From: Armatimonadota bacterium
Lineage (GTDB): Bacteria; Armatimonadota; HRBIN16
Length of the DNA: 64,000 nt
Direction of reading: 5' to 3'
NCBI GenBank assembly: GCA_026003175.1
Contig: BPGT01000001.1
Coordinates: 1,561,597 to 1,625,596 of the forward strand
The position numbers were made by a program, and so were the translations under genes. Under the pieces are notes generated by a model, which saw only the letters and a list, made by a program, of their open reading frames with translations, searched no databases and was not told where the DNA came from. Shown in pieces: positions 1 through 64,000 of this stretch; the first letter of the stretch is position 1, and every line of letters starts with the position of its first letter.

Positions 1-1
1 A

Positions 2-232
2 CGCCTGGTTCTACAGGCGCACCGTCTGTACCCGCGTCTGATTGCGGCGGGGATCACCACCTTCTTCGCCTATCACATCATCGTCAATACGGGTATGGTC
101 ATCGGTATCCTACCGGTGGTGGGGGTATGGCTACCCTTCGTCAGCTTTGGGGGCACGGCGGTGATCACCTGTTTCCTCGCGCTGGGCTTTATGCAAGCCA
201 TCCACCGGCAGCAGTTCGAGATGATGTTTTAG
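2..232 (+). CDS. rodA: RodA/FtsW-family peptidoglycan glycosyltransferase, C-terminal fragment
   Basis: The window opens inside this gene, and only the last 76 residues are visible. They contain the SEDS signature: HIIVNTGMVIGILPVVGVW followed by LPFVSFGGTA. This is the conserved last extracellular loop and transmembrane helix of RodA/FtsW, membrane glycosyltransferases that polymerise lipid II during elongation or division. The PVVGVWLPF(V/I)S pattern fits RodA better than FtsW. The 5' end lies outside the window. A second SEDS domain, fused to a penicillin-binding protein, lies at 54504-57224, so this genome has at least two SEDS proteins. The family call is solid; RodA versus FtsW is less certain. 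Confidence 0.85.
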   Translation, partial: RLVLQAHRLYPRLIAAGITTFFAYHIIVNTGMVIGILPVVGVWLPFVSFGGTAVITCFLALGFMQAIHRQQFEMMF

Positions 233-314
233 GGCGGTTTCCGGGGTTTGGAAAGGTTCCAAAGGGTATCATTTTGGCACCAGTAAAGGGTAATCTCAAC
301 CCTGCCTCCTGCGT

Positions 315-1616
315 TCACTCATCCCCCGTCAGCCCAAAGTTGCGCACGAGGATGCCGAAGTCGAACAGACTGATTTCTCCATCCCCGTCGAAGTCGGTGG
401 CAGGGTCATACCCCGGCTCGCCGTACAGTGTGCCGAACGCTGCTACCAGCCTGCCGAAGTCGAACAGGCTGACCTCGTTGTCACCGTCGGCGTCGCCACC
501 TAGCAACGCGACGTTCAGCGTGCCGCTCGCAGGCACGCTCACCTGGTGCAGCACCCGCCGCAGCGAACGGTCCGCCTTGAATGCCAGGTCCCATGTGCCT
601 ACCGGCAGGGCAATCTGCACACTTCCCGACGCATCCGGCGACACTTGCTGGACCTCCAGTGGCTGCAGGTCGTCTGGCTGGCGTATCTCTACCCGCAGGC
701 TCACCAGCGAATAATCGCCGATAAAATCGTTCAGTGTAATAGCGCAAGCGGTGTTTGAACGGGGCATCGCAGGCGGAATGCCCGTGCCTATCGTCACGTC
801 GTCAAAGTAGAAGTCGACAGCGTTGCTGGCGAGACCGCGGATGCGTACGGTGGTCGCGCCGTAAGCAGGGTTGCGCGGCTCGGTTTTGGTCGCGCCGTCC
901 AGAATGAACAGCACCTCATTCGGTTTCCACAGCCATATCGCCGCGTGATGCCAACCTGCTGTGCGGGTAGTTCCTCCAAAGTTCGCCCAGGTGAACGCAC
1001 CGCCTCCCTGACTGGCAAAGGAATCGGGCGGATAGTATGCCGCATCCGAAATATCTCCGCGTATCTGGTAGGTGTTCCAGTTCGCCTTGGGGTCAAAGCT
1101 GGCTGCACCTAGCGAGAAGCTCTCCACCTGCCCGGTGGTTACTCCCGCACCCACATCCAGCAAGCCGTTCGTGTAGTATAACAGCTCCACCCAGGCGTTC
1201 GCCTGCCTGCCTGCCGAGCCGGTATCGTAAAACCACCAATCCACGTACGCCCCCACGCCCAGCGGCGCGGAGAGGTTGAGGAAATTAGCGCGATGTGCGC
1301 CCGCCTTCAGCCACAGGCTCTGCTGACCACTATGCGCCTTCGCGTCGGGCGGTTGGGGCAGATAGGGGTCTCCCGTGTAGGCAGGGTGTGTGTACGGGTT
1401 GACAACGTTGATCAGCTGCAGGTTGGGTGGAGCAATCTGCCCATGCCACACGTTGCTCGTGAGCCATATCGGGTCGAACAGGTTACTCGGGTTATCATAC
1501 TGTTCGAACTGCTGCTGTCCCTGATAGCTCTCGAAGTCATCCGAGAAGACCACCTGGGCGGTAGCGTTGTTTGCTGTTAACATAGCCAGTACGCAAATGG
1601 TAGCGATAGCGCGCAT
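315..1616 (-). CDS. Secreted protein with lectin-like domain and dockerin-like C-terminal tail
   Basis: This 433-residue protein starts with a Sec signal peptide (MRAIATICVLAMLTANNATA). Residues 25-280 resemble a concanavalin/LamG-like beta-sandwich: it opens FSDDFESY and has many aromatic and Gly residues. Residues 290-370 form a small beta domain. The C-terminus carries two EF-hand-like dockerin repeats, DADGDNEVSLFDFGRLVAAFG and DFDGDGEISLFDFGILVRN. The same tail ends the protein at 49275-50384, and a remnant occurs at 32470-32589, so it acts as a shared module, probably for surface retention or secretion (inference). No catalytic motif was recognised. A TTGACA / TAGGAT promoter and a 15-bp hairpin lie in its leader. 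Confidence 0.75.
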   Translation of the reverse strand: MRAIATICVLAMLTANNATAQVVFSDDFESYQGQQQFEQYDNPSNLFDPIWLTSNVWHGQIAPPNLQLINVVNPYTHPAYTGDPYLPQPPDAKAHSGQQSLWLKAGAHRANFLNLSAPLGVGAYVDWWFYDTGSAGRQANAWVELLYYTNGLLDVGAGVTTGQVESFSLGAASFDPKANWNTYQIRGDISDAAYYPPDSFASQGGGAFTWANFGGTTRTAGWHHAAIWLWKPNEVLFILDGATKTEPRNPAYGATTVRIRGLASNAVDFYFDDVTIGTGIPPAMPRSNTACAITLNDFIGDYSLVSLRVEIRQPDDLQPLEVQQVSPDASGSVQIALPVGTWDLAFKADRSLRRVLHQVSVPASGTLNVALLGGDADGDNEVSLFDFGRLVAAFGTLYGEPGYDPATDFDGDGEISLFDFGILVRNFGLTGDE

Positions 1617-1667
1617 GGTTGCAAGTCTCCTTTCGCTATGCTCACGGCTTGGCAGGAGCCTTCAGTG

Positions 1668-1728
1668 TAACCACAGGCTTATGAAGCCCGGGGTACGCTG
1701 CGTCCCAAAGTCCATAAGGCTGTGGTTA
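1668..1728 (-). promoter_or_regulatory. Long hairpin at the 5' end of the dockerin-protein leader
   Basis: TAACCACAGGCTTAT (1668-1682) and ATAAGGCTGTGGTTA (1714-1728) form a 15-bp inverted repeat with one mismatch and a 31-nt loop. On the minus strand it begins about 8 nt after the predicted transcription start and ends about 50 nt before the start codon at 1616. It could be an mRNA-stabilising 5' stem-loop, a regulatory leader, or a small relic repeat. Nothing in the sequence decides between these. Confidence 0.5.
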
Positions 1729-1742
1729 TGGTTTGCTAGAGA

Positions 1743-1771
1743 ATCCTATCATGCAATCGAGATGTTGTCAA
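1743..1771 (-). promoter_or_regulatory. Sigma70-type promoter for the dockerin protein
   Basis: On the minus strand, TTGACA (1771-1766) is followed by a 17-bp spacer and TAGGAT (1748-1743). The spacing and -35 box are ideal, which predicts transcription from about 1736 toward the gene starting at 1616. Confidence 0.6.
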
Positions 1772-1835
1772 ACTAGTATCTTTGCGAGTTTTCGGGTATG
1801 GCACTTTTCGGATGGACAAGGAAATCGCACGGTGC

Positions 1836-3026
1836 TCAATGTGAGCGTGCGACTGCTTCGCCCGGAGAGGCACTGCCCTTCGCGAAGTGCGCCAGCAGAA
1901 TGGGTGCGGCAAACGTCGTCAAAAATATCACCGCCAGAAGCGCAGCATAGTGGGCATCACCCAGCACGCCGTTTTGCTTGCCTACCGTAGCGAAAATCAG
2001 TCCTACCTCACCGCGCGGAACCATCCCTGCGCCGATAAGCGCGTGGCGGATGCCTTTGCCCCATGCTCCCCAGCCGGCAAGAAACTTGCCCAGAAAGGCA
2101 GCCACCGTACCCAGTAACGCCAGCGACAGTGTGGAACGGTTTGACGGCTCCAGGGGATTGAACAGGTGCACGTTCACCGCCACGCCGACACTGACAAAAA
2201 AGATGGGCGTGAAGAAGTCGGCAATCGGCTTGAGCTCATGTTCAATCTGCTTGGTGCGTCCGATGGAAGAAAGCACCAGTCCTGCCGCAAAAGAGCCAAC
2301 TATCGCCGCCGAACCAACCTTCTTCGCTGCCAGCGCAAAGGCGAACGCCATCACCAGCGCGGCGGTGACCAGTGCGCCGCGTACCGTCATGCGGTCTACT
2401 ACGCGCAGCAGAGAGGGCGCCAGCATACGCCCCGCTACCAATGCAAACGCTACAAACACCAGTGCTACCACTGTCGTCTGTACGACGAACAACAGACTGA
2501 CGCTGCCCTGCGCCACTATCGCCGAGACCACAGCTAGGATGACCAGCCCCAGCACATCATCCAGAACCGCCGCTCCCAGCACGATGCGTCCCTCTATGCT
2601 GTTCAGCACACCCAGGTCAGCCAATACACGAGCGGTGATGCCGATGCTGGTGGCACAGAATGCTGCACCGAACAAGATAGCGGTCGTCCCGGTAATGCCC
2701 AGAGCCACACAGGTCAGGTAGCCTCCGACAAACGGCATTGCCACGCCGATAAGAGCCACCACTAATGACTTTATCCCCACACGCAGGAGCGCACTCAGGT
2801 CGGTCTCCAGACCGATTTCGAACAGCAGCAGCATCACCCCCACTTCCGCCAGCAGGTGCAGTATCTCACTGTCAGACACCCAGCCCAGCACGCTCGTCCC
2901 CAAAAGCACGCCCGCCAGCAGCTCGCCCAGTACCGGAGGCTGTTTCACACGCTCCGCCAGCTGAGCCATTACACGAGCGAACAGCAGTATCAGAATCAGC
3001 ATGAGCAAGAATCTATCCAGCGTCAT
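1836..3026 (-). CDS. CPA2-family monovalent cation:proton antiporter
   Basis: This 396-residue membrane protein has about 12 hydrophobic segments and resembles KefB/NapA-type antiporters, which exchange Na+ or K+ for protons across the inner membrane. The family hallmark is the paired aspartate motif AAVLDDVLGL near residue 155, expected to form the ion-binding site. The N-terminus LAERVKQPPVLGELLAGVLL is also typical. No cytoplasmic TrkA-N (RCK) domain follows, so this is the short form. A clear Shine-Dalgarno (GCAGGAGGACAGG) precedes the ATG. Ion preference cannot be read from sequence. It is the only gene in its unit and lies tail-on to the dockerin gene's promoter region. Confidence 0.88.
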   Translation of the reverse strand: MTLDRFLLMLILILLFARVMAQLAERVKQPPVLGELLAGVLLGTSVLGWVSDSEILHLLAEVGVMLLLFEIGLETDLSALLRVGIKSLVVALIGVAMPFVGGYLTCVALGITGTTAILFGAAFCATSIGITARVLADLGVLNSIEGRIVLGAAVLDDVLGLVILAVVSAIVAQGSVSLLFVVQTTVVALVFVAFALVAGRMLAPSLLRVVDRMTVRGALVTAALVMAFAFALAAKKVGSAAIVGSFAAGLVLSSIGRTKQIEHELKPIADFFTPIFFVSVGVAVNVHLFNPLEPSNRSTLSLALLGTVAAFLGKFLAGWGAWGKGIRHALIGAGMVPRGEVGLIFATVGKQNGVLGDAHYAALLAVIFLTTFAAPILLAHFAKGSASPGEAVARSH

Positions 3027-3172
3027 CCTGTCCTCCTGCAGGGTTTTGCCTGCTAATTATACCCGTGAAACGTTCTAAACTGTTCCTGTCGTTCACCGCT
3101 TGTTGCACACCAAGCAGGGAGCATGCCCTTCGAGGGAGAAGAATGTAGCATTCAATAAAGAGGTAAACGCCA

Positions 3173-5242
3173 GTGGGTAAACGCGCTATCTGGATATGTG
3201 TGCTGATACTGCTCAGCGTGACCGCACGGGCAGAGCGGTTTCGCTTTCTGCATATCACCGATACACATATCGGCGTGAGCGCGCATCACCAGGAGACACG
3301 TGATTACATCCAGACCTTTAACGCCTTAACCCCACAACCCGCTTTCATCGTCAACACCGGCGATTGCACCGAGCTGGGCTCCACCGAGGAGTATAGGCGC
3401 TATCGTGAGATAATGAGCGAGCTGCGCATCCCGCTTATCAACGTGCCGGGCAATCATGATGTGCGCTGGAGCGCTATCGGTAAAGAGGGCTTTGCGAAGT
3501 GGTTGGGTCCTCTGCGGATGCACTGGGAACGCGAGGGATGCCACTTCTTTGCACTGGACAGCACCGCCCTGCTGGAGCACCACGGACACTTCGAGGAAGC
3601 CGACCTGCGCTGGCTGGAACAGCGTCTGCGCCGACTGTCGAAGGGGGCGCCGGTTTTCCTCTTCTTCCACCACTGGGTGGCAACGGGCGAGAAGATGGTG
3701 GACAACGAGCACCGCCTACTGGACATTATCGCACCTTACAATGTGAAAGCGGTGTTCGTAGGACATGGCCATAAGGACACAACGTGGTGGCGCAACGGTG
3801 TGTTGTTTCTGATGGCGCGCGGATTGTATCAGGGGAGTTACCATCAGGTAGAAGTGGATGACTCTGCGATTCGCATCTGGCGTGTGGCGAAAGAAGAGAA
3901 TGAACCCGCTTTGCTGGCGGAGCTACCTCGTGCACCTCAGCCGATACCACAACTGCGCGTGCAGAGCTTACGCTTGCATGGAGGCGAACTGCTTGCTCGA
4001 CTGCGGTGGAGGTCATCTGAAGGCACACAACCCGAGCGGTGGGAGGCTCGCTTGGATGACAGCGCGTGGCAAGCCGTTGCTGTGGAAGGCGGCGGTGCAA
4101 CATTTACCGTACGCGTACCGATGGGGGACGCTATCCCCGGAACCCACCGTGTAGACTTTCGGGGCGTATACGACGGGAAGCCCTGTGAGGTCTCGGCTAT
4201 TGTGGAAGTGCCCGGGGCTGTTCGTCCGCTGTGGGTGTTCCGAACCGGCGGCTCTGTCAAAGCGCAGCCCATCATATATGATGGCACGGTGTATATCAGC
4301 AGTTTTGACGGTACGCTATATGCTGTGGACATTGTCTCTGGCAGGCTTCGCTGGAAAACGTTTATCGGTGGCACACTGGTTGCTGCTCCTGCGGTGACCG
4401 AAGAGGTAGTGGTTGTCGGCAGCACATCAGGCACGGTGGCGTGTCTGCGGCGATCCGACGGGCGAGTTCTGTGGAGAACCAGCCTGCCTCCACCCGTTTT
4501 TGCCTCTGCGGGCATTTATGAACAGGTGATATGCACTGCGGCAGGCGACGGCAAGATTTACGGGCTATCCCTGCGCGACGGCAGCGGGCTGTGGGAGTTT
4601 CAGACGGGCATGTTCGTACAGTCGCGTATTGTACCGGCGCGCGGAATGTTCATCGCAGGATGCTGGGACAATCACGTGTATGCGCTCGACGCCCGCACAG
4701 GGACACTCAGGTGGAAGCAGAAGTTTGGGCGCTCTTTCTATTACGCACCGGCTATCGGTTCCCCGGCAACCGATGGGGCGCGTGTGGTAGTGCCTTCCAA
4801 TGATGGTGTGTTACACGCCATGCGTGTGGTAACAGGCGAGGTGTTATGGGAGGTAGCTTCCGCGCAGGGCGACAGCTTTGGCTATCCTGCGCCGCTGTTG
4901 AAGGAGGGTACGGTCTATTGTGGGGCACTGGGAACGCGCGGGCTGGTGTATGCGGTAGACGTGCGCACCGGGCAGCTGCGCTGGGTTGCAAAAACGGGGC
5001 AAGTTATGTATGATTCTGGATGTGCATCGGCGCAAGGTTACCTTTTCACTGCGGCGGTAAACGGCGTGGTATACTGGATAGAGGAAAGTAGTGGTCGAAT
5101 CGTGCAGAGTTACCGGCTAGCAGAGGGACATGTTTTTTGTGTACCCGAAACGGACGGTGAGCGGTTCGTGATCGGGTCGTTGAATGGGGCAGTTTACGCT
5201 TTTCCTGCGCGAATCCGAAGCGATGAGACGTTTGAGAAGTGA
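3173..5242 (+). CDS. Secreted metallophosphoesterase with C-terminal PQQ-type beta-propeller
   Basis: This 689-residue protein starts at a GTG and has a signal peptide (MGKRAIWICVLILLSVTARA). Residues 22-250 hold a calcineurin-like phosphoesterase with all metal-ligand motifs: DTHIG, GDCTELG, GNHD, FFHHW and GHGHKD. Residues 255-345 form a linker beta domain. Residues 350-680 form a PQQ-like propeller with repeated ALDARTGTLRWK-type blades (for example YAVDIVSGRLRWKT). It should act outside the cytoplasmic membrane on a phosphoester; the substrate is unknown. The propeller may bind a ligand or partner. It ends 12 nt before the ANTAR regulator gene, so the two are probably cotranscribed. Confidence 0.85.
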   Translation: MGKRAIWICVLILLSVTARAERFRFLHITDTHIGVSAHHQETRDYIQTFNALTPQPAFIVNTGDCTELGSTEEYRRYREIMSELRIPLINVPGNHDVRWSAIGKEGFAKWLGPLRMHWEREGCHFFALDSTALLEHHGHFEEADLRWLEQRLRRLSKGAPVFLFFHHWVATGEKMVDNEHRLLDIIAPYNVKAVFVGHGHKDTTWWRNGVLFLMARGLYQGSYHQVEVDDSAIRIWRVAKEENEPALLAELPRAPQPIPQLRVQSLRLHGGELLARLRWRSSEGTQPERWEARLDDSAWQAVAVEGGGATFTVRVPMGDAIPGTHRVDFRGVYDGKPCEVSAIVEVPGAVRPLWVFRTGGSVKAQPIIYDGTVYISSFDGTLYAVDIVSGRLRWKTFIGGTLVAAPAVTEEVVVVGSTSGTVACLRRSDGRVLWRTSLPPPVFASAGIYEQVICTAAGDGKIYGLSLRDGSGLWEFQTGMFVQSRIVPARGMFIAGCWDNHVYALDARTGTLRWKQKFGRSFYYAPAIGSPATDGARVVVPSNDGVLHAMRVVTGEVLWEVASAQGDSFGYPAPLLKEGTVYCGALGTRGLVYAVDVRTGQLRWVAKTGQVMYDSGCASAQGYLFTAAVNGVVYWIEESSGRIVQSYRLAEGHVFCVPETDGERFVIGSLNGAVYAFPARIRSDETFEK

Positions 5243-5254
5243 GGGAAGCAAAAG

Positions 5255-5833
5255 ATGGAAAGTTACCGTATCTTGATTGCCGAGGATGAGCCGCTGACTC
5301 GCATGATGCTCCGGGCGCGGCTGGAGAAAATCGGGCATCAGGTAGTGGCTGAGGCAGAGAACGGCGTGCAGGCGGTGCAAGCGGCGCGTGTGCACGAGCC
5401 CGATTTAATCATCATGGATATCCGTATGCCGGAGCTGGACGGTATTGAGGCAGCGCGCGCCATCATTCAGGAACGCCCCTGCGCCATCGTGTTCCTTACC
5501 GCCTACAGCGAACAGGAGCTGGTGGAAGCGGCGAGCGAAGCAGGGGCGTTTGGCTATCTGGTGAAGCCGTTCCGCAAAGAGGATTTGGGACCTGCCATCG
5601 AGATTGCGATGCTTCGATTCCGCGAGCTACAAGCGCGCAACAGGGAGGTGGAGGAGCTAAAGGAAGCCCTCGAAACCCGCAAGTTAATCGAGCGAGCCAA
5701 AGGCATCCTGATGCAGCGCCTGGGGCTGACCGAAGAAGAGGCGTTCAAACGTATTCATTTTCAGGCACGCAACCAGAATAAGAAGATGCGCGAGATCGCC
5801 GAGAGCATTATCACTGCCGCCGACTTGATTTAG
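5255..5833 (+). CDS. Response regulator with ANTAR RNA-binding output domain
   Basis: This 192-residue protein has an N-terminal receiver domain (residues 4-118) with acidic pocket E10-D11, phosphoacceptor D55 in IIMDIRMPELDG, the conserved Thr/Ala region VFLTAYSE, and K in YLVKPF. After a helical linker it ends in an ANTAR domain (about 130-190: LIERAKGILMQRLGLTEEEAF). ANTAR domains bind paired hexaloop hairpins in nascent mRNA and prevent termination (AmiR/NasR/EutV type). It follows the phosphoesterase gene by 12 nt and converges on pilT with only 2 nt between stops. Its cognate kinase and target RNAs are not evident nearby. Confidence 0.9.
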   Translation: MESYRILIAEDEPLTRMMLRARLEKIGHQVVAEAENGVQAVQAARVHEPDLIIMDIRMPELDGIEAARAIIQERPCAIVFLTAYSEQELVEAASEAGAFGYLVKPFRKEDLGPAIEIAMLRFRELQARNREVEELKEALETRKLIERAKGILMQRLGLTEEEAFKRIHFQARNQNKKMREIAESIITAADLI

Positions 5834-5835
5834 TA

Positions 5836-6963
5836 TTACCGGTGGCGGAGCATCTGTTTCAGCTCCGCCACGTTTCCGGCGTGCGCCAAAGCCTCCTCGT
5901 AGGTGATAAGCTGTGCAGCAACTAGTTGCTCCAGTGCCTGGTTCAGCGTGTTCATACCGTAGTGTTCGCCCTCACGCATAGCGGCATACAGGTCGTCGGT
6001 TTTGCCATCTTCAATCAATTTGCGCACTGTTGGCGACCCGACCAAAATTTCCACGGCAGGTAGCCTACCTGCTCCATCCGCACGCAATACCAGACGTTGT
6101 GCTACTGCACAAATTAACGTGTTCGCCAGCTGTACTCGCAAAGGCACACGCTCCTCCGGTGGGAAACTGTTCAGGATGCGTGTGATGGTGGCAGGGGCAG
6201 ACATGGTGTGTAGTGTCGCAATCACCAGATGCCCCAGCTCCGCCGCTGTCAGGGCGACGCGCATGGTTTCCACGTCGCGCATCTCGCCGATGGCAATCAC
6301 ATCTGGATTCTGACGCAGCACGCTGCGCAGAGCTGTAGCAAAAGAGGCGGTGTCTGTGCCCACTTCGCGCTGCAGAATCACGCTCCGCTTGTCCTCGAAA
6401 ACGTACTCTATCGGCTCCTCGATGGTGACGATATTGGCGGTGCGCGTACGGTTAATCTCCTCAATCATCGCCGCCATCGTGGTCGATTTACCACTGCCGG
6501 TTGGCCCGGTGATGAGGATCAGTCCCTGTTGCTGGGAAACGAAATCTTTAAACACCAGCGGCAAGTTGGCTTCCTCGATCGTGGGCGGTTGCAGAGGAAT
6601 GATGCGCAACGCTGCGCTGATACTGCCTCGCTGCAAGAAGAGGTTACAACGCACCCGTGCCATTCCCCCGATGGTGAACACAGTATCAATCTCAGCGTGC
6701 TCTTCCAGCTGTTGCATCTTCTCGTCTACATCCAGAGGTTCCACACTCTCACGGGGATGGGCTGAAGCCAGAAGGGCATCGCGAGCAGCACTGTACAGGA
6801 TGCTATAAGCCAGCTCGTGGCAGTCCAGCGGGGTGAGTGGAGACAGGTCACTGACTACTACTTTCCCATCGATGCGCAGCACCGGAGGGCTACCAGCCTT
6901 GAGAATGACATCTGAAGCACGTCGCGAGATGGCGTATTCCAGTAAATCGTGAATGTTATGCAT
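5836..6963 (-). CDS. pilT: Type IV pilus retraction ATPase PilT
   Basis: This 375-residue hexameric AAA-like ATPase powers pilus retraction for twitching motility. It has the Walker A motif GPTGSGKST, the Asp-box region, the PilT-typical AIGEMRDVETMRVALTAAE, and the His-box LGHLVIATLHT. The N-terminal PAS-like domain begins IHDLLEYAISRRASDVILKAG. There is an insertion of about 40 residues between DALLASAHP and DTVFTIGGMARVR, somewhat longer than usual. No other pilus gene is in the window. It converges with the ANTAR regulator. Confidence 0.93.
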   Translation of the reverse strand: MHNIHDLLEYAISRRASDVILKAGSPPVLRIDGKVVVSDLSPLTPLDCHELAYSILYSAARDALLASAHPRESVEPLDVDEKMQQLEEHAEIDTVFTIGGMARVRCNLFLQRGSISAALRIIPLQPPTIEEANLPLVFKDFVSQQQGLILITGPTGSGKSTTMAAMIEEINRTRTANIVTIEEPIEYVFEDKRSVILQREVGTDTASFATALRSVLRQNPDVIAIGEMRDVETMRVALTAAELGHLVIATLHTMSAPATITRILNSFPPEERVPLRVQLANTLICAVAQRLVLRADGAGRLPAVEILVGSPTVRKLIEDGKTDDLYAAMREGEHYGMNTLNQALEQLVAAQLITYEEALAHAGNVAELKQMLRHR

Positions 6964-7075
6964 GACCCAGTTGTATCCTGCTTAACCAGATATAGGGAAG
7001 GCGAAAACGATTCCCTTCTCCATTATATCACAAACCTCGTGTGCTCCTCGCTGTAGGAGGTACGGGGAAAAGGCA

Positions 7076-7105
7076 TTGACATCTTATCGTAAGTGCTGGT
7101 AGCAT
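7076..7105 (+). promoter_or_regulatory. Sigma70-type promoter for the Uma2 gene
   Basis: TTGACA (7076-7081), an 18-bp spacer and TAGCAT (7100-7105) lie 22 nt before the GTG at 7127. A Shine-Dalgarno GGAGGGAG sits between them. Confidence 0.6.
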
Positions 7106-7126
7106 GTAGGCGGAGGGAGATAACCG

Positions 7127-7705
7127 GTGGCAGTACGTTCCGCTCCATACATCTCTGAGGCAGATTATCTGCAGGCAGAACGCCAGGCGCAGACCAAAAG
7201 CGAGTACCTTGCCGGTCAAGTGTTCGCGATGGCGGGGGCGTCGCGCGTGCATAACAGGATTACGTTTAATCTGGGGGGACAGCTGTACGCAGCCCTTCGT
7301 GGCAGAACTTGCGAGGCATACATCGGCGATATGCGCGTGAAGGTTCAAAAAGCCAGTGCTTACTTTTATCCCGATGTGGTCGTTGTGTGTGGGCAACCGC
7401 AGTTTGAAGACGAACAAGAGGACAATTTGCTGAATCCGGTGGTTATCGTAGAGGTGCTCTCCCCGTCTACCGAAGACTTTGACCGGACGGAGAAGTTTTT
7501 CGCGTATCAGAAGTTGGATTCGCTACGCGAGTATCTGCTTGTTTCGCAGGATAAGGTGTGCGTAGAACATTTTATCCGCCAGCCCGACGGGCAGTGGCTC
7601 AAGCGAGAATACACGCAGTTGGAGCACACCATCCAGCTGGAAAGTGCAGGTATAGCTCTGCCTGTACAGGCAATCTATGAAGGCGTGACGTTTTCTTCGC
7701 CATGA
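7127..7705 (+). CDS. Uma2-family putative restriction endonuclease-like protein
   Basis: This 192-residue protein starts at a GTG behind GGAGGGAG. It belongs to the Uma2 (DUF820) family, which has a PD-(D/E)xK nuclease fold. Visible elements are SEYLAGQVFAMAGAS near the N-terminus, the core PDVVVVCG, then PVVIVEVLSPSTEDFDRTEK and LREYLLVSQD. The biological role of Uma2 proteins is unsettled; they are abundant in cyanobacteria, Chloroflexi and Armatimonadota. Two further apparently intact or partly intact copies and one decayed copy are discussed at 32669 and 15463. Its stop lies just before the start of the next gene. Confidence 0.85.
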   Translation: MAVRSAPYISEADYLQAERQAQTKSEYLAGQVFAMAGASRVHNRITFNLGGQLYAALRGRTCEAYIGDMRVKVQKASAYFYPDVVVVCGQPQFEDEQEDNLLNPVVIVEVLSPSTEDFDRTEKFFAYQKLDSLREYLLVSQDKVCVEHFIRQPDGQWLKREYTQLEHTIQLESAGIALPVQAIYEGVTFSSP

Positions 7706-7731
7706 CGTCCCACTTGACTGAGAGGTGCACG

Positions 7732-10000
7732 ATGCAAGAGGTACTAATGATAGCATTGCCCTTGATGCTGGTTATAGCCGCAGCCACTCAGGCACAGCCT
7801 GCGTCAGATACCCCTTTCCTTCAGGAAACCGCCGAGCGCTACTCGCTGGGCTCCCCCGATGCCAATGACGTGCGTTCTGTTGCTGTAGACGCACAGGGCA
7901 GTGCATGGGCGGCGACGCGCGCCGGCGTGTACACTCTAACTAAAGCGCGAAACCGCTGGCAGGCAATGACCTCTCCTGACCATGTGGGGCCCGCTTTCGT
8001 TGTGTTCGCGGATAGCCGGGGGTACCATCTGGGCAGGCGCATGGGATGGATTGTACCGTGCAGCAGGCGATGGTTTGCAGAAGGTATCCGGGATTACGCA
8101 ACCGGTATCCGCTCTATGCGAGGTGGATGGGGAGATAGTGGCTTTTGGTCCCGACGGAATGTGGCGCGTGAAAGGGAACACGGTCATCCCACAAAAGCTA
8201 CCCTGCGCCCGGAGTGTGCGGGCAGTGCTTCCAGATAGCAAGGGTGGCATCTGGATTGGCACCGATGTCGGGTTGTTCCACTACTCATCCGCGGGCACGG
8301 CCTGGCGGTATGACGAAGAATATCTGCTCAGCGCATCGGTGCGCGGGCTGGCGTTCGCGCCGGGTGGCGACCTATGGATTGGCGGACTGGGCGGGATCAC
8401 CATCCATCGTGAAAGCAAACGGGCAGGGCATCTGACGGTCGCCGATGGCTTACCCAGCATGCAGGTGCGGTGTGTGCGTCGCGCCCCCGATGGCAGGATG
8501 TGGATTGGTACACCTGCGGGCGTTGTGCGTACAGATGGCCAGCGATGGTCACTGCTTCACAGCTTGCGCTGGTTGCCGGACGACGACGTGCGCGATGTGG
8601 CTTTTGACGGTGACGGAACAGCGTGGGTGGCTACCGCCGGGGGCGTGAGCGCGATACGCCGGCGTATGATGACCCTCGTTGAGAAAGCAGAACACTACCT
8701 GAGCATCTGCCTGGCTCGGCATGTGCGGGAACCGGGGTTGGTAGAGAAGTGCCTCTTGCAGGTTCCGGGCGACGTGAACACGTGGAGACCGCGCGACGAC
8801 GATAACGACGGCGAGTACACCAGCATGTACCTAGTGATGGAATGCTTCCGATATGCCGTGACAAAAGACCCCGCTGCTCGTGCCAACGCCCGCAAAGCCT
8901 TTGGCGCGCTGCGTTTCCTGCAAACGGTCACTGGCACGCCCGGGTTTGTGGCGCGGACGGTGATTCCCGCGAACTGGGAGCCAATGAACGACCCCAACCG
9001 CGTGTACACCGATGCCGAGTGGGCGGACGAGCACGTCAGCGACCCGCGCCACAAGCGCGTGCATGAGCGGTGGCGATTAAGCAAGGACGGCAGGTGGCTG
9101 TGGAAAGGCGATACCAGCAGCGACGAGATCACCGGGCATTTCTACGGCTATCTGTTCTTTTACGACCTCGTTGCCGACGAACAGGATAAGGCGCAGGTGC
9201 GTGAGCATGTACGCCGCGTGATGGACTATATCATTGAAGGTGGGTATGTATTGCGCGACATCGACAGTATGCACACGCGATGGGGGGTCTGGTCGCCCGA
9301 TAAGCTGAATGCAGACCCCGATTGGGCTCCTGAACGCGGCATCAACTCGTTAGAGATACTTTCTTTCCTCAAAGCGACCTACCATATCACCGGTGATGTG
9401 AAGTACGAGCGTGAATACCGCAAGCTGCTGGACGAACACGGCTATCGTGAGAACGTAAAGCGAGCGAAGACCTTCAACCCGGCATGGCGCACGCACATCG
9501 ACGATGAGCTGCTTGCTCTAGCTTTCCCGGCTTTGCTCCTGTACGAAAACGACCCCGATCTGAAGCGGCTATACCGGCAGGTACTGGACATATGGTACGA
9601 AGGGGTGAAACATGACCAGAACCCCTGGTTCCACTTCCTGTATGCATCGCTCACCGGCTCTTCGCCGGAGATGGAAGACTCGCTGATGTTCCTGCGTGAT
9701 GCACCGCTGGACCTGGTGCGCTGGACGGTGGACAACACCCGACGCGAAGACCTGAAGCTGGTGCGTTCACCGGAGATAGAAAGCTGGCAAACCGACCGTC
9801 TTCCACCGCCCAGCGAGCGAGGTGTGATGCGCTGGGATGACAATCCCTGGCGCGCCGTACAGGGAGATGGTGGGCGTACCGAGAGTGACGGCGTGTTCTG
9901 GTTGTTGCCCTACTGGATGGGCAGATACTATGGCTATATCCAGCCACCTACGCAAAGCAAGCAGGCTGTAACCTGGCAACATGTGGAACAGTCTAATTAG
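7732..10000 (+). pseudogene. Secreted propeller plus alpha/alpha-toroid protein, split by a +1 frameshift
   Basis: One gene of about 755 codons is interrupted by an extra G in the G5 run at 8018-8022. Removing one G joins FADSRG to TIWAGAWDG, and the total length becomes divisible by three. The product has a signal peptide (QEVLMIALPLMLVIAAATQA). A Reg_prop-type beta-propeller follows, with blades such as GGIWIGTDVGLF, DLWIGGLGGITI and RMWIGTPAGVV. From about residue 315 there is a helical region resembling a six-hairpin glycosidase toroid (YLSICLARHVREPGLVEKC, EITGHFYGYLFFYDLV). Start 7732 is preferred over 7702 because it follows GAGAGG and leads directly into the signal peptide. It may be a sequencing error, a true mutation, or recoding. 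The enzyme function is unknown. Confidence 0.7.
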
Positions 10001-10029
10001 ATGTAAGCACGCGAAGGGAGGGTATTCCT

Positions 10030-11106
10030 ATGAAAACTCTTGTCTCCCGTTGGAGATTGCTGGTGGCGGCAGTGGTGCTTGCCGTTGGGGTAGCGATATC
10101 TGTACCTGCATCGGCAGACGACCTCGGCAAGCTGTTCAAAAAGACCGAGAGCGGCAAGAGTAAATCGGACGATAAGTCGTCGCCCAGCAAGAGCGAAGGG
10201 CGCAGTACGCCGTCCGTGTCGCCCAACAACGACAAATCTGGCGCAAATGACAACGACCTGTTCCGCAAGCGAGGTAGCAACAGTTCGTCTCCATCGCCTA
10301 CGCGCCGGCCCATTCCGTCGCCGTACGCTTCGGGAAATCGCCCTCAGCCCAGCGGAGGCGACAATCAGCCGCCTGTCGGACAGGGCGATTACTGGGTGTA
10401 TCCTTCTGAAGTGGAAACGCCTTTCGGCAACCGCCCACGCCCATCCAGCAACGGTATGATCAACCTTGCCCGCAGAACCGGCGAGTGGCAGCCGAAGATT
10501 TACTTCCCGCCAGTCAACGACCAGTACCGACGTCACTATCCGCGTGGTGTCGCATATGGTTTCTATCTGCGCGTGTACGAGCCGTATCGGGCGTGTCCGT
10601 CGGTGTATGTGTTCTACCCGACGATGCCTGCTTACATCTCCACCGAGCGCATCGTGGTGATAGAGCGACCGGTGTTCGTAGAGGTGCCGGTGTTCACCTA
10701 CCGCGAGAGCTACTATCTGGAACGCAACCTGCCCTCTCGGCTGGATGTGACCATCGGCGACATCCAACGGGCATGGCGGTACAACAGTCCCGACCTGATA
10801 CGCCGACATCTGCGCTTCGATATGTACGTGGCGGTGTACCTGCGCGGCAAGTACGCCTACTCGATACCCGCTGAGGACTATTGGACGATGACTGTAGATG
10901 CTATGCGCAACACCCGCACGGTGCGCTTTGCCTTCGATGAGATTCGCAAGCGCACAAACGACGCCTACGTGCTCTACGGGCAGCACGTGTACGAGGACGA
11001 GGACGGACAGGTACGCACGACCTATATCAGCTATACCCTCGAGCGCATGGGCGGCGAGTGGATTATCACCGAGGTAGGTTCCAGCCCAGAGCCGATAGTG
11101 CAGTAA
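10030..11106 (+). CDS. Secreted hypothetical protein with Ser/Pro-rich linker and NTF2-like C-terminus
   Basis: This 358-residue protein has a signal peptide (about 30 residues, ending VAISVPASA). Residues 32-140 are low-complexity and rich in Ser, Lys, Asp and Pro (KTESGKSKSDDKSSPSKSEG), so probably disordered. Residues 150-235 are Tyr/Pro-rich, with SVYVFYPTMPAYISTERIVV. The last 115 residues (from LDVTIGDIQRAWRYNSPDLI) look like a SnoaL/NTF2-like cone fold ending RMGGEWIITEVG. The role is unknown. It follows the frameshifted gene by 29 nt on the same strand. Confidence 0.7.
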   Translation: MKTLVSRWRLLVAAVVLAVGVAISVPASADDLGKLFKKTESGKSKSDDKSSPSKSEGRSTPSVSPNNDKSGANDNDLFRKRGSNSSSPSPTRRPIPSPYASGNRPQPSGGDNQPPVGQGDYWVYPSEVETPFGNRPRPSSNGMINLARRTGEWQPKIYFPPVNDQYRRHYPRGVAYGFYLRVYEPYRACPSVYVFYPTMPAYISTERIVVIERPVFVEVPVFTYRESYYLERNLPSRLDVTIGDIQRAWRYNSPDLIRRHLRFDMYVAVYLRGKYAYSIPAEDYWTMTVDAMRNTRTVRFAFDEIRKRTNDAYVLYGQHVYEDEDGQVRTTYISYTLERMGGEWIITEVGSSPEPIVQ

Positions 11107-11133
11107 TACGGCTCTGATAGCGTTTGACGCAGG

Positions 11134-11169
11134 GGGCACGGAAGGGAAACATTACCTGTCACCGTGCCC
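11134..11169 (+). terminator. Hairpin downstream of the 10030-11106 gene
   Basis: GGGCACGG (11134-11141) pairs with CCGTGCCC (11162-11169) across a 20-nt loop. No T-run follows, so it is at best a weak or factor-dependent terminator. The rest of the 11107-11285 gap shows only a possible weak promoter region for flhA. Confidence 0.3.
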
Positions 11170-11285
11170 TCGTGCTCTCTGTGGTTCCGGTTTGCAACGA
11201 TTACCACACCCTTTACCTCCAGAATCACTTCAGGTTTGCCGATATTTCTATCAGGTGCTGCTAAGATACCCCAAAGGATAACGGC

Positions 11286-13400
<2,115 letters not shown>

Positions 13401-13413
13401 GGAGGAGTGTCAG

Positions 13414-14550
13414 ATGGCTAATATACGTAAATATCAAGCAAAAACCATTACGGAAGCACTGGCAATGGTTCGCGCCGATTTGGGGCGTGATGCGGTGATT
13501 GTGCAAACGCGCAAGGTGAACAAGCGCGTGCTGGGTGTGTGGGGGCGCGAGATGGTGGAGGTATGGGCTTCAGACAACCCCGAACTGGAAAACCTGCGCC
13601 GCCCGCAAAAAGCTGCAGCTCCTGTGGCTGCGCAGCCTGCCGTAGAAGAGTCGTCCCGTATTGAGCAACTGGAACACGAAATCCAGAACCTGAAAGCGAT
13701 GATTGCTCAGCTGGCGCGACAGGGGGTGGCGGTAGTAGCGGGTGATGCTTCTGTTGGCGCGTGCACGGAGAACCGATGGTTTGCTCTGTTGCGGGAGGCG
13801 GAAGTGGAGGAAGAGGTCATTCGCAGCCTGCTGCAGTCTGCCCCTGAGGATACCCTTTCCGAAAGCGCGCTGCAATCGCTCGTTGCCGACAGACTGCCTA
13901 CTTCTGGCGCCATTGCGCTGCAGGAAGGACATCCCAAAGTGGTAATGATGGTGGGACCGACAGGCGTGGGCAAGACCACCACTATCGCCAAGCTGGCAGC
14001 GCAGTACGCGCTTCTGCAGAAGCGTCGCGTAGGGCTGATTACCATTGACACCTACCGCATCGCCGCGGTGGAGCAACTACGCACCTACAGCCAGATTATC
14101 GACGTGCCCATTCGCGTGGTATACAGCAGTAGCGAATTGCTCGCCGCCGTACACGAGTTCGCCAGCATGGACGTGGTGTTTGTGGATACTGCTGGGCGCA
14201 GCCAGCGCAACAGCATGCAAATCGGTGAGCTCAAAGCCTGTTGCGAACGGCTCAACGACTGTGAGGTGCATCTGGTGCTCAGCAGTACTACCAAAACAAG
14301 CGACCTGTACGACATCGTGCAACGCTTTTCGGTGATGCCCTTGCACCGGGTGATATGGACAAAGCTGGACGAGAGCACCACCTTTGGCAACATACTGAAC
14401 GTGGCGGTGAAGCATCCTCTACCCATCTCGTACATTACCACCGGACAGCGCGTGCCAGAGGATGTGGAAGTCGCTGAGGCGAATAAGCTGGCGTTACTGG
14501 TGGTGGGCGGAGCAGCTGCCCCCATCCTGATTCCGACGCCAGCCGCATGA
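13414..14550 (+). CDS. flhF: Flagellar biosynthesis SRP-type GTPase FlhF
   Basis: This 378-residue protein starts at ATG 13414, behind GGAGGAGTG; upstream in-frame codons overlap flhA and are unlikely to be used. The N-terminal B domain opens IRKYQAKTITEALAMVRADL. After a variable linker comes the N domain and the SRP-like G domain: P-loop GPTGVGKTTTIAKLAA, DTYRIAAVEQL, VDTAGRSQRN and TKLDE. FlhF sets flagellar number and polar position and cooperates with FlhA insertion. The usual partner FlhG is not adjacent; a glycosyltransferase gene overlaps its stop by 4 nt instead. Confidence 0.93.
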   Translation: MANIRKYQAKTITEALAMVRADLGRDAVIVQTRKVNKRVLGVWGREMVEVWASDNPELENLRRPQKAAAPVAAQPAVEESSRIEQLEHEIQNLKAMIAQLARQGVAVVAGDASVGACTENRWFALLREAEVEEEVIRSLLQSAPEDTLSESALQSLVADRLPTSGAIALQEGHPKVVMMVGPTGVGKTTTIAKLAAQYALLQKRRVGLITIDTYRIAAVEQLRTYSQIIDVPIRVVYSSSELLAAVHEFASMDVVFVDTAGRSQRNSMQIGELKACCERLNDCEVHLVLSSTTKTSDLYDIVQRFSVMPLHRVIWTKLDESTTFGNILNVAVKHPLPISYITTGQRVPEDVEVAEANKLALLVVGGAAAPILIPTPAA

Positions 14551-15485
14551 GTATCGCACTGTCGCTCATTATCGTCAACTGGAACACGCGCGAGCACCTT
14601 CGTGCTTGCCTGCGTTCTATCTTCGCATATCCCCCTGATGAGCCGTTTGAGGTATGGGTGGTGGACAACGCCTCGTCCGACGGCAGCGTGCAGATGGTAC
14701 GTGAGCAGTTTCCGCAAGTGTACCTCATCGCGAACGAGCGAAACGTAGGCTACGGCAGGGCGAACAATCAAGCACTTCGGCAGGCGCAGGGCGAGTTCGC
14801 ACTGATTTTGAACAGCGACATCGAAGCCACCCCCAACGCCTTACAGGCGCTGATAGATTTCATGCGCCAGCACCCCGATGCGCACGCCGCCGGAGGGCAG
14901 CTCATTCTGCCAGATGGGAGCATCCAGCCTTCCTGTTCCGAGCGGCTCACACTGTGGGCGGTGTTTTGCGAGCAGAGCCTGCTGGCGAAGGCGTTTCCCC
15001 GCTCGCGCCTGTTTGGGGGATATACTCTAACGTGGTGGGGTTACGACAGCGTGCGCGAGGTGGAGCAGGTGGTCGGGGCATGCCTGATACTTCGTCGCCA
15101 GCCCGATGGTTATTTTCCCCTCTTCGACGAACGCTACTTCATGTATGCTGAAGACACCGAGCTGTGCCACCGTATTCGCCAGAGCGGAGGACGTATTTAC
15201 TATGTGCCGCACGCCAGGTTCAAGCACCATCTAGGCGCAAGCAGTGAACAAGAGACGGTGCGTACCGAGATGGTGAAAGCGTACAATCGCAGCCGCCTTC
15301 TCTTCTTTCACGAGGTGCACGGCGCGTGGAGTGTGCCCGTTTATCGCCTGCTTATCGCAATGGGTGCATTGCTGAGGATGACACTATGGACAGGCGCGTG
15401 GTTGCTGGGGAAACCAAGCCGTGCTCATGCAGCGCGTCACGCCGCCATGTTCTGGGAGGTGTTTAAGGATGCGTGGAGGAGTTAA
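14547..15485 (+). CDS. GT2-family glycosyltransferase
   Basis: This 312-residue GT-A enzyme resembles dTDP-rhamnosyltransferases of family 2. It has LSLIIVNWNTREHLRACLRS, VVDNASSDGSV, NVGYGRANNQAL, the nucleotide-sugar/metal site as LILNSDI, and the later FDERYFMYAEDTELCHRIR, which includes the ED acid motif. A hydrophobic C-terminal segment (IAMGALLRMTLWTGAWLLG) may bind the membrane. The ATG overlaps the flhF stop as ATGA, so it is translationally coupled. That suggests, without proof, a role in flagellin or surface glycosylation. Confidence 0.88.
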   Translation: MSIALSLIIVNWNTREHLRACLRSIFAYPPDEPFEVWVVDNASSDGSVQMVREQFPQVYLIANERNVGYGRANNQALRQAQGEFALILNSDIEATPNALQALIDFMRQHPDAHAAGGQLILPDGSIQPSCSERLTLWAVFCEQSLLAKAFPRSRLFGGYTLTWWGYDSVREVEQVVGACLILRRQPDGYFPLFDERYFMYAEDTELCHRIRQSGGRIYYVPHARFKHHLGASSEQETVRTEMVKAYNRSRLLFFHEVHGAWSVPVYRLLIAMGALLRMTLWTGAWLLGKPSRAHAARHAAMFWEVFKDAWRS

Positions 15486-15958
15486 GCAATCCCCACGCCC
15501 TGAAGACCTTTATCGGCTCCGGCTGTTGCCATAGCCATTCCACCTGTATCCACAACCCCTCCAGCACTTTGCTGTGATAGACGCCTTTGGATGCTATCAG
15601 CATCGCCTGGTACGCGCCGTCTTCGTCAAGCTGGTAAAACTCTGCCCGCTTGCGTTCGGGGTCTATCAACCAGTATTCGCGCACACCTGCGGCTTCGTAC
15701 TCGTAGAATTTCTCGCCCCGGTCGCGGGCACGGCTTTCCGGGCTGATAACCTCCACCACCAGGTCCGCCGCGCCGTCCAGGTAGTTCTCTTTCAACCGGT
15801 GCAGATTGGCGTTAGACACGAGCAACAGGTCAGGAGCACGGCTCAGGACTTATAGGCACGACCTCTCCTTCCACCCGCTCTGCATGGGTATCTTCATCCA
15901 GCCACTCGTAGAACTGCTCGCAACTCATTCGGGCAGCAGATGCTAGCGTCGCCATCAT
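15463..15958 (-). pseudogene. Decayed Uma2-family nuclease with internal deletion
   Basis: The N-terminus (start 15958 behind GAGGTGAT) reads RMSCEQFYEWLDEDTHAERV and EGEVVPISPEP, then meets a stop. The C-terminal part resumes in another frame at about 15840 with APDLLLVSNANLHRLKENYL and continues through ADLVVEVISPESRARDRGEK and YWLIDPERKRAEFYQL. By comparison with intact Uma2 proteins, roughly 40-50 codons between the two parts are missing, including the HQ...L segment. The tail overlaps the 3' end of the convergent glycosyltransferase gene by 23 nt. The remaining 120-codon reading frame is unlikely to make a folded nuclease. Confidence 0.8.
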
Positions 15959-15984
15959 GAATCACCTCAGAGCTATTATACCTG

Positions 15985-17331
15985 CTAATGCAACGGTGGA
16001 AGAATATCCTTCTGCAGTTCCAGCATTTCGTCCACCATCTGCACCGCGTTGCGATAGGAATCCACCGTCGGATCCAACAGCACCGCTTGTAGCAGTTTGT
16101 CTTTCGAGTGTTCGGCGAATGCTTCCACTAACAGCTGGTGGATGCTCGCCTGCAGGCGCAACATCGCTGCAATGGCTTCAGGCAGAGGTTCCATCCGCAG
16201 CGGGTGAATACCGTCCGCGTCGCCGATGGCGGGCACTTCCACCACCGTCTCATCCGGCAGGTTCGGAATCGCACCGTGATTGGGCACATTGACCGCAGGC
16301 AGTTCATGGCGCACTCCGCAGGCGAGGGATTCCATAATAGGCGCAGCCAGTTCGCCTGAGGGTTGCAGGGGGGCGTCTTCCAGCCGCCAGGGTTGTGATG
16401 GCTCTGGTTTCCAGGGGCGGCGTGTGGGGTCGCCCGTTAGCGAGTAGACAAACTCGGGGATGCGTCCGGTCTGCCAGGGGTGACCGTCGGCGGGGTCATA
16501 GAAGTACTGCAGCTGGCTGCAGACGAACTCATCCGCCCAGCGGATGTACTCGCCATAGTGGTTGGCAGCCGGCGAAGGATACAGCCCGAACCGTCGGAAC
16601 AGGATGCGTCCTAATCCTATCTCGTGCCAATCGGAGAGCCAGTCACCCTCGCGCTCCTTCTCGCGCAGGAGGGGGTACAGGTCTTCACCGGTGCGCTTGT
16701 GGCGTATTGTCTGAAACCAGGTGAAATGGTTGATTCCGCACGCGGTGGCTTCTATCTGCTCGGCGGGAATGCCCAGAATGCGTGCGATTTGCTCCAACCC
16801 CATGAAGAAGCCGTGGCACAGCCCGACCACGCGAATGCTGGTCAATCGCGATACCGCCTCGCACAGCTTGTGTTCGGGGTTAGTAAAATTGATGAGCCAA
16901 GCCTCAGGGCATAATCGCTCCATTGCGCGGGCAATCTCGATGGTGGGCGCCATGTTGCGTAGCGCGTGGAACAGCCCGCCGGGACCGCCGTTCTCGCCGA
17001 ATACCTGTCGAAAGCCGTACTTGCGCGGAATATGAAAGTCCTGTGACCAGTACAGGAAACGGTTGACCTCGATGGCGGACACTGCAAACTGCGCTCCGTC
17101 CAGCGCATGGTGCAGGTCGGTGGTAGCCTCTATGGCCGCTTTCACACCCATCTTCTCAGCCACGTAACGGGCGTAGCGTTCCACATCGTGCAGGTGCCCA
17201 GCGACCTGGTCCATCAGCACGAGATGCACACCTGCTTCGGTGAGCGGTTTGCTCAGCAACACGTCACGGATGGTAGAGGGCCCAAACGACCGACTTCCCG
17301 CGCCAATCAGCGCTATCTTCACCAGCGGCAT
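15985..17331 (-). CDS. GH4-family glycosidase (NAD-dependent)
   Basis: This 448-residue enzyme belongs to glycoside hydrolase family 4, which uses NAD+ and Mn2+ in an oxidation/elimination mechanism. Visible motifs are the Rossmann start VKIALIGAGSRSFGP, NFTNPEH, the metal-ligand Cys in VVGLCHGFF, and the His-containing GINHFTW. It groups with alpha-galactosidase/alpha-glucosidase/alpha-galacturonidase-like members rather than with 6-phospho enzymes, as far as can be judged by eye. Start 17331 (behind GGGGGA) is chosen over the ATG at 17361, which has no Shine-Dalgarno. It is cytoplasmic, with no signal peptide. Confidence 0.87.
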   Translation of the reverse strand: MPLVKIALIGAGSRSFGPSTIRDVLLSKPLTEAGVHLVLMDQVAGHLHDVERYARYVAEKMGVKAAIEATTDLHHALDGAQFAVSAIEVNRFLYWSQDFHIPRKYGFRQVFGENGGPGGLFHALRNMAPTIEIARAMERLCPEAWLINFTNPEHKLCEAVSRLTSIRVVGLCHGFFMGLEQIARILGIPAEQIEATACGINHFTWFQTIRHKRTGEDLYPLLREKEREGDWLSDWHEIGLGRILFRRFGLYPSPAANHYGEYIRWADEFVCSQLQYFYDPADGHPWQTGRIPEFVYSLTGDPTRRPWKPEPSQPWRLEDAPLQPSGELAAPIMESLACGVRHELPAVNVPNHGAIPNLPDETVVEVPAIGDADGIHPLRMEPLPEAIAAMLRLQASIHQLLVEAFAEHSKDKLLQAVLLDPTVDSYRNAVQMVDEMLELQKDILPPLH

Positions 17332-17449
17332 AATGTCCCCCAGTTGCAAAAGGTGGTTCATCTATGGTTTCGAGTCGGGGGTGGGTAACTCCTGCTCCTC
17401 CCCAGATCTCCTGTAGCTGGTATAATATGCAGTTGGGGAGGTGGACAGC

Positions 17450-18919
17450 ATGAGCGAAAAGTGGGAGGGCAAATTAGAGCGCATCGATACCTACCGATGG
17501 CGCATCCCGAAGGATTATAAGAAAGGCATGCGCGTAGACGGCATCATCTACGCCAGCGCCCAGCTGATAGAGCACATTGTGCAGGACCAATCTCCTGAAC
17601 AGGTGGCAAACGTGGCTACGCTGCCGGGTATCCAGAACTACTCCATCGCCATGCCCGACATCCACTGGGGCTACGGTTTTCCCATCGGTGGTGTGGCGGC
17701 GATGGACATCAAAGAGGGCGTAGTGTCACCCGGTGGCGTTGGTTTTGACATTAATTGTGGGGTTCGAATGCTTCGTACCGACCTCACCATCGAAGAGGTG
17801 CAACCGCGCATCAAGGATCTGGTTGACCAGATTTTCCGCGATGTGCCTGCGGGGTTGAAAGGCGAGGGGTTGATTAAGGTCAACCCGCAGGAGCTGCGCG
17901 AAGTGATGCGCAAGGGCGCAATCTGGATGATTGAACATGGCTACGGCTGGGAAGAGGACCTGGAGCGTAGCGAGCAAAGCACCACCCTTACCGGATTGCT
18001 CCCGCCCGAGCCGTCTAACATCTCCAACCGCGCCATCGAGCGTGGCAAGACGCAGCTGGGCACCCTGGGCGGCGGCAACCACTTCCTGGAGATACAAGTG
18101 GTGGATGAGATATACGATGCCAAAGTGGCTGAGGTCTTCGGCATCACGCAGGTTGGGCAGATTACGGTGATGATTCACACCGGCTCGCGCGGTTTCGGAC
18201 ACCAGACCTGTGATGACTATCTGGACGTGATGCAGAAGGCGCAGAAGAAGTACGGCATCGAACTGCCCGACCGCCAGCTTGCCTGTGCGCCCATCACTTC
18301 CGAAGAGGGTGAGGACTACCTGACGGCGATGGCGTGCGCGGCGAACTTCGCCTGGGCGAACCGTCAGGCGATTGCACATTGGGTACGGCAGGCGTTCGCA
18401 AAGGTGTTCGGCAGTAAACCGCAGGATCTGGGCATGCACCAGATATACGACGTAGCGCACAACATCGCCAAGATCGAGGAGCACGAGGTAAACGGCAAAG
18501 TCAAATCGGTATGTGTGCATCGCAAAGGAGCCACCCGTGCCTTCGGTCCCGGACATCCCGCCGTGCCGGAGGTGTATCGCCAAGTGGGTCAACCGGTGCT
18601 GATCCCGGGCGATATGGGACGCTACTCCTTCATCCTGGTAGGCACGGTAACGGCGATGCGCGAGACCTTCGGCTCCACCTGCCACGGTGCTGGGCGCATG
18701 ATGAGTCGACACGGTGCGATGCGGGAGGCGCAGGGACGCAATATCGCGCAGGAGCTGGCGGAAAAAGGCATTTACGTACGCGCCCAGAACAAGGGCACGC
18801 TTGCCGAGGAAGCCTCATACGCTTATAAGGATGTGGCGAACGTGGTGGACGTGTGCGAGGGCGTGGGCATCTCGCGCAAGGTCGCCCGCATGCGCCCGAT
18901 TGGGGTGGTGAAGGGATAG
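17450..18919 (+). CDS. rtcB: RNA-splicing ligase RtcB
   Basis: This 489-residue ligase joins 2',3'-cyclic phosphate or 3'-phosphate RNA ends to 5'-OH ends using GTP and Mn2+. It is full length, with PGGVGFDINCGVRML, LGGGNHFLEIQ, IHTGSRGFGHQ, KGATRAFGPG and the C-terminal GSTCHGAGRMMSR that carries active-site His. ATG 17450 follows GGGGAGG; the GTG nine nt upstream is too close to that site. A TATAAT at 17421-17426 is a likely -10 box, but its -35 is poor. No archease gene is adjacent. The 253 nt after the stop contain no convincing gene. Confidence 0.95.
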   Translation: MSEKWEGKLERIDTYRWRIPKDYKKGMRVDGIIYASAQLIEHIVQDQSPEQVANVATLPGIQNYSIAMPDIHWGYGFPIGGVAAMDIKEGVVSPGGVGFDINCGVRMLRTDLTIEEVQPRIKDLVDQIFRDVPAGLKGEGLIKVNPQELREVMRKGAIWMIEHGYGWEEDLERSEQSTTLTGLLPPEPSNISNRAIERGKTQLGTLGGGNHFLEIQVVDEIYDAKVAEVFGITQVGQITVMIHTGSRGFGHQTCDDYLDVMQKAQKKYGIELPDRQLACAPITSEEGEDYLTAMACAANFAWANRQAIAHWVRQAFAKVFGSKPQDLGMHQIYDVAHNIAKIEEHEVNGKVKSVCVHRKGATRAFGPGHPAVPEVYRQVGQPVLIPGDMGRYSFILVGTVTAMRETFGSTCHGAGRMMSRHGAMREAQGRNIAQELAEKGIYVRAQNKGTLAEEASYAYKDVANVVDVCEGVGISRKVARMRPIGVVKG

Positions 18920-19172
18920 GGCTCTCCATCCTTGTGAGCAGAAGAGGGTGTGAAGCCGATGGTGGCTCCTGTTCCCCAAAGCAGCCGTTGAGGCTTCTTG
19001 GCGGGGGCGAGGCGTGATAGAATGCCGGTGATATCGAAGAGGCGACCAATGCCCTCTTGTATCACGCCACCCCTGCCGAGGAAGGTATTTGAAACAGCCA
19101 TGTGCTGTGCAGGAAAATCTTCACTCGCCGAGAACCTCCAACCGCAATAGATGAAAGGAGGTTCTTTTTCAT

Positions 19173-21500
19173 ATGATAGCGATTTGCCTGCTTGGTGTGG
19201 TGCTGGCGACGGCTCCCGTGAACGCTGCTTCACAGGTGACTCTGGTGCGAAACGGTAACGCGCGGGCGGTGATCGTTGCACCAGCCAATGCACAGGGTGA
19301 CCTCGCCGCAGCCATTAGTGACTTACAGGCGTACATCCAGAAAATGTCCGGTGCGCGTCTACTTGTGGTCACAGAGCCGCCCGCGAATCGCGCGGCTATC
19401 GTGTTACGTGTGGGTGTGCAAGGGCTGTCGGAAGTGGGGTATCGCCTGCGTACGGAAGACAACTATCTCTATATCGAGGGGGCGACCGAAGCGGGCGTGG
19501 TGAACGGCATCTACGGCTTGCTGGAAGACCATCTGGGCGTGCACTGGTATATCCCGGGCGATCTGGGCGAGTATGTGCCGCGTCGGAAAACTGTCACCCT
19601 GCCTGCACTGAACGAAACACGCGAGCCTGCCATCCCCAGCGTCACCGGCTTCGGCGGCTACCAGGCGGACCCACCCAGAGGTGCGGAGTGGAAGCGACGC
19701 AACCGGCTATCCGGTTTTCAACCCTACTGGCACAGCCACAACTGGGAAGGTATTATCCCGACGAAGGAGGCGGAACGGCATCCCGAGTGGTTCGCGCTCA
19801 TCGACGGGCAACGCAAATGGCAGCTGTGCACCACCCATCCCGATGTCATTCATATCGCCATCCAGAGGGTGCTGGACTATTTCGAGAAGAATCCGCAGGC
19901 GAAAACCTTCTCCCTGTCGCCCAACGACTTCGGCAAGTTTTGCCAGTGCGACCGTTGTCGCGCGCTGGACAGAGAACTGGGGGTAGACCCCTTCGCCCCC
20001 GGCGGGCAGTTTACCGACCGCCTGCTGGTGTTCTTCAACCAGATTGCGGAAGCGGTGGCGAAGCGTTACCCCGATAAGATTCTCTGCTTTTACGCCTACC
20101 TCACGCACACCGACCCGCCCCAGAAGGTGAAGCCGCATCCCAATCTAATGCCGGTGATTTGCCACACGCCCTGGGAGTTCTGTCATGCTCACCCCATCAC
20201 CGCTGACTGCGCCCCGTGCAAGCGGTTTCGGCAGATTGTGCTGCGCTGGCGTGAGCTGTGCCCGCACGTCGGCATTTACGACTACTATGGGCACTGGCAG
20301 TGGTTCGGGCAATGGCCTCTGGTGCATACGCTGAAGGTGGACATTCCCTTCTACGCGAAGGTGGGCATCGAACACCTGAACAGCGAAACGCATGACGACT
20401 GGTGGACACAGCCATTGAACATCTTCGCGGCGGTAAAGCTGGTGTGGAACCCGCAGGTCGATACCGATGCGCTGATTCGCCAGTTTTGCCAGTACCTCTT
20501 CGCCGACTCCGCCGAACCGGTATACCGTTACTTCACCCTGTATGAGACCCTGATGGCGAACATGCCGCTGGAGGCGAAAAACCACGAGGACTGGTGGGTT
20601 TACCCCTCGGCGGAGGCGATGGAGCAGGGGCGCCAGCTGCTGGAGGAGGCGTTCAAGAAGGCGCGTTCGGAGGCGGTGAAACAACGTGTGCGTAAGCTGC
20701 AAATCGGACATCGTGTCTACACCGTGCAATGGCAAGCGGCAACTGCCCGACGCGCTGGCGATTTTATGCGTGCCCGCGAGGCAGACGTGCAGTTCGCTCA
20801 GATGGTGCAGGAGCTGCAAAACAGCGGTCAGCACGACATCATCGATATGTGGCTGGCGCGGCACGAGTCGCAGGAGCGCGGCAGCGAGGCACAGGCGTAC
20901 GTAGAACTGCTGGCAAGCGCGGGCTATGCCACCACGCAGGCGCGAGAACAGGCATGGCGCGAGGCGCAAACGGAGGGGGCAGCGTTCGCCCGCAAGCTGG
21001 GCTTCATCACCGAATGGCAGGTAGTGGGACCCTTCCGCTGCTACCCCGGCGAGCTGGGCAAGGCGGACATTCCGGTGGATACGGTAAACCTGTCGCAGAG
21101 GTTTTCCACGCTGTCCGGGGAGGCGAGCTGGCAACAGGTCAGCGTGAATCATCCCTTTGGATTGCTGGACCTGCGCAGTCTGTTCTCCAGCGACCCCTGG
21201 ATGAGTGCTTACGCCGCCTGTTGGGTGAAACTACCCGGTCCCACCGCTATCAGCCTGCGAGTGGGCAGTAACGACGGCGCGGCGGTATGGCTGGACGGCA
21301 AGCCCATTCTGGTGGCAGACGTGCCGCGTGGGTTTCAGCCCGACCAGGACCGCGTTTCGGTAGCCAGCGGCGGGGAAGTATGGCACCTGATAGTGGTTAA
21401 AGTCATTAATCATGGCAACCTGTGGCACCTGGCTGTGCGCTTCACCGACCTCGTAGGGCGTCCTCTGCAGATACCCGTTCGTGCCACGCCGCCAGAGTGA
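19173..21500 (+). CDS. Secreted DUF4838 (glycosidase-like) protein
   Basis: This 775-residue protein begins with a short signal peptide (MIAICLLGVVLATAPVNAAS) behind an ideal AAAGGAGG. Residues 30-140 form an alpha-glucuronidase/GH20-like N-domain (AAISDLQAYIQKMSGARLLV, GVVNGIYGLLEDHLGVHWY). DUF4838 spans about 165-460, with SLSPNDFGKFCQCDRCRALD and FYAYLTHTDPPQKVKP. A helical region follows. The last 150 residues resemble a PA14/galactose-binding beta domain (ISLRVGSNDGAAVWLDGKPI). DUF4838 proteins are thought to act on plant or uronic-acid polysaccharides, but no activity can be assigned. Two Cys pairs (CQCDRC) are notable. Confidence 0.82.
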   Translation: MIAICLLGVVLATAPVNAASQVTLVRNGNARAVIVAPANAQGDLAAAISDLQAYIQKMSGARLLVVTEPPANRAAIVLRVGVQGLSEVGYRLRTEDNYLYIEGATEAGVVNGIYGLLEDHLGVHWYIPGDLGEYVPRRKTVTLPALNETREPAIPSVTGFGGYQADPPRGAEWKRRNRLSGFQPYWHSHNWEGIIPTKEAERHPEWFALIDGQRKWQLCTTHPDVIHIAIQRVLDYFEKNPQAKTFSLSPNDFGKFCQCDRCRALDRELGVDPFAPGGQFTDRLLVFFNQIAEAVAKRYPDKILCFYAYLTHTDPPQKVKPHPNLMPVICHTPWEFCHAHPITADCAPCKRFRQIVLRWRELCPHVGIYDYYGHWQWFGQWPLVHTLKVDIPFYAKVGIEHLNSETHDDWWTQPLNIFAAVKLVWNPQVDTDALIRQFCQYLFADSAEPVYRYFTLYETLMANMPLEAKNHEDWWVYPSAEAMEQGRQLLEEAFKKARSEAVKQRVRKLQIGHRVYTVQWQAATARRAGDFMRAREADVQFAQMVQELQNSGQHDIIDMWLARHESQERGSEAQAYVELLASAGYATTQAREQAWREAQTEGAAFARKLGFITEWQVVGPFRCYPGELGKADIPVDTVNLSQRFSTLSGEASWQQVSVNHPFGLLDLRSLFSSDPWMSAYAACWVKLPGPTAISLRVGSNDGAAVWLDGKPILVADVPRGFQPDQDRVSVASGGEVWHLIVVKVINHGNLWHLAVRFTDLVGRPLQIPVRATPPE

Positions 21501-21630
21501 TTAGAGGTTTAACCATCCACCAGGTGATGAGGCAGGCATCGCCTTGCCGATGCTTTGCCTGTTCATGCCCCCTCCTGCTTGTGTATAATATGAGAGGGGC
21601 GTGTCAACAGCTTGCAAGGAACCTTTACCG

Positions 21631-23355
21631 ATGCACTTCTTGAAATCGCCGATTTACGATCTCAAACAAACTACCCGGGAATTTCGGTGGAGCGACGCCT
21701 TTGTTTTGTTGACCATTACAGCGTTACTCTACACGGGGGTACATTTCGGTTTCCATGCCCCCGAAGTGGTGAAGGGTCCAGGCATTGTCTTGGAGCCTTC
21801 TGCGCTGCCGTACTATGCATTGCGCTCGGTACTGCGGATGAGTGCGGCGTATCTGCTCTCGCTGACGTTTACGCTGGTATACGGTTACGCGGCGGCACGC
21901 AGTCGGCGGGCAGAGCAGATTCTGCTGCCTACCCTGGATGTTTTACAGAGCGTGCCGATACTCTCTTTCCTGCCGGTGGTGTTGCTGGGGCTGAGCGCCA
22001 TCATGCACGAGCGACTGGCTGCGGAACTGGCGTCCGTTGTGCTCATCTTCACCAGTCAGGTGTGGAACATGACCTTCTCGTGGTACCAGTCGTTGACCAC
22101 GCTGCCGCGGGACCTGCGCGAGGCGGCAGATGTGTTTCGCATGAACTGGTGGCTGCGCATGTGCAAGATGGAGCTGCCCTTCGGTGCGATAGGGCTAGTC
22201 TGGAACAGCATGATGAGCTGGGCAGGGGGCTGGTTCTTCCTGATGGCGGCGGAGATATTCACCGTCGGCGAGCGCGATTACCGTCTGCCCGGCCTAGGAG
22301 CGTACCTGAGCGAGGCTTCTCACCAAGGCAACATCACCGCCATTTTGTGGGGACTGGGCACGCTGGTGCTGGTGATTGTGCTGCTCGACCAGCTGGTGTG
22401 GCGACCACTGGTTGCCTGGAGTGAGAAGTTCAAGCTGGAGATGATCGAGCAGGAGACACACGCCAGCTCGTGGTTCTATGATATTTTGCGCACTTCAAAG
22501 CTATCGGAGCGAGTGTCGGCTTTCTGGAAACGCATAGGGGAGCGCGTCGATGCGTGGACATTGCGCGTGTGGCCGTTCCGCTCAGAATATGTCTCTGCGC
22601 ATCCCGAGCGCGAGGATGTCGCCTGGCGGCTTTTTTTCCTCATCATGCTGCTGCTGGTTGGCTATGGCACGTTGCGCGCTTTGCATCTGCTGACTCAGGT
22701 GCAGCTGTTGCAATGGCTGGACATCCTGCGGGGCGTATTCATGACCGCGCTGCGCGTGTTTGTCGCGCTGGCTATTGCGTTCGGCTGGACGGTTCCGCTG
22801 GGGGTGTATATCGGCATGAACGCCCGCCTAGCAGCATGGTTGCAGCCGCTGGTGCAGATTGCCGCCTCCATTCCTGCCACTGCTCTGTTTCCGGTGTTCG
22901 TGCTGATGCTGCTGAAACTGCCCGGGGGATTGAACATAGCAGCCATCCTGTTGATGCTAACCGGCACGCAGTGGTATCTTCTATTTAACGTGATCGCGGG
23001 TACCATGGCTATCCCGCAAGAATTGCGGTTCACCGTGACCCTGCTGGGGCTCAACCGCTGGCAGCGGTGGAGGGTGTTGATACTGCCAGCGCTGTTTCCG
23101 TATCTGATTACCGGCGCGATTACCGCTAGCGGCGGCGCATGGAACGCCAGCATCGTCGCAGAATATGTGGAGTTTGGGGGAAAGACACTGCGGGTCAACG
23201 GTCTGGGAGACCTGATTGCATACAGTACCGCACAGGGCGACTTCCCTCTGCTGCTAGCTTCTACATTAACCATGATTCTGGCCGTGGTGCTCGTAAACCG
23301 CTTACTCTGGAGACGGTTGTATCGGATCGCCGCATCACGCTATCGGATGGAGTGA
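21631..23355 (+). CDS. ABC transporter permease, two fused BPD domains (nitrate/sulfonate type)
   Basis: This 574-residue membrane protein carries two binding-protein-dependent transport domains in tandem. The first is about residues 60-270, with the EAA-like loop TLPRDLREAADVFRMNWWLR. The second is about 355-570, with TMAIPQELRFTVTLLGLNRW. Normally two SsuC/NrtB-type permeases pair; here one chain supplies both. Start 21631 follows AAGGA and is preferred over the GTG at 21601. A TATAAT lies at 21584-21589. The ATPase gene begins 3 nt after the stop. No periplasmic binding protein is nearby, so the substrate is unknown. Confidence 0.85.
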   Translation: MHFLKSPIYDLKQTTREFRWSDAFVLLTITALLYTGVHFGFHAPEVVKGPGIVLEPSALPYYALRSVLRMSAAYLLSLTFTLVYGYAAARSRRAEQILLPTLDVLQSVPILSFLPVVLLGLSAIMHERLAAELASVVLIFTSQVWNMTFSWYQSLTTLPRDLREAADVFRMNWWLRMCKMELPFGAIGLVWNSMMSWAGGWFFLMAAEIFTVGERDYRLPGLGAYLSEASHQGNITAILWGLGTLVLVIVLLDQLVWRPLVAWSEKFKLEMIEQETHASSWFYDILRTSKLSERVSAFWKRIGERVDAWTLRVWPFRSEYVSAHPEREDVAWRLFFLIMLLLVGYGTLRALHLLTQVQLLQWLDILRGVFMTALRVFVALAIAFGWTVPLGVYIGMNARLAAWLQPLVQIAASIPATALFPVFVLMLLKLPGGLNIAAILLMLTGTQWYLLFNVIAGTMAIPQELRFTVTLLGLNRWQRWRVLILPALFPYLITGAITASGGAWNASIVAEYVEFGGKTLRVNGLGDLIAYSTAQGDFPLLLASTLTMILAVVLVNRLLWRRLYRIAASRYRME

Positions 23356-23358
23356 AAG

Positions 23359-24666
23359 ATGAACAACGGGCAGGTACTTGTTGAACTGGAGCATGTGAGC
23401 CAGGTATACGCTACCGGCAGGAAACGGTTTTATGCTGTTCAGGACATCAACCTGAGCATTGGAGAAGGGGAGTTTGTGTGCTTACTGGGACCGTCGGGCT
23501 GCGGCAAAAGCACGCTATTGCGCCTCATCACCGGTTTGCAACGCCCCACCGAAGGAGTTGTCCGTTATCGGGGGCAGGAGCTGCGCGGGGTGAACCCGTA
23601 CGCCAGCATTGTGTTTCAGACCTTTGCGCTCTTTCCATGGCTGTCGGTGCAGGAGAACGTAGAGGTCGCACTGAAGGCGAGGGGAGTTCCGCCCAAAATC
23701 CGCACCGCACGCGCCCTGGACCTGCTGGACCGGGTGGGTCTGGACGGTTTTGAAAACGCCTATCCACGTGAACTGTCCGGTGGGATGCGCCAGAAGGTAG
23801 GCTTCGCCCGCGCGATGGCGGTGGAACCGGAACTGCTATGTCTGGATGAGCCGTTCTCCGCGCTAGATGTGCTGAGCTCGGAGGCGTTGCGAGGGGAGCT
23901 GATGGAGCTATGGCTGGACGGCAAAATCCCTACCAAGACCATCCTGATGGTGACGCACAACATCGAGGAGGCAGCGGAGATGGCAGACCGCCTCGTCATC
24001 ATGGGTACATCCCCGGGACGAGTCATCGCGGAGGTGAACGTCGACCTGCCACATCCCCGACACCGCAAAACGCCGCAGTTCCTCAAGCTGATTGACCAGA
24101 TTTACGCCATCCTCGCCGGACAGACTCAACCCGAACCTGTAGAGATGGGAACCGCTCCGGGCAAGCCGGGTGTGACTCGCTGGCTGCCGCAGATACAGAT
24201 CAGCGACCTGGTGGGCTTGCTGGAGCACCTGGCCGAGTCTTCCCAGCCCACCTACGACATCTACCAGCTCACGGAGGAGTTTGGCGCGGACTCCGACCTG
24301 GTGCTGCGCCTGATTGACACCGCAGAACTACTGGGCTTCGTGCGCGTGGGGCAGGGCGACGTGATGCTCACTCCGCTGGGTGAGACCTTCAGCGAGGCAA
24401 GCATCCTCACGCGCAAGGAGATTTTCTCCACGCGCATCCGCCGATTGCCCATTTTCCAGTGGTTGATTAACATGCTGCATTTGGCGGAAAACCAGAGCCT
24501 GAAGCGCGATTTCGTGCGCGCTGCCATCGAGCTGGAGCTGCCCGCTGCCGAAGCGGAAAAGCAGCTCAACACCATCATTGAGTGGGGGCGTTACGGCGAG
24601 CTCATCGCCTACGACGACGAGACCGAGACGCTGATGCTGGAACCGCTGGCAGGGGCAGCAGCATAG
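23359..24666 (+). CDS. ABC transporter ATP-binding protein with AAA-associated C-terminal domain
   Basis: This 435-residue protein has, in residues 5-250, a nitrate/sulfonate/taurine-type ATPase: Walker A GPSGCGKSTLL, Q-loop FQTFALFPW, signature LSGGMRQKVGFARAMA, Walker B LLCLDEPFSALD and H-loop MVTHNIEEA. Residues 285-425 form an AAA-associated C-terminal domain (starting QIQISDLVGLLEHLAES), known from ATPases that pair with fused permeases and thought to be a winged-helix-like regulatory module. It is cotranscribed with the permease. Together they form a complete membrane-plus-motor unit without its solute receptor. Confidence 0.9.
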   Translation: MNNGQVLVELEHVSQVYATGRKRFYAVQDINLSIGEGEFVCLLGPSGCGKSTLLRLITGLQRPTEGVVRYRGQELRGVNPYASIVFQTFALFPWLSVQENVEVALKARGVPPKIRTARALDLLDRVGLDGFENAYPRELSGGMRQKVGFARAMAVEPELLCLDEPFSALDVLSSEALRGELMELWLDGKIPTKTILMVTHNIEEAAEMADRLVIMGTSPGRVIAEVNVDLPHPRHRKTPQFLKLIDQIYAILAGQTQPEPVEMGTAPGKPGVTRWLPQIQISDLVGLLEHLAESSQPTYDIYQLTEEFGADSDLVLRLIDTAELLGFVRVGQGDVMLTPLGETFSEASILTRKEIFSTRIRRLPIFQWLINMLHLAENQSLKRDFVRAAIELELPAAEAEKQLNTIIEWGRYGELIAYDDETETLMLEPLAGAAA

Positions 24667-24720
24667 CCACGCAGAGCCTTGCCGGGGAGAGCGAGGCTCC
24701 CGCCAAGCCGTTGGTGTTGG

Positions 24721-25229
24721 AACCTAACCCCCCTGCCCCCCTTCCCTACGAGGGAAGGGGGTGTCCGGCGCGCGGCTCCCCTCTCCTCGCAGGAGAGGGG
24801 ATGGGGGAGAGGTCAAAGTTTGGTAACCTAACCCCCCTGCCCCCTTCCCTACGAGGGAAGGGGGTGTCCGGCGCGCGGCTCCCCTCTCCTCGCAGGAGAG
24901 GGGATGGGGGAGAGGTCAAAGTTTGGTAACCTACCCCCCCTGCCCCCCTTCCCTACGAGGGAAGGGGGTGTCCGGCGCGCGGCTCCCCTCTCCTCGCAGG
25001 AGAGGGGATGGGGGAGAGGTCAAAGTTTGGTAACCTACCCCCCCTGCCCCCCTTCCCTACGAGGGAAGGGGGTGTCCGGCGCGCGGCTCCCCTCTCCTCG
25101 CAGGAGAGGGGATGGGGGAGAGGTCAAAGTTTGGTAACCTAACCCCCCTGCCCCCCTTCCCTACGAGGGAAGGGGGTGTCCGGCGCGCGGCTCCCCTCTC
25201 CTCGCAGGAGAGGGGACGGGGGAGAGGTT
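24721..25229. repeat. Five tandem copies of a 104-bp double-hairpin repeat
   Basis: Units begin at 24721, 24825, 24928, 25032 and 25136 (lengths 104, 103, 104, 104, and a last partial of about 94 bp) and are almost identical. Each holds two palindromes: CCCCCTTCCCT-acg-AGGGAAGGGGG and CCCCTCTCCTcgcAGGAGAGGGG, joined by a GTGTCCGGCGCGCGGCT linker. One diverged unit also sits inside the MITE at 35433-35619 with the two hairpins in swapped order. Short frames through the array are repeat translation, not genes. Between 25230 and 25409 nothing convincing was found. The tight identity suggests recent amplification or homogenisation. Confidence 0.93.
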
Positions 25230-25409
25230 GACTAACCAGGCATCGCGGCAGTGATGAGGAACATGTCGGCATCAGTGGTCAGCAACAACCTGGTTGACCT
25301 GTTCGGGGGTTGCGGTATCAGCTTGGCTGTTGATGGGCGTTCTGGCTGGGCTAGGGACGGGTTCGCATAGTCTACAGGCGTTTCCAGAAGCAACAAGCGT
25401 GCGTATCGG

Positions 25410-28400
25410 CTACCACCTGATGTGCACGGTGATCCGCGCCGGAGCCCGCACATTCTGTTCCTGCAAGAAGCGAGCGGTGACCCGGTTACCCTCTTGTGAC
25501 ACAGAGGTTTGTATCGTTCGCCCGTTTATCTGCACACTGGCGGAGCGCAGGGTAGTGCCTTCCGGCAACTGGAACACCGTCTCGCGCAAGCGCAGGGAAC
25601 CATAGCGCAGTTCTATCTGCTCGCGCTGCTCGTTGCGCCCCCGTTTCTGGGCAAACAGCCCCCACCCTGTGCCCGTGATAAAGAAGCTGCGATGGTGCTC
25701 GGGTTGCCAGCGCGGGGTAAAACCCAGCACCCCGTTAGGTGTGTCCAGAATCAGACCCTGCGCGGCGAGCAACAGCCCGAACGAGCTCATCGCGCGGGCA
25801 TAGAACTTGCCGCACTCCAGATCGTTGAACGGGTTGCCGCCCGGACCCGAGTCCAGCCCGTCGCGTCGGCGTCCGTCGTAGCGGCTGCGAGTGGTGTTCA
25901 CTATCTCTACCGCTTCTTGCACCATACCCTCCCACAACATCAGCCCGGCAGTAGCATATTCGATACCTGTCCAGACTTCGTCAGCGTAGATAATGAAGGG
26001 GTTGGGTCGTCCACCGTGAGGCCATGTGCACATCAGCAAACCGCCTTCGTCGTCCAGCACGTAGCGGCGGGGTACCTGGTTGTGCCCGCGCATGTTGCGG
26101 AGGAAGTTATGGCGGTAAATCGCCTTTAACGCTTGGCGTACCTTCTCACGCGGGTACAGGTATCCCAGCCCCAGCTGATGTGCCCACCATTGCCCCAGCA
26201 GCTGGTCACTGTGGCAACCGGTGTTGTAGTCGTGGGCGGGCGGGGTGCCTGGCTTCTGGATGTAGTACTCGCCGTTCCACAGCTGCGCATCCTGAAGGTG
26301 CATTCCCGCCAGACGGATGCGACGGTATCGCCGGGCAGAGGCGTTATCGCCCATACGCAGAGCCATCTGTTCCGCCGCCGCCAGCGCACACAGGTACTGT
26401 GAGCCGATAAAGGTGCTTGCTCCCGACACCGCACAGTCGTAGGTGTTCCACTGATGACCAGAGGGCGCGCCGTCCTCGTCGGCATCTATAGCCGAAATCA
26501 GCCAGTCGGTCGCCAGCTTCACCCGACTCCAGACCTTGCGCAGGAACCCAGGGTCCGGCGCGGTGAGATGTTCGCGATAGGCAGCGCAGATCGTGGCGCA
26601 ATGCCCGTCGATGAAGGCGTTATGCGGGGCGTGCTGGCGGTGCGAGGTCTCGCCGTTGGGATGCAGATACACCAGCAGGTCGCTCTCACGCATGTTGCGT
26701 CCGATTTCGGGAAAGAGGCGGGCGTGCGTTTGTGCATAGTTCCACACGTGTGTGCAGTTGAGCGGGCAGCAACCGTAGCTCCCCTCGAAACCGCCGAAGT
26801 AGCCATCGCCTGACCAGAAACAGGTGGGACCGCGCAGGATGACCGCCTGCGAGGTGATGGCATCCAGCATCAGCGGGGGCAGATTGGACTGGTACATGGT
26901 CTGGTGGTACAGGCGCGTCCAGCCCCACAGAGTGTCCAGGTTCTGAAGCACGTAGCGGGAGACCTCATACGCGCTGCGGAACCAGCGGGTGTAGAGATTG
27001 CCCTTGTGTCCAAAGCGTTCCACGTTGGGATAGTGCCAGCCGAGCACAAAACTCACCGTTTGGGACTGACCCGGGCGCAGGTGCAGCGGCACGTCCATAG
27101 CGCTGTGAATACCCACCGAGGTGGCTTCCCGTTTCAAGTCAGCGAGAGTGCGCCATCTCTGGAAGCGAGGTCCCGGCCGGTCAGTTGCTAGCACGACTTC
27201 ACCCCAGCGCGGATGCGCTGAGACGAGCTGCACTGGCTCGGCGATATCCTGCCCGGAGGCTGCAAGGAACAGTCGTGGCATCCACGTTGCCGGCACGTTA
27301 CCCGCCAGACACAGTATCACTTTGCCCTTCTCCACCTGACGCATGAGCAACAGAGGCATCCCATCCGCCGTCTGCACCAGCACCTGCCAGCCTTCCGGCT
27401 GAAAGCCTTCCAGTCGCAGGTAGTTACGCACTCGCCACCGGGTTGCATCCAGCCCGGGCAGTAATTGCCGTCCCTCTGGCGTCCATTGCACGGAGAAGCG
27501 TCCGCTTTCGATGCGCATACCGGTTACACGCAGCGGCAGTATCTCCCGCAGGGGTTTCAGGCTCTCCACTGCGCTGAAAAGAGGTACAGGAGGTGCGTCC
27601 GAGAATACGATGTGGTCAATATTGATGTGTCCCCATCCGCCGGAGTGCCTGTCGACAATCTGAATCTGTGCCTGCTTGCCGATGAACTCGGATACTTCCC
27701 ACTGGTAGGGCTCCAGCCGTTCGCTGTTGCGCCCGGTGGCAGTACGCGCCACCTTACCGTCCACCAGCAGATGGATGCAGGTCTCGTCCGCATGACCGCC
27801 CCCGCCGATGAGGAAACCGATGTATCGCCTGCTGATGGTGAACGTGCGAGAAGTGAGGGTGCCCTGTGGCTCGTCGTTAGGCAGGAAGGTGTTGACCAGC
27901 CCCTTGCCCCAGAAGCCGCTGACCGGCTGCTGTCCGGGAGTGGTTCCGGTATGTGGTGCGTTGCCGAAGGCGGTGCCTTCCACCGTCCATCCCTCGTAGC
28001 TGCCCTTTTCGAAGTCTTCAAAGACCTCCCACGGAACGGCATCGTCGCTCCAGAAGTCGGGACGTGGGTCGGTAATCAACACGATGCCACCCGCTCGCAA
28101 CGTCTGCAGCATGCCCGCCAGCATCCCTGGCAACTCAGGGTGCCACTGCGACAGGGAAGTGATGCTGCTCAGGCGGGGCAGCCAGAAGAGGGGCACGGAC
28201 GAGATATCCTCTCCCTGTACACGTTTCAACGTCAAGCTTCCCGGCGGTGGGTATCCTCCCTGCGCCATGTAGGCGGGCGAACCCGGTGCGCACAGAAGCA
28301 CATCCCCCTGCGGTGCAGACTGGGGCAGGGTTGCCAACAGAGAGAGCGAGACCGTGCTCCTGCTGCGGTTACGCACCGTCCAGCGGAAAATGGCACAGGG

Positions 28401-28955
28401 AAGAGAGGAGTGGAAGGCATCCAGCGGGATTAGCGGATTGAACGCCTCCAGTATGATGTCCACTGGTAGGTCGCCAGTGTCAAACTGCAGGCGAGCGATG
28501 GGATAACCGCCTTCGTAGGTCAGCGAAGGCAGTGCAGGAACGTCCTGTTCCGACACCGTCTGCAGGAGGTGCAGCTCGTCGCCGATGCGCAGGGCAAAGA
28601 AGGCGTTTTCTAGCCGCTCTTCAGTGAAGTTATTGAATATCTGCCACACCGACAGCCTGCCTTGACCGTCCAGCCACACCGCACCTGTGCCAAGCCCACC
28701 GATGGGCATCAGCACGTACTCGAGATTCTGCCCACGGTAGGTGCGTGGCGTTTGGATGGTACCCGTGATCAGTGGTGGAGCAGGAGGTAGTTCGCTTCTG
28801 CGGACTTGCCAGACCGCAGCCTTTTGCTGGTCGTTATCTGCTTCAGCGGGGCGCATCAGGATCGTGCCCGCTGCACTTGCCAGCATCGCTTGCAGGAACT
28901 CCCTGCGACTGAGGCCCACACCACATTGCCCAGAGCAGCCACATTCGCGCCTCAT
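25410..28955 (-). CDS. GH116-like glycosidase (GBA2/DUF608) with inserted beta-sandwich domain
   Basis: This 1181-residue protein has a Tat-type signal (GLSRREFLQAMLASAAG). The GH116/GBA2 N-domain opens LMPIGGLGTGAVWLDGQGRL. The catalytic alpha/alpha barrel, about 690-1090, shows CTHVWNYAQTHARLFPEIGR, GAPSGHQWNTYDCAVSG, GCHSDQLLGQWWAHQLGLGY and DEVWTGIEYATAGLM. Enzymes of this family cleave beta-glucosides or beta-xylosides from glycans or lipids. The E in LFPEIGR and the D in NTYD are in the expected catalytic regions, but exact roles were not verified. An unusual insertion at about 310-455 (starting VFEDFEKGSYEGWTVEG) resembles the accessory domain of GH32-like enzymes and may bind carbohydrate. 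It is probably exported folded. Confidence 0.82.
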   Translation of the reverse strand: MRRECGCSGQCGVGLSRREFLQAMLASAAGTILMRPAEADNDQQKAAVWQVRRSELPPAPPLITGTIQTPRTYRGQNLEYVLMPIGGLGTGAVWLDGQGRLSVWQIFNNFTEERLENAFFALRIGDELHLLQTVSEQDVPALPSLTYEGGYPIARLQFDTGDLPVDIILEAFNPLIPLDAFHSSLPCAIFRWTVRNRSRSTVSLSLLATLPQSAPQGDVLLCAPGSPAYMAQGGYPPPGSLTLKRVQGEDISSVPLFWLPRLSSITSLSQWHPELPGMLAGMLQTLRAGGIVLITDPRPDFWSDDAVPWEVFEDFEKGSYEGWTVEGTAFGNAPHTGTTPGQQPVSGFWGKGLVNTFLPNDEPQGTLTSRTFTISRRYIGFLIGGGGHADETCIHLLVDGKVARTATGRNSERLEPYQWEVSEFIGKQAQIQIVDRHSGGWGHINIDHIVFSDAPPVPLFSAVESLKPLREILPLRVTGMRIESGRFSVQWTPEGRQLLPGLDATRWRVRNYLRLEGFQPEGWQVLVQTADGMPLLLMRQVEKGKVILCLAGNVPATWMPRLFLAASGQDIAEPVQLVSAHPRWGEVVLATDRPGPRFQRWRTLADLKREATSVGIHSAMDVPLHLRPGQSQTVSFVLGWHYPNVERFGHKGNLYTRWFRSAYEVSRYVLQNLDTLWGWTRLYHQTMYQSNLPPLMLDAITSQAVILRGPTCFWSGDGYFGGFEGSYGCCPLNCTHVWNYAQTHARLFPEIGRNMRESDLLVYLHPNGETSHRQHAPHNAFIDGHCATICAAYREHLTAPDPGFLRKVWSRVKLATDWLISAIDADEDGAPSGHQWNTYDCAVSGASTFIGSQYLCALAAAEQMALRMGDNASARRYRRIRLAGMHLQDAQLWNGEYYIQKPGTPPAHDYNTGCHSDQLLGQWWAHQLGLGYLYPREKVRQALKAIYRHNFLRNMRGHNQVPRRYVLDDEGGLLMCTWPHGGRPNPFIIYADEVWTGIEYATAGLMLWEGMVQEAVEIVNTTRSRYDGRRRDGLDSGPGGNPFNDLECGKFYARAMSSFGLLLAAQGLILDTPNGVLGFTPRWQPEHHRSFFITGTGWGLFAQKRGRNEQREQIELRYGSLRLRETVFQLPEGTTLRSASVQINGRTIQTSVSQEGNRVTARFLQEQNVRAPARITVHIRW

Positions 28956-29108
28956 ATTCTAACCTCTGCTATGAACCATGATGGAGAGCACAATACCCTC
29001 TTCGGGATAACCTCCGACGATACCTGCGTGACTCTATGGGAACATGAAAGCGGATTCTGGAGCGTAAGAATACAGCAGATAAAACCGTTGGGTGAGGAGG
29101 TGAGCAAC

Positions 29109-29654
29109 ATGCGCAGAGCCATACCGTACATGCTTGGCGTGGCGGTAGTGGTTCTTATCATCTACGCTTTTCAGCCCGATGCCACTGTCAGCGTGGGGCA
29201 AACTGCGCCAGACGTGATACTGCGATTCACTGAGGACGGCGACCAAAGGGCGCTTGGCTCTTATCGCGGTAACGTGATAGTGCTGGACTTCTGGGCAACG
29301 TGGTGTGCTCCCTGCCGCTACACCATGCCCAAAATGGAGGAGTTTTACAAACGGTACAAAGAGCAGGGGGTAACTGTTATCGGCGTAGCTGTGGATATCG
29401 ACGACTACAACAAGGTTGTGCAGTTTGCTAAAGATCTGGGTATTACCTATCCCATTGCTGCCGACACGAATGGCGAAGCCAAGCAGTACTATCAGATCCG
29501 CACCCTGCCAACGCTGTTCGTGATTGATAAGGATGGGGTGATCGCTTTGCGATTGGAAGGCTACGATCCAGAGAGCACTGAAAAACAGCTGGAGGAAGCA
29601 GTGAAGCGTGCGTTGGAGAAGCCTGCCAAGCCGCTAATACCTCCGCGCAGGTAA
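29109..29654 (+). CDS. TlpA/ResA-like membrane-anchored thioredoxin
   Basis: This 181-residue protein starts at ATG 29109, directly behind GGTGAGGAGGTGAGC. It has an N-terminal membrane anchor (YMLGVAVVVLIIYAF) and a thioredoxin fold. The redox pair is in WATWCAPCRYTMP and the cis-Pro in IRTLPTLFVIDKDG. TlpA-family proteins reduce or isomerise disulfides outside the membrane, often for cytochrome c maturation or copper-centre assembly. No cytochrome genes are nearby, so the client is unknown. It lies divergent from the GH116 gene. Confidence 0.9.
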   Translation: MRRAIPYMLGVAVVVLIIYAFQPDATVSVGQTAPDVILRFTEDGDQRALGSYRGNVIVLDFWATWCAPCRYTMPKMEEFYKRYKEQGVTVIGVAVDIDDYNKVVQFAKDLGITYPIAADTNGEAKQYYQIRTLPTLFVIDKDGVIALRLEGYDPESTEKQLEEAVKRALEKPAKPLIPPRR

Positions 29655-29810
29655 GCATGTGCCTGTACAAAGGTGCAAGCACCGATTGGTCTCACTGGAA
29701 AGTCGCGCTCTGTCGTGACCTCTGTTTCGGATGCGACGGAGCGTATCTCGCAGGAGTCGCTCCTGATGGCTCGAATCAATGTACAGGTTGCTCTGTTGCG
29801 AAGATACAAT

Positions 29811-29901
29811 GGGAGATTGCTTCGGTCGCTACGCTCCCTCGCAATGGCACGATGAACATTGCCTGGCGTCATTGCGAAGCACGCCGTGTTGAAGCAATCC
29901 C
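29811..29901. repeat. Interspersed palindromic repeat between tlpA-like and iolB
   Basis: GGGAGATTGCTTCGGTCGCT followed by ACGCTCCCTCGCAATGGCA, then GTCATTGCGAAGCAC and GAAGCAATCCC in opposite orientation, give an inverted repeat of the common bacterial GCAATGAC...GATTGCTTCG type. The 306-nt gap 29655-29960 otherwise holds only a small hairpin (CAGGAGtcgCTCCTG, 29748-29765) and no gene. The repeat is probably a non-coding dispersed element. Confidence 0.6.
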
Positions 29902-29960
29902 CTCCGGTAGGATACCCGCAACAGCGCAATACCAGTTTGTTTGCGTAAGGGGAACGACTG

Positions 29961-30773
29961 ATGATTAAACACGTAACCCTGCAGTACGGCTACAACGGGC
30001 TCGTAGAACCGGGCGAGATGGAGTACATCGAGTTCGGCGTCTTCAAGGGCAAAGCAGGCGACGCCTTCTCGTGGGACATCGGCGACCATGAGGCGGTGCT
30101 GGTGTTTTTGTCAGGCAGGTGTCGCTTGCAGGTGAACGGTGAGGATTACTCCATCGTCGGCGGACGGCGCAGCGTGTTCGACGGCAATGCCTGGAGCCTG
30201 TACGCCCCGAACGACACGAAAGTAGAGATAGAAGTGCTGGACGAAGCAGAGATAGCCATCAGCCAAACGCGCGCAACGACGGACGCTTCCCCCCGCCTTA
30301 TCAAGCCCGAGGAGGTGAACGTGCGCGACGTGGGTGTGTGGAACTGGCGGCGCGACGTGAAGGACATCGTGGATAAGCGCACCCCTGCCTCGCGGCTGGT
30401 GGTAGGCGAGACCATCAACCCGCCGGGCAACTGGTCCAGCTGGCCTCCCCACAAGCATGACGTACACGACCCGCCCTGCGAGAGTAAGCAGGAGGAAGTA
30501 TACTTCTTCAAGGTGCAACCTGCAAACAGCTTCGGTCTGGCGAGGCTTTACACCGCCGAGGGTGACGTAGATGAAGTGTTGCCCATCCGCGAGAACTCTG
30601 TACTGTTGATACGTCGGGGCTACCATCCGATTGCCGCCGCGCCGGGCACGCGTGTGTACTATCTGTGGACGCTGGCGGGCGAAAGCCGCGACCTGATCCC
30701 CAACGACGCGCCCGGTTACCGCTGGATGAAGGATGCGGAAGCGGTGCTGCGCGAGTGGCAAAGAAATCTATGA
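29961..30773 (+). CDS. iolB: 5-deoxy-glucuronate isomerase
   Basis: This 270-residue double-cupin enzyme of myo-inositol catabolism converts 5-deoxy-D-glucuronate to 2-deoxy-5-keto-D-gluconate. The second cupin has the metal-binding pattern WPPHKHD...CESKQEEVYFFKV and RRGYHPIAAAPG. The first cupin (HEAVLVFLSGRCRLQVNGED) lacks ligands, as usual. It leads a three-gene unit with a PIG-L deacetylase (12 nt apart) and a sugar isomerase (9 nt apart). Other iol genes are absent here, so its use in a different sugar-acid route is possible. Confidence 0.87.
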   Translation: MIKHVTLQYGYNGLVEPGEMEYIEFGVFKGKAGDAFSWDIGDHEAVLVFLSGRCRLQVNGEDYSIVGGRRSVFDGNAWSLYAPNDTKVEIEVLDEAEIAISQTRATTDASPRLIKPEEVNVRDVGVWNWRRDVKDIVDKRTPASRLVVGETINPPGNWSSWPPHKHDVHDPPCESKQEEVYFFKVQPANSFGLARLYTAEGDVDEVLPIRENSVLLIRRGYHPIAAAPGTRVYYLWTLAGESRDLIPNDAPGYRWMKDAEAVLREWQRNL

Positions 30774-30785
30774 GGAGGACAATGT

Positions 30786-31469
30786 ATGATCGGAAACTGG
30801 CAGCGTGTACTGGTGTTCGCCGCCCACCCCGACGATGAGATTATCGGCTGCGGAGGCACCATTGCCCGGCTCTCCGCGATGGGCAAGCAAGTGTTCGTGG
30901 TCACTTTCTGCGCTGGGGAAACCAGCTACACTACCCCCGAAATGAAGGACAAGATCGCCGAGGTGCGCCGTGCGGAAGCAGATGCCTGCGACAGGGTGCT
31001 AGATATCACCGAACGGGTGATACTGGGCAAGCCCACCCAGGGCGTGGTGAACGATCGCGAGACGTATCAGGAATGCATACGCCTGATTCGCCGCTATCGT
31101 CCTGACGTTATCTTCACCCACTGGAACGAGGACAAGCACCGCGACCACCGCGCTATCTCCACAGTCACCGACGAAGCCCGCTGGAAGGCTTATGAAAATG
31201 TGCTGGCGGACTTCGGCGAGCCGTGGTACACGCCGGAGCTTTACTATTATGAGGTGCTGGAGCTGTTCACGCATCCCTCCGTGCTGATAGACATCACCGA
31301 CACGTTCCCGAAAAAACAGGAGGCGATGCAAACGCAGCAGAGCCAGTTCGCGGTGTTGCCCGGCATCATGGATTACATCGAAGGGCTGGCAAAGGTGCGT
31401 GGTTATGCACGTGGAACCCGCTACGCAGAAGCGTTTTTGCGGTCGAATCTGTTGCCAACCTTTGGATAG
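30786..31469 (+). CDS. PIG-L/LmbE-family deacetylase
   Basis: This 227-residue protein starts after GAGGAGGACAATGT. It has the family zinc motif AAHPDDEIIGCGGT near the N-terminus and the second ligand region HWNEDKHRDHRAIS. Members are Zn-dependent N-deacetylases of GlcNAc-type conjugates, for example in bacillithiol, mycothiol or lipid-linked sugars. The placement between iolB and a sugar isomerase suggests it strips an acetyl group from a catabolised amino sugar or conjugate (inference). Confidence 0.9.
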   Translation: MIGNWQRVLVFAAHPDDEIIGCGGTIARLSAMGKQVFVVTFCAGETSYTTPEMKDKIAEVRRAEADACDRVLDITERVILGKPTQGVVNDRETYQECIRLIRRYRPDVIFTHWNEDKHRDHRAISTVTDEARWKAYENVLADFGEPWYTPELYYYEVLELFTHPSVLIDITDTFPKKQEAMQTQQSQFAVLPGIMDYIEGLAKVRGYARGTRYAEAFLRSNLLPTFG

Positions 31470-31478
31470 GAGGAGCAC

Positions 31479-32372
31479 ATGAAAATCAGCTGTTGCTGGC
31501 TGTACGCCATTTCCAAATACGGCTACCCGCCCAGCCTGGAAGACACCTTTAAGGTGCTGGGCGAGATGCGCGACATGGGCTTTACCTATGTGGAGCTGGA
31601 AGGTGTGCGCGAACAGAACCTGATGGAGGTGTATCACCATCGCGCTGACCTGAAAGCACACTGTGAGATTCTGGGATTGAAAGTGATCAACTTCTGTCCT
31701 GTGCTGCCGGACATCGTATCGATGGACGAATCCCGTCGCCAGCGGGCGAAGGAGCTTTATCTCGTCGGTATCGAACTGGCGAACTACTTCGGCTGCGATA
31801 CCATCCAGACCGACAGCTTTACCCCGCCGCTGGAATTCGTGGGCGATGCTCCCTACAAGGAAGCCATCAAGTTTGGCAAGCAGTTCAAGGTCAAGATAGA
31901 CCCGAACTTCCGCTGGGAGGAGCTGTGGTCGGCAATGGTGGACAGCTTCCGCTTCTGTGCGGAGCGGGCGAAGGACGCGGGGCTGAAGTTCTGCCTGGAG
32001 CCGCGTGTGGGCGAGCTCATCAGCAACACCGACGCCTTCCTGCGCCTGTGGGAGCACGTGGGCAGCGACAACTTCGGGATGGTGCTGGATACGGGACACC
32101 AGAACGCGCAGAAGGAGATACTGCCGCTGTCGGTGGAGAAGCTGGGCAAACGCATTTTCTACGTGCACGTTTCGGACAACGACGGACGCACCAACGAACA
32201 CCTCGCACTGGGCAAGGGCACGATAGACTGGGAAGGGGTGTTGACTGCGCTCAGGAAGCACGGCTACGATGGCTACGTCGCTATCGACATCGGCAACGTA
32301 CCGGATATCGAGAAGGCGTACATCGAGTCGCGCCAGTTTCTGGAGCAGATGTCGGCGCAGATGGGGTGGTAG
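31479..32372 (+). CDS. Sugar phosphate isomerase/epimerase-like TIM barrel
   Basis: This 297-residue xylose-isomerase-like (AP endonuclease 2 fold) protein follows a GATAGGAGGAGCAC ribosome site. Metal-ligand positions appear in KFCLEPRVGE (Glu), GMVLDTGHQN (Asp, His), FYVHVSDNDGR (His, Asp) and VAIDIG. Such proteins are inosose isomerases/dehydratases (IolE, IolI), hydroxypyruvate isomerases or ketose epimerases. Next to iolB, an inositol-related isomerase is plausible but not proven. It is the last gene of the operon. Confidence 0.85.
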   Translation: MKISCCWLYAISKYGYPPSLEDTFKVLGEMRDMGFTYVELEGVREQNLMEVYHHRADLKAHCEILGLKVINFCPVLPDIVSMDESRRQRAKELYLVGIELANYFGCDTIQTDSFTPPLEFVGDAPYKEAIKFGKQFKVKIDPNFRWEELWSAMVDSFRFCAERAKDAGLKFCLEPRVGELISNTDAFLRLWEHVGSDNFGMVLDTGHQNAQKEILPLSVEKLGKRIFYVHVSDNDGRTNEHLALGKGTIDWEGVLTALRKHGYDGYVAIDIGNVPDIEKAYIESRQFLEQMSAQMGW

Positions 32373-32419
32373 GAGAGAACGTCTTCACTCACCATCCTTG
32401 CGGTAGGGCTTCCTGTCTG

Positions 32420-32445
32420 GAGGGTCACGCACTATCGTGACCCTC
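32420..32445 (+). terminator. Hairpin after the iolB operon
   Basis: GAGGGTCACG (32420-32429) and CGTGACCCTC (32436-32445) form a perfect 10-bp stem with a 6-nt loop, 47 nt after the isomerase stop. No T-run follows, so termination is likely but not certain. Confidence 0.5.
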
Positions 32446-32469
32446 ACCCTGTCACATGCAACGGAATGC

Positions 32470-32589
32470 ATGATGCCACACCTTCAAACGAATAGCAATC
32501 TTCCCGCCGACCTGAACCGCGACAACAGGGTAGACCTGCTGGACTTTGCGATACTGATACGTAATTTCGGGCTCATAGGGGATGAATAG
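32470..32589 (+). pseudogene. Orphan dockerin-repeat remnant
   Basis: A 39-codon stretch translates to a half dockerin ending DNRVDLLDFAILIRNFGLIG, then DE and stop. It matches the last repeat of the dockerin proteins at 315-1616 and 49275-50384, which end NFGLTGDE and NFGAMGDE. There is no signal peptide and no upstream protein in frame, so it is the surviving 3' end of a lost secreted-protein gene. Confidence 0.75.
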
Positions 32590-32622
32590 AGCGGAGGTAA
32601 CGGTCTCTCCAGAAGAATCTTT

Positions 32623-32650
32623 TTGCCTCCTGTTTGGAGAATGGTATAAT
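32623..32650 (+). promoter_or_regulatory. Promoter for Uma2 gene 32669
   Basis: TTGCCT (32623-32628), 16-bp spacer, TATAAT (32645-32650). Transcription would begin about 12 nt before the ATG at 32669, leaving a very short leader with GGGTGGTG. Confidence 0.55.
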
Positions 32651-32668
32651 ACGGGTGGTGAAGCCGAC

Positions 32669-33274
32669 ATGTCTCAAGCGACGCTGGTACAACCGAAAGA
32701 GCAAACCGCCCTCGTCCGGCGCAGGTTTACGCTGGAAGAATACCACTGGCTCATCCGGCAGGGGTTCTTCGCGGACGAGCGGGTAGAGCTCATCGACGGG
32801 GAGATTGTGTGTATGCCACCTACAGGACCGGAACACAGTATCAGCAACGACAAGGTTGTTTCCCTACTGATTCTGCTGTTAGCGAATAAGCCGTACTACG
32901 TGCGCGTGCAGAATCCGCTGGCTTTGGGCGAGCACGAACCGGTTCCTGACGTAGCGGTGGTGCCTGGCAGCCCCGACGATTACCGCCAATCGCATCCCAC
33001 TACTGCCTTGCTGGTGGTAGAGATTGCGGACACCTCCTTACAGTATGACCGCACGACCAAGATGAGCCTGTATGCAAGCGCAGGCATCCCGGAATACTGG
33101 GTTGTGAACCTGATAGAGAGGCGGTTAGAGGTATACCGCGAGCCATCCTCGCCGGAGCCAGAGACCCCCTTCAACGCTTTGTATAAGAGCCTGCGCCTGT
33201 ACTCTCCTCAGGAGAGCGTCTCTCCCCTCTTTGCGCCAGAGGTGAGTATCCCGGTGGAGCAACTAACAGGCTAG
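32669..33274 (+). CDS. Uma2-family putative nuclease
   Basis: This 201-residue protein starts at ATG 32669; a more upstream in-frame ATG would sit before the promoter. It shows the Uma2 layout: FTLEEYHWLIRQGFFADERV, ELIDGEIVCMPPTGPEH, PLALGEHEPVPDVAVVPG (PD core), ALLVVEIADTSLQYDRTTK (E of the nuclease core) and IPEYWVVNLIERRLEVYREP. It appears complete and is unlike the shorter copy at 7127 in sequence, so they are distant paralogues. The biological role is unknown. Confidence 0.87.
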   Translation: MSQATLVQPKEQTALVRRRFTLEEYHWLIRQGFFADERVELIDGEIVCMPPTGPEHSISNDKVVSLLILLLANKPYYVRVQNPLALGEHEPVPDVAVVPGSPDDYRQSHPTTALLVVEIADTSLQYDRTTKMSLYASAGIPEYWVVNLIERRLEVYREPSSPEPETPFNALYKSLRLYSPQESVSPLFAPEVSIPVEQLTG

Positions 33275-33358
33275 CAAAACCATCCTCTGGCGATACAGGA
33301 CACCCCGCCTTGCATCGCGAAAAACACCTCCAGCAGACGCTAAAGGAGGCTAAGCGCG

Positions 33359-35423
33359 GTGAGGTTTGTATTTCAGTGTGTAAGTACTGGGCTTTTGTTG
33401 CTGCTTATCTTCTCACAGGCAGGAGCGAAACCGATGAACCTTTACGTCTCCCCCAAAGGCAACGATTCGTGGTCGGGCAGGTTGCCCAACCCCAACCGGG
33501 GACGCACCGATGGTCCCTTTGCCACCTTAGAACGGGCACGCGATGCCGTCCGCGAGCTGAAACGGCAGGGTAAACTGCCCCAAGGCGGTGTCACCGTGTG
33601 GTTGCGCGGGGGAACCTACTTCCGTCAGACCCCCTTCTCGCTGACTGCCGAAGACAGCGGCAGCGCGCCATCTCCCATCGTCTACAGCGCGTACCGCAAC
33701 GAGAAGGTGCGCATTGTGGGAGGCAAAAGCGTCAACGGATGGAAGCCGATCACCGATAAGTCGGTGCTACGCCGACTGCCTCCTGAGGCGCGAGGTAAGG
33801 TAATATACATCGACCTGCGCTCGCAGGGCGTTACCGACTACGGACAGATGCGCCGACGTGGGTTCGGGCTGCCTGCCACCATCCCTGCCGGAATGGAGTT
33901 GTTCTATAACGGCAAACCGATGTCCCTTGCCTGTTACCCCAACAGTGGCTGGCTGAAAATCGCTGCTACTCCTGCCGGACAGCAAGGCGGGCGATTCACC
34001 TGCGATGACCCTCGCCTGAATCGCTGGGTTGAGGCGAAGGATGTGTGGGTGCACGGCTACTGGACCTGGGACTGGGCGGATAGTTACGAGAAGGTGGTAT
34101 CCATAGACCCTGACCAAGGCGAAATTGTCACCGCCGAACCGCACGGCGTGTACGGCTACACCCCCGGCAAACGCTTCCGCGTGCTGAACCTGCTGGAAGA
34201 GCTGGACGCGCCGGGCGAATGGTATCTTGACCGCGACACAGGAATCCTGTACTTCTACCCACCTGACGAAGGCAAAGGGGAGGCGATGGTGTCGCTGAGT
34301 GAAGAGCCGTTAATGACCCTGCGGGATGTTTCACATGTGAAGATACAGGGCATGACCTTTGAAATATGCCGCGGCACAGGCGTGGAGGTGCGCGGTGGCA
34401 GTCAGGTAACCATTGCCGGATGCACCTTCCGCAACATCGGCACGGTGGGCGTTATCATCGAAGGTGGCAGTGAGCACAAGGTGGTCTCCTGCGATTTCAT
34501 GGACCTGGGCGATGGAGGCGTGCAGGTTTCCGGTGGCGACCGCAATACGCTGACACCCTGCAAACACGAGGTGTTGAACTGCCTGTTCACCCGCTTCAAC
34601 CGCTGGAGCCGCACCTACCGTCCGGCGGTGCTGGTCAATGGCGTCGGCGTGCGCGTGGCGCATAACCTGATGTACGATGCACCTCACACCGCCATCTTGC
34701 TTGGCGGCAATGACCACCTGATTGAGTTCAACGAGATACACCACGTTTGCACGGAGACGGGCGATGCGGGCGCGTTCTATATGGGACGCGACCTCACCCA
34801 GCGCGGGTACCGTTATCCGCTATAACTACTTCCATGACCTCGGTAAGTCACTGCAGGCGGAGACCTTCGTGGACGTGATGGCGGTGTATCTGGACGACTG
34901 CACCTGCGGCACCACCATCTTCGGCAATCTGTTCGTGCGCGCGGGGCGGGCAGCGATGATTGGCGGAGGACGTGACAACACCGTGGAGAACAACATCTTC
35001 GTGGATTGCGAGCCGTCGGTGCATGTGGACGCACGCGGGATGGGCTGGGCAAGCTTCTGGTTCGACGGGCGCGATAGCACGTTAATGGACAGGCTGAAAG
35101 CGGTTCCCTATCAAAAACCCCCGTGGAGCGAGCGCTACCCGGAGCTTGTAAACATCCTCAACGACGAGCCCGCTGTACCAAAAGGCAACAAGATAGTGCG
35201 CAACATCAGCGTGGGGGGACGGTGGATAGACCTGTACGACAACCTAACCGATAAAATCGTAACCATCCGCGACAATATCACGGATGGCGATGCCGGTGTA
35301 GAAGTAACCCCGAAGGGCGTGCGCCTGCGCAACGATTCGCCAGCGTTGCGGGTAGGCTTCCAGCCGATACCTGTAGAGAAGATAGGGCTGTATCGGGATG
35401 CGTACAGGAAGAGTCTGCCGTAG
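33359..35423 (+). pseudogene. Secreted right-handed parallel beta-helix protein, split by a +1 frameshift
   Basis: The GTG start follows AAAGGAGG and leads into a signal peptide (VSTGLLLLLIFSQAGA). An N-terminal PL/GH120-like segment (YVSPKGNDSWSGRLPNPNRG) is followed by right-handed beta-helix coils with repeated N- and G-rich rungs (VEVRGGSQVTIAGCTFRNIG, VVSCDFMDLGDGGVQVSGG). At 34805-34807 one extra G moves the frame. Dropping it gives RDLTQRGTVIRYNYFHDLG and an intact 687-residue product whose length is divisible by three. The family includes polysaccharide lyases and xylosidases; the activity is unknown. It may be a real lesion or a sequence error. Confidence 0.8.
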
Positions 35424-35432
35424 CGGCGTGCA

Positions 35433-35619
35433 TGAGGGTGTTCGAGAATTGTTGAGAAGTTGGTTGTAGCGCAAGGAGAGAGGCGTTCTTGCTATCCCTG
35501 CCTTACCTCACCCCCGTCCCCTCTCCTACGAGGAGAGGGGCGTTCCCCCTTCCCTTGCAGGGAAGGGGGCAAGGGGGTTAGGTTATCTATCCATTCAACC
35601 AGCAATTTCGAACACCCTC
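35433..35619. mobile_element. MITE-like element with IS-type ends and 9-bp target duplication
   Basis: The 187-bp segment has inverted ends: left TGAGGGTGTTCGAGAATTG, right (reverse strand) GAGGGTGTTCGAAATTGCTG. It is flanked by the direct repeat GGCGTGCAT (35425-35433 and 35620-35628, sharing one base with the left end). The ends match those of the IS at 50488-51477 (TGAGGGTGTTCGAAAAATCG). It encodes no protein. Its middle carries two G/C hairpins of the same family as the 24721 array. It is best read as a non-autonomous derivative moved by that IS's transposase. It sits between the broken beta-helix gene and lepA, directly next to the lepA promoter. Confidence 0.85.
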
Positions 35620-35627
35620 GGCGTGCA

Positions 35628-35657
35628 TTGACTTTTCGCCCCTTTCTCGGATACAAT
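35628..35657 (+). promoter_or_regulatory. Promoter of lepA
   Basis: TTGACT (35628-35633), 18-bp spacer, TACAAT (35652-35657), 23 nt before ATG 35681. The -35 box begins at the last base of the MITE's target duplication, so the insertion displaced everything upstream of it. Confidence 0.6.
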
Positions 35658-35680
35658 ACGCATCGGTGCAGGAGGCATCG

Positions 35681-37489
35681 ATGCGACACGCGCCGCAAGA
35701 CCATATCCGAAACTTCTGTATCATCGCGCACATCGACCACGGAAAGTCCACCCTTGCCGACCGCATTCTGGAGTTTACGGGCGCGATTGACCCCCGCCAG
35801 ATGCAGGAGCAGGTGCTGGACCAGATGGACCTGGAGCGCGAGCGAGGCATCACCATCAAGATGACCGCCGTGCGCTTGACCTATCGCGCGCGCGATGGGC
35901 AGGAGTACGAGCTGAATCTGATTGACACGCCGGGGCATGTGGACTTCACGTATGAGGTCTCGCGTAGCCTTGCCGCGTGCGAGGGGGCACTGCTGGTGGT
36001 AGACGCCTCGCAGGGAGTGGAGGCGCAAACCATCGCCAACGTCAACCTGGCGATGAACAATGGACTGGAGATTATTCCCGTTATCAATAAGATAGACCTG
36101 CCCGCCGCCGACCCCGAGCGCGTCAAGGAAGAGATAGAGAATATCCTCATGCTGGATTCCTCCGAAGCCATTCTCGCCAGTGCGAAAGAGGGCATCGGCA
36201 CGGAGGAGATTTTGGAAGCGGTGGTGCGCAAAATCCCTCCTCCTCGGGGCAACCCGAACGCCCCCCTGCGTGCGCTTATCTTCGACTCGCATTTTGACCC
36301 CTACCTGGGCGTGGTGGTGTATATCCGCGTGGTGGATGGGATAGTGCGCCCGGGAATGCGCATTCGGTTCATGTCTACTGGGCGCGAGTTCGAGGTGACC
36401 AGTGTGGGCTTCTTCACACCGCGCCTGCAGGAGGGCGACGAACTGCGCACGGGTGAAGTGGGATACCTTACAGCAGGCATCAAGACCGTCGGCGATACGC
36501 GCGTGGGCGACACTATTACCGACGCCGAACGCCCCGCCGAAGAACCTCTACCCGGTTACAAGCCGGTTAAACCGATGGTGTACTGCGGGCTGTATCCGGT
36601 GGAGGGCGAAGAGTTCTCCGACCTGCGCGACGCGCTGATGAAGCTGCAGCTCAACGATGCCGCGCTGGTGTTTGAGCCGGAGACCTCCGCCGCGCTGGGG
36701 TTTGGTTTTCGTTGCGGATTTCTGGGCTTACTGCACATGGACATCGTGCAGGAGCGCCTGGAGCGTGAGTTCGGGCTGTCGCTGATTGCCACCGCGCCCA
36801 GTGTGGTGTACCGCATCACCACCACAAAGGGCGAGGTCATCATGCTGGATAACCCTGCGCACTGGCCCCCGCCGACCACTATCGCGATGGTAGAGGAACC
36901 CTATATCCGCGCCACTATCTTTGTGCCCAGCGAATATGTTGGGGCGATGATGGAGCTGGCGATGGAACGGCGCGGCGAGTTCGTGAAGATGGAATATCCC
37001 TCGCCTAACCGCGTGCTGCTCACCTACGATCTGCCTCTGGCGGAAATCCTGCTGGATTTCTACGACCAGCTCAAGAGCCGCTCCAAAGGCTATGCCTCTT
37101 TTGATTACGAACCAGTTGGCTACCGGCAGTCGGACCTGGTGAAGCTGGACATCCTCATCAACGGCGAGCCGGTAGATGCGCTCAGCTTCATCACCCATCG
37201 CGACCGAGCCTACAGCCGGGGACGTGCGTTGGTGGAACGACTGCGTCAGGTGGTACCACGCCAGCAGTTTGAGGTGCGCATCCAGGCAGCCATCGGCAGC
37301 AAAGTGATTGCGGCGGATCGCATTCCACCCTTCCGCAAGAACGTGCTGGCGAAGTGCTACGGCGGCGACGTCACCCGCAAACGCAAGCTGCTGGAGAAGC
37401 AAAAAGAGGGCAAAAAGCGCATGAAGCAGCTGGGCAACGTGGAGATTCCCCAGGAAGCATTCCTCAGTGTGCTGAAGGTGGCGGAGTAG
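35681..37489 (+). CDS. lepA: Translation factor LepA (EF4)
   Basis: This 602-residue protein is close to the family length of about 600. ATG 35681 follows AGGAGG; the upstream GTG at 35666 is not needed. It is a translational GTPase with G1 [11 protein letters not shown]3 DTPGHVDF, G4 NKIDLP, and the LepA-specific C-terminal domain ([40 protein letters not shown]). LepA associates with ribosomes during initiation or back-translocation and helps under ionic or stress conditions. It is a single-gene unit; the divergently regulated TetR locus follows 71 nt later. Confidence 0.96.
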
Positions 37490-37492
37490 CCC

Positions 37493-37521
37493 TTGCACTT
37501 TCCTCTCCTTTTGGGTATTAT
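37493..37521 (+). promoter_or_regulatory. Promoter of the tetR-like gene
   Basis: TTGCAC (37493-37498), 17-bp spacer, TATTAT (37516-37521). The predicted start near 37528 lies just ahead of the palindromic operator at 37531-37544. Confidence 0.5.
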
Positions 37522-37530
37522 CTGATTCGC

Positions 37531-37544
37531 TGAACAATTGTTCA
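37531..37544. promoter_or_regulatory. TetR-type operator 1 (autoregulatory)
   Basis: TGAACAATTGTTCA is a perfect 14-bp palindrome located between the predicted transcription start and the ribosome site (AGGAG, 37551) of the TetR-family gene. It shares half-sites TGAACA-N2-TGTTCA with operator 2 at 38192. Binding here would block the tetR promoter. Confidence 0.75.
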
Positions 37545-37560
37545 ATATACAGGAGTGATG

Positions 37561-38220
37561 ATGACAGGCTCTTCCCTCTCACGCAGGCAGCAGGCGCAGA
37601 TGCGCCGACAGCAGCTGATAGATGCTGCGCTCCATCAGTTCGCCGAAAAGGGCTACGACGGCGCGTCGATCCGCGACATCGCCCACGCTGCAGGCGTCAC
37701 CGAGTCACTGGTCTACCACTACTTCCGCAACAAAGAGCATCTGTTCGAAGAGGTGCTCAAGGCACGTAGTTTTGCACCTATCCTTCGCCGCGTGCTGGAC
37801 GAGGCTGGCAATGCTCATCCTGCGGAGGTATTGCACCGCGTGCTGGAAGAGTTTCTGGACATGCTGCGGCACAACGCCTCTATGGCACGCATGTTCATCA
37901 TCGAGTTCATGCGCAACCCCGTATGTGCCCGCTATTTCCGCGCGATGGCAGAAGACAACACAGCAAATCTCACCCGTTACCTGCAGGAACAGCAACAGCG
38001 CGGCGTGTTTCGTGCCGATGTGGACGCGGAGGCGGTGGCGGGCATGTTACTGGGCATGGCGTTTGCCGTGTTCTTCACGTGGGGGCAGGCTCCCGAGCGC
38101 GAATGGCAGCAACGACGCGAGAGATTCCTGAAACACAGCGTGCCCATGGTGCTCAAAGGTCTGTGGGCGGAACCAACGTCAGCTCATGAAATTGAACATT
38201 TGTTCAATCCACGTACGTAA
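37561..38220 (+). CDS. TetR-family transcriptional regulator
   Basis: This 219-residue repressor starts at ATG 37561, 5 nt after AGGAG; GTG and ATG codons at 37555 and 37558 are too close. The N-terminal HTH reads ALHQFAEKGYDGASIRDIAH then AAGVTESLVYHYFRNKEHL. The C-terminal ligand-binding helices (about 60-210) resemble AcrR/FadR-like regulators with TetR_C_11-type folds. It precedes an AbrB-TolC-MFP-RND efflux set, and two identical-half-site palindromes flank its gene. A drug- or lipid-responsive repressor of the pump is the natural reading. Confidence 0.92.
   Translation: MTGSSLSRRQQAQMRRQQLIDAALHQFAEKGYDGASIRDIAHAAGVTESLVYHYFRNKEHLFEEVLKARSFAPILRRVLDEAGNAHPAEVLHRVLEEFLDMLRHNASMARMFIIEFMRNPVCARYFRAMAEDNTANLTRYLQEQQQRGVFRADVDAEAVAGMLLGMAFAVFFTWGQAPEREWQQRRERFLKHSVPMVLKGLWAEPTSAHEIEHLFNPRT
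38192..38207. promoter_or_regulatory. TetR-type operator 2, upstream of the efflux promoter
   Basis: TTGAACA-TT-TGTTCAA is a palindrome with perfect 7-bp arms. It lies inside the last codons of the TetR gene and ends 19 nt before the -35 box at 38227. The half-sites equal those of operator 1. Its upstream position is unusual for simple repression and would fit looping with operator 1, or activation. Confidence 0.7.
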
Positions 38221-38226
38221 AAGGTG

Positions 38227-38256
38227 TTGACGAGCCCGATACGTTTGTGGTATACT
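38227..38256 (+). promoter_or_regulatory. Promoter of the abrB-tolC-mfp-rnd operon
   Basis: TTGACG (38227-38232), 18-bp spacer, TATACT (38251-38256). It predicts a start near 38263 and a 50-nt leader before ATG 38314. Confidence 0.65.
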
Positions 38257-38278
38257 CCTGCCGAATGCATGATTTACA

Positions 38279-38294
38279 TGATTAATATGAATCA
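38279..38294. promoter_or_regulatory. AT-rich dyad in the efflux operon leader
   Basis: TGATT-AATATG-AATCA lies in a stretch with the direct repeat CATGATT (38268 and 38277). AbrB-type regulators bind AT-rich DNA, so this is a candidate autoregulatory site for the gene at 38314. No other evidence supports it. Confidence 0.35.
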
Positions 38295-38313
38295 CATGAG
38301 GCAGGGGGATAAT

Positions 38314-38580
38314 ATGCACGGACGGGCGGAATGCAGGCTGGAAGATGCGACCTACGGCATGGTGACGGTTGGCGAACGTGGACAGATTGTCATACCGGCA
38401 GAGGCGCGTCGGGAGCTGGGTATCGAGCCGGGCGACAAGCTGATTATCATGCGCCACCCGATGTATGCTGGCTTCATCGCCTTTAAGATGCAGTCGGTGC
38501 GCGAGTTTCTGGAGATGTTCCAGAGGGAGGTCGAGCGATTGGAAAGCCAGTTCGGTCAATCAGGAGGTGCAGGCGAGTGA
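38314..38580 (+). CDS. AbrB/SpoVT-family DNA-binding protein
   Basis: This 88-residue protein starts at ATG 38314, behind GGGGGATAAT. The swapped-hairpin DNA-binding domain reads GMVTVGERGQIVIPAEARRE then LGIEPGDKLIIM. The C-terminal 30 residues are a charged helix (FLEMFQREVERLESQFGQ). It is the first gene of the efflux operon and overlaps the TolC gene start by 4 nt, so it probably modulates the operon. No toxin gene follows, so an antitoxin role is unlikely. Confidence 0.88.
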   Translation: MHGRAECRLEDATYGMVTVGERGQIVIPAEARRELGIEPGDKLIIMRHPMYAGFIAFKMQSVREFLEMFQREVERLESQFGQSGGAGE

Positions 38581-39908
38581 AGATGTTGCGTTCGGTTGTA
38601 GCGTTGTTGGTTTTCGTGTTGTCGGCGGCTGTGTTGGCGCAGCAGCCGTCGGCGCTAACCCTTCAGGACAGCATTCGCATCGCTTTACAGAATAGCCGCA
38701 CGCTACGGAGCGTATTGCAAGACGAGCGCAAAGCAGGCGCGCGCGTTCGTGAGGCAAAAGGGGCAGGCCTACCACAGTTAGATGTATCGGCAAATTACCG
38801 CAGGCTGGACCGCGTGCCGAAGGCGAAGTTTCCCTCTTTTGACCCCACCACAGGCACCTTCACCTTCAACGAGATAGAGATTCAACCCATTGACTCTGGC
38901 ACGGCGACGGTGAGCCTAAGCCAGGTCATCGATGTCAGCGGGGTGGTACGCACAGCGACGGACGCTGCCTCACTGTATTCCCGCATCGCCAATCTGGATG
39001 TTCAGCGTACGCGCAACGAGGTTGTGCTGCAGGTGAAGCAGGCATTTTATGACGTGCTGCGTACGCAGGAACTGGTGAAGGTAGCGGAAGAGGCGTTGCA
39101 GAACGCACAGACGCGCCGCAAGCTGGCGCAGGCAGCGGTAGAAGCTGGCGTCAGCCCGAAACTGGATGTGATGCGTGCCGACGCTGCTGTGGCCGCAGCG
39201 CAACAGGCGGTAATTGCCGCCCGCAACGCCCTGCAACTGGCAAAGGCGGCGTTCAACAACGTGCTGGGCAGGCGTGTGGACGAGCCTGTGGAGCTGCTTC
39301 CCGCCGACGAGCCAGAGCCGGAACAGGCAGACTTCAACCGGTATCTGCAGGAAGCGCTCTCCAGGCGACCGGAGATGATTCAGGCGAATCTGGGCGTGTC
39401 GCTGGCGGAGAAACAGGTTATCGCGGCGAAGCGCGACCAGTTGCCCAACGTCGTCGTGCGCGGGCAGTGGGATTTCAATTTGAAGACGTCCACCTTCCAG
39501 CCTCGCGAATCCAGCTTTACCACGATAGCCGCACTGCAGTTCAAGATTTGGGATAGCGGACAGACGCAGGGGCGCATCGAGCAAGCTCGTGCCGACGTGG
39601 ACAAAGCGAAAATCACCATTGAGAACGTGCGCGAGGGAATCGCGCTGGAGGTGCGTAACGCCTACCTGAGCTTGCAGGAGGCTCGCGAGAAGGTGGCGGC
39701 GGCAGAGAAGGGGCTACAGGCGGCTACCGAAAGTCTGCGCGTCGCCCGCGTGCGCTACGAGGCTGGCGTCTCCACACAGCTGGAGCTGAGCGATGCCGAG
39801 CTGGCGTATACGCAGGCGGAGCAGAACCTCGTCAACGCGCGCTATGACTTGCGCGTGGCGTGGGCGCGCCTCGAGAAAGCGATGGGTAGATATGCACAAG
39901 CACCATGA
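38577..39908 (+). CDS. TolC-family outer-membrane efflux channel
   Basis: This 443-residue protein has a signal peptide (VVALLVFVLSAAVLAQ). Two repeated outer-membrane-efflux halves are rich in Ala, Gln and Glu heptads (VKQAFYDVLRTQELVKVAEE and VRNAYLSLQEAREKVAAAEK), forming the alpha-barrel. The GTG start overlaps the AbrB stop (AGGAGGTGCAGGCGA before it). It should be the trimeric outer-membrane exit duct of the RND pump encoded downstream. Its presence is evidence for a diderm envelope. Confidence 0.92.
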   Translation: MKMLRSVVALLVFVLSAAVLAQQPSALTLQDSIRIALQNSRTLRSVLQDERKAGARVREAKGAGLPQLDVSANYRRLDRVPKAKFPSFDPTTGTFTFNEIEIQPIDSGTATVSLSQVIDVSGVVRTATDAASLYSRIANLDVQRTRNEVVLQVKQAFYDVLRTQELVKVAEEALQNAQTRRKLAQAAVEAGVSPKLDVMRADAAVAAAQQAVIAARNALQLAKAAFNNVLGRRVDEPVELLPADEPEPEQADFNRYLQEALSRRPEMIQANLGVSLAEKQVIAAKRDQLPNVVVRGQWDFNLKTSTFQPRESSFTTIAALQFKIWDSGQTQGRIEQARADVDKAKITIENVREGIALEVRNAYLSLQEAREKVAAAEKGLQAATESLRVARVRYEAGVSTQLELSDAELAYTQAEQNLVNARYDLRVAWARLEKAMGRYAQAP

Positions 39909-39929
39909 GAAAAAAGGAGGGACATATCG

Positions 39930-41396
39930 GTGTACCGGAAGGCAATTCTCGCAGGGTTCACCCTGCTGGGGCTGGTAGGTCTGCTGAGCGGATGTGCTCG
40001 GCGCGCACCTGTGTCTCCGGCACAGCAGGCAGCGGCACCGGCGACCGCTGTAGCGGTAGTGGGTGCACGCACGGGAGATATTCCCTTTACCATCTCGGTC
40101 ACTGGCTCGTTGCAGACACTGGATGACGTGATGCTCTCGGCGAAGATTCCGGGCAAGATTGCGAAGGTCTTCGTCCGCGAGGGGGACATGGTGAAGGCGG
40201 GGCAGGTGGTCGTGCAACAGGATACCAGCGACCTGGAGGCGCAGCTGCGCCAGGCAGAAGCGGTGTTGAAATCGGCGCGGGCGAGGCTGAAGCAGGCAGA
40301 AACCGCCCTCGAGCTGCAGCCCACCCAGAACGAGACCAGCCTGCGTCAGGCGGAAGCTGCGCTGGAAGCGGCAAAGGCTCGCCTGAGAGCGCTGGAGACA
40401 GGAGCGCGCCGACAGGAACGCCAGCAGGTGGAGCAACAGGTTGCCTCGGCAAAGGCGAATCTGGAGAACGCTCAGGCGAATCTGGAGCGGGTGCGTCGCC
40501 TGTATCAGCAGGATGCCGTGCCCAAGCAGCAGCTGGACGCTGCTCAGATGGCGTACGACATCGCGCTCGCGCAGTATCGCACTGCTCAGGAGCAGCTGAG
40601 CCTGGTGCAGGAAGGTCCGCGCCAGGAAGACATCGACGCCCAGCGTGCGCTGGTCAAGCAGGCCGAGGAGGCAGTACGTCTGGCGCAAACGGGCAACCTG
40701 CAGCTGCGCGTGCGTCAGGATGAGGTCAATGCGGCGAAGGCGCTGGTGGCGCAGGCAGAGGCTGGGCTGTTCTACGCTCGCCAGCAGTACGACAGCGCGT
40801 TCATCCGCTCACCTATCAACGGTACGGTGGCGATGCGTGCGGCGCAACCCGGGCAGATGGCGGGGGCAGGCACGCCCCTGGTACGCATCGTGAACCTCAA
40901 CGCTATCTTCTTCGAGGCGCGCGTCTCCGAGACGGAGGTGCGCTATGTTCGGGTGGGGCAGCCGGTTACCGTCACGGTAGATGCCTACCCGGGCAAGCAG
41001 TTCCGGGGTACGGTGAGCCGAATCTATCCCGTTGGCTCAGAAGGTTCGCGCGATTTTATCGTGCGCGTGGACATGCAAAATGAAGGCGGTATGCTCAAGC
41101 CGCAGATGTTCGCACGCGGCGAGATACTGGTGGACGTGCACCGCAACGTCGTGCTCATTCCCAAAGACGCCATCCTCACCCAGGACGGCAAGCAGGTGGT
41201 GTTTGTGGTCAAAGAGGGCGTTGCGCGACGGGTGGCGGTGCAGACGGGCTACATCAACGGCGTCAACGCCGAGGTGCGTGGTATTCCGGCGGGCGCACAG
41301 GTCGTGGTACAGGGTCAGGAGAACCTGCGCGACGGCGACAAGGTGCGCGTGGAGCCGTTGCAAACCGCCGAAGCAGCAAGCGCGGGCGGTTCCTAG
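39930..41396 (+). CDS. RND efflux periplasmic adaptor (MFP) lipoprotein
   Basis: This 488-residue protein starts at a GTG behind AAAAAGGAGGG. The lipobox LVGLLSGC predicts a lipid-anchored N-terminus. It has a beta-barrel/lipoyl half-motif (GKIAKVFVREGDMVKAGQVV), a coiled coil about 200 residues long, which is longer than in AcrA (QAEAVLKSARARLKQAE and following repeats), the second lipoyl half (FIRSPINGTVAMRAAQPGQM) and C-terminal barrel and membrane-proximal domains. It bridges the RND pump and TolC. The long hairpin suits a wide periplasm. Confidence 0.92.
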   Translation: MYRKAILAGFTLLGLVGLLSGCARRAPVSPAQQAAAPATAVAVVGARTGDIPFTISVTGSLQTLDDVMLSAKIPGKIAKVFVREGDMVKAGQVVVQQDTSDLEAQLRQAEAVLKSARARLKQAETALELQPTQNETSLRQAEAALEAAKARLRALETGARRQERQQVEQQVASAKANLENAQANLERVRRLYQQDAVPKQQLDAAQMAYDIALAQYRTAQEQLSLVQEGPRQEDIDAQRALVKQAEEAVRLAQTGNLQLRVRQDEVNAAKALVAQAEAGLFYARQQYDSAFIRSPINGTVAMRAAQPGQMAGAGTPLVRIVNLNAIFFEARVSETEVRYVRVGQPVTVTVDAYPGKQFRGTVSRIYPVGSEGSRDFIVRVDMQNEGGMLKPQMFARGEILVDVHRNVVLIPKDAILTQDGKQVVFVVKEGVARRVAVQTGYINGVNAEVRGIPAGAQVVVQGQENLRDGDKVRVEPLQTAEAASAGGS

Positions 41397-41420
41397 TTCA
41401 GGCAGGGAGGAGAAGCGAGT

Positions 41421-44400
41421 ATGTGGCTTACCAGTGTAGCGATACGGCGTCCCGTTTTCATCCTGATGGTGTTTTCCGCCCTGGCGGTACTGGGATGGAC
41501 GGCTGCCAGCAAGATGCGTGTGGAGCTGAACCCGAGTGTGGATTTCCCTTACATCACTGTGGTCACTGTCTACCCGGGTGCGGGTCCACGCGAGGTGGAA
41601 ACGCTCATCTCCAAACCGATAGAGGACGCGGTGAACGGTATCAACGGCGTCAAGAACGTCACCTCGGTCTCCCAGGAAGGCATTTCGCTGGTTGCCATCG
41701 AGTTTAACCTGGGCGTTGACTCCGGTCAGGCAGCCGCTGATGTGCGCGAGAAGGTGGATGCCATCCGTGCCTCCCTGCCGCGTGAAGCGCTGTCGCCGTC
41801 CATCTCTAAGATAGATATCAATGCCTTTCCGGTACTCTACTACGGCATGTCCAGCGACCGTCCCAGCAAGCAGCTGCGGTATATCGCTGAAGAAATCGTG
41901 AGCAACCGGCTGGCGCGTGTGCCGGGCGTGGCTTCGGTGTCGATAGTAGGCGGCGATGTCCGTGAAATCCGCGTAGAGGTGGATCGGGCGCGCCTCGATG
42001 CCTACGGGCTGAACATCATGCAGGTGGTGCAGGCGTTGCAGGCAGCGAACCTGAACGTGCCCAGCGGGCGAATCGAAGAGCAGCGTCATGAGTACGCCGT
42101 GCGCGTGGTGGGCGAGTTCCAGAACCTGGACCAGATACGTAACGTGCGTATCCCGGTCACCAACCGGATGAACCCGATGGGTGCGCCCAATGTGGTACGC
42201 CTCGCGGACGTGGCTACCGTCAGGGATGACGTTGCCGAGCGCACCGAAGGGGCACGGGTGAACACCCGCAACACGGTGGCTATCATCATTACCAAAGCCG
42301 CCGATGCGAATACGGTGGACGTCTGTAACGGCGTGAAGCGTGAAATAGATCAGCTCAAAAAGGAACTGCCCAGAGATATCGAGTTCGTGCTGACCCAGGA
42401 CCAGTCCAAGTTTGTTCTGGAAAGCCTTACCGACCTGCGGGTTGCGCTCTTTCTGGCGGTATTCCTTGCCGTCACTATCGTGTACCTCTTCCTGCACAAT
42501 ATCCGCGGCACGTTCATCGTTTCGCTGGCGATACCCACCTCTATCATCAGCACCTTCCTGGTGATGTACGGATTTGGCTTCACCCTCAACACGATGACCA
42601 TGCTGGCACTATCGCTGGCGGTGGGTATTCTGGTGGACGACTCCATCGTGGTGCTGGAAAATATCTTCCGCCACCTGACCCACGGCGAAGAACCCGCCGA
42701 GGCAGCGCTCAACGGACGTTCCGAAATCGGTCTGGCAGCGATTACCATCACACTGGTAGACGTGGTGGTGTTCGTGCCCATTGCCTTCATGGGGGGCATT
42801 GTGGGGCAGTTCTTCCGTTCGTTCGGCATCACGGTAGCCACTGCCACCCTCTTTTCACTGCTTGTTTCGTTTACGCTCACGCCGATGCTGGCATCGCGGT
42901 GGTTCCGCATGGGCGAAGAAGTGGAGGCAAAGCGCGGAGTGTTTGCGGCGTTTGACCGTTTCTACCATGCGCTGGACAGGCTCTATCGGCGCATTCTGGA
43001 GAAGGCGTTGCGTCGTCGCTGGCTGGTCATCGGCATCGGAAACGGTCTGCTGCTGAGCATTTTGCTCATCATCGCTGGCTCGCTGGTAGGCAGGCGATTC
43101 CTGGTGCCGGCGGGGTTTGTGGCGGGCGCCACCGCCGCCATAGGTTTCCTGTTCTGGCTGTTGGCGTTGATATGGCGCAGTAACCGCAAGCCACTATTCG
43201 TCGCCGGATGGGGCACGTTTATCATGGCGGGCGCGTTCTTCCTGTCAGGCTTGCTGGGGAGCGCGGTAGGACGCCCCTTGTTGCCCTTCCGCTTTGCGCC
43301 CGACCAGGATCAGGGCGTCATCCAGATCTCTGTGGAGATGCCGGCGGGAACGTCGCTGGAGGCAACAGACCGAGTGCTTTCGCGAATCGAAGAGGTTATC
43401 TACAATACCCCTTCCATTCGTCGCGATGTGGAACATATGTTCACCAGCATCGGCAACACTACTGCGGGTATATTCGGCACCGGCGGACGGGGAGCGCAGT
43501 ACGGCGAGATACAGATTACCTGTGCAGAGAAACAGGCTCTGGGAGACAGGTTGACAGGGTGGCTTCCCTGGGTGAAGCATCCCTACCTGCGCACCCGCCC
43601 GAGCTCCGAAATCGCCGAGGAGATACGTCGAAAGGTAGGCACTATCCCGGGTGCGAAGATTAAAATCAACGCGGTTTCCGGTTTCCGCGGCGGCGCAGGT
43701 GCGCCCATCCAGATTGAGCTGACCGGGCAGGACACCGAATTGCTGGTACGCACCGCCGAACGTGTGATGGCAGTGGTTTCGCCGATTGAGGGCATTGTAG
43801 ACCCCGATATCTCGTGGAAGCTGGGCAAGCCCGAGCTGCAGGTGCGCGTCGACCCCGACAAGGCGGCATCGGTAGGCATGACGGTGGCGCAGGTCGCTTC
43901 CGCGCTGCGCACTTACATCGAGGGCAATACCGATACCAAGTTCCGCGAGGGCGGCAAGGAGTACGATATCCGTGTACAGCTGCTTAAGGCGCAGCGTGAG
44001 GACGTGAACGCCGTCAGCGATCTGGTCATCGGTTACTTCAACGGGCGCCCAGTGCGTCTGTCGGATGTTGGCAGCGTGGAGATGAGCAGCGGTCCGACCA
44101 AGATAGACCGCAAGAACCGCCAGAGACTGGTCACCTTCACCGCCTACCTCAAGCCCGGTTATGCGACGGGCAATATGCAGCTGGTGATTGATGAGGCGCT
44201 GGCGAAGGCGCAGTTGCCTCCCCCCGGCGTGCAGCTTCAGTGGGCAGGCGAGGTGCAGCGCCAGCAAGAAGAGGGAGGCTATTTGGGACAGGCGCTGATG
44301 CTGGCGATTGTGCTGGTGTACATGCTGATGGCGGCGCTGTTCGAGTCGTTGCTGATGCCGTTGACCATCATGCTGAGCCTGCCCCAGGCGATGATCGGCG

Positions 44401-44846
44401 CGTTGCTGGGACTGATTATCACCGGCAACTCGCTGAACATCGTGTCGATGATCGGTATCATCATGCTGATGGGGCTGGTGACCAAGAACGCCATCCTGCT
44501 GGTGGACTACACCAACACCTTGCGCAGCCGAGGGCTACCGCGTTTGCAGGCGCTGCTGGAAGCCGGCCCCACCCGTTTGCGCCCGATCCTGATGACCACC
44601 TTTGCGATGGTGTTTGGCATGTTGCCCACCGCTCTGGCAATTGGGCGCGGTTCGGAGTTCCGCGCGCCACTGGGCATCGCGGTCATCGGTGGGTTGTTGT
44701 TGTCTACTCTGCTGACGCTGGTGGTTATCCCCTGCGTGTACACGGTGTTCGATGACATGGGCAACTGGTTCGCGCGCACGATATTTCGACGGGGCGTATA
44801 TCCCAAGCAACAGGTGCCCGTGCGCGAACCGGAGGTCGTCGACTAA
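41421..44846 (+). CDS. RND-family efflux pump (HAE1/AcrB-like) with extra membrane segments
   Basis: This 1141-residue inner-membrane antiporter opens WLTSVAIRRPVFILMVFSAL. The proton-relay helix reads LAVGILVDDSIVVLEN, with the paired Asp. The late motif GLVTKNAILLVDYTNTLRSR is typical. The porter domains flank two sets of membrane helices. Between residues about 520 and 630, where AcrB has only helix TM7, there are three or four hydrophobic stretches (LLLSILLIIAGSLVG, AGATAAIGFLFWLLALIW, GTFIMAGAFFLSGLLG). The protein is longer than the usual 1030-1050 residues. It exports hydrophobic compounds using the proton gradient; the substrate is unknown. Confidence 0.93.
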   Translation: MWLTSVAIRRPVFILMVFSALAVLGWTAASKMRVELNPSVDFPYITVVTVYPGAGPREVETLISKPIEDAVNGINGVKNVTSVSQEGISLVAIEFNLGVDSGQAAADVREKVDAIRASLPREALSPSISKIDINAFPVLYYGMSSDRPSKQLRYIAEEIVSNRLARVPGVASVSIVGGDVREIRVEVDRARLDAYGLNIMQVVQALQAANLNVPSGRIEEQRHEYAVRVVGEFQNLDQIRNVRIPVTNRMNPMGAPNVVRLADVATVRDDVAERTEGARVNTRNTVAIIITKAADANTVDVCNGVKREIDQLKKELPRDIEFVLTQDQSKFVLESLTDLRVALFLAVFLAVTIVYLFLHNIRGTFIVSLAIPTSIISTFLVMYGFGFTLNTMTMLALSLAVGILVDDSIVVLENIFRHLTHGEEPAEAALNGRSEIGLAAITITLVDVVVFVPIAFMGGIVGQFFRSFGITVATATLFSLLVSFTLTPMLASRWFRMGEEVEAKRGVFAAFDRFYHALDRLYRRILEKALRRRWLVIGIGNGLLLSILLIIAGSLVGRRFLVPAGFVAGATAAIGFLFWLLALIWRSNRKPLFVAGWGTFIMAGAFFLSGLLGSAVGRPLLPFRFAPDQDQGVIQISVEMPAGTSLEATDRVLSRIEEVIYNTPSIRRDVEHMFTSIGNTTAGIFGTGGRGAQYGEIQITCAEKQALGDRLTGWLPWVKHPYLRTRPSSEIAEEIRRKVGTIPGAKIKINAVSGFRGGAGAPIQIELTGQDTELLVRTAERVMAVVSPIEGIVDPDISWKLGKPELQVRVDPDKAASVGMTVAQVASALRTYIEGNTDTKFREGGKEYDIRVQLLKAQREDVNAVSDLVIGYFNGRPVRLSDVGSVEMSSGPTKIDRKNRQRLVTFTAYLKPGYATGNMQLVIDEALAKAQLPPPGVQLQWAGEVQRQQEEGGYLGQALMLAIVLVYMLMAALFESLLMPLTIMLSLPQAMIGALLGLIITGNSLNIVSMIGIIMLMGLVTKNAILLVDYTNTLRSRGLPRLQALLEAGPTRLRPILMTTFAMVFGMLPTALAIGRGSEFRAPLGIAVIGGLLLSTLLTLVVIPCVYTVFDDMGNWFARTIFRRGVYPKQQVPVREPEVVD

Positions 44847-44875
44847 AATCAGCCACTCCTTAGCCCAAACAGATA

Positions 44876-44902
44876 CCCCCTCTTCCCGATTGGAAGAGGG
44901 GG
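44876..44902. terminator. Bidirectional rho-independent terminator
   Basis: CCCCCTCTTCC (44876-44886), loop CGATT, GGAAGAGGGGG (44892-44902): a perfect 11-bp stem followed by ATTTTCT on the plus strand. It lies between the convergent RND pump and histidine kinase genes and can serve both. Confidence 0.88.
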
Positions 44903-44940
44903 ATTTTCTACTTATCTGTCGCAGGTGTGGTTCGCGGTAT

Positions 44941-46974
44941 CTAAACCGAATTGTCTGCGGCAACGCTCGGCAGGTATATACGGAAGGTGGTACCTCTGCC
45001 GGGCTTGCTCTCTGCCACGATATGCCCGCCACTCTGTTTCACCACACCGTATACTACCGCCAGCCCTAACCCCGTGCCCTGGTCACCTTTGGTGGTAAAG
45101 AAGGGTTCGAAGATATGTTCTAAATGCTCAGGGGCGATGCCGGTCCCGGTGTCGCTCACCGATAACATCACATACTCCCCTGGCGCCAGGTCAGGCATTG
45201 TTTGCACTGCAGCGGCATCCAGTACCACGTTCGCGGTTTCGATGGTCAGCACGCCCCCGTCCGGCATCGCATCGCGGGCATTGATAGCCAGATTCAGGAT
45301 AATCTGTTCTATCTGCACCGGGTCCGCCTTGACTTTCTTCAGAGTCGGGTCGGTTGTTACTCTCAGTTCCACTTGCTTGCCCAGCAAACGGTTCAGCAGG
45401 GGCGTGGCGTTATGGATGAGGTGGTTCAGGTCGATAATCTGAGGGGTGAGCGTCTGCCTTCTGGCGAATGCCAGCAGATGCCTGACCAGTTCTGCAGCCC
45501 GGTTTGAGGCATCCAGTATGCGCTGAATGTCTTCTACGACAGGGTGTCCTTCTGGCAGACGGGTGAGGGCGATATCTGCGTAGCTCATGATAGCGGTTAG
45601 CAGGTTGTTAAAGTCGTGCGCGATGCCGCCTGCAATGCGTCCGATACTATCCAACCTTTGTGTGCGAAGCAAATCGGCTTCCAGCCGCTTGCGCTCGGTA
45701 ATATCCACATCCATACACACGACTTGCACCCCATCTTGCCCAATTCGCACAGGGAACAGGGAGGAGATAATATAGCGGGGCGCACCGGAGGTCGTCTTCG
45801 TTTCCCATTCACGTAGAGGTACAGGTTGTCCTGTTTGCGCAATGCGCTTTACCATCTGTTCGAACTCTCTGGCATCTTGTTCAGACAACAGAAATTCACC
45901 CAGTCGCCTGCCCACTGCTTGCTGTTCGGTGAAGCCGTAGAGCTCTTCCGATGCCTTGTTCCAGAAAAGCACCCGTCCCTCGTGGTCATAGCCCTGTATA
46001 GCCACGCCCGGTGCATTGTTGATTATCTGGTAAATCTGGGCGTACGCGTGTTGAAGAGCTTCCTCAGCATGCCGTCGCTCACTGACGGAAGCAGCCAGTA
46101 GTAAAGCGGGCAGGGTGGTTACCGCCATAAACACCCATAACAGCTCGATACTCCCCTGCAAGCCGAAGGGGGCAAATGGACCCCTTTGGTTAACGGTCAT
46201 CCACACGGCGAAAGCTGCCGACACAAAGTTTGCGGCGGTCGTGCCGTGCTGTTCAAAACGCAAAGCTGCCCAAATCAGCAAGGGAAACACCACAAATACC
46301 AGTGGATAAGGTTCTACCTGTGTGGTAGGTATCCAGCCGCCAAAAGCCACAATCGTTACGACGCTGGTAAGCGCGAGCATTGTGATAAACTCCAGCAGGC
46401 GGTCCAGCTGCCAGCGAGGCAAACGGCTCCAAACCAGCAGAAGCGGTGCTACCAGTAAGTTGCCCATGACGTTACCCAGCCACCATATCAGCCAGACCTT
46501 TGGAAACTGCGCCCAGCTGACTGCTCCTGTCGTGCAAAGGCTCCCCACGCCAATAGTTGCGCTGGCGATGGTGCTGAGCAGTGCCGCCCACAGAAGCAGG
46601 CTCCATACGTCCCGGAGCCGTTGCAGGGAGATGTCGAACTGTGCGACATGCCTCAGGAGAAACGCACCCAGGAAGGCTTCGAGGGTATTACCAACCGATA
46701 TAGTAAAGGCAACCCACAGAGGCACCGGAGTGGTGGCAACGGTAACAAAACATCCTGCCGCTATCCCGAAAAGCATGGTGTAGCCACCCAGCAACACCGC
46801 TGCCAGCGAAAGTCCTGTAGGCATCCATATCAAAGTGGCGTTACCTTGTGCGAACGCAAACAGCAAGCCCAGCTTGGCTGTGCCCAGATAGGCGAGAGCC
46901 AGCAAGATATTCAGCAAAACTGTGCGCCATATAAGGGCATATTGTGATAATGATACTCTTGGCAACCCCCTCAC
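44941..46974 (-). CDS. MASE1-PAS hybrid membrane sensor histidine kinase
   Basis: This protein of about 677 residues has an N-terminal MASE1 sensor with around eight membrane helices (NILLALAYLGTAKLGLLFAF, WMPTGLSLAAVLLGGY), then a PAS domain (VLFWNKASEELYGFTEQQAV) with PAC, then HisKA and HATPase. The phospho-His is in GGIAHDFNNLLTAIMSYADI. The N box is NLAINARDAMPDGG and the G boxes are SVSDTGTGI and KGDQGTGLGLAVV. No receiver domain or adjacent regulator exists. The start is uncertain: a GTG at 46974 sits in AGAGGAGTGAGGGGG, while the open frame extends to 47169 into sequence that looks non-coding. Confidence 0.87.
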   Translation of the reverse strand: MRGLPRVSLSQYALIWRTVLLNILLALAYLGTAKLGLLFAFAQGNATLIWMPTGLSLAAVLLGGYTMLFGIAAGCFVTVATTPVPLWVAFTISVGNTLEAFLGAFLLRHVAQFDISLQRLRDVWSLLLWAALLSTIASATIGVGSLCTTGAVSWAQFPKVWLIWWLGNVMGNLLVAPLLLVWSRLPRWQLDRLLEFITMLALTSVVTIVAFGGWIPTTQVEPYPLVFVVFPLLIWAALRFEQHGTTAANFVSAAFAVWMTVNQRGPFAPFGLQGSIELLWVFMAVTTLPALLLAASVSERRHAEEALQHAYAQIYQIINNAPGVAIQGYDHEGRVLFWNKASEELYGFTEQQAVGRRLGEFLLSEQDAREFEQMVKRIAQTGQPVPLREWETKTTSGAPRYIISSLFPVRIGQDGVQVVCMDVDITERKRLEADLLRTQRLDSIGRIAGGIAHDFNNLLTAIMSYADIALTRLPEGHPVVEDIQRILDASNRAAELVRHLLAFARRQTLTPQIIDLNHLIHNATPLLNRLLGKQVELRVTTDPTLKKVKADPVQIEQIILNLAINARDAMPDGGVLTIETANVVLDAAAVQTMPDLAPGEYVMLSVSDTGTGIAPEHLEHIFEPFFTTKGDQGTGLGLAVVYGVVKQSGGHIVAESKPGRGTTFRIYLPSVAADNSV

Positions 46975-47093
46975 TCCTCTGCTTCTTGGCTTTGAGAGAA
47001 ATGGACAAGCTTTGTAAGTGCGCTCGAGTACGTTTACGCATAATGTATATTTCGGTATTTTGTAGGTATTCCTTCTGCCTGGCTGTTGTGCCG

Positions 47094-47504
47094 TTAAAAT
47101 GCTTCTCGAAGCCAGCGCACGTACGCCTTGCCCGATTGCCACCATACCTCCACCACATCGAAACGGCATGGCGCATCGGGACAGAACAGGCTGAGGTATA
47201 GTTCAGCACACTGGCGCAGGCGAGCCTGTTTGCGTTCGTCTACCGATTCGCGTGGCAAGGTATACTCTATATTATGGCGTGCTTTGACCTCTACGAATAG
47301 GAGGATGTCGTCCTCCTGCGCGATAATGTCCACTTCTCCATACGCACAACGCCAGTTGCGATGTAGCACGGTACAGCCCTTTTGGCTGAGATATTGCGCG
47401 GCGATCTGTTCCCCCCGCGCGCGCCGTCTGCCGATTATCCATCTGTGCTCTCCAGAGGCAGGCGGAGCAGGTGGGCACAGAAGCTCTGCCGGTGTTGCGG
47501 GCAC
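47094..47504 (-). CDS. YraN/UPF0102-family nuclease-fold protein
   Basis: This 136-residue protein has the YraN core: GRRRARGEQIAAQYLSQKG, NWRCAYGEVDIIAQEDDIL, FVEVKARHN. The D...E-x-K set gives a Holliday-junction-resolvase-like PD-(D/E)xK fold. Its role is unknown, and it is commonly encoded beside rnhB. The start overlaps the restored rnhB tail by 70 nt; no better start codon is visible. Confidence 0.85.
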   Translation of the reverse strand: MPATPAELLCPPAPPASGEHRWIIGRRRARGEQIAAQYLSQKGCTVLHRNWRCAYGEVDIIAQEDDILLFVEVKARHNIEYTLPRESVDERKQARLRQCAELYLSLFCPDAPCRFDVVEVWWQSGKAYVRWLREAF

Positions 47505-48068
47505 AAACCAAACTGCTCAATCGCTCGCCGATGCTGGACGGTTCCGTAGCCTTTGTGCTGGGCGAAACCGTAGTGCGGGAACAGTCGGTGCAGTTGCTCC
47601 ATCAGGTGGTCCGCGCACCACTTTAGCGACGATGGAGGCTGCACTGATGACGGGAACCCGCTCGTCACCGTTTACTACCGCCTCAGCAGGGCAGGGCAGT
47701 CCGTCGGGGATGTAAGAACCGTCTACCAGTACCTTCTGAAGGGGCAGAGAAACAGATTGCACCGAACGTCGCATTGCCAGCAAGGAGGCTTGCAGGATGT
47801 TGAGATGTTCAATCTCCTCCACCGTCGCCAGGGCTACCGATACCGCTAGCGCGTGTCGGTATATCCATCGGCACGCTGGCTCGCGTTGCGCGGGGGAGAG
47901 CTTTTTGGAGTCGCGGACCCATACAGGAAAGGTGAAATCTGCCGGAAACGCCACACACGCAGCCGCCACCGGTCCCGCCAAGCAGCCGCGCCCTGCCTCG
48001 TCTACCCCGGCGACCAGCGGGCTTAGCGTACAATGCGAATGCGCTGGGGAGGCCAGAAGAGAATCCAT
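47435..48068 (-). pseudogene. rnhB: Ribonuclease HII, interrupted by a +1 frameshift
   Basis: RNase HII cleaves RNA embedded in DNA. The N-terminal part has the catalytic start GVDEAGRGCLAGPVAAACVA, RDSKKLSPAQR, VDGSYIPDGLP and AASIVAKV. It then runs into nonsense (VVRGPPDGATA). Removing one G at 47611-47612 (plus-strand CC) restores RDHLMEQLHRLFPHYGFAQH and KGYGTVQHRRAIEQFGLCP, which are typical conserved RNase HII residues. The repaired length is 210 residues, normal for the family. The start overlaps lepB by 46 nt. It is either a sequence error, a true mutation backed by another RNase H, or recoding. Confidence 0.85.
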
Positions 48069-48802
48069 GCCTTGCCCACCACCCGACTGCGGTCAAGCAA
48101 TCCCCACTTATGACCGTCGTTACTATCGTTGCGGTTATCGCCCAGCATGAGCAGCTTGCCGGGCGGGATTTTTTCGGAGGGAGCCTCGCGGATGTACGCC
48201 TCCCGATGCGGGTCCAATATCAGCTGGTTGTTCTCTCTGACGTTGCCGTAGTGGTCGATTTCATACACATGCCCGCCGATGATTTTCATGTCGTATTCCG
48301 GCGGACTGGCGATATACGGCTCGTTGATCGGTTTGCCGTTTCGATAGAGCACGCCCTCGCGAATCTCCACAACGTCTCCCGGCACCCCTACGCACCGCTT
48401 GATGAACTCGATCTGGCGCGGGTCCGCCTCCGGCGGCGCTTTGAACACCAGGATGTCGCCGGGAATCGGCTCACGGAACCGCAGGGTGAACTTGTCCACC
48501 AGGATACGGTCTTGCTCCAGTAGGGTGGGGCGCATGGAGCCAGAGGGGATATAAAAAGCCTGTACCACGAACGGGCGAATGACCATGAACACCAGAACGA
48601 AGGCGAGCACTGCCGACTCGACCAGTTCGTTTAGCGAGTACAGTCTGGGGCTATACACTGGCGACAGCCCCGCATTAGGCCGGCGCACCAGGCGCGCGTC
48701 CCACGGCGTCAGCCCCAGACGTACCAGCGTCAGAACAGCTGAGATGAGCAATACGTAGCGAACGTTGAGGTTCGCTATCCATTCTACCCATTCGCCGGTC
48801 AT
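48023..48802 (-). CDS. lepB: Signal peptidase I
   Basis: This 259-residue membrane-anchored protease removes signal peptides. An N-terminal helix ([18 protein letters not shown]) and a second one ([20 protein letters not shown]) precede the catalytic Ser in [16 protein letters not shown]. The general-base Lys lies in [17 protein letters not shown]. The C-terminal motif [17 protein letters not shown] is complete. Its ATG overlaps the rplS stop by 4 nt. It stands in the conserved rplS-lepB-rnhB-yraN order. Confidence 0.95.
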
Positions 48803-49161
48803 CGTGGCGTGCGCAATTCCTTGATTCGTGCTGCTTTGCCAATCTTCTTGCGCAGGTAGTACAGCTTGGCGCGACGTACCTTACCTCTGCGTACTACTTC
48901 TATCTTATCGATACGCGGGGAATGCAGCATAAAGGTTCGCTCTACGCCAACGCCATGTGAGATTTTGCGCACGGTGAAGGTTTCACTGATGCCGCCGTGC
49001 TTGCGGGCAATCACGACGCCCTCGAACACCTGGATGCGCTCTTTGTTGCCCTCGATGACCTTTGCATGTACGCGCACCGTATCGCCCGGTCCGAATTCGG
49101 GCAGGTCGGTTCGCAGCTGGTCTTTGGTAATTTCAGCGAGTATCTGTTGCGCCGATGCCAT
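48799..49161 (-). CDS. rplS: 50S ribosomal protein L19
   Basis: This 120-residue protein is full length, with [60 protein letters not shown] and [20 protein letters not shown]. It sits at the 30S-50S interface. It heads the operon with lepB. The upstream region has a promoter and a strong 5' hairpin, consistent with leader-mediated control. Confidence 0.96.
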
Positions 49162-49198
49162 ATTTCAACCCCTTCCGGTATGGATGACACAAAAAGTT

Positions 49199-49221
49199 CG
49201 CGAACGCTTCGCGCGTTCGCG
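49199..49221 (-). promoter_or_regulatory. Hairpin in the rplS leader
   Basis: CGCGAACGC (49199-49207) and GCGTTCGCG (49213-49221) form a perfect 9-bp stem with a 5-nt loop. On the minus strand it is followed by AACTTTTTGTG, so it has the look of an attenuator. The predicted transcription start is at about 49222, so the hairpin would occupy the first 23 nt of the mRNA. That favours a stability or ribosomal-protein-binding element over a real terminator. Confidence 0.6.
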
Positions 49222-49228
49222 CCACTAC

Positions 49229-49258
49229 AGTATACCAAACCTTATGGGCGTGGAGCAA
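49229..49258 (-). promoter_or_regulatory. Promoter of the rplS-lepB operon
   Basis: On the minus strand TTGCTC (49258-49253), 18-bp spacer, TATACT (49234-49229). It gives a leader of about 60 nt before the rplS ATG at 49161. Confidence 0.6.
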
Positions 49259-49274
49259 GGGATGAAAGTAAATT

Positions 49275-50384
49275 TTATTCATCCCCCATCGCACCGAAGT
49301 TGCGCACCAGGATGCCAAAATCGAACAGGGTGACCTCTTCGTCGCCATCCAGGTCGGCGTCGGGATTCCAGTTGCTGTCGCCGGGCACTGAACCAAATGC
49401 GGCGACCAGTGCACCGAAGTCGAACAGGGTCACCTCGTTGTCGCCGTCGATGTCGCCGTTGGTCAGCGAGACATCCACGCCGGTCACGTCCGCACTGGAA
49501 ACCACGACACCCGACACCACCACGCGCAGCCAGTGGCTGGCTTTGAAGGCGACGTCATACGTGCCCGCCTGCACGTTGGGGATGCTGTAGTCCCCACTGC
49601 CATCGGTATAAATGGTCTCGATGCGGACGGCGTGGCCGTTCTGGCGCAGCTGAACCATGATGGGTATCTGCGCCGGGTCACCAGTGTAATCACCCAGTTG
49701 CAGATTGCCGCTGATGCTGAAGGCATTCAAGGCGTTCTGGGTGTCCAGAAGAAACGCTTCTATGCGTCCGGTGGCGGCGTTGTAGCCCTCACCCACGATG
49801 TAGCGTCCGTCGGGCGAGATGGCGTAAGCAACCCCAAGCACCGAGCCGTTGGTGAGCAGGCTGGCGTAGGTGATATTCAGGTCTTCCATTCCGCCCGACG
49901 CCGTCCAGCGAAAGGCACGATTATACTCACTGGAGTCTGCCCAGCCCACCACCACCGAGCCGTCCGCGGAAACGCCATACGCCCTGCTCCAATTACCGCC
50001 CAGCGTGCCGAGGTCCTGCATCCCGCCACCGGAAGTCCAGCGAAAGGCACGCTGATCCTGGCTGGCGTTGGTTGCCCAGCCCACCACCACCGAGCCATCC
50101 GCGGAAACGCCATACGCCCAGCTATGATCACCGCCCAGCGTGCCGAGGTCCTGCATCCCGCCACCGGAAGTCCAGCGAAAGGCACGCGGTAGCCCGCTGG
50201 CGTTGCGTACCTCGCCCACCACCACCGAGCCGTCCGCAGAAACGCCATACGCAAGGCTCTCACCACCGCCCGGCAGCGTGCCCAGCCAGATAATCTTTTG
50301 TGCGAACACGGGTGCCGCACACCACCACATGAACAACACTACCATGAGCATCCGTGTTCTCTGTGAGGGGGTGAAAGTAGACAT
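49275..50384 (-). CDS. Secreted HAF-repeat protein with dockerin-like tail
   Basis: This 369-residue protein starts at ATG 50384 behind GAAAGGAGG. It has a signal peptide (MVVLFMWWCAAPVFA). Residues 30-200 carry three to four HAF-type repeats (AYGVSADGSVVVGWATNASQ, RAFRWTSGGGMQDLGTLGG). At DNA level the repeats are about 131-134 bp and nearly identical between 49900 and 50200, so copy number can change easily. Residues 215-300 form a carboxypeptidase-regulatory-like beta domain. The end is the two-EF-hand dockerin (DGDEEVTLFDFGILVRNFG). The role is unknown; probably a surface-displayed propeller-like protein. Confidence 0.8.
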   Translation of the reverse strand: MSTFTPSQRTRMLMVVLFMWWCAAPVFAQKIIWLGTLPGGGESLAYGVSADGSVVVGEVRNASGLPRAFRWTSGGGMQDLGTLGGDHSWAYGVSADGSVVVGWATNASQDQRAFRWTSGGGMQDLGTLGGNWSRAYGVSADGSVVVGWADSSEYNRAFRWTASGGMEDLNITYASLLTNGSVLGVAYAISPDGRYIVGEGYNAATGRIEAFLLDTQNALNAFSISGNLQLGDYTGDPAQIPIMVQLRQNGHAVRIETIYTDGSGDYSIPNVQAGTYDVAFKASHWLRVVVSGVVVSSADVTGVDVSLTNGDIDGDNEVTLFDFGALVAAFGSVPGDSNWNPDADLDGDEEVTLFDFGILVRNFGAMGDE

Positions 50385-50418
50385 GGCGATACATACCTCC
50401 TTTCTCAACTGTCTCGCC

Positions 50419-51195
50419 TCACAGAGAATCTCCACGTCTGAGCGAACAAAGCATAGCATTTTCAGCAATATTTGTCAAGTGTTTTATGAGGGTGTTCGAA
50501 AAATCGCATAGACCCCACACCCACCACCAACACACAAAACAACCGCTACCAGCCACCTGCACCACACCCACCATGTTCCACAACACAAACATGCCCCACA
50601 CCCACACCCGTGCAACCACCCACGAACGCGCTCGCCACACACTCCCATAAGCTCCCTTCACACTACCAAACACCTGCTCTATCCGATAACGCTCCCGCAA
50701 CGCCCAACCATATGTCTGCGCACGTGCACGCGCACGCAACCGCGCATCCGCACGCACCTGCTGCCACACGCCATCCCGAACCACTGCCACAGGCAACCAA
50801 CCCGCACGCTCCAGCGCAACCAATAACTGCGCCCGATAACCATACAACCCGTCCCCAACTAATAAAGTGCCACACGACAAACCACCAAGCCCATGACGCT
50901 CCACCCACTCCCACAACAGACGCCCCTCATCCGCATATGCCCCCCCACACGATAACCCCATCACCCACACCCGACCCCCCTGCCAACACCCCAACGCCAC
51001 CACCTTCACATGCGACCGCTGCTGACGTACCTGTGCCCCACGCAAATACTGCGCCAAAAACGGTGAGGCATACCCCACGCCCGTGCCATCCACAAACACA
51101 CACGGCGTTTCACGGGTCGGTGTCTCTGACGCGATGCCCTGCTGGGCAAGCCAAGTGAGCAGTTGGTGCAGGCGTTCGTCTGCAAGATGCTGCAA
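50419..51195 (-). CDS. IS5-like transposase, second reading frame (DDE domain)
   Basis: This frame holds the DDE_Tnp_1 catalytic core: first Asp in CVFVDGTGVGYASPFL, second Asp in TLLVGDGLYGYRAQ, Glu in RYRIEQVFGSVKGAYG. Fusing it with the first frame by skipping one base gives 337 residues, a normal IS5 transposase. There is no stop codon inside the element: the frame reads through the left end and 68 nt of flanking DNA to 50419, adding a tail after FSNTL. Tail length would thus depend on each insertion site. Confidence 0.78.
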   Translation of the reverse strand: MQHLADERLHQLLTWLAQQGIASETPTRETPCVFVDGTGVGYASPFLAQYLRGAQVRQQRSHVKVVALGCWQGGRVWVMGLSCGGAYADEGRLLWEWVERHGLGGLSCGTLLVGDGLYGYRAQLLVALERAGWLPVAVVRDGVWQQVRADARLRARARAQTYGWALRERYRIEQVFGSVKGAYGSVWRARSWVVARVWVWGMFVLWNMVGVVQVAGSGCFVCWWWVWGLCDFSNTLIKHLTNIAENAMLCSLRRGDSL

Positions 51196-51477
51196 CAGGC
51201 AGGGGTTGGTCGGGCAGCAGTTCTGGGGCGAGGGCGAACAGTAGGCGTCGGTAGGAGGCGTTTTCGCGCACTCCCAGCAAGAGGAGGGTGAGGATGAGCG
51301 CTTCGGGGTATTTGTAGGGTCGCCCGCGGCGTGGGGGCAGAGGATGGATTTGGCAGAAGCGTTGGACGATGGTGAAGATGACCTTCACCGACAGGGTAGT
51401 GAGTCTGCTTTGTGGTAGGTATCGTCGTTTCATGGAATCGGTATACCCGATACTAACCGATTTTTTGAACACCCTCA
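50488..51477 (-). mobile_element. IS5-like insertion sequence, about 990 bp
   Basis: The ends are inverted repeats: left TGAGGGTGTTCGAAAAATCG (from 50487), right (reverse) TGAGGGTGTTCAAAAAATCG (from 51477). The direct repeat GTGTTTTAT flanks it at 50479-50487 and 51478-51486 (8 or 9 bp, depending on which T/A is assigned to the element). A 9-bp duplication is known in the IS903 group of the IS5 family; an 8-bp one in the ISH1 group. Two overlapping transposase frames fill it. The intact duplication and ends indicate a recent insertion. The interior is markedly C-rich on the plus strand, unlike its neighbours. Confidence 0.9.
51110..51433 (-). CDS. IS5-like transposase, first reading frame
   Basis: ATG 51433 opens MKRRYLPQSRLTTLSVKVIF. 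The frame covers the N-terminal DUF4096-like region (PPRRGRPYKYPEALILTLLL) and continues to a stop at 51110. After about residue 75 (ELLPDQP) the sensible protein sequence moves to the second frame, one base further along. In this IS family the DDE enzyme is often made by programmed frameshifting between two frames; a C4 run (51202-51205 as plus-strand G) is the likely slip site. Confidence 0.75.
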   Translation of the reverse strand: MKRRYLPQSRLTTLSVKVIFTIVQRFCQIHPLPPRRGRPYKYPEALILTLLLLGVRENASYRRLLFALAPELLPDQPLPVAASCRRTPAPTAHLACPAGHRVRDTDP

Positions 51478-51597
51478 GTGTTTTATCTATCACTCATTGA
51501 GACTACAGCAGGGGAGATCTTCTCTGCTCCATCGCCTACGAGGGTACAGACCCTGTGGTGGCGTAGAATATTACAGCACAAAGGGGAGGCGAGAAAA

Positions 51598-52692
51598 ATG
51601 GTACGTCCATCCGCAGGATACGGTGGCGAACTGGACGAGGCGGTGTGGGCGCGTATCGAGGCGTCCATGCACTTTCGCGAGGGTGACCGCGTGCCGATAT
51701 GGGACTATATCGACAACCCCGCGGTGGTCAGGTATTTTCGGCAGCCGGGTGACGATTACGCTGCGGTGATGGTGCGGGTATATCACGGTCTGGGCATTGA
51801 CCTCTGTCGTGGCTACGGACGTTCCTTCGAGCAGGCGGAAGATGGCACCGTGCTGGGTGAGGGCAGGGGACAGCATCTGGTGTCCGGGCAGACCGCGTGG
51901 AAAGTGCATTACGAGGTCGAAAGCATCGAAGACTTACGGGAGCACCTGCGCAAGGTGGAGCCGGTGTCGTGGGAGTGGATACGCACACAGTGGGTACCCC
52001 AGATACGTCGGGAGCAGGAACGATTTGCGCCGTACACGATGTTCGTTCCACCCACGGGGTGCGGTTTTCATGCCTCGTATGGTCTGATGGGTCAACAGCG
52101 CTTTGCTTATGCCATTTACGACGCCCCCAAAGAGGTAGATGCGCTACTGGAGCTGGAGGGAGAGAACGCCTACCGTTTCGCCAAAGTGGCGTCGGAGGAG
52201 CAGCTCTGCCCTCTGCATTTCATCGGCGATGACATCGCCTACAAGAACGGCTTGTTGTTTTCGCCCGATTTTCTGAGGCGTACGTTTATTCGGATGCTCA
52301 GGCGGTGCATCGAGCCTTTGCATGAGGCAGGCATCAGGGTCATTTTCCATAGCGACGGCAACCTGTGGCAGATTATGGACGACCTGCTGGATGCGGGCAT
52401 CGACGGGTTGAATCCGCTGGAGCCGATTGCGGGCATGGAGCTGGAACCACTCAAGAAGCGCTATGGGCACAGGTTGATATTGGTAGGGGGTATAGACTGC
52501 TCGCAATTACTGCCTCTGGGCACGCCCGAGCACATTCGGCGCGAGGTGAAGCGAGCGATGCAGGTCGCCGCGCCTGGGGGTGGGTTCTTTATCGGCTCTT
52601 CCAGTGAGGTGAACCCTGCCACCCCGCTGGAGAACGTGCTGGCATTTTACGAGGCGTGCCACGAGTACGGGAAGTATCCGATTGGTGGCTGA
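51598..52692 (+). CDS. Uroporphyrinogen decarboxylase-like protein
   Basis: This 364-residue URO-D-fold TIM barrel starts at ATG 51598 behind GGGGAGGCGAGAAAA. Recognisable parts are FIGDDIAYKNGLLFSPDFLR, VIFHSDGNLWQIMDDLLDAG, GLNPLEPIAGMELEPLKKRY and LVGGIDCSQLLPLGTPEHIR. The HSDG and GGID motifs are those of the wider family that includes MtaA/CmuA corrinoid methyltransferases. The N-terminal Arg signature of true HemE (RQAGR) is absent, so heme synthesis is unlikely. The substrate is unknown. Its 5' neighbour is the IS, whose right end lies 120 nt upstream. Confidence 0.85.
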   Translation: MVRPSAGYGGELDEAVWARIEASMHFREGDRVPIWDYIDNPAVVRYFRQPGDDYAAVMVRVYHGLGIDLCRGYGRSFEQAEDGTVLGEGRGQHLVSGQTAWKVHYEVESIEDLREHLRKVEPVSWEWIRTQWVPQIRREQERFAPYTMFVPPTGCGFHASYGLMGQQRFAYAIYDAPKEVDALLELEGENAYRFAKVASEEQLCPLHFIGDDIAYKNGLLFSPDFLRRTFIRMLRRCIEPLHEAGIRVIFHSDGNLWQIMDDLLDAGIDGLNPLEPIAGMELEPLKKRYGHRLILVGGIDCSQLLPLGTPEHIRREVKRAMQVAAPGGGFFIGSSSEVNPATPLENVLAFYEACHEYGKYPIGG

Positions 52693-52701
52693 TATAGTGG
52701 G

Positions 52702-53535
52702 CTACCCCAAATCGTCACTAACTGGCAATGCCAGCTGCACCTCATTCTCCTTACGCGGTGTCAGGCGGTACTTCTCTTCAATCCGTCCTATCTGCAAGCG
52801 CCGCAGTATCATCTCATGATACTTGGGGTCTATCTCCGCGGAGAGGAAGTTTCTCTCCAGCCTGCGGCAAACTTCTATCTCTGAACCACTTCCTCCGAAC
52901 AGCACCAGTACCGTATCGCCGGGTTGCGTGCAGCTCAGTATCAGCATTTCAGCCAGCTTCTGCGGTATCTGGCAGGCATGGAACGTTTTTTCATGGCTGA
53001 CGTTCTTCACCAGGTCAAAGTAGAACCAGCTGTAAGGCATCCTGCCCTTTGAGCCATTTGCCAGGTTGCGCAGGATGCGCTTGTCGGTGGGGTTCTGATA
53101 AGGTTGCGCTACCTGGTCCTTGTAGAAGCGGTTGTGCTCGCTCTTTCGGCAGTGCAGGATACTTCTATGCGCTGTGGTGAACCGGCGCGGACTGTGCCCG
53201 ACGTTGGTATTGTAAATCCACACGTAGTCATGGACGGCATAGCAAGCCTCGTCCAGAAACTTCACGCGCAGGTAGGCATTTTGCTTCGGGTAGTTGATGA
53301 GAAACATGTTGCCGTCGTCTTTCAGCACGCGCAATGACTCGCGGGCGAGCTCGATATACCACTCGACGTACTCCTCAAAATCGCGCGTGTATGATTTGTC
53401 TCCATACTTCACCCCCACATTATAGTCAGGGTCTCCGTACACCATATCCACACACTGGTCAGGCAGTGATTTGAGCAGGTCCATCACATCGCCCAGATAG
53501 ACCTTGTTCAAGTATTCAGGTGGTACACTATGCAC
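52702..53535 (-). CDS. DNA methyltransferase (N4-cytosine/N6-adenine, beta class) of an R-M system
   Basis: This 277-residue protein starts at GTG 53535, 7-8 nt after AGGAGGTGAGG; a longer reading would overlap the nuclease gene. Motif IV comes first, as YGDPDYNVG (a variant of DPPY), then motif X-like FHACQIPQKLAEMLILS, then the SAM motif TVLVLFGGSGSEIEV. This order (IV before I) is the beta class used by many type II N4C and N6A enzymes. The recognition sequence cannot be deduced. It lies 7 nt after the restriction endonuclease gene on the same strand. Confidence 0.9.
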   Translation of the reverse strand: MHSVPPEYLNKVYLGDVMDLLKSLPDQCVDMVYGDPDYNVGVKYGDKSYTRDFEEYVEWYIELARESLRVLKDDGNMFLINYPKQNAYLRVKFLDEACYAVHDYVWIYNTNVGHSPRRFTTAHRSILHCRKSEHNRFYKDQVAQPYQNPTDKRILRNLANGSKGRMPYSWFYFDLVKNVSHEKTFHACQIPQKLAEMLILSCTQPGDTVLVLFGGSGSEIEVCRRLERNFLSAEIDPKYHEMILRRLQIGRIEEKYRLTPRKENEVQLALPVSDDLG

Positions 53536-53542
53536 TCTGCCC

Positions 53543-54355
53543 TCACCTCCTGTGTAGATGGTACTCCGCCTTGCGAAGAAGACGGAGGGAATCGATACGA
53601 TACGGGTCATCAAAGCAGTAAAGGTACAGTCTCACCCTTGTTTCGGGATACTCCTGCCCACGTATTCGCCGGGACTGCCTCAACACGTAGCAGGCGTTGA
53701 TGCTCGTCATCGGTATGTTGTTCTTGCTGGCTTGTTGCAAATAGAACTTCACAGGGTGGAACAGCTGGTAGACCGCGAAATCTTTCATGAATCTGCTCTT
53801 CGCCTCCAGCACAGTGACTGTGCCCTGGTATTCAAGCGTCAGGTCTATCTCTATTTGTTGTTTATCTGCCTTCACCGTCTCATTGCCGACCTTGTACTCT
53901 AGGTCAACCCTCGTGCGCCCGGGTAGATAGATTTTAGGTGACGCCACAACATCCTCGTACAGGAAGTCGTGAAGGATATGCTGGTTGTAGACGAAAGACA
54001 GCACTGTGGCTTCACCCGAGTCCAAGTCGTTCAGCAAGCTCTTTCGGTATCGCCACTGGATGACCTCGTGCTCTTTAATATCCTCGAATACATGATACCA
54101 CTTTTGCAGTTCCCTGATGAATGCGTGTCTGCCCTTGCCCAGGTGAACGACGCAAAAACCCTGCTCACGGATGCCATCAGGCAAATCACTTGCGGTATCT
54201 ACCTTCGTGATGTCAAAAGGGTTTCCAAAGCCATACTTCGCACAGACGCGCTTCACTGCGTCGTTGTCGAAGTGCCAATCGTTGCGTTGTTGGCATATCT
54301 CAAATAACGCTTGCAGAACCTGCTTCTTGCTGGATACCTTGCTGCTTCGACTCAC
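53543..54355 (-). CDS. Type II restriction endonuclease (PD-(D/E)xK)
   Basis: This protein of about 270 residues starts at GTG 54355, behind GGAGGGAGTCACAGA. The central nuclease core shows QIEIDLTLEYQGTVTVLEAK, with D...E-x-K spacing typical of PD-(D/E)xK enzymes, then a helix FAVYQLFHPVKFYLQQASKN as in several restriction families. The N-terminal 120 residues look like a helical/winged DNA-recognition region (AVKRVCAKYGFGNPFDITKV). Because the methyltransferase follows at 7 nt, it is read as the nuclease of a type II system. The cleavage site is unknown. Confidence 0.82.
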   Translation of the reverse strand: MSRSSKVSSKKQVLQALFEICQQRNDWHFDNDAVKRVCAKYGFGNPFDITKVDTASDLPDGIREQGFCVVHLGKGRHAFIRELQKWYHVFEDIKEHEVIQWRYRKSLLNDLDSGEATVLSFVYNQHILHDFLYEDVVASPKIYLPGRTRVDLEYKVGNETVKADKQQIEIDLTLEYQGTVTVLEAKSRFMKDFAVYQLFHPVKFYLQQASKNNIPMTSINACYVLRQSRRIRGQEYPETRVRLYLYCFDDPYRIDSLRLLRKAEYHLHRR

Positions 54356-54503
54356 TCTGTGACTCCCTCCAGAATGGCGTTGCACGGATTACTTCGTGGC
54401 ATGGTAGTCAGCATCCCTGCAGGAATCGGGCGTCCAAGAGCCTCCCTTGGGATGGCAACCCCTTCTTCCTGCAGTCCCTGTTTGCTGAGGAGAGGAGCCG
54501 TGC

Positions 54504-57224
54504 TCATCTTGCCTCCAGCACAGGCAGTACCTGTTGCAATACGCTGCGACTCGCGCGAGCTGCCTGTCGTCCGCTGCCGCCGTGTTCCAGGATGAGCGCA
54601 AACGCCAGCGGGGGCAGGTTATCCTTTTGCACTACACCTGCGAACCATCCGTGCGGTTTGCGGTTGCCCTCCTCCGTTTCGGCGGTGCCTGTTTTGCCAT
54701 ACACCACCCAACCGGTTCCAGCAAAGATGCCGTATGCGGTTCCTGTTTGCACCACCTCGCCCAGCATCTGCCGAAGCGCTTCGGCGGTGGCGTCACTCAG
54801 TGCCGGTTTGGAGAGATTGTTGCCCGGGGTGAAGACTGCCTTGCGCCATGTGCCGTTGCGTGCTATGGTTGCCATCAGGTTCGCTACCTCCAGGGGCGAC
54901 GTCAGCATTTTGCCCTGTCCGAATCCGCAATCGGGCAGTTCGGCAGCCATCTCATCGGGTTTGGGGATATGCTGGAAGCCCAGCGCAGTGGCGGTTTCAT
55001 ACAGTGCTTCCGGTTGCAGGGCGATAGCCAGATGTGCGAAGTAGAGATTGCAGGACAACCTCATCGCATCTCGTAAGCCCAAGGTACCATGAGCTCGCAT
55101 GGAAGGATGGTCACTCAGACGCGGCTTGACGAAGGTTTTGTCGCCCACTTTCCAGCGCACATTGCGCTCGCTATGTCGGCAAAGGTGGCGCAGAGGTACT
55201 CCTCGTTCCAGTGCGGCCGCCGCGGTTACCACCTTGAACACCGAGCCGGGTGCGTACAGACCGTCTACAGGGCGGAATATCAGCGGGGCGTCTTTGCGGG
55301 TGCGCAGCTGCTGCCACCGGGTTGGAGTCAGCCGGTTGGGGTCAAAGGTAGGCGTGCCTACTGCTATGAGAACACGCCCGGATTCCGGTTCTATCAGCAC
55401 AAACGCTGCGTTGCCGTTGGGGTACGCCTGTCGCAATGCACGCAGGGCACGCTGTTGCGCCTCGCGCGAGATGGTCAGCGTCACGTCCTGCCCCTTTGGC
55501 AGGATGAGGAAAGGCAGGTCTTTGCGGCGGTAGAGGCTCAGCAGTTCACGAGGGCTATCGTATCCGCGCAGGCGTCGGTTGTAGCGAGCTTCCGCGCCCG
55601 TCGGTCCGCCGAAGCGAGGGTCCAGCCATCCTACCAGCTGCGCACAAGCCTCGCCACAGGGATATATCCTGCGCCCATCTTGCATCGCTGCCAGCACCGC
55701 TCCGGTGGAGTCCAGAATTCGCCCGCGCGGGATAAGACGAGCGATAGCATCGAGGCGTGGATTGCTTACATAATGGGGCTCGCTCCCCTTCAGGCGCACC
55801 ACGAGAATCCTGGTGGCTATTTCGTCCGCTTTGATTGCCTGCAACCAGAAGCAACGTGCGCCAAGAACCCCCAGAATGCACAGGGTAAACGCCCATGCTA
55901 TCACACGCAGGCGAAGCAGATACCTGCCCGCAGCGGCGGGAACAGGCTGCGGCGACGGCTGCGCGGTCACGTTGTACAGCAAACCGACCATCAGGAAGTT
56001 TGCCAGCACGGCGGAATTGCCCTGAGCGACGAAGGGCAGCGACATGCCGGTCATGGGGAGCAAACCGGTAATGCCCGCACAGATAAGCACGATCTGTGTG
56101 CCTTGCAGTACCGCAATGCCCGCTGCCAGCAGACGGTCCTCGATAGCGGTTGTCCTCTGGGCGATGCGTAACGCTCTGCCCAGCCACAAGGCGTACAGGC
56201 ACAGCAAGCACAGCGTGCCCACTAGCCCCATCTGCTCGCCCCACGCACTGAACACCGAATCCGAGCGGGCAAAAGGCACACTCTGCGGCCTGCCCAGTGC
56301 AATGCCGCTGCCGAACAGTCCACCGGTGGATAACGCCCACAAACAGTGAGCCAGATGCCGGGCGTTTTCTTCCCGGATTTGCCATGGTGAAAGCCACATC
56401 GCCACGCGAGCGGGGAGCACGCCGACCCCCAATGCTTCCACGAGCACAATACCAGCCAGCATCAGAATACTGCCTAGTATCAGCACAACCGCCTTGCCCA
56501 TCACCAGATAAAGCATCACCAGCAGAGTCAGATACAGGGTGAGGGCAGGACCAAAATCCCGTGCCAGCGCAAAAATGCCCAGCATCAGCAAGAATATCAC
56601 TATCAGAGGTAAAATTTCCTGCCAACGTACCTGCCACCAGTAGGTTCCGACTCGCATGTGCCCCAGTGTTCCAAATCGCCGGGCAGTGTACCCGGCGGCA
56701 AACAGCACCAGTAGGGGCTTAATGAACTCCACTGGCAAGAAGCCGAGTAATTGCAGGCGCGTTCCGCCAGGTCCTCTGCCAAACAGGAGCAGGAGCATTC
56801 CCAGCAACAGCGCCAGCAACGCCCACAGGTAGCGGTATTCGAGCATTGTCTTTCTCTGGGAGTGTGACATGCCGGCGAGCAGAACGACCAGCACAGCGCC
56901 CGCGAACAACCCCACACTGTGTCGGGTGGCAAATGCCACGCTGTCGCCGCTACCTGCTCCCAGCAGGTTCGCCAGACCAACCCCTCCCAGCAGGAACGTG
57001 ATAGGCAGAAGAACGGGGTCGCCCGGCGCGGTGCGTTGGCGCATGACCCTGTGCGCAAATAGAGGCAACGCCGCGGCAAGCATAACGCACAGAATCACAA
57101 CGAGATGTTGGTCGCCAGAAAGAGAACGTGTTGCCAGAATGCCCAGCCAGGCGAACAATCCTGCCAGCAGGTTCACTGCTGCTGCCAGTAGTATCAGCGT
57201 GCCTTCTCGCTTCCAGCCTGACAT
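54504..57224 (-). CDS. SEDS (RodA/FtsW)-class B penicillin-binding protein fusion
   Basis: This 906-residue single chain combines both peptidoglycan synthesis activities. Residues 8-435 form a SEDS polytopic glycosyltransferase (FGRGPGGTRLQLLGFLPVEF, ARDFGPALTLYLTLLVMLYL, TGLLPMTGMSLPFVAQGNSA). After a connecting helix (VIAWAFTLCILGVLGARCFW), a PBP2-type pedestal (IARLIPRGRILDSTGAVLA) and transpeptidase follow: SxxK APGSVFKVV, SxN RLSCNLYF, KTG VYGKTGTAE. Usually these are separate partner proteins. ATG 57224 is preferred; GTG 57278 would add 18 charged residues. The last helices plus catalytic motifs are complete, so it should be active in wall elongation or division. Confidence 0.9.
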   Translation of the reverse strand: MSGWKREGTLILLAAAVNLLAGLFAWLGILATRSLSGDQHLVVILCVMLAAALPLFAHRVMRQRTAPGDPVLLPITFLLGGVGLANLLGAGSGDSVAFATRHSVGLFAGAVLVVLLAGMSHSQRKTMLEYRYLWALLALLLGMLLLLFGRGPGGTRLQLLGFLPVEFIKPLLVLFAAGYTARRFGTLGHMRVGTYWWQVRWQEILPLIVIFLLMLGIFALARDFGPALTLYLTLLVMLYLVMGKAVVLILGSILMLAGIVLVEALGVGVLPARVAMWLSPWQIREENARHLAHCLWALSTGGLFGSGIALGRPQSVPFARSDSVFSAWGEQMGLVGTLCLLCLYALWLGRALRIAQRTTAIEDRLLAAGIAVLQGTQIVLICAGITGLLPMTGMSLPFVAQGNSAVLANFLMVGLLYNVTAQPSPQPVPAAAGRYLLRLRVIAWAFTLCILGVLGARCFWLQAIKADEIATRILVVRLKGSEPHYVSNPRLDAIARLIPRGRILDSTGAVLAAMQDGRRIYPCGEACAQLVGWLDPRFGGPTGAEARYNRRLRGYDSPRELLSLYRRKDLPFLILPKGQDVTLTISREAQQRALRALRQAYPNGNAAFVLIEPESGRVLIAVGTPTFDPNRLTPTRWQQLRTRKDAPLIFRPVDGLYAPGSVFKVVTAAAALERGVPLRHLCRHSERNVRWKVGDKTFVKPRLSDHPSMRAHGTLGLRDAMRLSCNLYFAHLAIALQPEALYETATALGFQHIPKPDEMAAELPDCGFGQGKMLTSPLEVANLMATIARNGTWRKAVFTPGNNLSKPALSDATAEALRQMLGEVVQTGTAYGIFAGTGWVVYGKTGTAETEEGNRKPHGWFAGVVQKDNLPPLAFALILEHGGSGRQAARASRSVLQQVLPVLEAR

Positions 57225-57396
57225 CGGTCTCGCTTCTTCGCGCGGATTATCTACCGGTTTCTTTCTGCGCGGGGTTGACACCTGCTGCTGGCCAAAATTT
57301 TGCAGCTGTGAAAGGAAAAGGGTGGCGGGAAGTAGGAATCTGGTTGAAGACCGGCGAAAGTTGGTTACAAACATCATTTTCTTGGGAGGGGTTTCT

Positions 57397-57537
57397 ATGG
57401 AGGGCTATTGCGTCAAGTGCAAAGCGAAGAAGGAGATGAAGAATCCCACCGCTATCACTCTGAAAAACGGCCGCCCCGCCACCGTTGGCACTTGTGTGAC
57501 CTGCGGAACGAAGATTTACAAGATTGGTAGTAAGTAG
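57397..57537 (+). CDS. DUF5679-type zinc-ribbon protein
   Basis: This 46-residue protein starts at ATG 57397 with an ideal GGGAGGGG. The Cys pairs YCVKCK and GTCVTCGTK form a zinc ribbon, with KNGRPATVG between them, as in DUF5679 proteins. The role is unknown; some members relate to chromatin or ribosomal contexts. It is divergent from the SEDS-PBP gene. Confidence 0.85.
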   Translation: MEGYCVKCKAKKEMKNPTAITLKNGRPATVGTCVTCGTKIYKIGSK

Positions 57538-57591
57538 AGCAGTAGAGGGTGCGACCGCACAGGCGTTTACCGTATTGCGTACAGGCGCTTC

Positions 57592-57620
57592 TTGCATCCG
57601 CAGCAGAGATGTTGTATAAT
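57592..57620 (+). promoter_or_regulatory. Promoter of the tRNA-Ala / tRNA-Lys unit
   Basis: TTGCAT (57592-57597), exact 17-bp spacer, TATAAT (57615-57620), 16 nt before the tRNA-Ala gene. Both tRNAs are probably transcribed from here. Confidence 0.7.
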
Positions 57621-57636
57621 TATGAATGCGTTGGAT

Positions 57637-57712
<76 letters not shown>

Positions 57713-57728
57713 GCATTTTTTGTGAGGT

Positions 57729-57804
<76 letters not shown>

Positions 57805-57883
57805 ATATTTTGTACGGTTCCTGCCTCAATACCACTACATCTTGTGGTGCTTAATGGGTGATTCGCTGGCTAACACGCAACCT

Positions 57884-57905
57884 GATGCCAATTTGATGCC
57901 AATTT
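57884..57905. repeat. Tandem 11-bp direct repeat next to the integrase (possible att/arm sites)
   Basis: GATGCCAATTT occurs twice in perfect tandem (57884-57894, 57895-57905), directly beside the integrase stop and between it and the tRNA-Lys gene. Integrase arm-type binding sites are typically short direct repeats in this position. The crossover core itself was not identified, because the far junction is outside the window. Confidence 0.45.
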
Positions 57906-59048
57906 TTAGCCCTCCAGCAACCGCCGAAACAGCGCGTCCATCTTCTGCGCCGCGTCTTGCAAAAGCGTGGGCATCACGTGGGTGTAGAGGTTCGCGGTCA
58001 AACCGACCTGCGAATGACCCAGCACTTGCTGCACCGTGCGAAGGTCGCAACCCATCGCCAGCAGGTAACTGGCTGCCGTGTGCCTCAGCGTGTGGAACGG
58101 ACGCTTCGGCAGTCCTGCCTTCTTCAGCAGGTTATACCAAAGCCGAAGCAGGTTGCGTGCCGGTACGGGCGTGCCCACCGAAGATGCGAACACCAGCCCG
58201 TGTTCACGCCATGATTCGCCCTCCTGCGCCTTCTCCAGCAACTGGTTGGCGCGGTGCTGCTGCAGAACGTCCAGCACGAACTGTGGAATCTGCAGCGTGC
58301 GCCTGCTGCGGGCGGTCTTCGGCTCCACCAGCACCTGCTTGCCGTCAATGGTTTGCAGCTGCACCGCTACCGTGAGCGTGCCTCGTTCAAAATCTACATC
58401 CTGCCACCGCAAACCCAGCAGTTCGCCCTGGCGTAGTCCTGACGCCACCGCCAGCACGAACAGCGCGTATAACCGGTGACCTCGCGCCGTCTCCAGCAGC
58501 CTCTGCACCTCCTCGACCGTGAACGGCTGCACCTCCTCACGCGACACGCGAGGCGCGTCCACCAGCTTCGCCACGTTGCGAGGTACCAGCTGCCACTTCT
58601 CGGCTTGACCGAGCGCGCGGCGCAGCACCGCAAGGATGTACATCACCGTCGCAGGGGAGAGACCGCTCGCAATCTTCTCGTTCAGCAGCTTCTGCACCTG
58701 CAGGGGCGTGAGTTTGGACAGCGCGATGTGTCCCAACGTCGGCACCAGGTGCAGATGCACAATTTCGTGGTAGCGTCGGTAAGTGCGAGGGCGCAGGGTG
58801 GGTCTGGCAGATTCCTCCAACCAGGAAGCCAGAAACTCCCCCACCGTCTGCCTTCCGGTCGTGGGCATGATGCCTCGCTGCAGGTCGGCGAGGGCTTGCA
58901 GAAGCTTCTCCTGCGCTTCCTTGCGTGTGGCACCGTAGAACGCTTTGCGCCTGCGCTTGCCCCCTTCGTAATAGGTGATTCGCGCCTGCCAGCGACCGTC
59001 GGGCAGCTGCGTGATGCTGCCCTCATTGTTGCCTCGTCGTCTCGCCAT
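57906..59048 (-). CDS. Tyrosine-type site-specific integrase
   Basis: This 380-residue protein starts at ATG 59048, which overlaps the previous stop as TGATG. The N-terminal arm-binding domain reads NNEGSITQLPDGRWQARITY. The SAM-like core-binding domain is around 60-165. The catalytic domain has Arg in ASGLRQGELLGLRWQDVD, the H-x-x-R box in FHTLRHTAASYLLAMG, His in VLGHSQVGLTANLYTHV and the Tyr in NLYTHV. All catalytic residues are present. It lies next to tRNA-Lys and marks the left edge of an integrated phage-like element. Confidence 0.94.
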   Translation of the reverse strand: MARRRGNNEGSITQLPDGRWQARITYYEGGKRRRKAFYGATRKEAQEKLLQALADLQRGIMPTTGRQTVGEFLASWLEESARPTLRPRTYRRYHEIVHLHLVPTLGHIALSKLTPLQVQKLLNEKIASGLSPATVMYILAVLRRALGQAEKWQLVPRNVAKLVDAPRVSREEVQPFTVEEVQRLLETARGHRLYALFVLAVASGLRQGELLGLRWQDVDFERGTLTVAVQLQTIDGKQVLVEPKTARSRRTLQIPQFVLDVLQQHRANQLLEKAQEGESWREHGLVFASSVGTPVPARNLLRLWYNLLKKAGLPKRPFHTLRHTAASYLLAMGCDLRTVQQVLGHSQVGLTANLYTHVMPTLLQDAAQKMDALFRRLLEG

Positions 59049-59236
59049 CAACGCACCTCCGCTCGCAGCATCTCCCACGCCTCATCCAGTTCCTGTCGGT
59101 TCAGTTGCAATCGCCACTGGTGGGCAGCAAGCAAGTGTTGGTACGCAAAGAAGAGGGCATCTTCCATCTCTTCCTCAGGGTGGGTGCGCACGTAATCCAG
59201 CATGACCTCAACGGCTTCGCGAACACGTTCGTTCAT
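59048..59236 (-). CDS. Small acidic protein coupled to the integrase
   Basis: A 62-residue helical, Glu-rich protein (RVREAVEVMLDYVRTHPEEE, LNRQELDEAWEMLRAEVR) follows GGAGGAGG. Its stop overlaps the integrase start by one base, so they are cotranscribed and coupled. Excisionase-like basic HTH features are absent. The function is unknown; it might be an integrase accessory factor. Confidence 0.65.
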   Translation of the reverse strand: MNERVREAVEVMLDYVRTHPEEEMEDALFFAYQHLLAAHQWRLQLNRQELDEAWEMLRAEVR

Positions 59237-59385
59237 CGTTCCTCCTCCTTTGCGGGTCTCTTGAGGCGTTCACAGCAAGGGGGCTTGACGCAGGCTTGCA
59301 GAGGATGCTACACTGTTCCTGCGTTCACAGCTCCCGCCTGTGGACGCCACGACGGCGGTAGTTCCGGCTACGCGCCGTCATTTTC

Positions 59386-59414
59386 ATCTTAGCATTCTCT
59401 ACAAAACGTGTCAA
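59386..59414 (-). promoter_or_regulatory. Promoter of the small-protein/integrase operon
   Basis: On the minus strand TTGACA (59414-59409), exact 17-bp spacer, TAAGAT (59391-59386). It leads into a 143-nt leader with several stems, for example GACGGCG/CGCCGTC (59378 to 59350 region), before ATG 59236. Confidence 0.7.
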
Positions 59415-59425
59415 GCGACCAGTTA

Positions 59426-59692
59426 GATTGCAAAAATTGCGTCAGGTCACAAATTTTTGTAACCTGATGCAACAATTGCGAGACAGTTCTGATTGGCCTG
59501 GATTGCAAAAGTTGCATCAGGTCGGCGAAATCGCCGACCTCATGCCACAATCGCAAGACAATTGGATTGCAAAAATTGCATCAGGTCGCAAAAATTTGCG
59601 ACCTCATGCTACAATTGCAAGACAATTGGATTGCAAAACTTGCATCAGGTCAGCGATTTCGCTGACCTGATGCAACAATCGCAAGACAGCAT
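59426..59692. repeat. Four-unit array of covarying hairpin repeats
   Basis: Units start with GATTGCAAAA at 59426, 59501, 59565 and 59629 (spacing 75, 64, 64 bp). Each has an outer arm TTGCATCAGGTC and a return arm GACCT(G/C)ATGC, and an inner stem that differs but stays paired: ACAAA/TTTGT, GGCGA/TCGCC, GCAAA/TTTGC, AGCGA/TCGCT around a 2-nt AA or TT loop. The array ends 24 bp before the amidase stop and begins 12 bp from the integrase promoter's -35 box. The surrounding 59237-59715 gap has no gene. It could be a regulator-binding array, a replication or recombination site, or a structured RNA. Confidence 0.92.
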
Positions 59693-59715
59693 CGGTGCGG
59701 ATGGCAAGCAGTTTT

Positions 59716-60486
59716 TTATTCCTCAAGGGGTTCCAGTTTCAAGGCGCGAAGGCGGGTGTCCCACACAACGTGCCGGTGCAGCGATGACAGCACCTGACGC
59801 AAGGGTACGCAAACCAACGCCGTGCCGTAAATGATGTGCGTCTCCATCGGCAACTCTGGGAGGCAGCCAAGCTGCCTGGTTAGATGCGTTCTGGGAACCC
59901 ACAGGTCGCCTCCGTCCTGCCTCGCCAGCAGCTTCGTGTCGCCCACGAACACATTGACGTAGGCGGGCGGTTCTTCGCACTCTGGCAGCGGTGCGCTGCC
60001 GATGGCTTGCCTCAAGCGGTCGCCCCACCCCACAAGGTCGTCCGTGTCGGGTTCCAGTTCGCCGTGCGTCTGCACGTCGCGAACATCCAGCTGGTAGCGC
60101 GAACACAACAGCCGACACAGCGACACCAGACTGTTCCATTGCCGTTCGTTAGGGGACTTGCCCACCAGCAGCACGCCTGCACTGCCGATGTTGAAAGCGT
60201 GCGTGTGCCTCGCGTAGCCCTGTCCTCGTTGCGGTGAGGCGTTGTCTGCTAACGAGAACACCCCGCGTGCTACTGCGCCACCCTTCGCGATGAGAAAATG
60301 GTAGCACGGCAGCAGGTCGTCAAGGGGTTCGCACACGGGCGCGCTGTGCACCACCACACGGCGAAGGCTGCATACAGGGAACCAGTCTGGTGGTAAAGAG
60401 AAAAAATCCCCCCACGATGACGCTCGACCTTCGTCATCGGAGGGGTCAGGCGAACAACCCACAGTTCGGCAGCTAGCTTTGAACAC
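59716..60486 (-). CDS. N-acetylmuramoyl-L-alanine amidase-like protein (endolysin candidate)
   Basis: This protein of about 256 residues has an amidase_2/PGRP fold from about residue 43: VVVHSAPVCEPLDDLLPCYH, FLIAKGGAVARGVFSL, HTHAFNIGSAGVLLVGK, and THGELEPDTDD. The H...H...H/D pattern suits a Zn amidase that cleaves between MurNAc and the peptide, as phage lysins do. The C-terminal 100 residues (VNVFVGDTKLLARQDGGDLW) look like a small beta domain. The start is uncertain: GTG 60486 overlaps the upstream gene, but a terminator at 60401-60445 interrupts, so a GTG at 60357 is possible. Confidence 0.7.
   Translation of the reverse strand: MFKASCRTVGCSPDPSDDEGRASSWGDFFSLPPDWFPVCSLRRVVVHSAPVCEPLDDLLPCYHFLIAKGGAVARGVFSLADNASPQRGQGYARHTHAFNIGSAGVLLVGKSPNERQWNSLVSLCRLLCSRYQLDVRDVQTHGELEPDTDDLVGWGDRLRQAIGSAPLPECEEPPAYVNVFVGDTKLLARQDGGDLWVPRTHLTRQLGCLPELPMETHIIYGTALVCVPLRQVLSSLHRHVVWDTRLRALKLEPLEE
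60401..60445 (-). terminator. Rho-independent terminator, minus strand
   Basis: Stem CGATGACG (60415-60422) / CGTCATCG (60432-60439) with outer CCCC (60410-60413) / GGGG (60442-60445), and six A on the plus strand (60401-60406), which is a T6 tail on the minus strand. It would end the unit running from 61574 through 60473, and lies within the first codons of the amidase reading frame. Confidence 0.75.
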
Positions 60487-60826
60487 GTTTGATTGCTTCT
60501 TCCAGCGCATCCAGCATCTCACGACTGGCGTCGTGTTCCACGCGAACGTTGTCGCGGTACTTCTCTGGGCGTCGTGCCTTCAGCAGGAACATCAGCAACG
60601 TGTCGCTGCCGGCAAGTGCGCGGCGCACGGCTTCGTCCTCCAGCGCGTCTGTGCCCTGTTCCCAAGCGTCCTCCCACTGCTGGGCGAAGGTATTGCTGCG
60701 CTGCCTGCACCGGTAGGCGTGCTGTCTGGAAACGCCTGCCAGCCTGGCTGCCTGGCTGACGCTGCAACCACGCGCGAGGGCAGCCAGAAACTTCTCACGC
60801 CAATCGCGCCCTTTTTTAAGTGTCAC
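60473..60826 (-). CDS. HTH protein, terminase-small-subunit-like
   Basis: This 117-residue protein has an N-terminal HTH (FLAALARGCSVSQAARLAGV, SRQHAYRCRQR). It also has the stretch FLLKARRPEKYRDNVRVEHD, which is typical of phage terminase small subunits and related helix-turn-helix_Tnp-like DNA-recognition proteins. It would recognise the packaging site of a phage. No large terminase gene is in the window, so the call is tentative. It ends just before the terminator at 60401-60445. Confidence 0.7.
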   Translation of the reverse strand: MTLKKGRDWREKFLAALARGCSVSQAARLAGVSRQHAYRCRQRSNTFAQQWEDAWEQGTDALEDEAVRRALAGSDTLLMFLLKARRPEKYRDNVRVEHDASREMLDALEEAIKRVQS

Positions 60827-60834
60827 CTTTGTCG

Positions 60835-61326
60835 CTAAACCTCCGTGAGGCGTTTCGCTGGCTCCGCTGGTGGGGGCACCTCGCAGGGTGGGAGTCTTGA
60901 CAACACCCCCAATGCGTCTTCGGGGCAGCGCACACGGTCAGCAGCCAGCGTGCTCAACTGGCGGGCTGTTCGTTCGTAACCACGCAAGGCAGCCAGTCGG
61001 TGTTCGCGACCACGCCGTTCGCGCACGAGTTCGTCCACACGCTGCTGCAACTGGCGGAGTTCCTCAAGCAGAGGCTGCAACTCGCCGTCCAACTCGGCGA
61101 TGCGCTGTTCTTCATCTTGCGCCAACTGCGCGTACCATTGCGCTGCTGCCTCCGCTGCCTGCAGGATGGCACAGTGCACCTGGGCGGGCAACGAGTGCTT
61201 GTTTGTCAGCACGCGAAGCACGGTTCGTTCGTCGCCACTGGCTAGCAATTGGGCTTCGCTGGCAAGCAGTTCACGCCACGAAGCAATGAGTGCCGACGCG
61301 CGTTCTACCGCTTGCTGGTAGCTCAT
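60835..61326 (-). CDS. Coiled-coil phage-element protein
   Basis: This 163-residue protein starts at ATG 61326, overlapping the upstream stop (ATGA). Residues 55-130 form a long coiled coil (AQDEEQRIAELDGELQPLLE, LRQLQQRVDELVRERRGRE). The tail is Pro-rich. No family was recognised. Its place in the unit 61574-60473 suggests a structural or scaffold-like role in the element. Confidence 0.65.
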   Translation of the reverse strand: MSYQQAVERASALIASWRELLASEAQLLASGDERTVLRVLTNKHSLPAQVHCAILQAAEAAAQWYAQLAQDEEQRIAELDGELQPLLEELRQLQQRVDELVRERRGREHRLAALRGYERTARQLSTLAADRVRCPEDALGVLSRLPPCEVPPPAEPAKRLTEV

Positions 61327-61574
61327 AGCGTCACCCCCTGCACGGGCAAGGGCACCCGGATGCCCCGCGCAGCCAACGCGGCGAGTGTGTCCGCAAAGCG
61401 TCTGCGCAGTTTGCCAGCACGCCACTGAGTGAACGGGTCGCTGCTGCCCTCCATCTCGCGAAGGGCAAGCTCGATGCGCGAAACCACCATCGCCACGTCG
61501 TTGACCACCGCACTGAAGGTGGGCTGTGCGTCGGCGACCATCTGAAGAATCTGGATTTGCTGTTCAAGCGTCAT
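61323..61574 (-). CDS. Small helical hypothetical protein of the element
   Basis: This 83-residue protein starts at ATG 61574 behind TTGGAGGC. It is predicted all-helical (EQQIQILQMVADAQPTFSAV, WRAGKLRRRFADTLAALAAR). It is first in the unit driven by the TTGACA/TACAGT promoter. The function is unknown. Confidence 0.65.
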   Translation of the reverse strand: MTLEQQIQILQMVADAQPTFSAVVNDVAMVVSRIELALREMEGSSDPFTQWRAGKLRRRFADTLAALAARGIRVPLPVQGVTL

Positions 61575-61594
61575 AGGCGATTGCCTCCAAGTTT

Positions 61595-61624
61595 ACTGTA
61601 CAAAAATGCGCCCTGATTTGTCAA
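61595..61624 (-). promoter_or_regulatory. Promoter of the 61574-60473 unit
   Basis: On the minus strand TTGACA (61624-61619), 18-bp spacer, TACAGT (61600-61595). A TGTACA palindrome (61597-61602) overlaps the -10 box and might be an operator half. Confidence 0.6.
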
Positions 61625-61637
61625 CATCAGAACAGCC

Positions 61638-61940
61638 TTACCGCCTCAAAGTTTCTTCTATCTCCTCCCAGTCCGTCGGACGCCACAGGTAGACCTCAAC
61701 CTGCGGACACGCGCCTAACTGGGCAAGCCAGTGCTGTTGTGCTGGCGTCGGCTTGCGCACGCCCGTCTTCAGTTCCGCGAACAACACTCTCGGCGGGCGC
61801 ACCAGCACTAAGTCCGGGAAGCCTTCGGGCGAACGCTGACTGTTCCACGTATGGTAACACAGCCAACCTTGCAACTCTGCCAGCTCTCGCACCGACTGCA
61901 GGAACTCCTTCTCGCGTACGGGCAGGGATAGTCTTCCCAT
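61638..61940 (-). CDS. VRR-NUC domain nuclease
   Basis: This 100-residue protein starts at ATG 61940 after GGAGGCGAATTTG. It is a minimal VRR-NUC (PD-(D/E)xK) nuclease: FLQSVRELAELQGWLCYHTW, SPEGFPDLVLVRPPRVLF, AELKTGVRKPTPAQQHWL, giving D...E-L-K. Stand-alone VRR-NUC proteins are common in phages and resolve or cut branched DNA during replication or packaging. It lies between the ssDNA-binding-like gene and the promoter at 61595. Confidence 0.88.
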   Translation of the reverse strand: MGRLSLPVREKEFLQSVRELAELQGWLCYHTWNSQRSPEGFPDLVLVRPPRVLFAELKTGVRKPTPAQQHWLAQLGACPQVEVYLWRPTDWEEIEETLRR

Positions 61941-62055
61941 CAAATTCGCCTCCTGGTTCGGTCTGCCATAGCCGTCAAATTTGCGTTTTAAGGCGTCTAC
62001 AAGCCTCGTACAGCCACGAAATCGGCAGGGGTAGGCTTCCACACACCGTGCTTAG

Positions 62056-62089
62056 AGAGGCAGGCGGTGTGTCAGCACCACCTGCCTCT
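62056..62089 (-). terminator. Strong hairpin after the 62097-63014 gene
   Basis: AGAGGCAGG (62056-62064) and CCTGCCTCT (62081-62089) pair over 9 bp; inner GGTG/CACC adds four more pairs after one mismatch. It lies 8 nt downstream of the stop at 62097 on the minus strand. There is no T tail, so it may stop exonucleases or slow transcription rather than terminate. Confidence 0.45.
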
Positions 62090-62096
62090 GTTTCCG

Positions 62097-63014
62097 TTAC
62101 GCCTCGTAGTAGTCGGCTTCAGAATCTGCTGGCACGGCTACCTTCGCCCGTGCAGGCTTGCGCAGTGGTAACAGGTCTTCCACGCAATTGAACAGGTTGC
62201 CGTCCTCACCACGCCTGACTACCACCACAGCAATCGCCTTGCGTCCCTTGAGGTTTTCGGTGTCCAGCTCCTCGCCCGGCTCCGGCTCAAAGCCAAAAGC
62301 TTTAGCCCACCGTGCCAGTTTGCTGTTGGTGCTGCTGCTGGTGTTCGTCCACGCGGTCAACTCCCTGCCTTCGTGTTCGGGGTCAAGCACACGCAGTCTC
62401 CACACCAACTGCACGCCATACTTGCCCTCTTGCTCGCTGACGCTTTCCACCTTCACGGGGTACTCGCCGGTAGGCAGCGGTTCTGTTGTTCTCCAACGGA
62501 TTCGCATGTTTGCCTCCTCATGTTGTGGTTTGTAAACGCTTGTGTGTCGTTCATCCTGCTGTGCATGATAGGGAAGCCGGCGGTAGGCTGCGACGAGTAG
62601 ACGTTCATCGTGCGCAGGTGAAGTGCAGAAGGCAGTCCACGCCTCGCGCCCTGCTGGAATGCGCACGTGAGGCAGGATGCGCAGTTCAGGAAAGCCATAC
62701 GCCTCAGCTGCATGCAAGAGCAGTTCCGGCAGTGGAGTAAAACTGTCCAGAGGCTCGCTTAATACGCGCCTGCAGTCCGTGCAGACGTAACGCTGTAGTT
62801 CCACGTCAAAGCGCACGTTGCTGCCCTCGCACCGCCAGCAGACGTATTCCTGCCGAACGAGTTTGCAGAGGTCTTCACGCAAGCGCGTGACGTGCTGCTG
62901 CAGTTCGTTGGTAAGCAAATGTCGCTGCGGTGCGAACATGCGCAGTTTGCCGTCTTCCACCCACAGCGCAACGCCCATCGCCCGAAGGATGTCCAGCAGT
63001 TCAATCGCAGTCAT
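62097..63014 (-). CDS. Composite protein: docking/zinc-ribbon part plus DUF669-like ssDNA-binding part
   Basis: One 305-codon frame. Residues 1-168 hold a TubC-N-like docking segment (AIELLDILRAMGVALWVEDG), a zinc ribbon (CWRC...CTDC) and an unknown segment. Residues 170-305 (from MRIRWRTTEPLPTGEYPVKV) resemble DUF669-type phage single-strand-binding proteins (WAKAFGFEPEPGEELDTENL, KGRKAIAVVVVRRGEDGN). An ATG at 62507 is preceded by GAGGAGGCAAAC, an ideal ribosome site, so the second part could also be made alone. The start at 63014 overlaps the upstream stop by 14 nt. It fits a replication/recombination module. Confidence 0.72.
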   Translation of the reverse strand: MTAIELLDILRAMGVALWVEDGKLRMFAPQRHLLTNELQQHVTRLREDLCKLVRQEYVCWRCEGSNVRFDVELQRYVCTDCRRVLSEPLDSFTPLPELLLHAAEAYGFPELRILPHVRIPAGREAWTAFCTSPAHDERLLVAAYRRLPYHAQQDERHTSVYKPQHEEANMRIRWRTTEPLPTGEYPVKVESVSEQEGKYGVQLVWRLRVLDPEHEGRELTAWTNTSSSTNSKLARWAKAFGFEPEPGEELDTENLKGRKAIAVVVVRRGEDGNLFNCVEDLLPLRKPARAKVAVPADSEADYYEA

Positions 63015-64000
63015 TTGCAACATCCCACTCCAGCAGCAAGGGGGCATCTTCTGACGAACTGACGAACTGACGAGTATTATATATGTCCGTCACTTCGTCA
63101 GTTCGCTGACCCCACACCTTAGCGCGTCCGCGCTTGCCCTTCTCCGCAACCAAGCCTGCCCTGTGCAGGGCGCGGAGGTGGTCGCTGATTGTGGTGCGGG
63201 GCAGTCCTGTGAGCTCTTCCAGTTCTTCCACCGTCCGGTCAGCCTCGCGCAAAGCCATGAGGATTTCGCCTCGAACTCCTAGCGCTTCGGCTTCGTGGGT
63301 TGCACTTTGCACCTGCTCAAATCGCACTAACCGCAGGTTGCCTTCCACGTCGTTCGTGAAGGTCATGACGAGGTGCAGGTCAGGATGCAGTGCACCGAAG
63401 GTGCTCTTCTTGTGCCGAATCACGATGCCCACACGCGAAACTGCCGAAGTGACTGTGTCGTTAGCCTTCGCGCTTGTCACCGATTCGCCAATGCGTTCAA
63501 TCTGCAAACGCGACCGCGCATAGTGGGCCTTATAAGCCGTGCCATATTCGCTCTTGTTTGCGTAGGTGTCCTCGGCTTGCAGTTTGCCCTGGTGGTCAAT
63601 CACCAGCACCGCACAAGGCAGTTGCTCCAGCAGGTTGTATGCCTGTATTGCCTTCTCAGGGTCACGAGGGTCAGTCCCCAACGCCTTGCCCAGACTGTCT
63701 ACCACCACCACTGCCGGTGAGTGCTCGTGTGCGAGGCTTTGAATGTAGGGGAAGACAGCAGTCAGGGGTTTGGTCATGCGCTCATACAGCAATCCTCTCA
63801 AGGCATCCTCAAAGCCAGCACCGCGACATACGGCATACCATCTTCGCGCTGTGGTTTCCGCGTCCAACTCCCAGTCTAAGTAGAGCACTTTGCCTGCCTT
63901 CACGCGCTTGCCACAGAAGGGCTCGCCAGTAAGGCAACACAGCGCAAGGTGTAGAATGAGAAAGCTCTTCCCCTGTCCACTGTCGGCGAACAAATTCGTG
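63001..64000 (-). CDS. RepA-like AAA ATPase with C-terminal winged helix, 5' truncated
   Basis: The gene enters from beyond the right edge: the visible frame is open to the last base, with TNLFADSGQGKSFLILHL (Walker A GQGKS). KVLYLDWELDAETTARRW and VVVVDSLGKALGTDPRD (Walker B) follow, with IDHQGK as sensor. This matches AAA_25/RepA-type hexameric helicases of phages and plasmids. Residues from about 240 (EILMALREADRTVEELEELT, GLPRTTISDHLRALHRAGLV) form a MarR-like winged helix. It is the likely replicative ATPase of the element. It lacks a start inside the window. Confidence 0.85.
   Translation of the reverse strand, partial: TNLFADSGQGKSFLILHLALCCLTGEPFCGKRVKAGKVLYLDWELDAETTARRWYAVCRGAGFEDALRGLLYERMTKPLTAVFPYIQSLAHEHSPAVVVVDSLGKALGTDPRDPEKAIQAYNLLEQLPCAVLVIDHQGKLQAEDTYANKSEYGTAYKAHYARSRLQIERIGESVTSAKANDTVTSAVSRVGIVIRHKKSTFGALHPDLHLVMTFTNDVEGNLRLVRFEQVQSATHEAEALGVRGEILMALREADRTVEELEELTGLPRTTISDHLRALHRAGLVAEKGKRGRAKVWGQRTDEVTDIYNTRQFVSSSEDAPLLLEWDVANDCD

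What the first reader, a model, noticed from the sequence alone, without database searches (positions are those of the whole stretch)
59426..59692. Hairpin array with unit-specific but self-complementary inner stems
Four units share arms TTGCATCAGGTC / GACCT(G/C)ATGC, but their inner stems are all different and all still paired (ACAAA/TTTGT, GGCGA/TCGCC, GCAAA/TTTGC, AGCGA/TCGCT). Several independent double changes keep pairing, so the fold (as DNA cruciform or RNA) or a two-fold protein contact seems to be selected. The array lies 12 bp from the -35 box of an integrase operon in a mobile element. It is not a CRISPR: the units are palindromic and the varying part is symmetric.
Basis: partly seen in the sequence, partly recalled or inferred. 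Interest (0 to 1): 0.8.

Follow-up and report, generated by a model that had tools for sequence, protein, structure and literature searches.

The report
ParB-gene palindromes arrayed in phage satellite
A small phage-like parasite in this bacterium carries a row of four DNA palindromes that are copies of a palindrome phages hide inside the gene of a DNA-binding ParB-type protein, so the row is probably a landing strip for such a protein, a link I found no description of.

Summary
The array is real: four ~55-bp palindromic units (59427-59684) with paired, unit-specific inner stems. In 14 homologous units (12 distinct), six base pairs change on both sides and no inner-stem cell is G-U. It sits in an 8.4-kb tRNA-integrated phage-satellite-like element (integrase, excisionase, primase-helicase, TerS, endolysin) and is found only in that element family (1-4 units; two relatives lack it).

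A covariance model led further. One more unit lies in frame inside a phage gene for a ParB-HTH-methyltransferase fusion. Even the array's flank still spells that protein (QDS.GADGK). Homologous ParB-HTH genes of unrelated phages and plasmids carry a palindrome at the same codons: 23 of 31 distinct genes beat synonymous shuffles at p<0.01, and arms covary (143/150 pairs, 0 of 20,000 shuffles as good). Extra copies occur upstream of parA (Leptospira plasmid), in a parA-family gene, and as intergenic arrays whose inner stems also differ from unit to unit.

Best reading: a cluster of parS/operator-like sites for a ParB-type phage protein, placed 12 bp from the int/leader promoter. Binding is inferred, not shown. 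Template-switch mutation may account for part or all of the covariation. CRISPR is excluded; replication origin, integrase arm site and plain terminator are unlikely.

The parts
59427..59481 (+). palindromic unit 1 (inner ACAAA-TT-TTTGT)
   Evidence: ortholog of c4_1 and g4b_1
59502..59556 (+). palindromic unit 2 (inner GGCGA-AA-TCGCC)
59566..59620 (+). palindromic unit 3 (inner GCAAA-AA-TTTGC)
59630..59684 (+). palindromic unit 4 (inner AGCGA-TT-TCGCT)
59685..59709 (+). flank GACAGCATCGGTGCGGATGGCAAGC; with unit 4 it still reads LQNLHQVSDFADLMQQSQDSIGADGK, matching the ParB-HTH-methyltransferase segment LQLSHQVINFDNLKQSLQDSSTGADGK of phage contig G004:C8
59386..59414 (-). sigma-70-like promoter TTGACA-17-TAAGAT facing away from the array towards the structured leader and integrase
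59285..59314 (+). convergent promoter-like site TTGACG-18-TACACT
59322..59392 (+). candidate small structured RNA (two hairpins, then ATTTT), region kept in related elements
   Evidence: z -4.25
57906..59078 (-). tyrosine integrase (PF00589, PF14659)
59048..59236 (-). 62-aa ORF upstream of the integrase, no family
59716..60522 (-). endolysin-like N-acetylmuramoyl amidase (PF01510, weak), next gene to the array
60473..60826 (-). terminase small subunit-like protein (phrog_4044)
61638..62042 (-). VRR_NUC-like nuclease (phrog_93; Pfam match below cut-off)
62097..63047 (-). DUF669 / single-strand-binding-like protein
63001..64000 (-). 3' part of the primase-helicase gene (complete in L117:5241-7316)
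57760..57804 (+). 45-bp attachment repeat at the 3' end of tRNA-Lys (57729-57804); second copy at the far end of the element in G000:C2

Best explanation
The array is a cluster of two-fold symmetric target sites (parS/operator-like) for a ParB-HTH-type phage protein, carried by a phage-satellite-like element that has no ParB gene of its own. SHOWN: the unit is homologous to a palindrome lying in frame, just after the helix-turn-helix, in a ParB-HTH-methyltransferase gene of a phage in a sister species. The same position in homologous genes of unrelated phages and plasmids is palindromic, with covarying arms. Further copies sit outside the gene on the same replicons, one just upstream of parA. 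INFERRED: the ParB-type protein binds the palindrome; its gene carries its own site; the satellite has multiplied the site next to its int/leader promoter so that a helper-phage ParB-methyltransferase loads there and represses or switches that promoter, or serves or titrates the helper, when the helper is present. Paired inner-stem change is kept by need for two-fold symmetry and probably helped by template-switch correction.
For: CM R1 (built from 14 array units) hits G004:C8:23610-23664 at 60 bits, E 1.1e-11. It lies in frame in a 441-aa ORF with ParB_N, HTH and N6_N4_Mtase domains on a terminase-bearing phage contig. The homology includes the outer TTGCAA arms and the QDS.GADGK flank. ParB-HTH homologs have a palindrome at the same codons: 23 of 31 distinct genes p<0.01 against synonymous shuffles. 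In 25 distinct coding palindromes 143 of 150 cells at pairs 5-10 are Watson-Crick (shuffled mean 94; 0 of 20,000), and pairing fades beyond pair 11. In the Leptospira plasmid the palindrome is in parB and again ~90 bp upstream of parA. In the Agrobacterium phage-plasmid an exact 15-bp core lies in a parA-family gene. An IMG/VR-wide scan for CTGGGGAAWTTCCCCAG gave 39 sites, more than half inside ParB-HTH genes, and some contigs with genic plus extragenic copies share the same outer arms. In 24 such records the looser pattern is present in 23 and its reversed control in none. Intergenic arrays with differing self-complementary inner stems occur in other phages (L292, L298, L316, L283). Array arms in orthologous units are ~96% identical where fourfold sites are 79% (window vs G004:C1:825). 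Established: ParB/KorB proteins load on palindromic sites and KorB silences promoters from them (PMC11790492); ParB-N6N4 methyltransferase fusions are common in phages, function unknown (PMC12704722).
Against: No binding data. The only ParB-methyltransferase relative found with this version of the unit is in a sister genome; none was found in the window's own assembly. Two related elements lack the array, so it is not essential. A sequence-reading dimer would not need the variable inner bases to be complementary to each other. The extragenic copies were found partly by searching for the sequence, so the ParB link there is ascertained, not independent. The match of outer arms between genic and extragenic copies rests on about four replicons. 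In none of the phage cases was ParB's DNA preference tested.
Confidence: 0.5

Rival explanations
1. Template-switch (quasipalindrome) mutation alone makes the paired changes; no fold or symmetry is selected beyond the arms.
For: The centre is always AA or TT and flips within the same stem type (GGCGA-AA/TT-TCGCC, GCAAA-AA/TT-TTTGC), as spacer inversion does; inner pairs change on both sides with no one-sided or G-U intermediates. w4 and c4_4 have identical arms but a clustered inner change. PMC8604942 and PMC8794818 document arm homogenisation, spacer inversion and multibase compensatory change by this route.
Against: C-C and interior-loop mismatches in the arms persist uncorrected across elements. 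It does not explain why the palindrome recurs at the same codons of divergent ParB genes with amino-acid changes, nor the extragenic copies and the parA-upstream copy.
Confidence: 0.3
2. Tandem intrinsic terminators/insulator between the endolysin operon and the int/leader promoter.
For: Strong hairpins right after the amidase stop; on the minus strand each unit is followed by TTTT(T)GC; one unit passes the terminator scan.
Against: Only one of four units passes the scan and the region holds fewer terminator-like sites than shuffles. The base between stem and T-run varies (A/G/C). The homologous unit in the phage gene has no T-run and is read through as codons. A relative without the array has the promoter directly after the stop codon. 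Flanks beyond the T-run are conserved.
Confidence: 0.12
3. Packaging (pac/cos-like) or replication-origin signal of the satellite.
For: TerS gene two genes away; always in the TerS-amidase module.
Against: Better origin candidates exist: iteron-like inverted repeats in the primase gene of L117 and near it in L145 and L146. Array-less elements keep TerS. In annotated phages the genic palindrome lies kilobases from terS/terL.
Confidence: 0.08
4. A RPE/MITE-like mobile palindrome that inserts in genes and intergenic regions.
For: Found both inside ORFs and between genes; unit numbers vary 1-4.
Against: In ParB genes always at one codon position; no scatter in the own genome, only in these elements; arms differ between replicons.
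Confidence: 0.07

Closest known systems
ParABS centromeres/operators (parS; KorB OB sites)
   Same: Short palindromes in clusters, in or near parA-parB type genes, one upstream of parA; beside promoters
   Different: Inner bases vary from unit to unit yet stay self-complementary; a copy is embedded in the coding region right after the HTH; here carried by an element without parA/parB; binding unproven
Phage-inducible chromosomal islands / phage satellites
   Same: 8.4 kb, integrase at a tRNA, excisionase, primase-helicase, TerS, no capsid genes seen
   Different: No helper shown; carries an endolysin-like gene and this palindrome array
ParB-CTPase-fold N6/N4 methyltransferase fusions of phages (PMC12704722)
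   Same: The gene that carries the homologous palindrome is of this kind
   Different: The survey text held here does not use the word palindrome
CRISPR arrays
   Same: Regular repeat spacing
   Different: Units palindromic, no spacers, no cas genes seen; varying part symmetric

Membership tests
ParABS parS/operator | palindromic site, several copies | tested here: met
ParABS parS/operator | cognate ParB-type gene on the same replicon | tested here: not met
   none seen among the element's called ORFs in L117; present on phage G004:C8 in a sister genome. For the phage/plasmid palindromes: met
ParABS parS/operator | bound specifically by the ParB protein | not testable with these tools
   needs EMSA/footprinting
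phage satellite (PICI-like) | integrase, att in tRNA, own replication gene, TerS, no capsid genes | tested here: met
phage satellite (PICI-like) | induction and packaging by a helper | not testable with these tools
   no experiment; candidate helper type only (G004:C8)
CRISPR | near-identical repeats with non-repeated spacers and cas genes | tested here: not met
   units palindromic, no spacers; cas not seen among neighbouring genes scanned
intrinsic terminator | GC-rich hairpin followed at once by a T-run | tested here: inconclusive
   one of four units passes; T-run interrupted and not in the phage homolog
known Rfam family | score above gathering cut-off | tested here: not met
   only sub-threshold matches, mostly long-stem miRNA models

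The most novel reading that the evidence does not exclude
ParB-HTH(-methyltransferase) phage proteins recognise an extruded hairpin or a symmetry-defined site rather than one fixed sequence. Their genes carry that site as a coding palindrome just behind the recognition helix, and phages and satellites scatter and array such sites, with freely varying but self-complementary cores, as control or hijack platforms: a ParB-linked regulatory system not yet described.
Probability: 0.25. Interest if true: 0.88.

Novelty: new variant of a known kind. Interest (0 to 1): 0.72.

Why it matters
It links an unexplained repeat in a satellite to a widespread, functionally unassigned class of phage proteins (ParB-fold methyltransferase fusions) and predicts their DNA targets from sequence alone. 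It also gives a clean test case for separating selection on symmetry from template-switch mutation, because in the phage genes the paired changes also change amino acids.

Tried and rejected
CRISPR (no spacers). Integrase arm sites: better candidates are TGATGCCAATT direct repeats near both ends of L117. Replication origin: iteron-like repeats in the primase gene. Coding repeat: unit spacing 64 is not a multiple of three. Known RNA family. No DNA relatives of the array in the phage collection, only two short weak Leptospira matches in plasmids, and no exact match in viral contigs; one viral-contig pattern match (L147) shows no hairpin on inspection. G047 hit (E 7.5e-4) is a dnaB-like coding stretch, judged chance. 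Strand preference from G-U pairs: mixed, so RNA vs DNA undecided. I had recalled B. subtilis parS inside spo0J as a parallel; the papers read here did not confirm it, so it is not used. Integrase relatives in genome contigs gave only distant integrases and were not pursued.

Full report
OBSERVATION. The four units are at 59427-59481, 59502-59556, 59566-59620 and 59630-59684. They fold with z of -8.3 to -9.7 against dinucleotide shuffles.

SETTING. The array lies between the stop codon of an endolysin-like gene (59716, minus strand) and a promoter (-35 at 59414, minus strand) that leads, through a structured leader, to a 62-aa ORF and a tyrosine integrase. The window ends inside the element because its contig ends there. 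A nearly identical copy (99.7% over ~6 kb) on contig C2 gives the whole of it: 8.39 kb, bounded by a 45-bp repeat of the tRNA-Lys 3' end, with excisionase, primase-helicase, DUF669, VRR_NUC-like nuclease, TerS-like, endolysin and integrase, and no capsid genes. It resembles a phage satellite.

DISTRIBUTION. In the own genome the unit occurs only in four element copies: three nearly identical ends on C1, C2 and C5, and one diverged on C4. A sister species, G004, has three elements with 3, 3 and 1 units. Units are orthologous by position, so the array is older than the divergence of the elements. Between the window and G004:C1:825 the arms of orthologous units are 124/129 identical while fourfold sites of neighbouring genes are 79%. 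Two relatives with 61-62% identical amidase have no array.

COVARIATION. In 12 distinct units six pairs have changes on both sides; 20 double-changed cells against 7.6 in shuffles, and sliding the structure destroys the signal. Four inner-stem pairs change only as Watson-Crick to Watson-Crick; the other two double-changed pairs are in the arms. One-sided, G-U-compatible changes occur only in the arms and favour neither strand. The centre is always AA or TT (AATT in one) and flips within a stem type. Template switching is known to cause exactly such arm homogenisation and spacer inversion (PMC8604942) and multibase compensatory changes (PMC8794818), so covariation alone does not prove selection on a fold.

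WHAT THE UNIT IS. A covariance model of the array finds one more unit, in G004:C8, a 34.6-kb contig with a terminase large subunit. There the hairpin is in frame in a 441-aa protein with ParB_N, HTH and N6/N4-methyltransferase domains...SERLQLSHQVINFDNLKQSLQDSSTGADGKRYP... The last window unit and its flank read LQNLHQVSDFADLMQQSQDSIGADGKQ on the plus strand, so the homology extends through the outer arms and ~25 bp of flank.

A GENERAL FEATURE OF PARB-HTH GENES. Homologs in Agrobacterium and Mesorhizobium phages, an Agrobacterium phage-plasmid, Leptospira plasmids and many viral contigs carry a palindrome at the same place, between recognition helix and GxDGK motif: GTAACTGGGGAAATTCCCCAGTTAC, TCAACTGGGGAAATTCCCCAGTTGA, TGGTGGGGAAATTCCCCACCA, CAACTGCGGAAATTCCGCAGTTG, AGGTGAGGAAATTCCTCACCT, TGGTGGTCAAATTGACCACCA and others. 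Against synonymous codon shuffles 23 of 31 distinct genes have p<0.01 (300 shuffles each, floor 0.0033). Across 25 distinct 27-mers, pairs 5-10 are Watson-Crick in 143 of 150 cells (shuffled mean 94.5, 0 of 20,000 as high), with several pair types per position, and pairing drops beyond pair 11. This shuffle test keeps column make-up, not relatedness, and the 25 were chosen for having palindromes, so it measures covariation, not prevalence.

EXTRAGENIC COPIES. The Leptospira plasmid has a second copy, TTTACCAACTGGGGAAATTCCCCAGTTGGTAAA, ~90 bp upstream of parA, whose operon holds the palindrome-bearing parB. The Agrobacterium phage-plasmid has an exact 15-bp core inside a parA-family gene. A scan of all IMG/VR contigs for CTGGGGAAWTTCCCCAG gives 39 sites, more than half inside ParB-HTH genes. 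Contigs with both kinds share outer arms (L309 CATC/GATG in both; L312; L317 with L243). Of 24 records searched with CTNNGGAANTTCCNNAG (one mismatch), 23 match, several with 2-5 copies, and the reversed control never matches. L292, L298, L316 and L283 have intergenic arrays of such palindromes with different self-complementary cores, the same architecture as the window array; at least L298 places it between genes that look by eye like portal and head protease (not scanned).

MECHANISM. ParB-family proteins load on palindromic parS/operator sites, and KorB silences promoters from them as a CTP-dependent clamp (PMC11790492). ParB-fold fusions to N6/N4 methyltransferases are common in phages without known function (PMC12704722). 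I therefore infer that the palindrome is the target of the ParB-HTH protein, that its gene carries its own site, and that the satellite keeps 1-4 extra copies by its int/leader promoter so that a helper-phage protein acts there. The binding step and its effect are not shown. Why inner bases should stay complementary is the open point: symmetric contact plus template-switch correction, or recognition of a hairpin.

LIMITS.

Noticed in passing
window 59285-59414: Convergent promoter-like sites flank a region that folds into two hairpins and ends in ATTTT (candidate small RNA/antisense pair); promoter, leader and hairpin pattern recur in related elements L119-L122 and L145.
   Followed up: partly
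L117:5295-5345 (about window 63055-63105); L145:7416-7510; L146:3866-3983: Iteron-like inverted repeats in or near the primase-helicase gene, candidate satellite replication origins; repeat sequence differs per element.
   Followed up: partly
L117:126-148 and 8223-8244: Direct repeats TGATGCCAATT x2 near both element ends, likely integrase arm sites.
   Followed up: partly
window 50487-51478 and 35433-35619: Stretches of ~990 and ~190 bp present at 99-100% identity beside the C4 element and near the C5 element; probably other mobile or repeated DNA.
   Followed up: no
L312:1586-1731: Five tandem identical palindromes TTATGTCCGGGACATAA every 31-33 bp just upstream of a ParB-HTH gene: another array, with constant core.
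   Followed up: no
G121 (contig of L302), positions 6218, 6461, 16800, 21279, 31228: Five dispersed copies of CTGGGGAANTTCCCCAG in one 34-kb viral contig, with varying centre base.
   Followed up: no
L119 (G000:C4:147085-147889): The amidase gene of the C4 element is broken into frames with internal stops while its array is kept.
   Followed up: no
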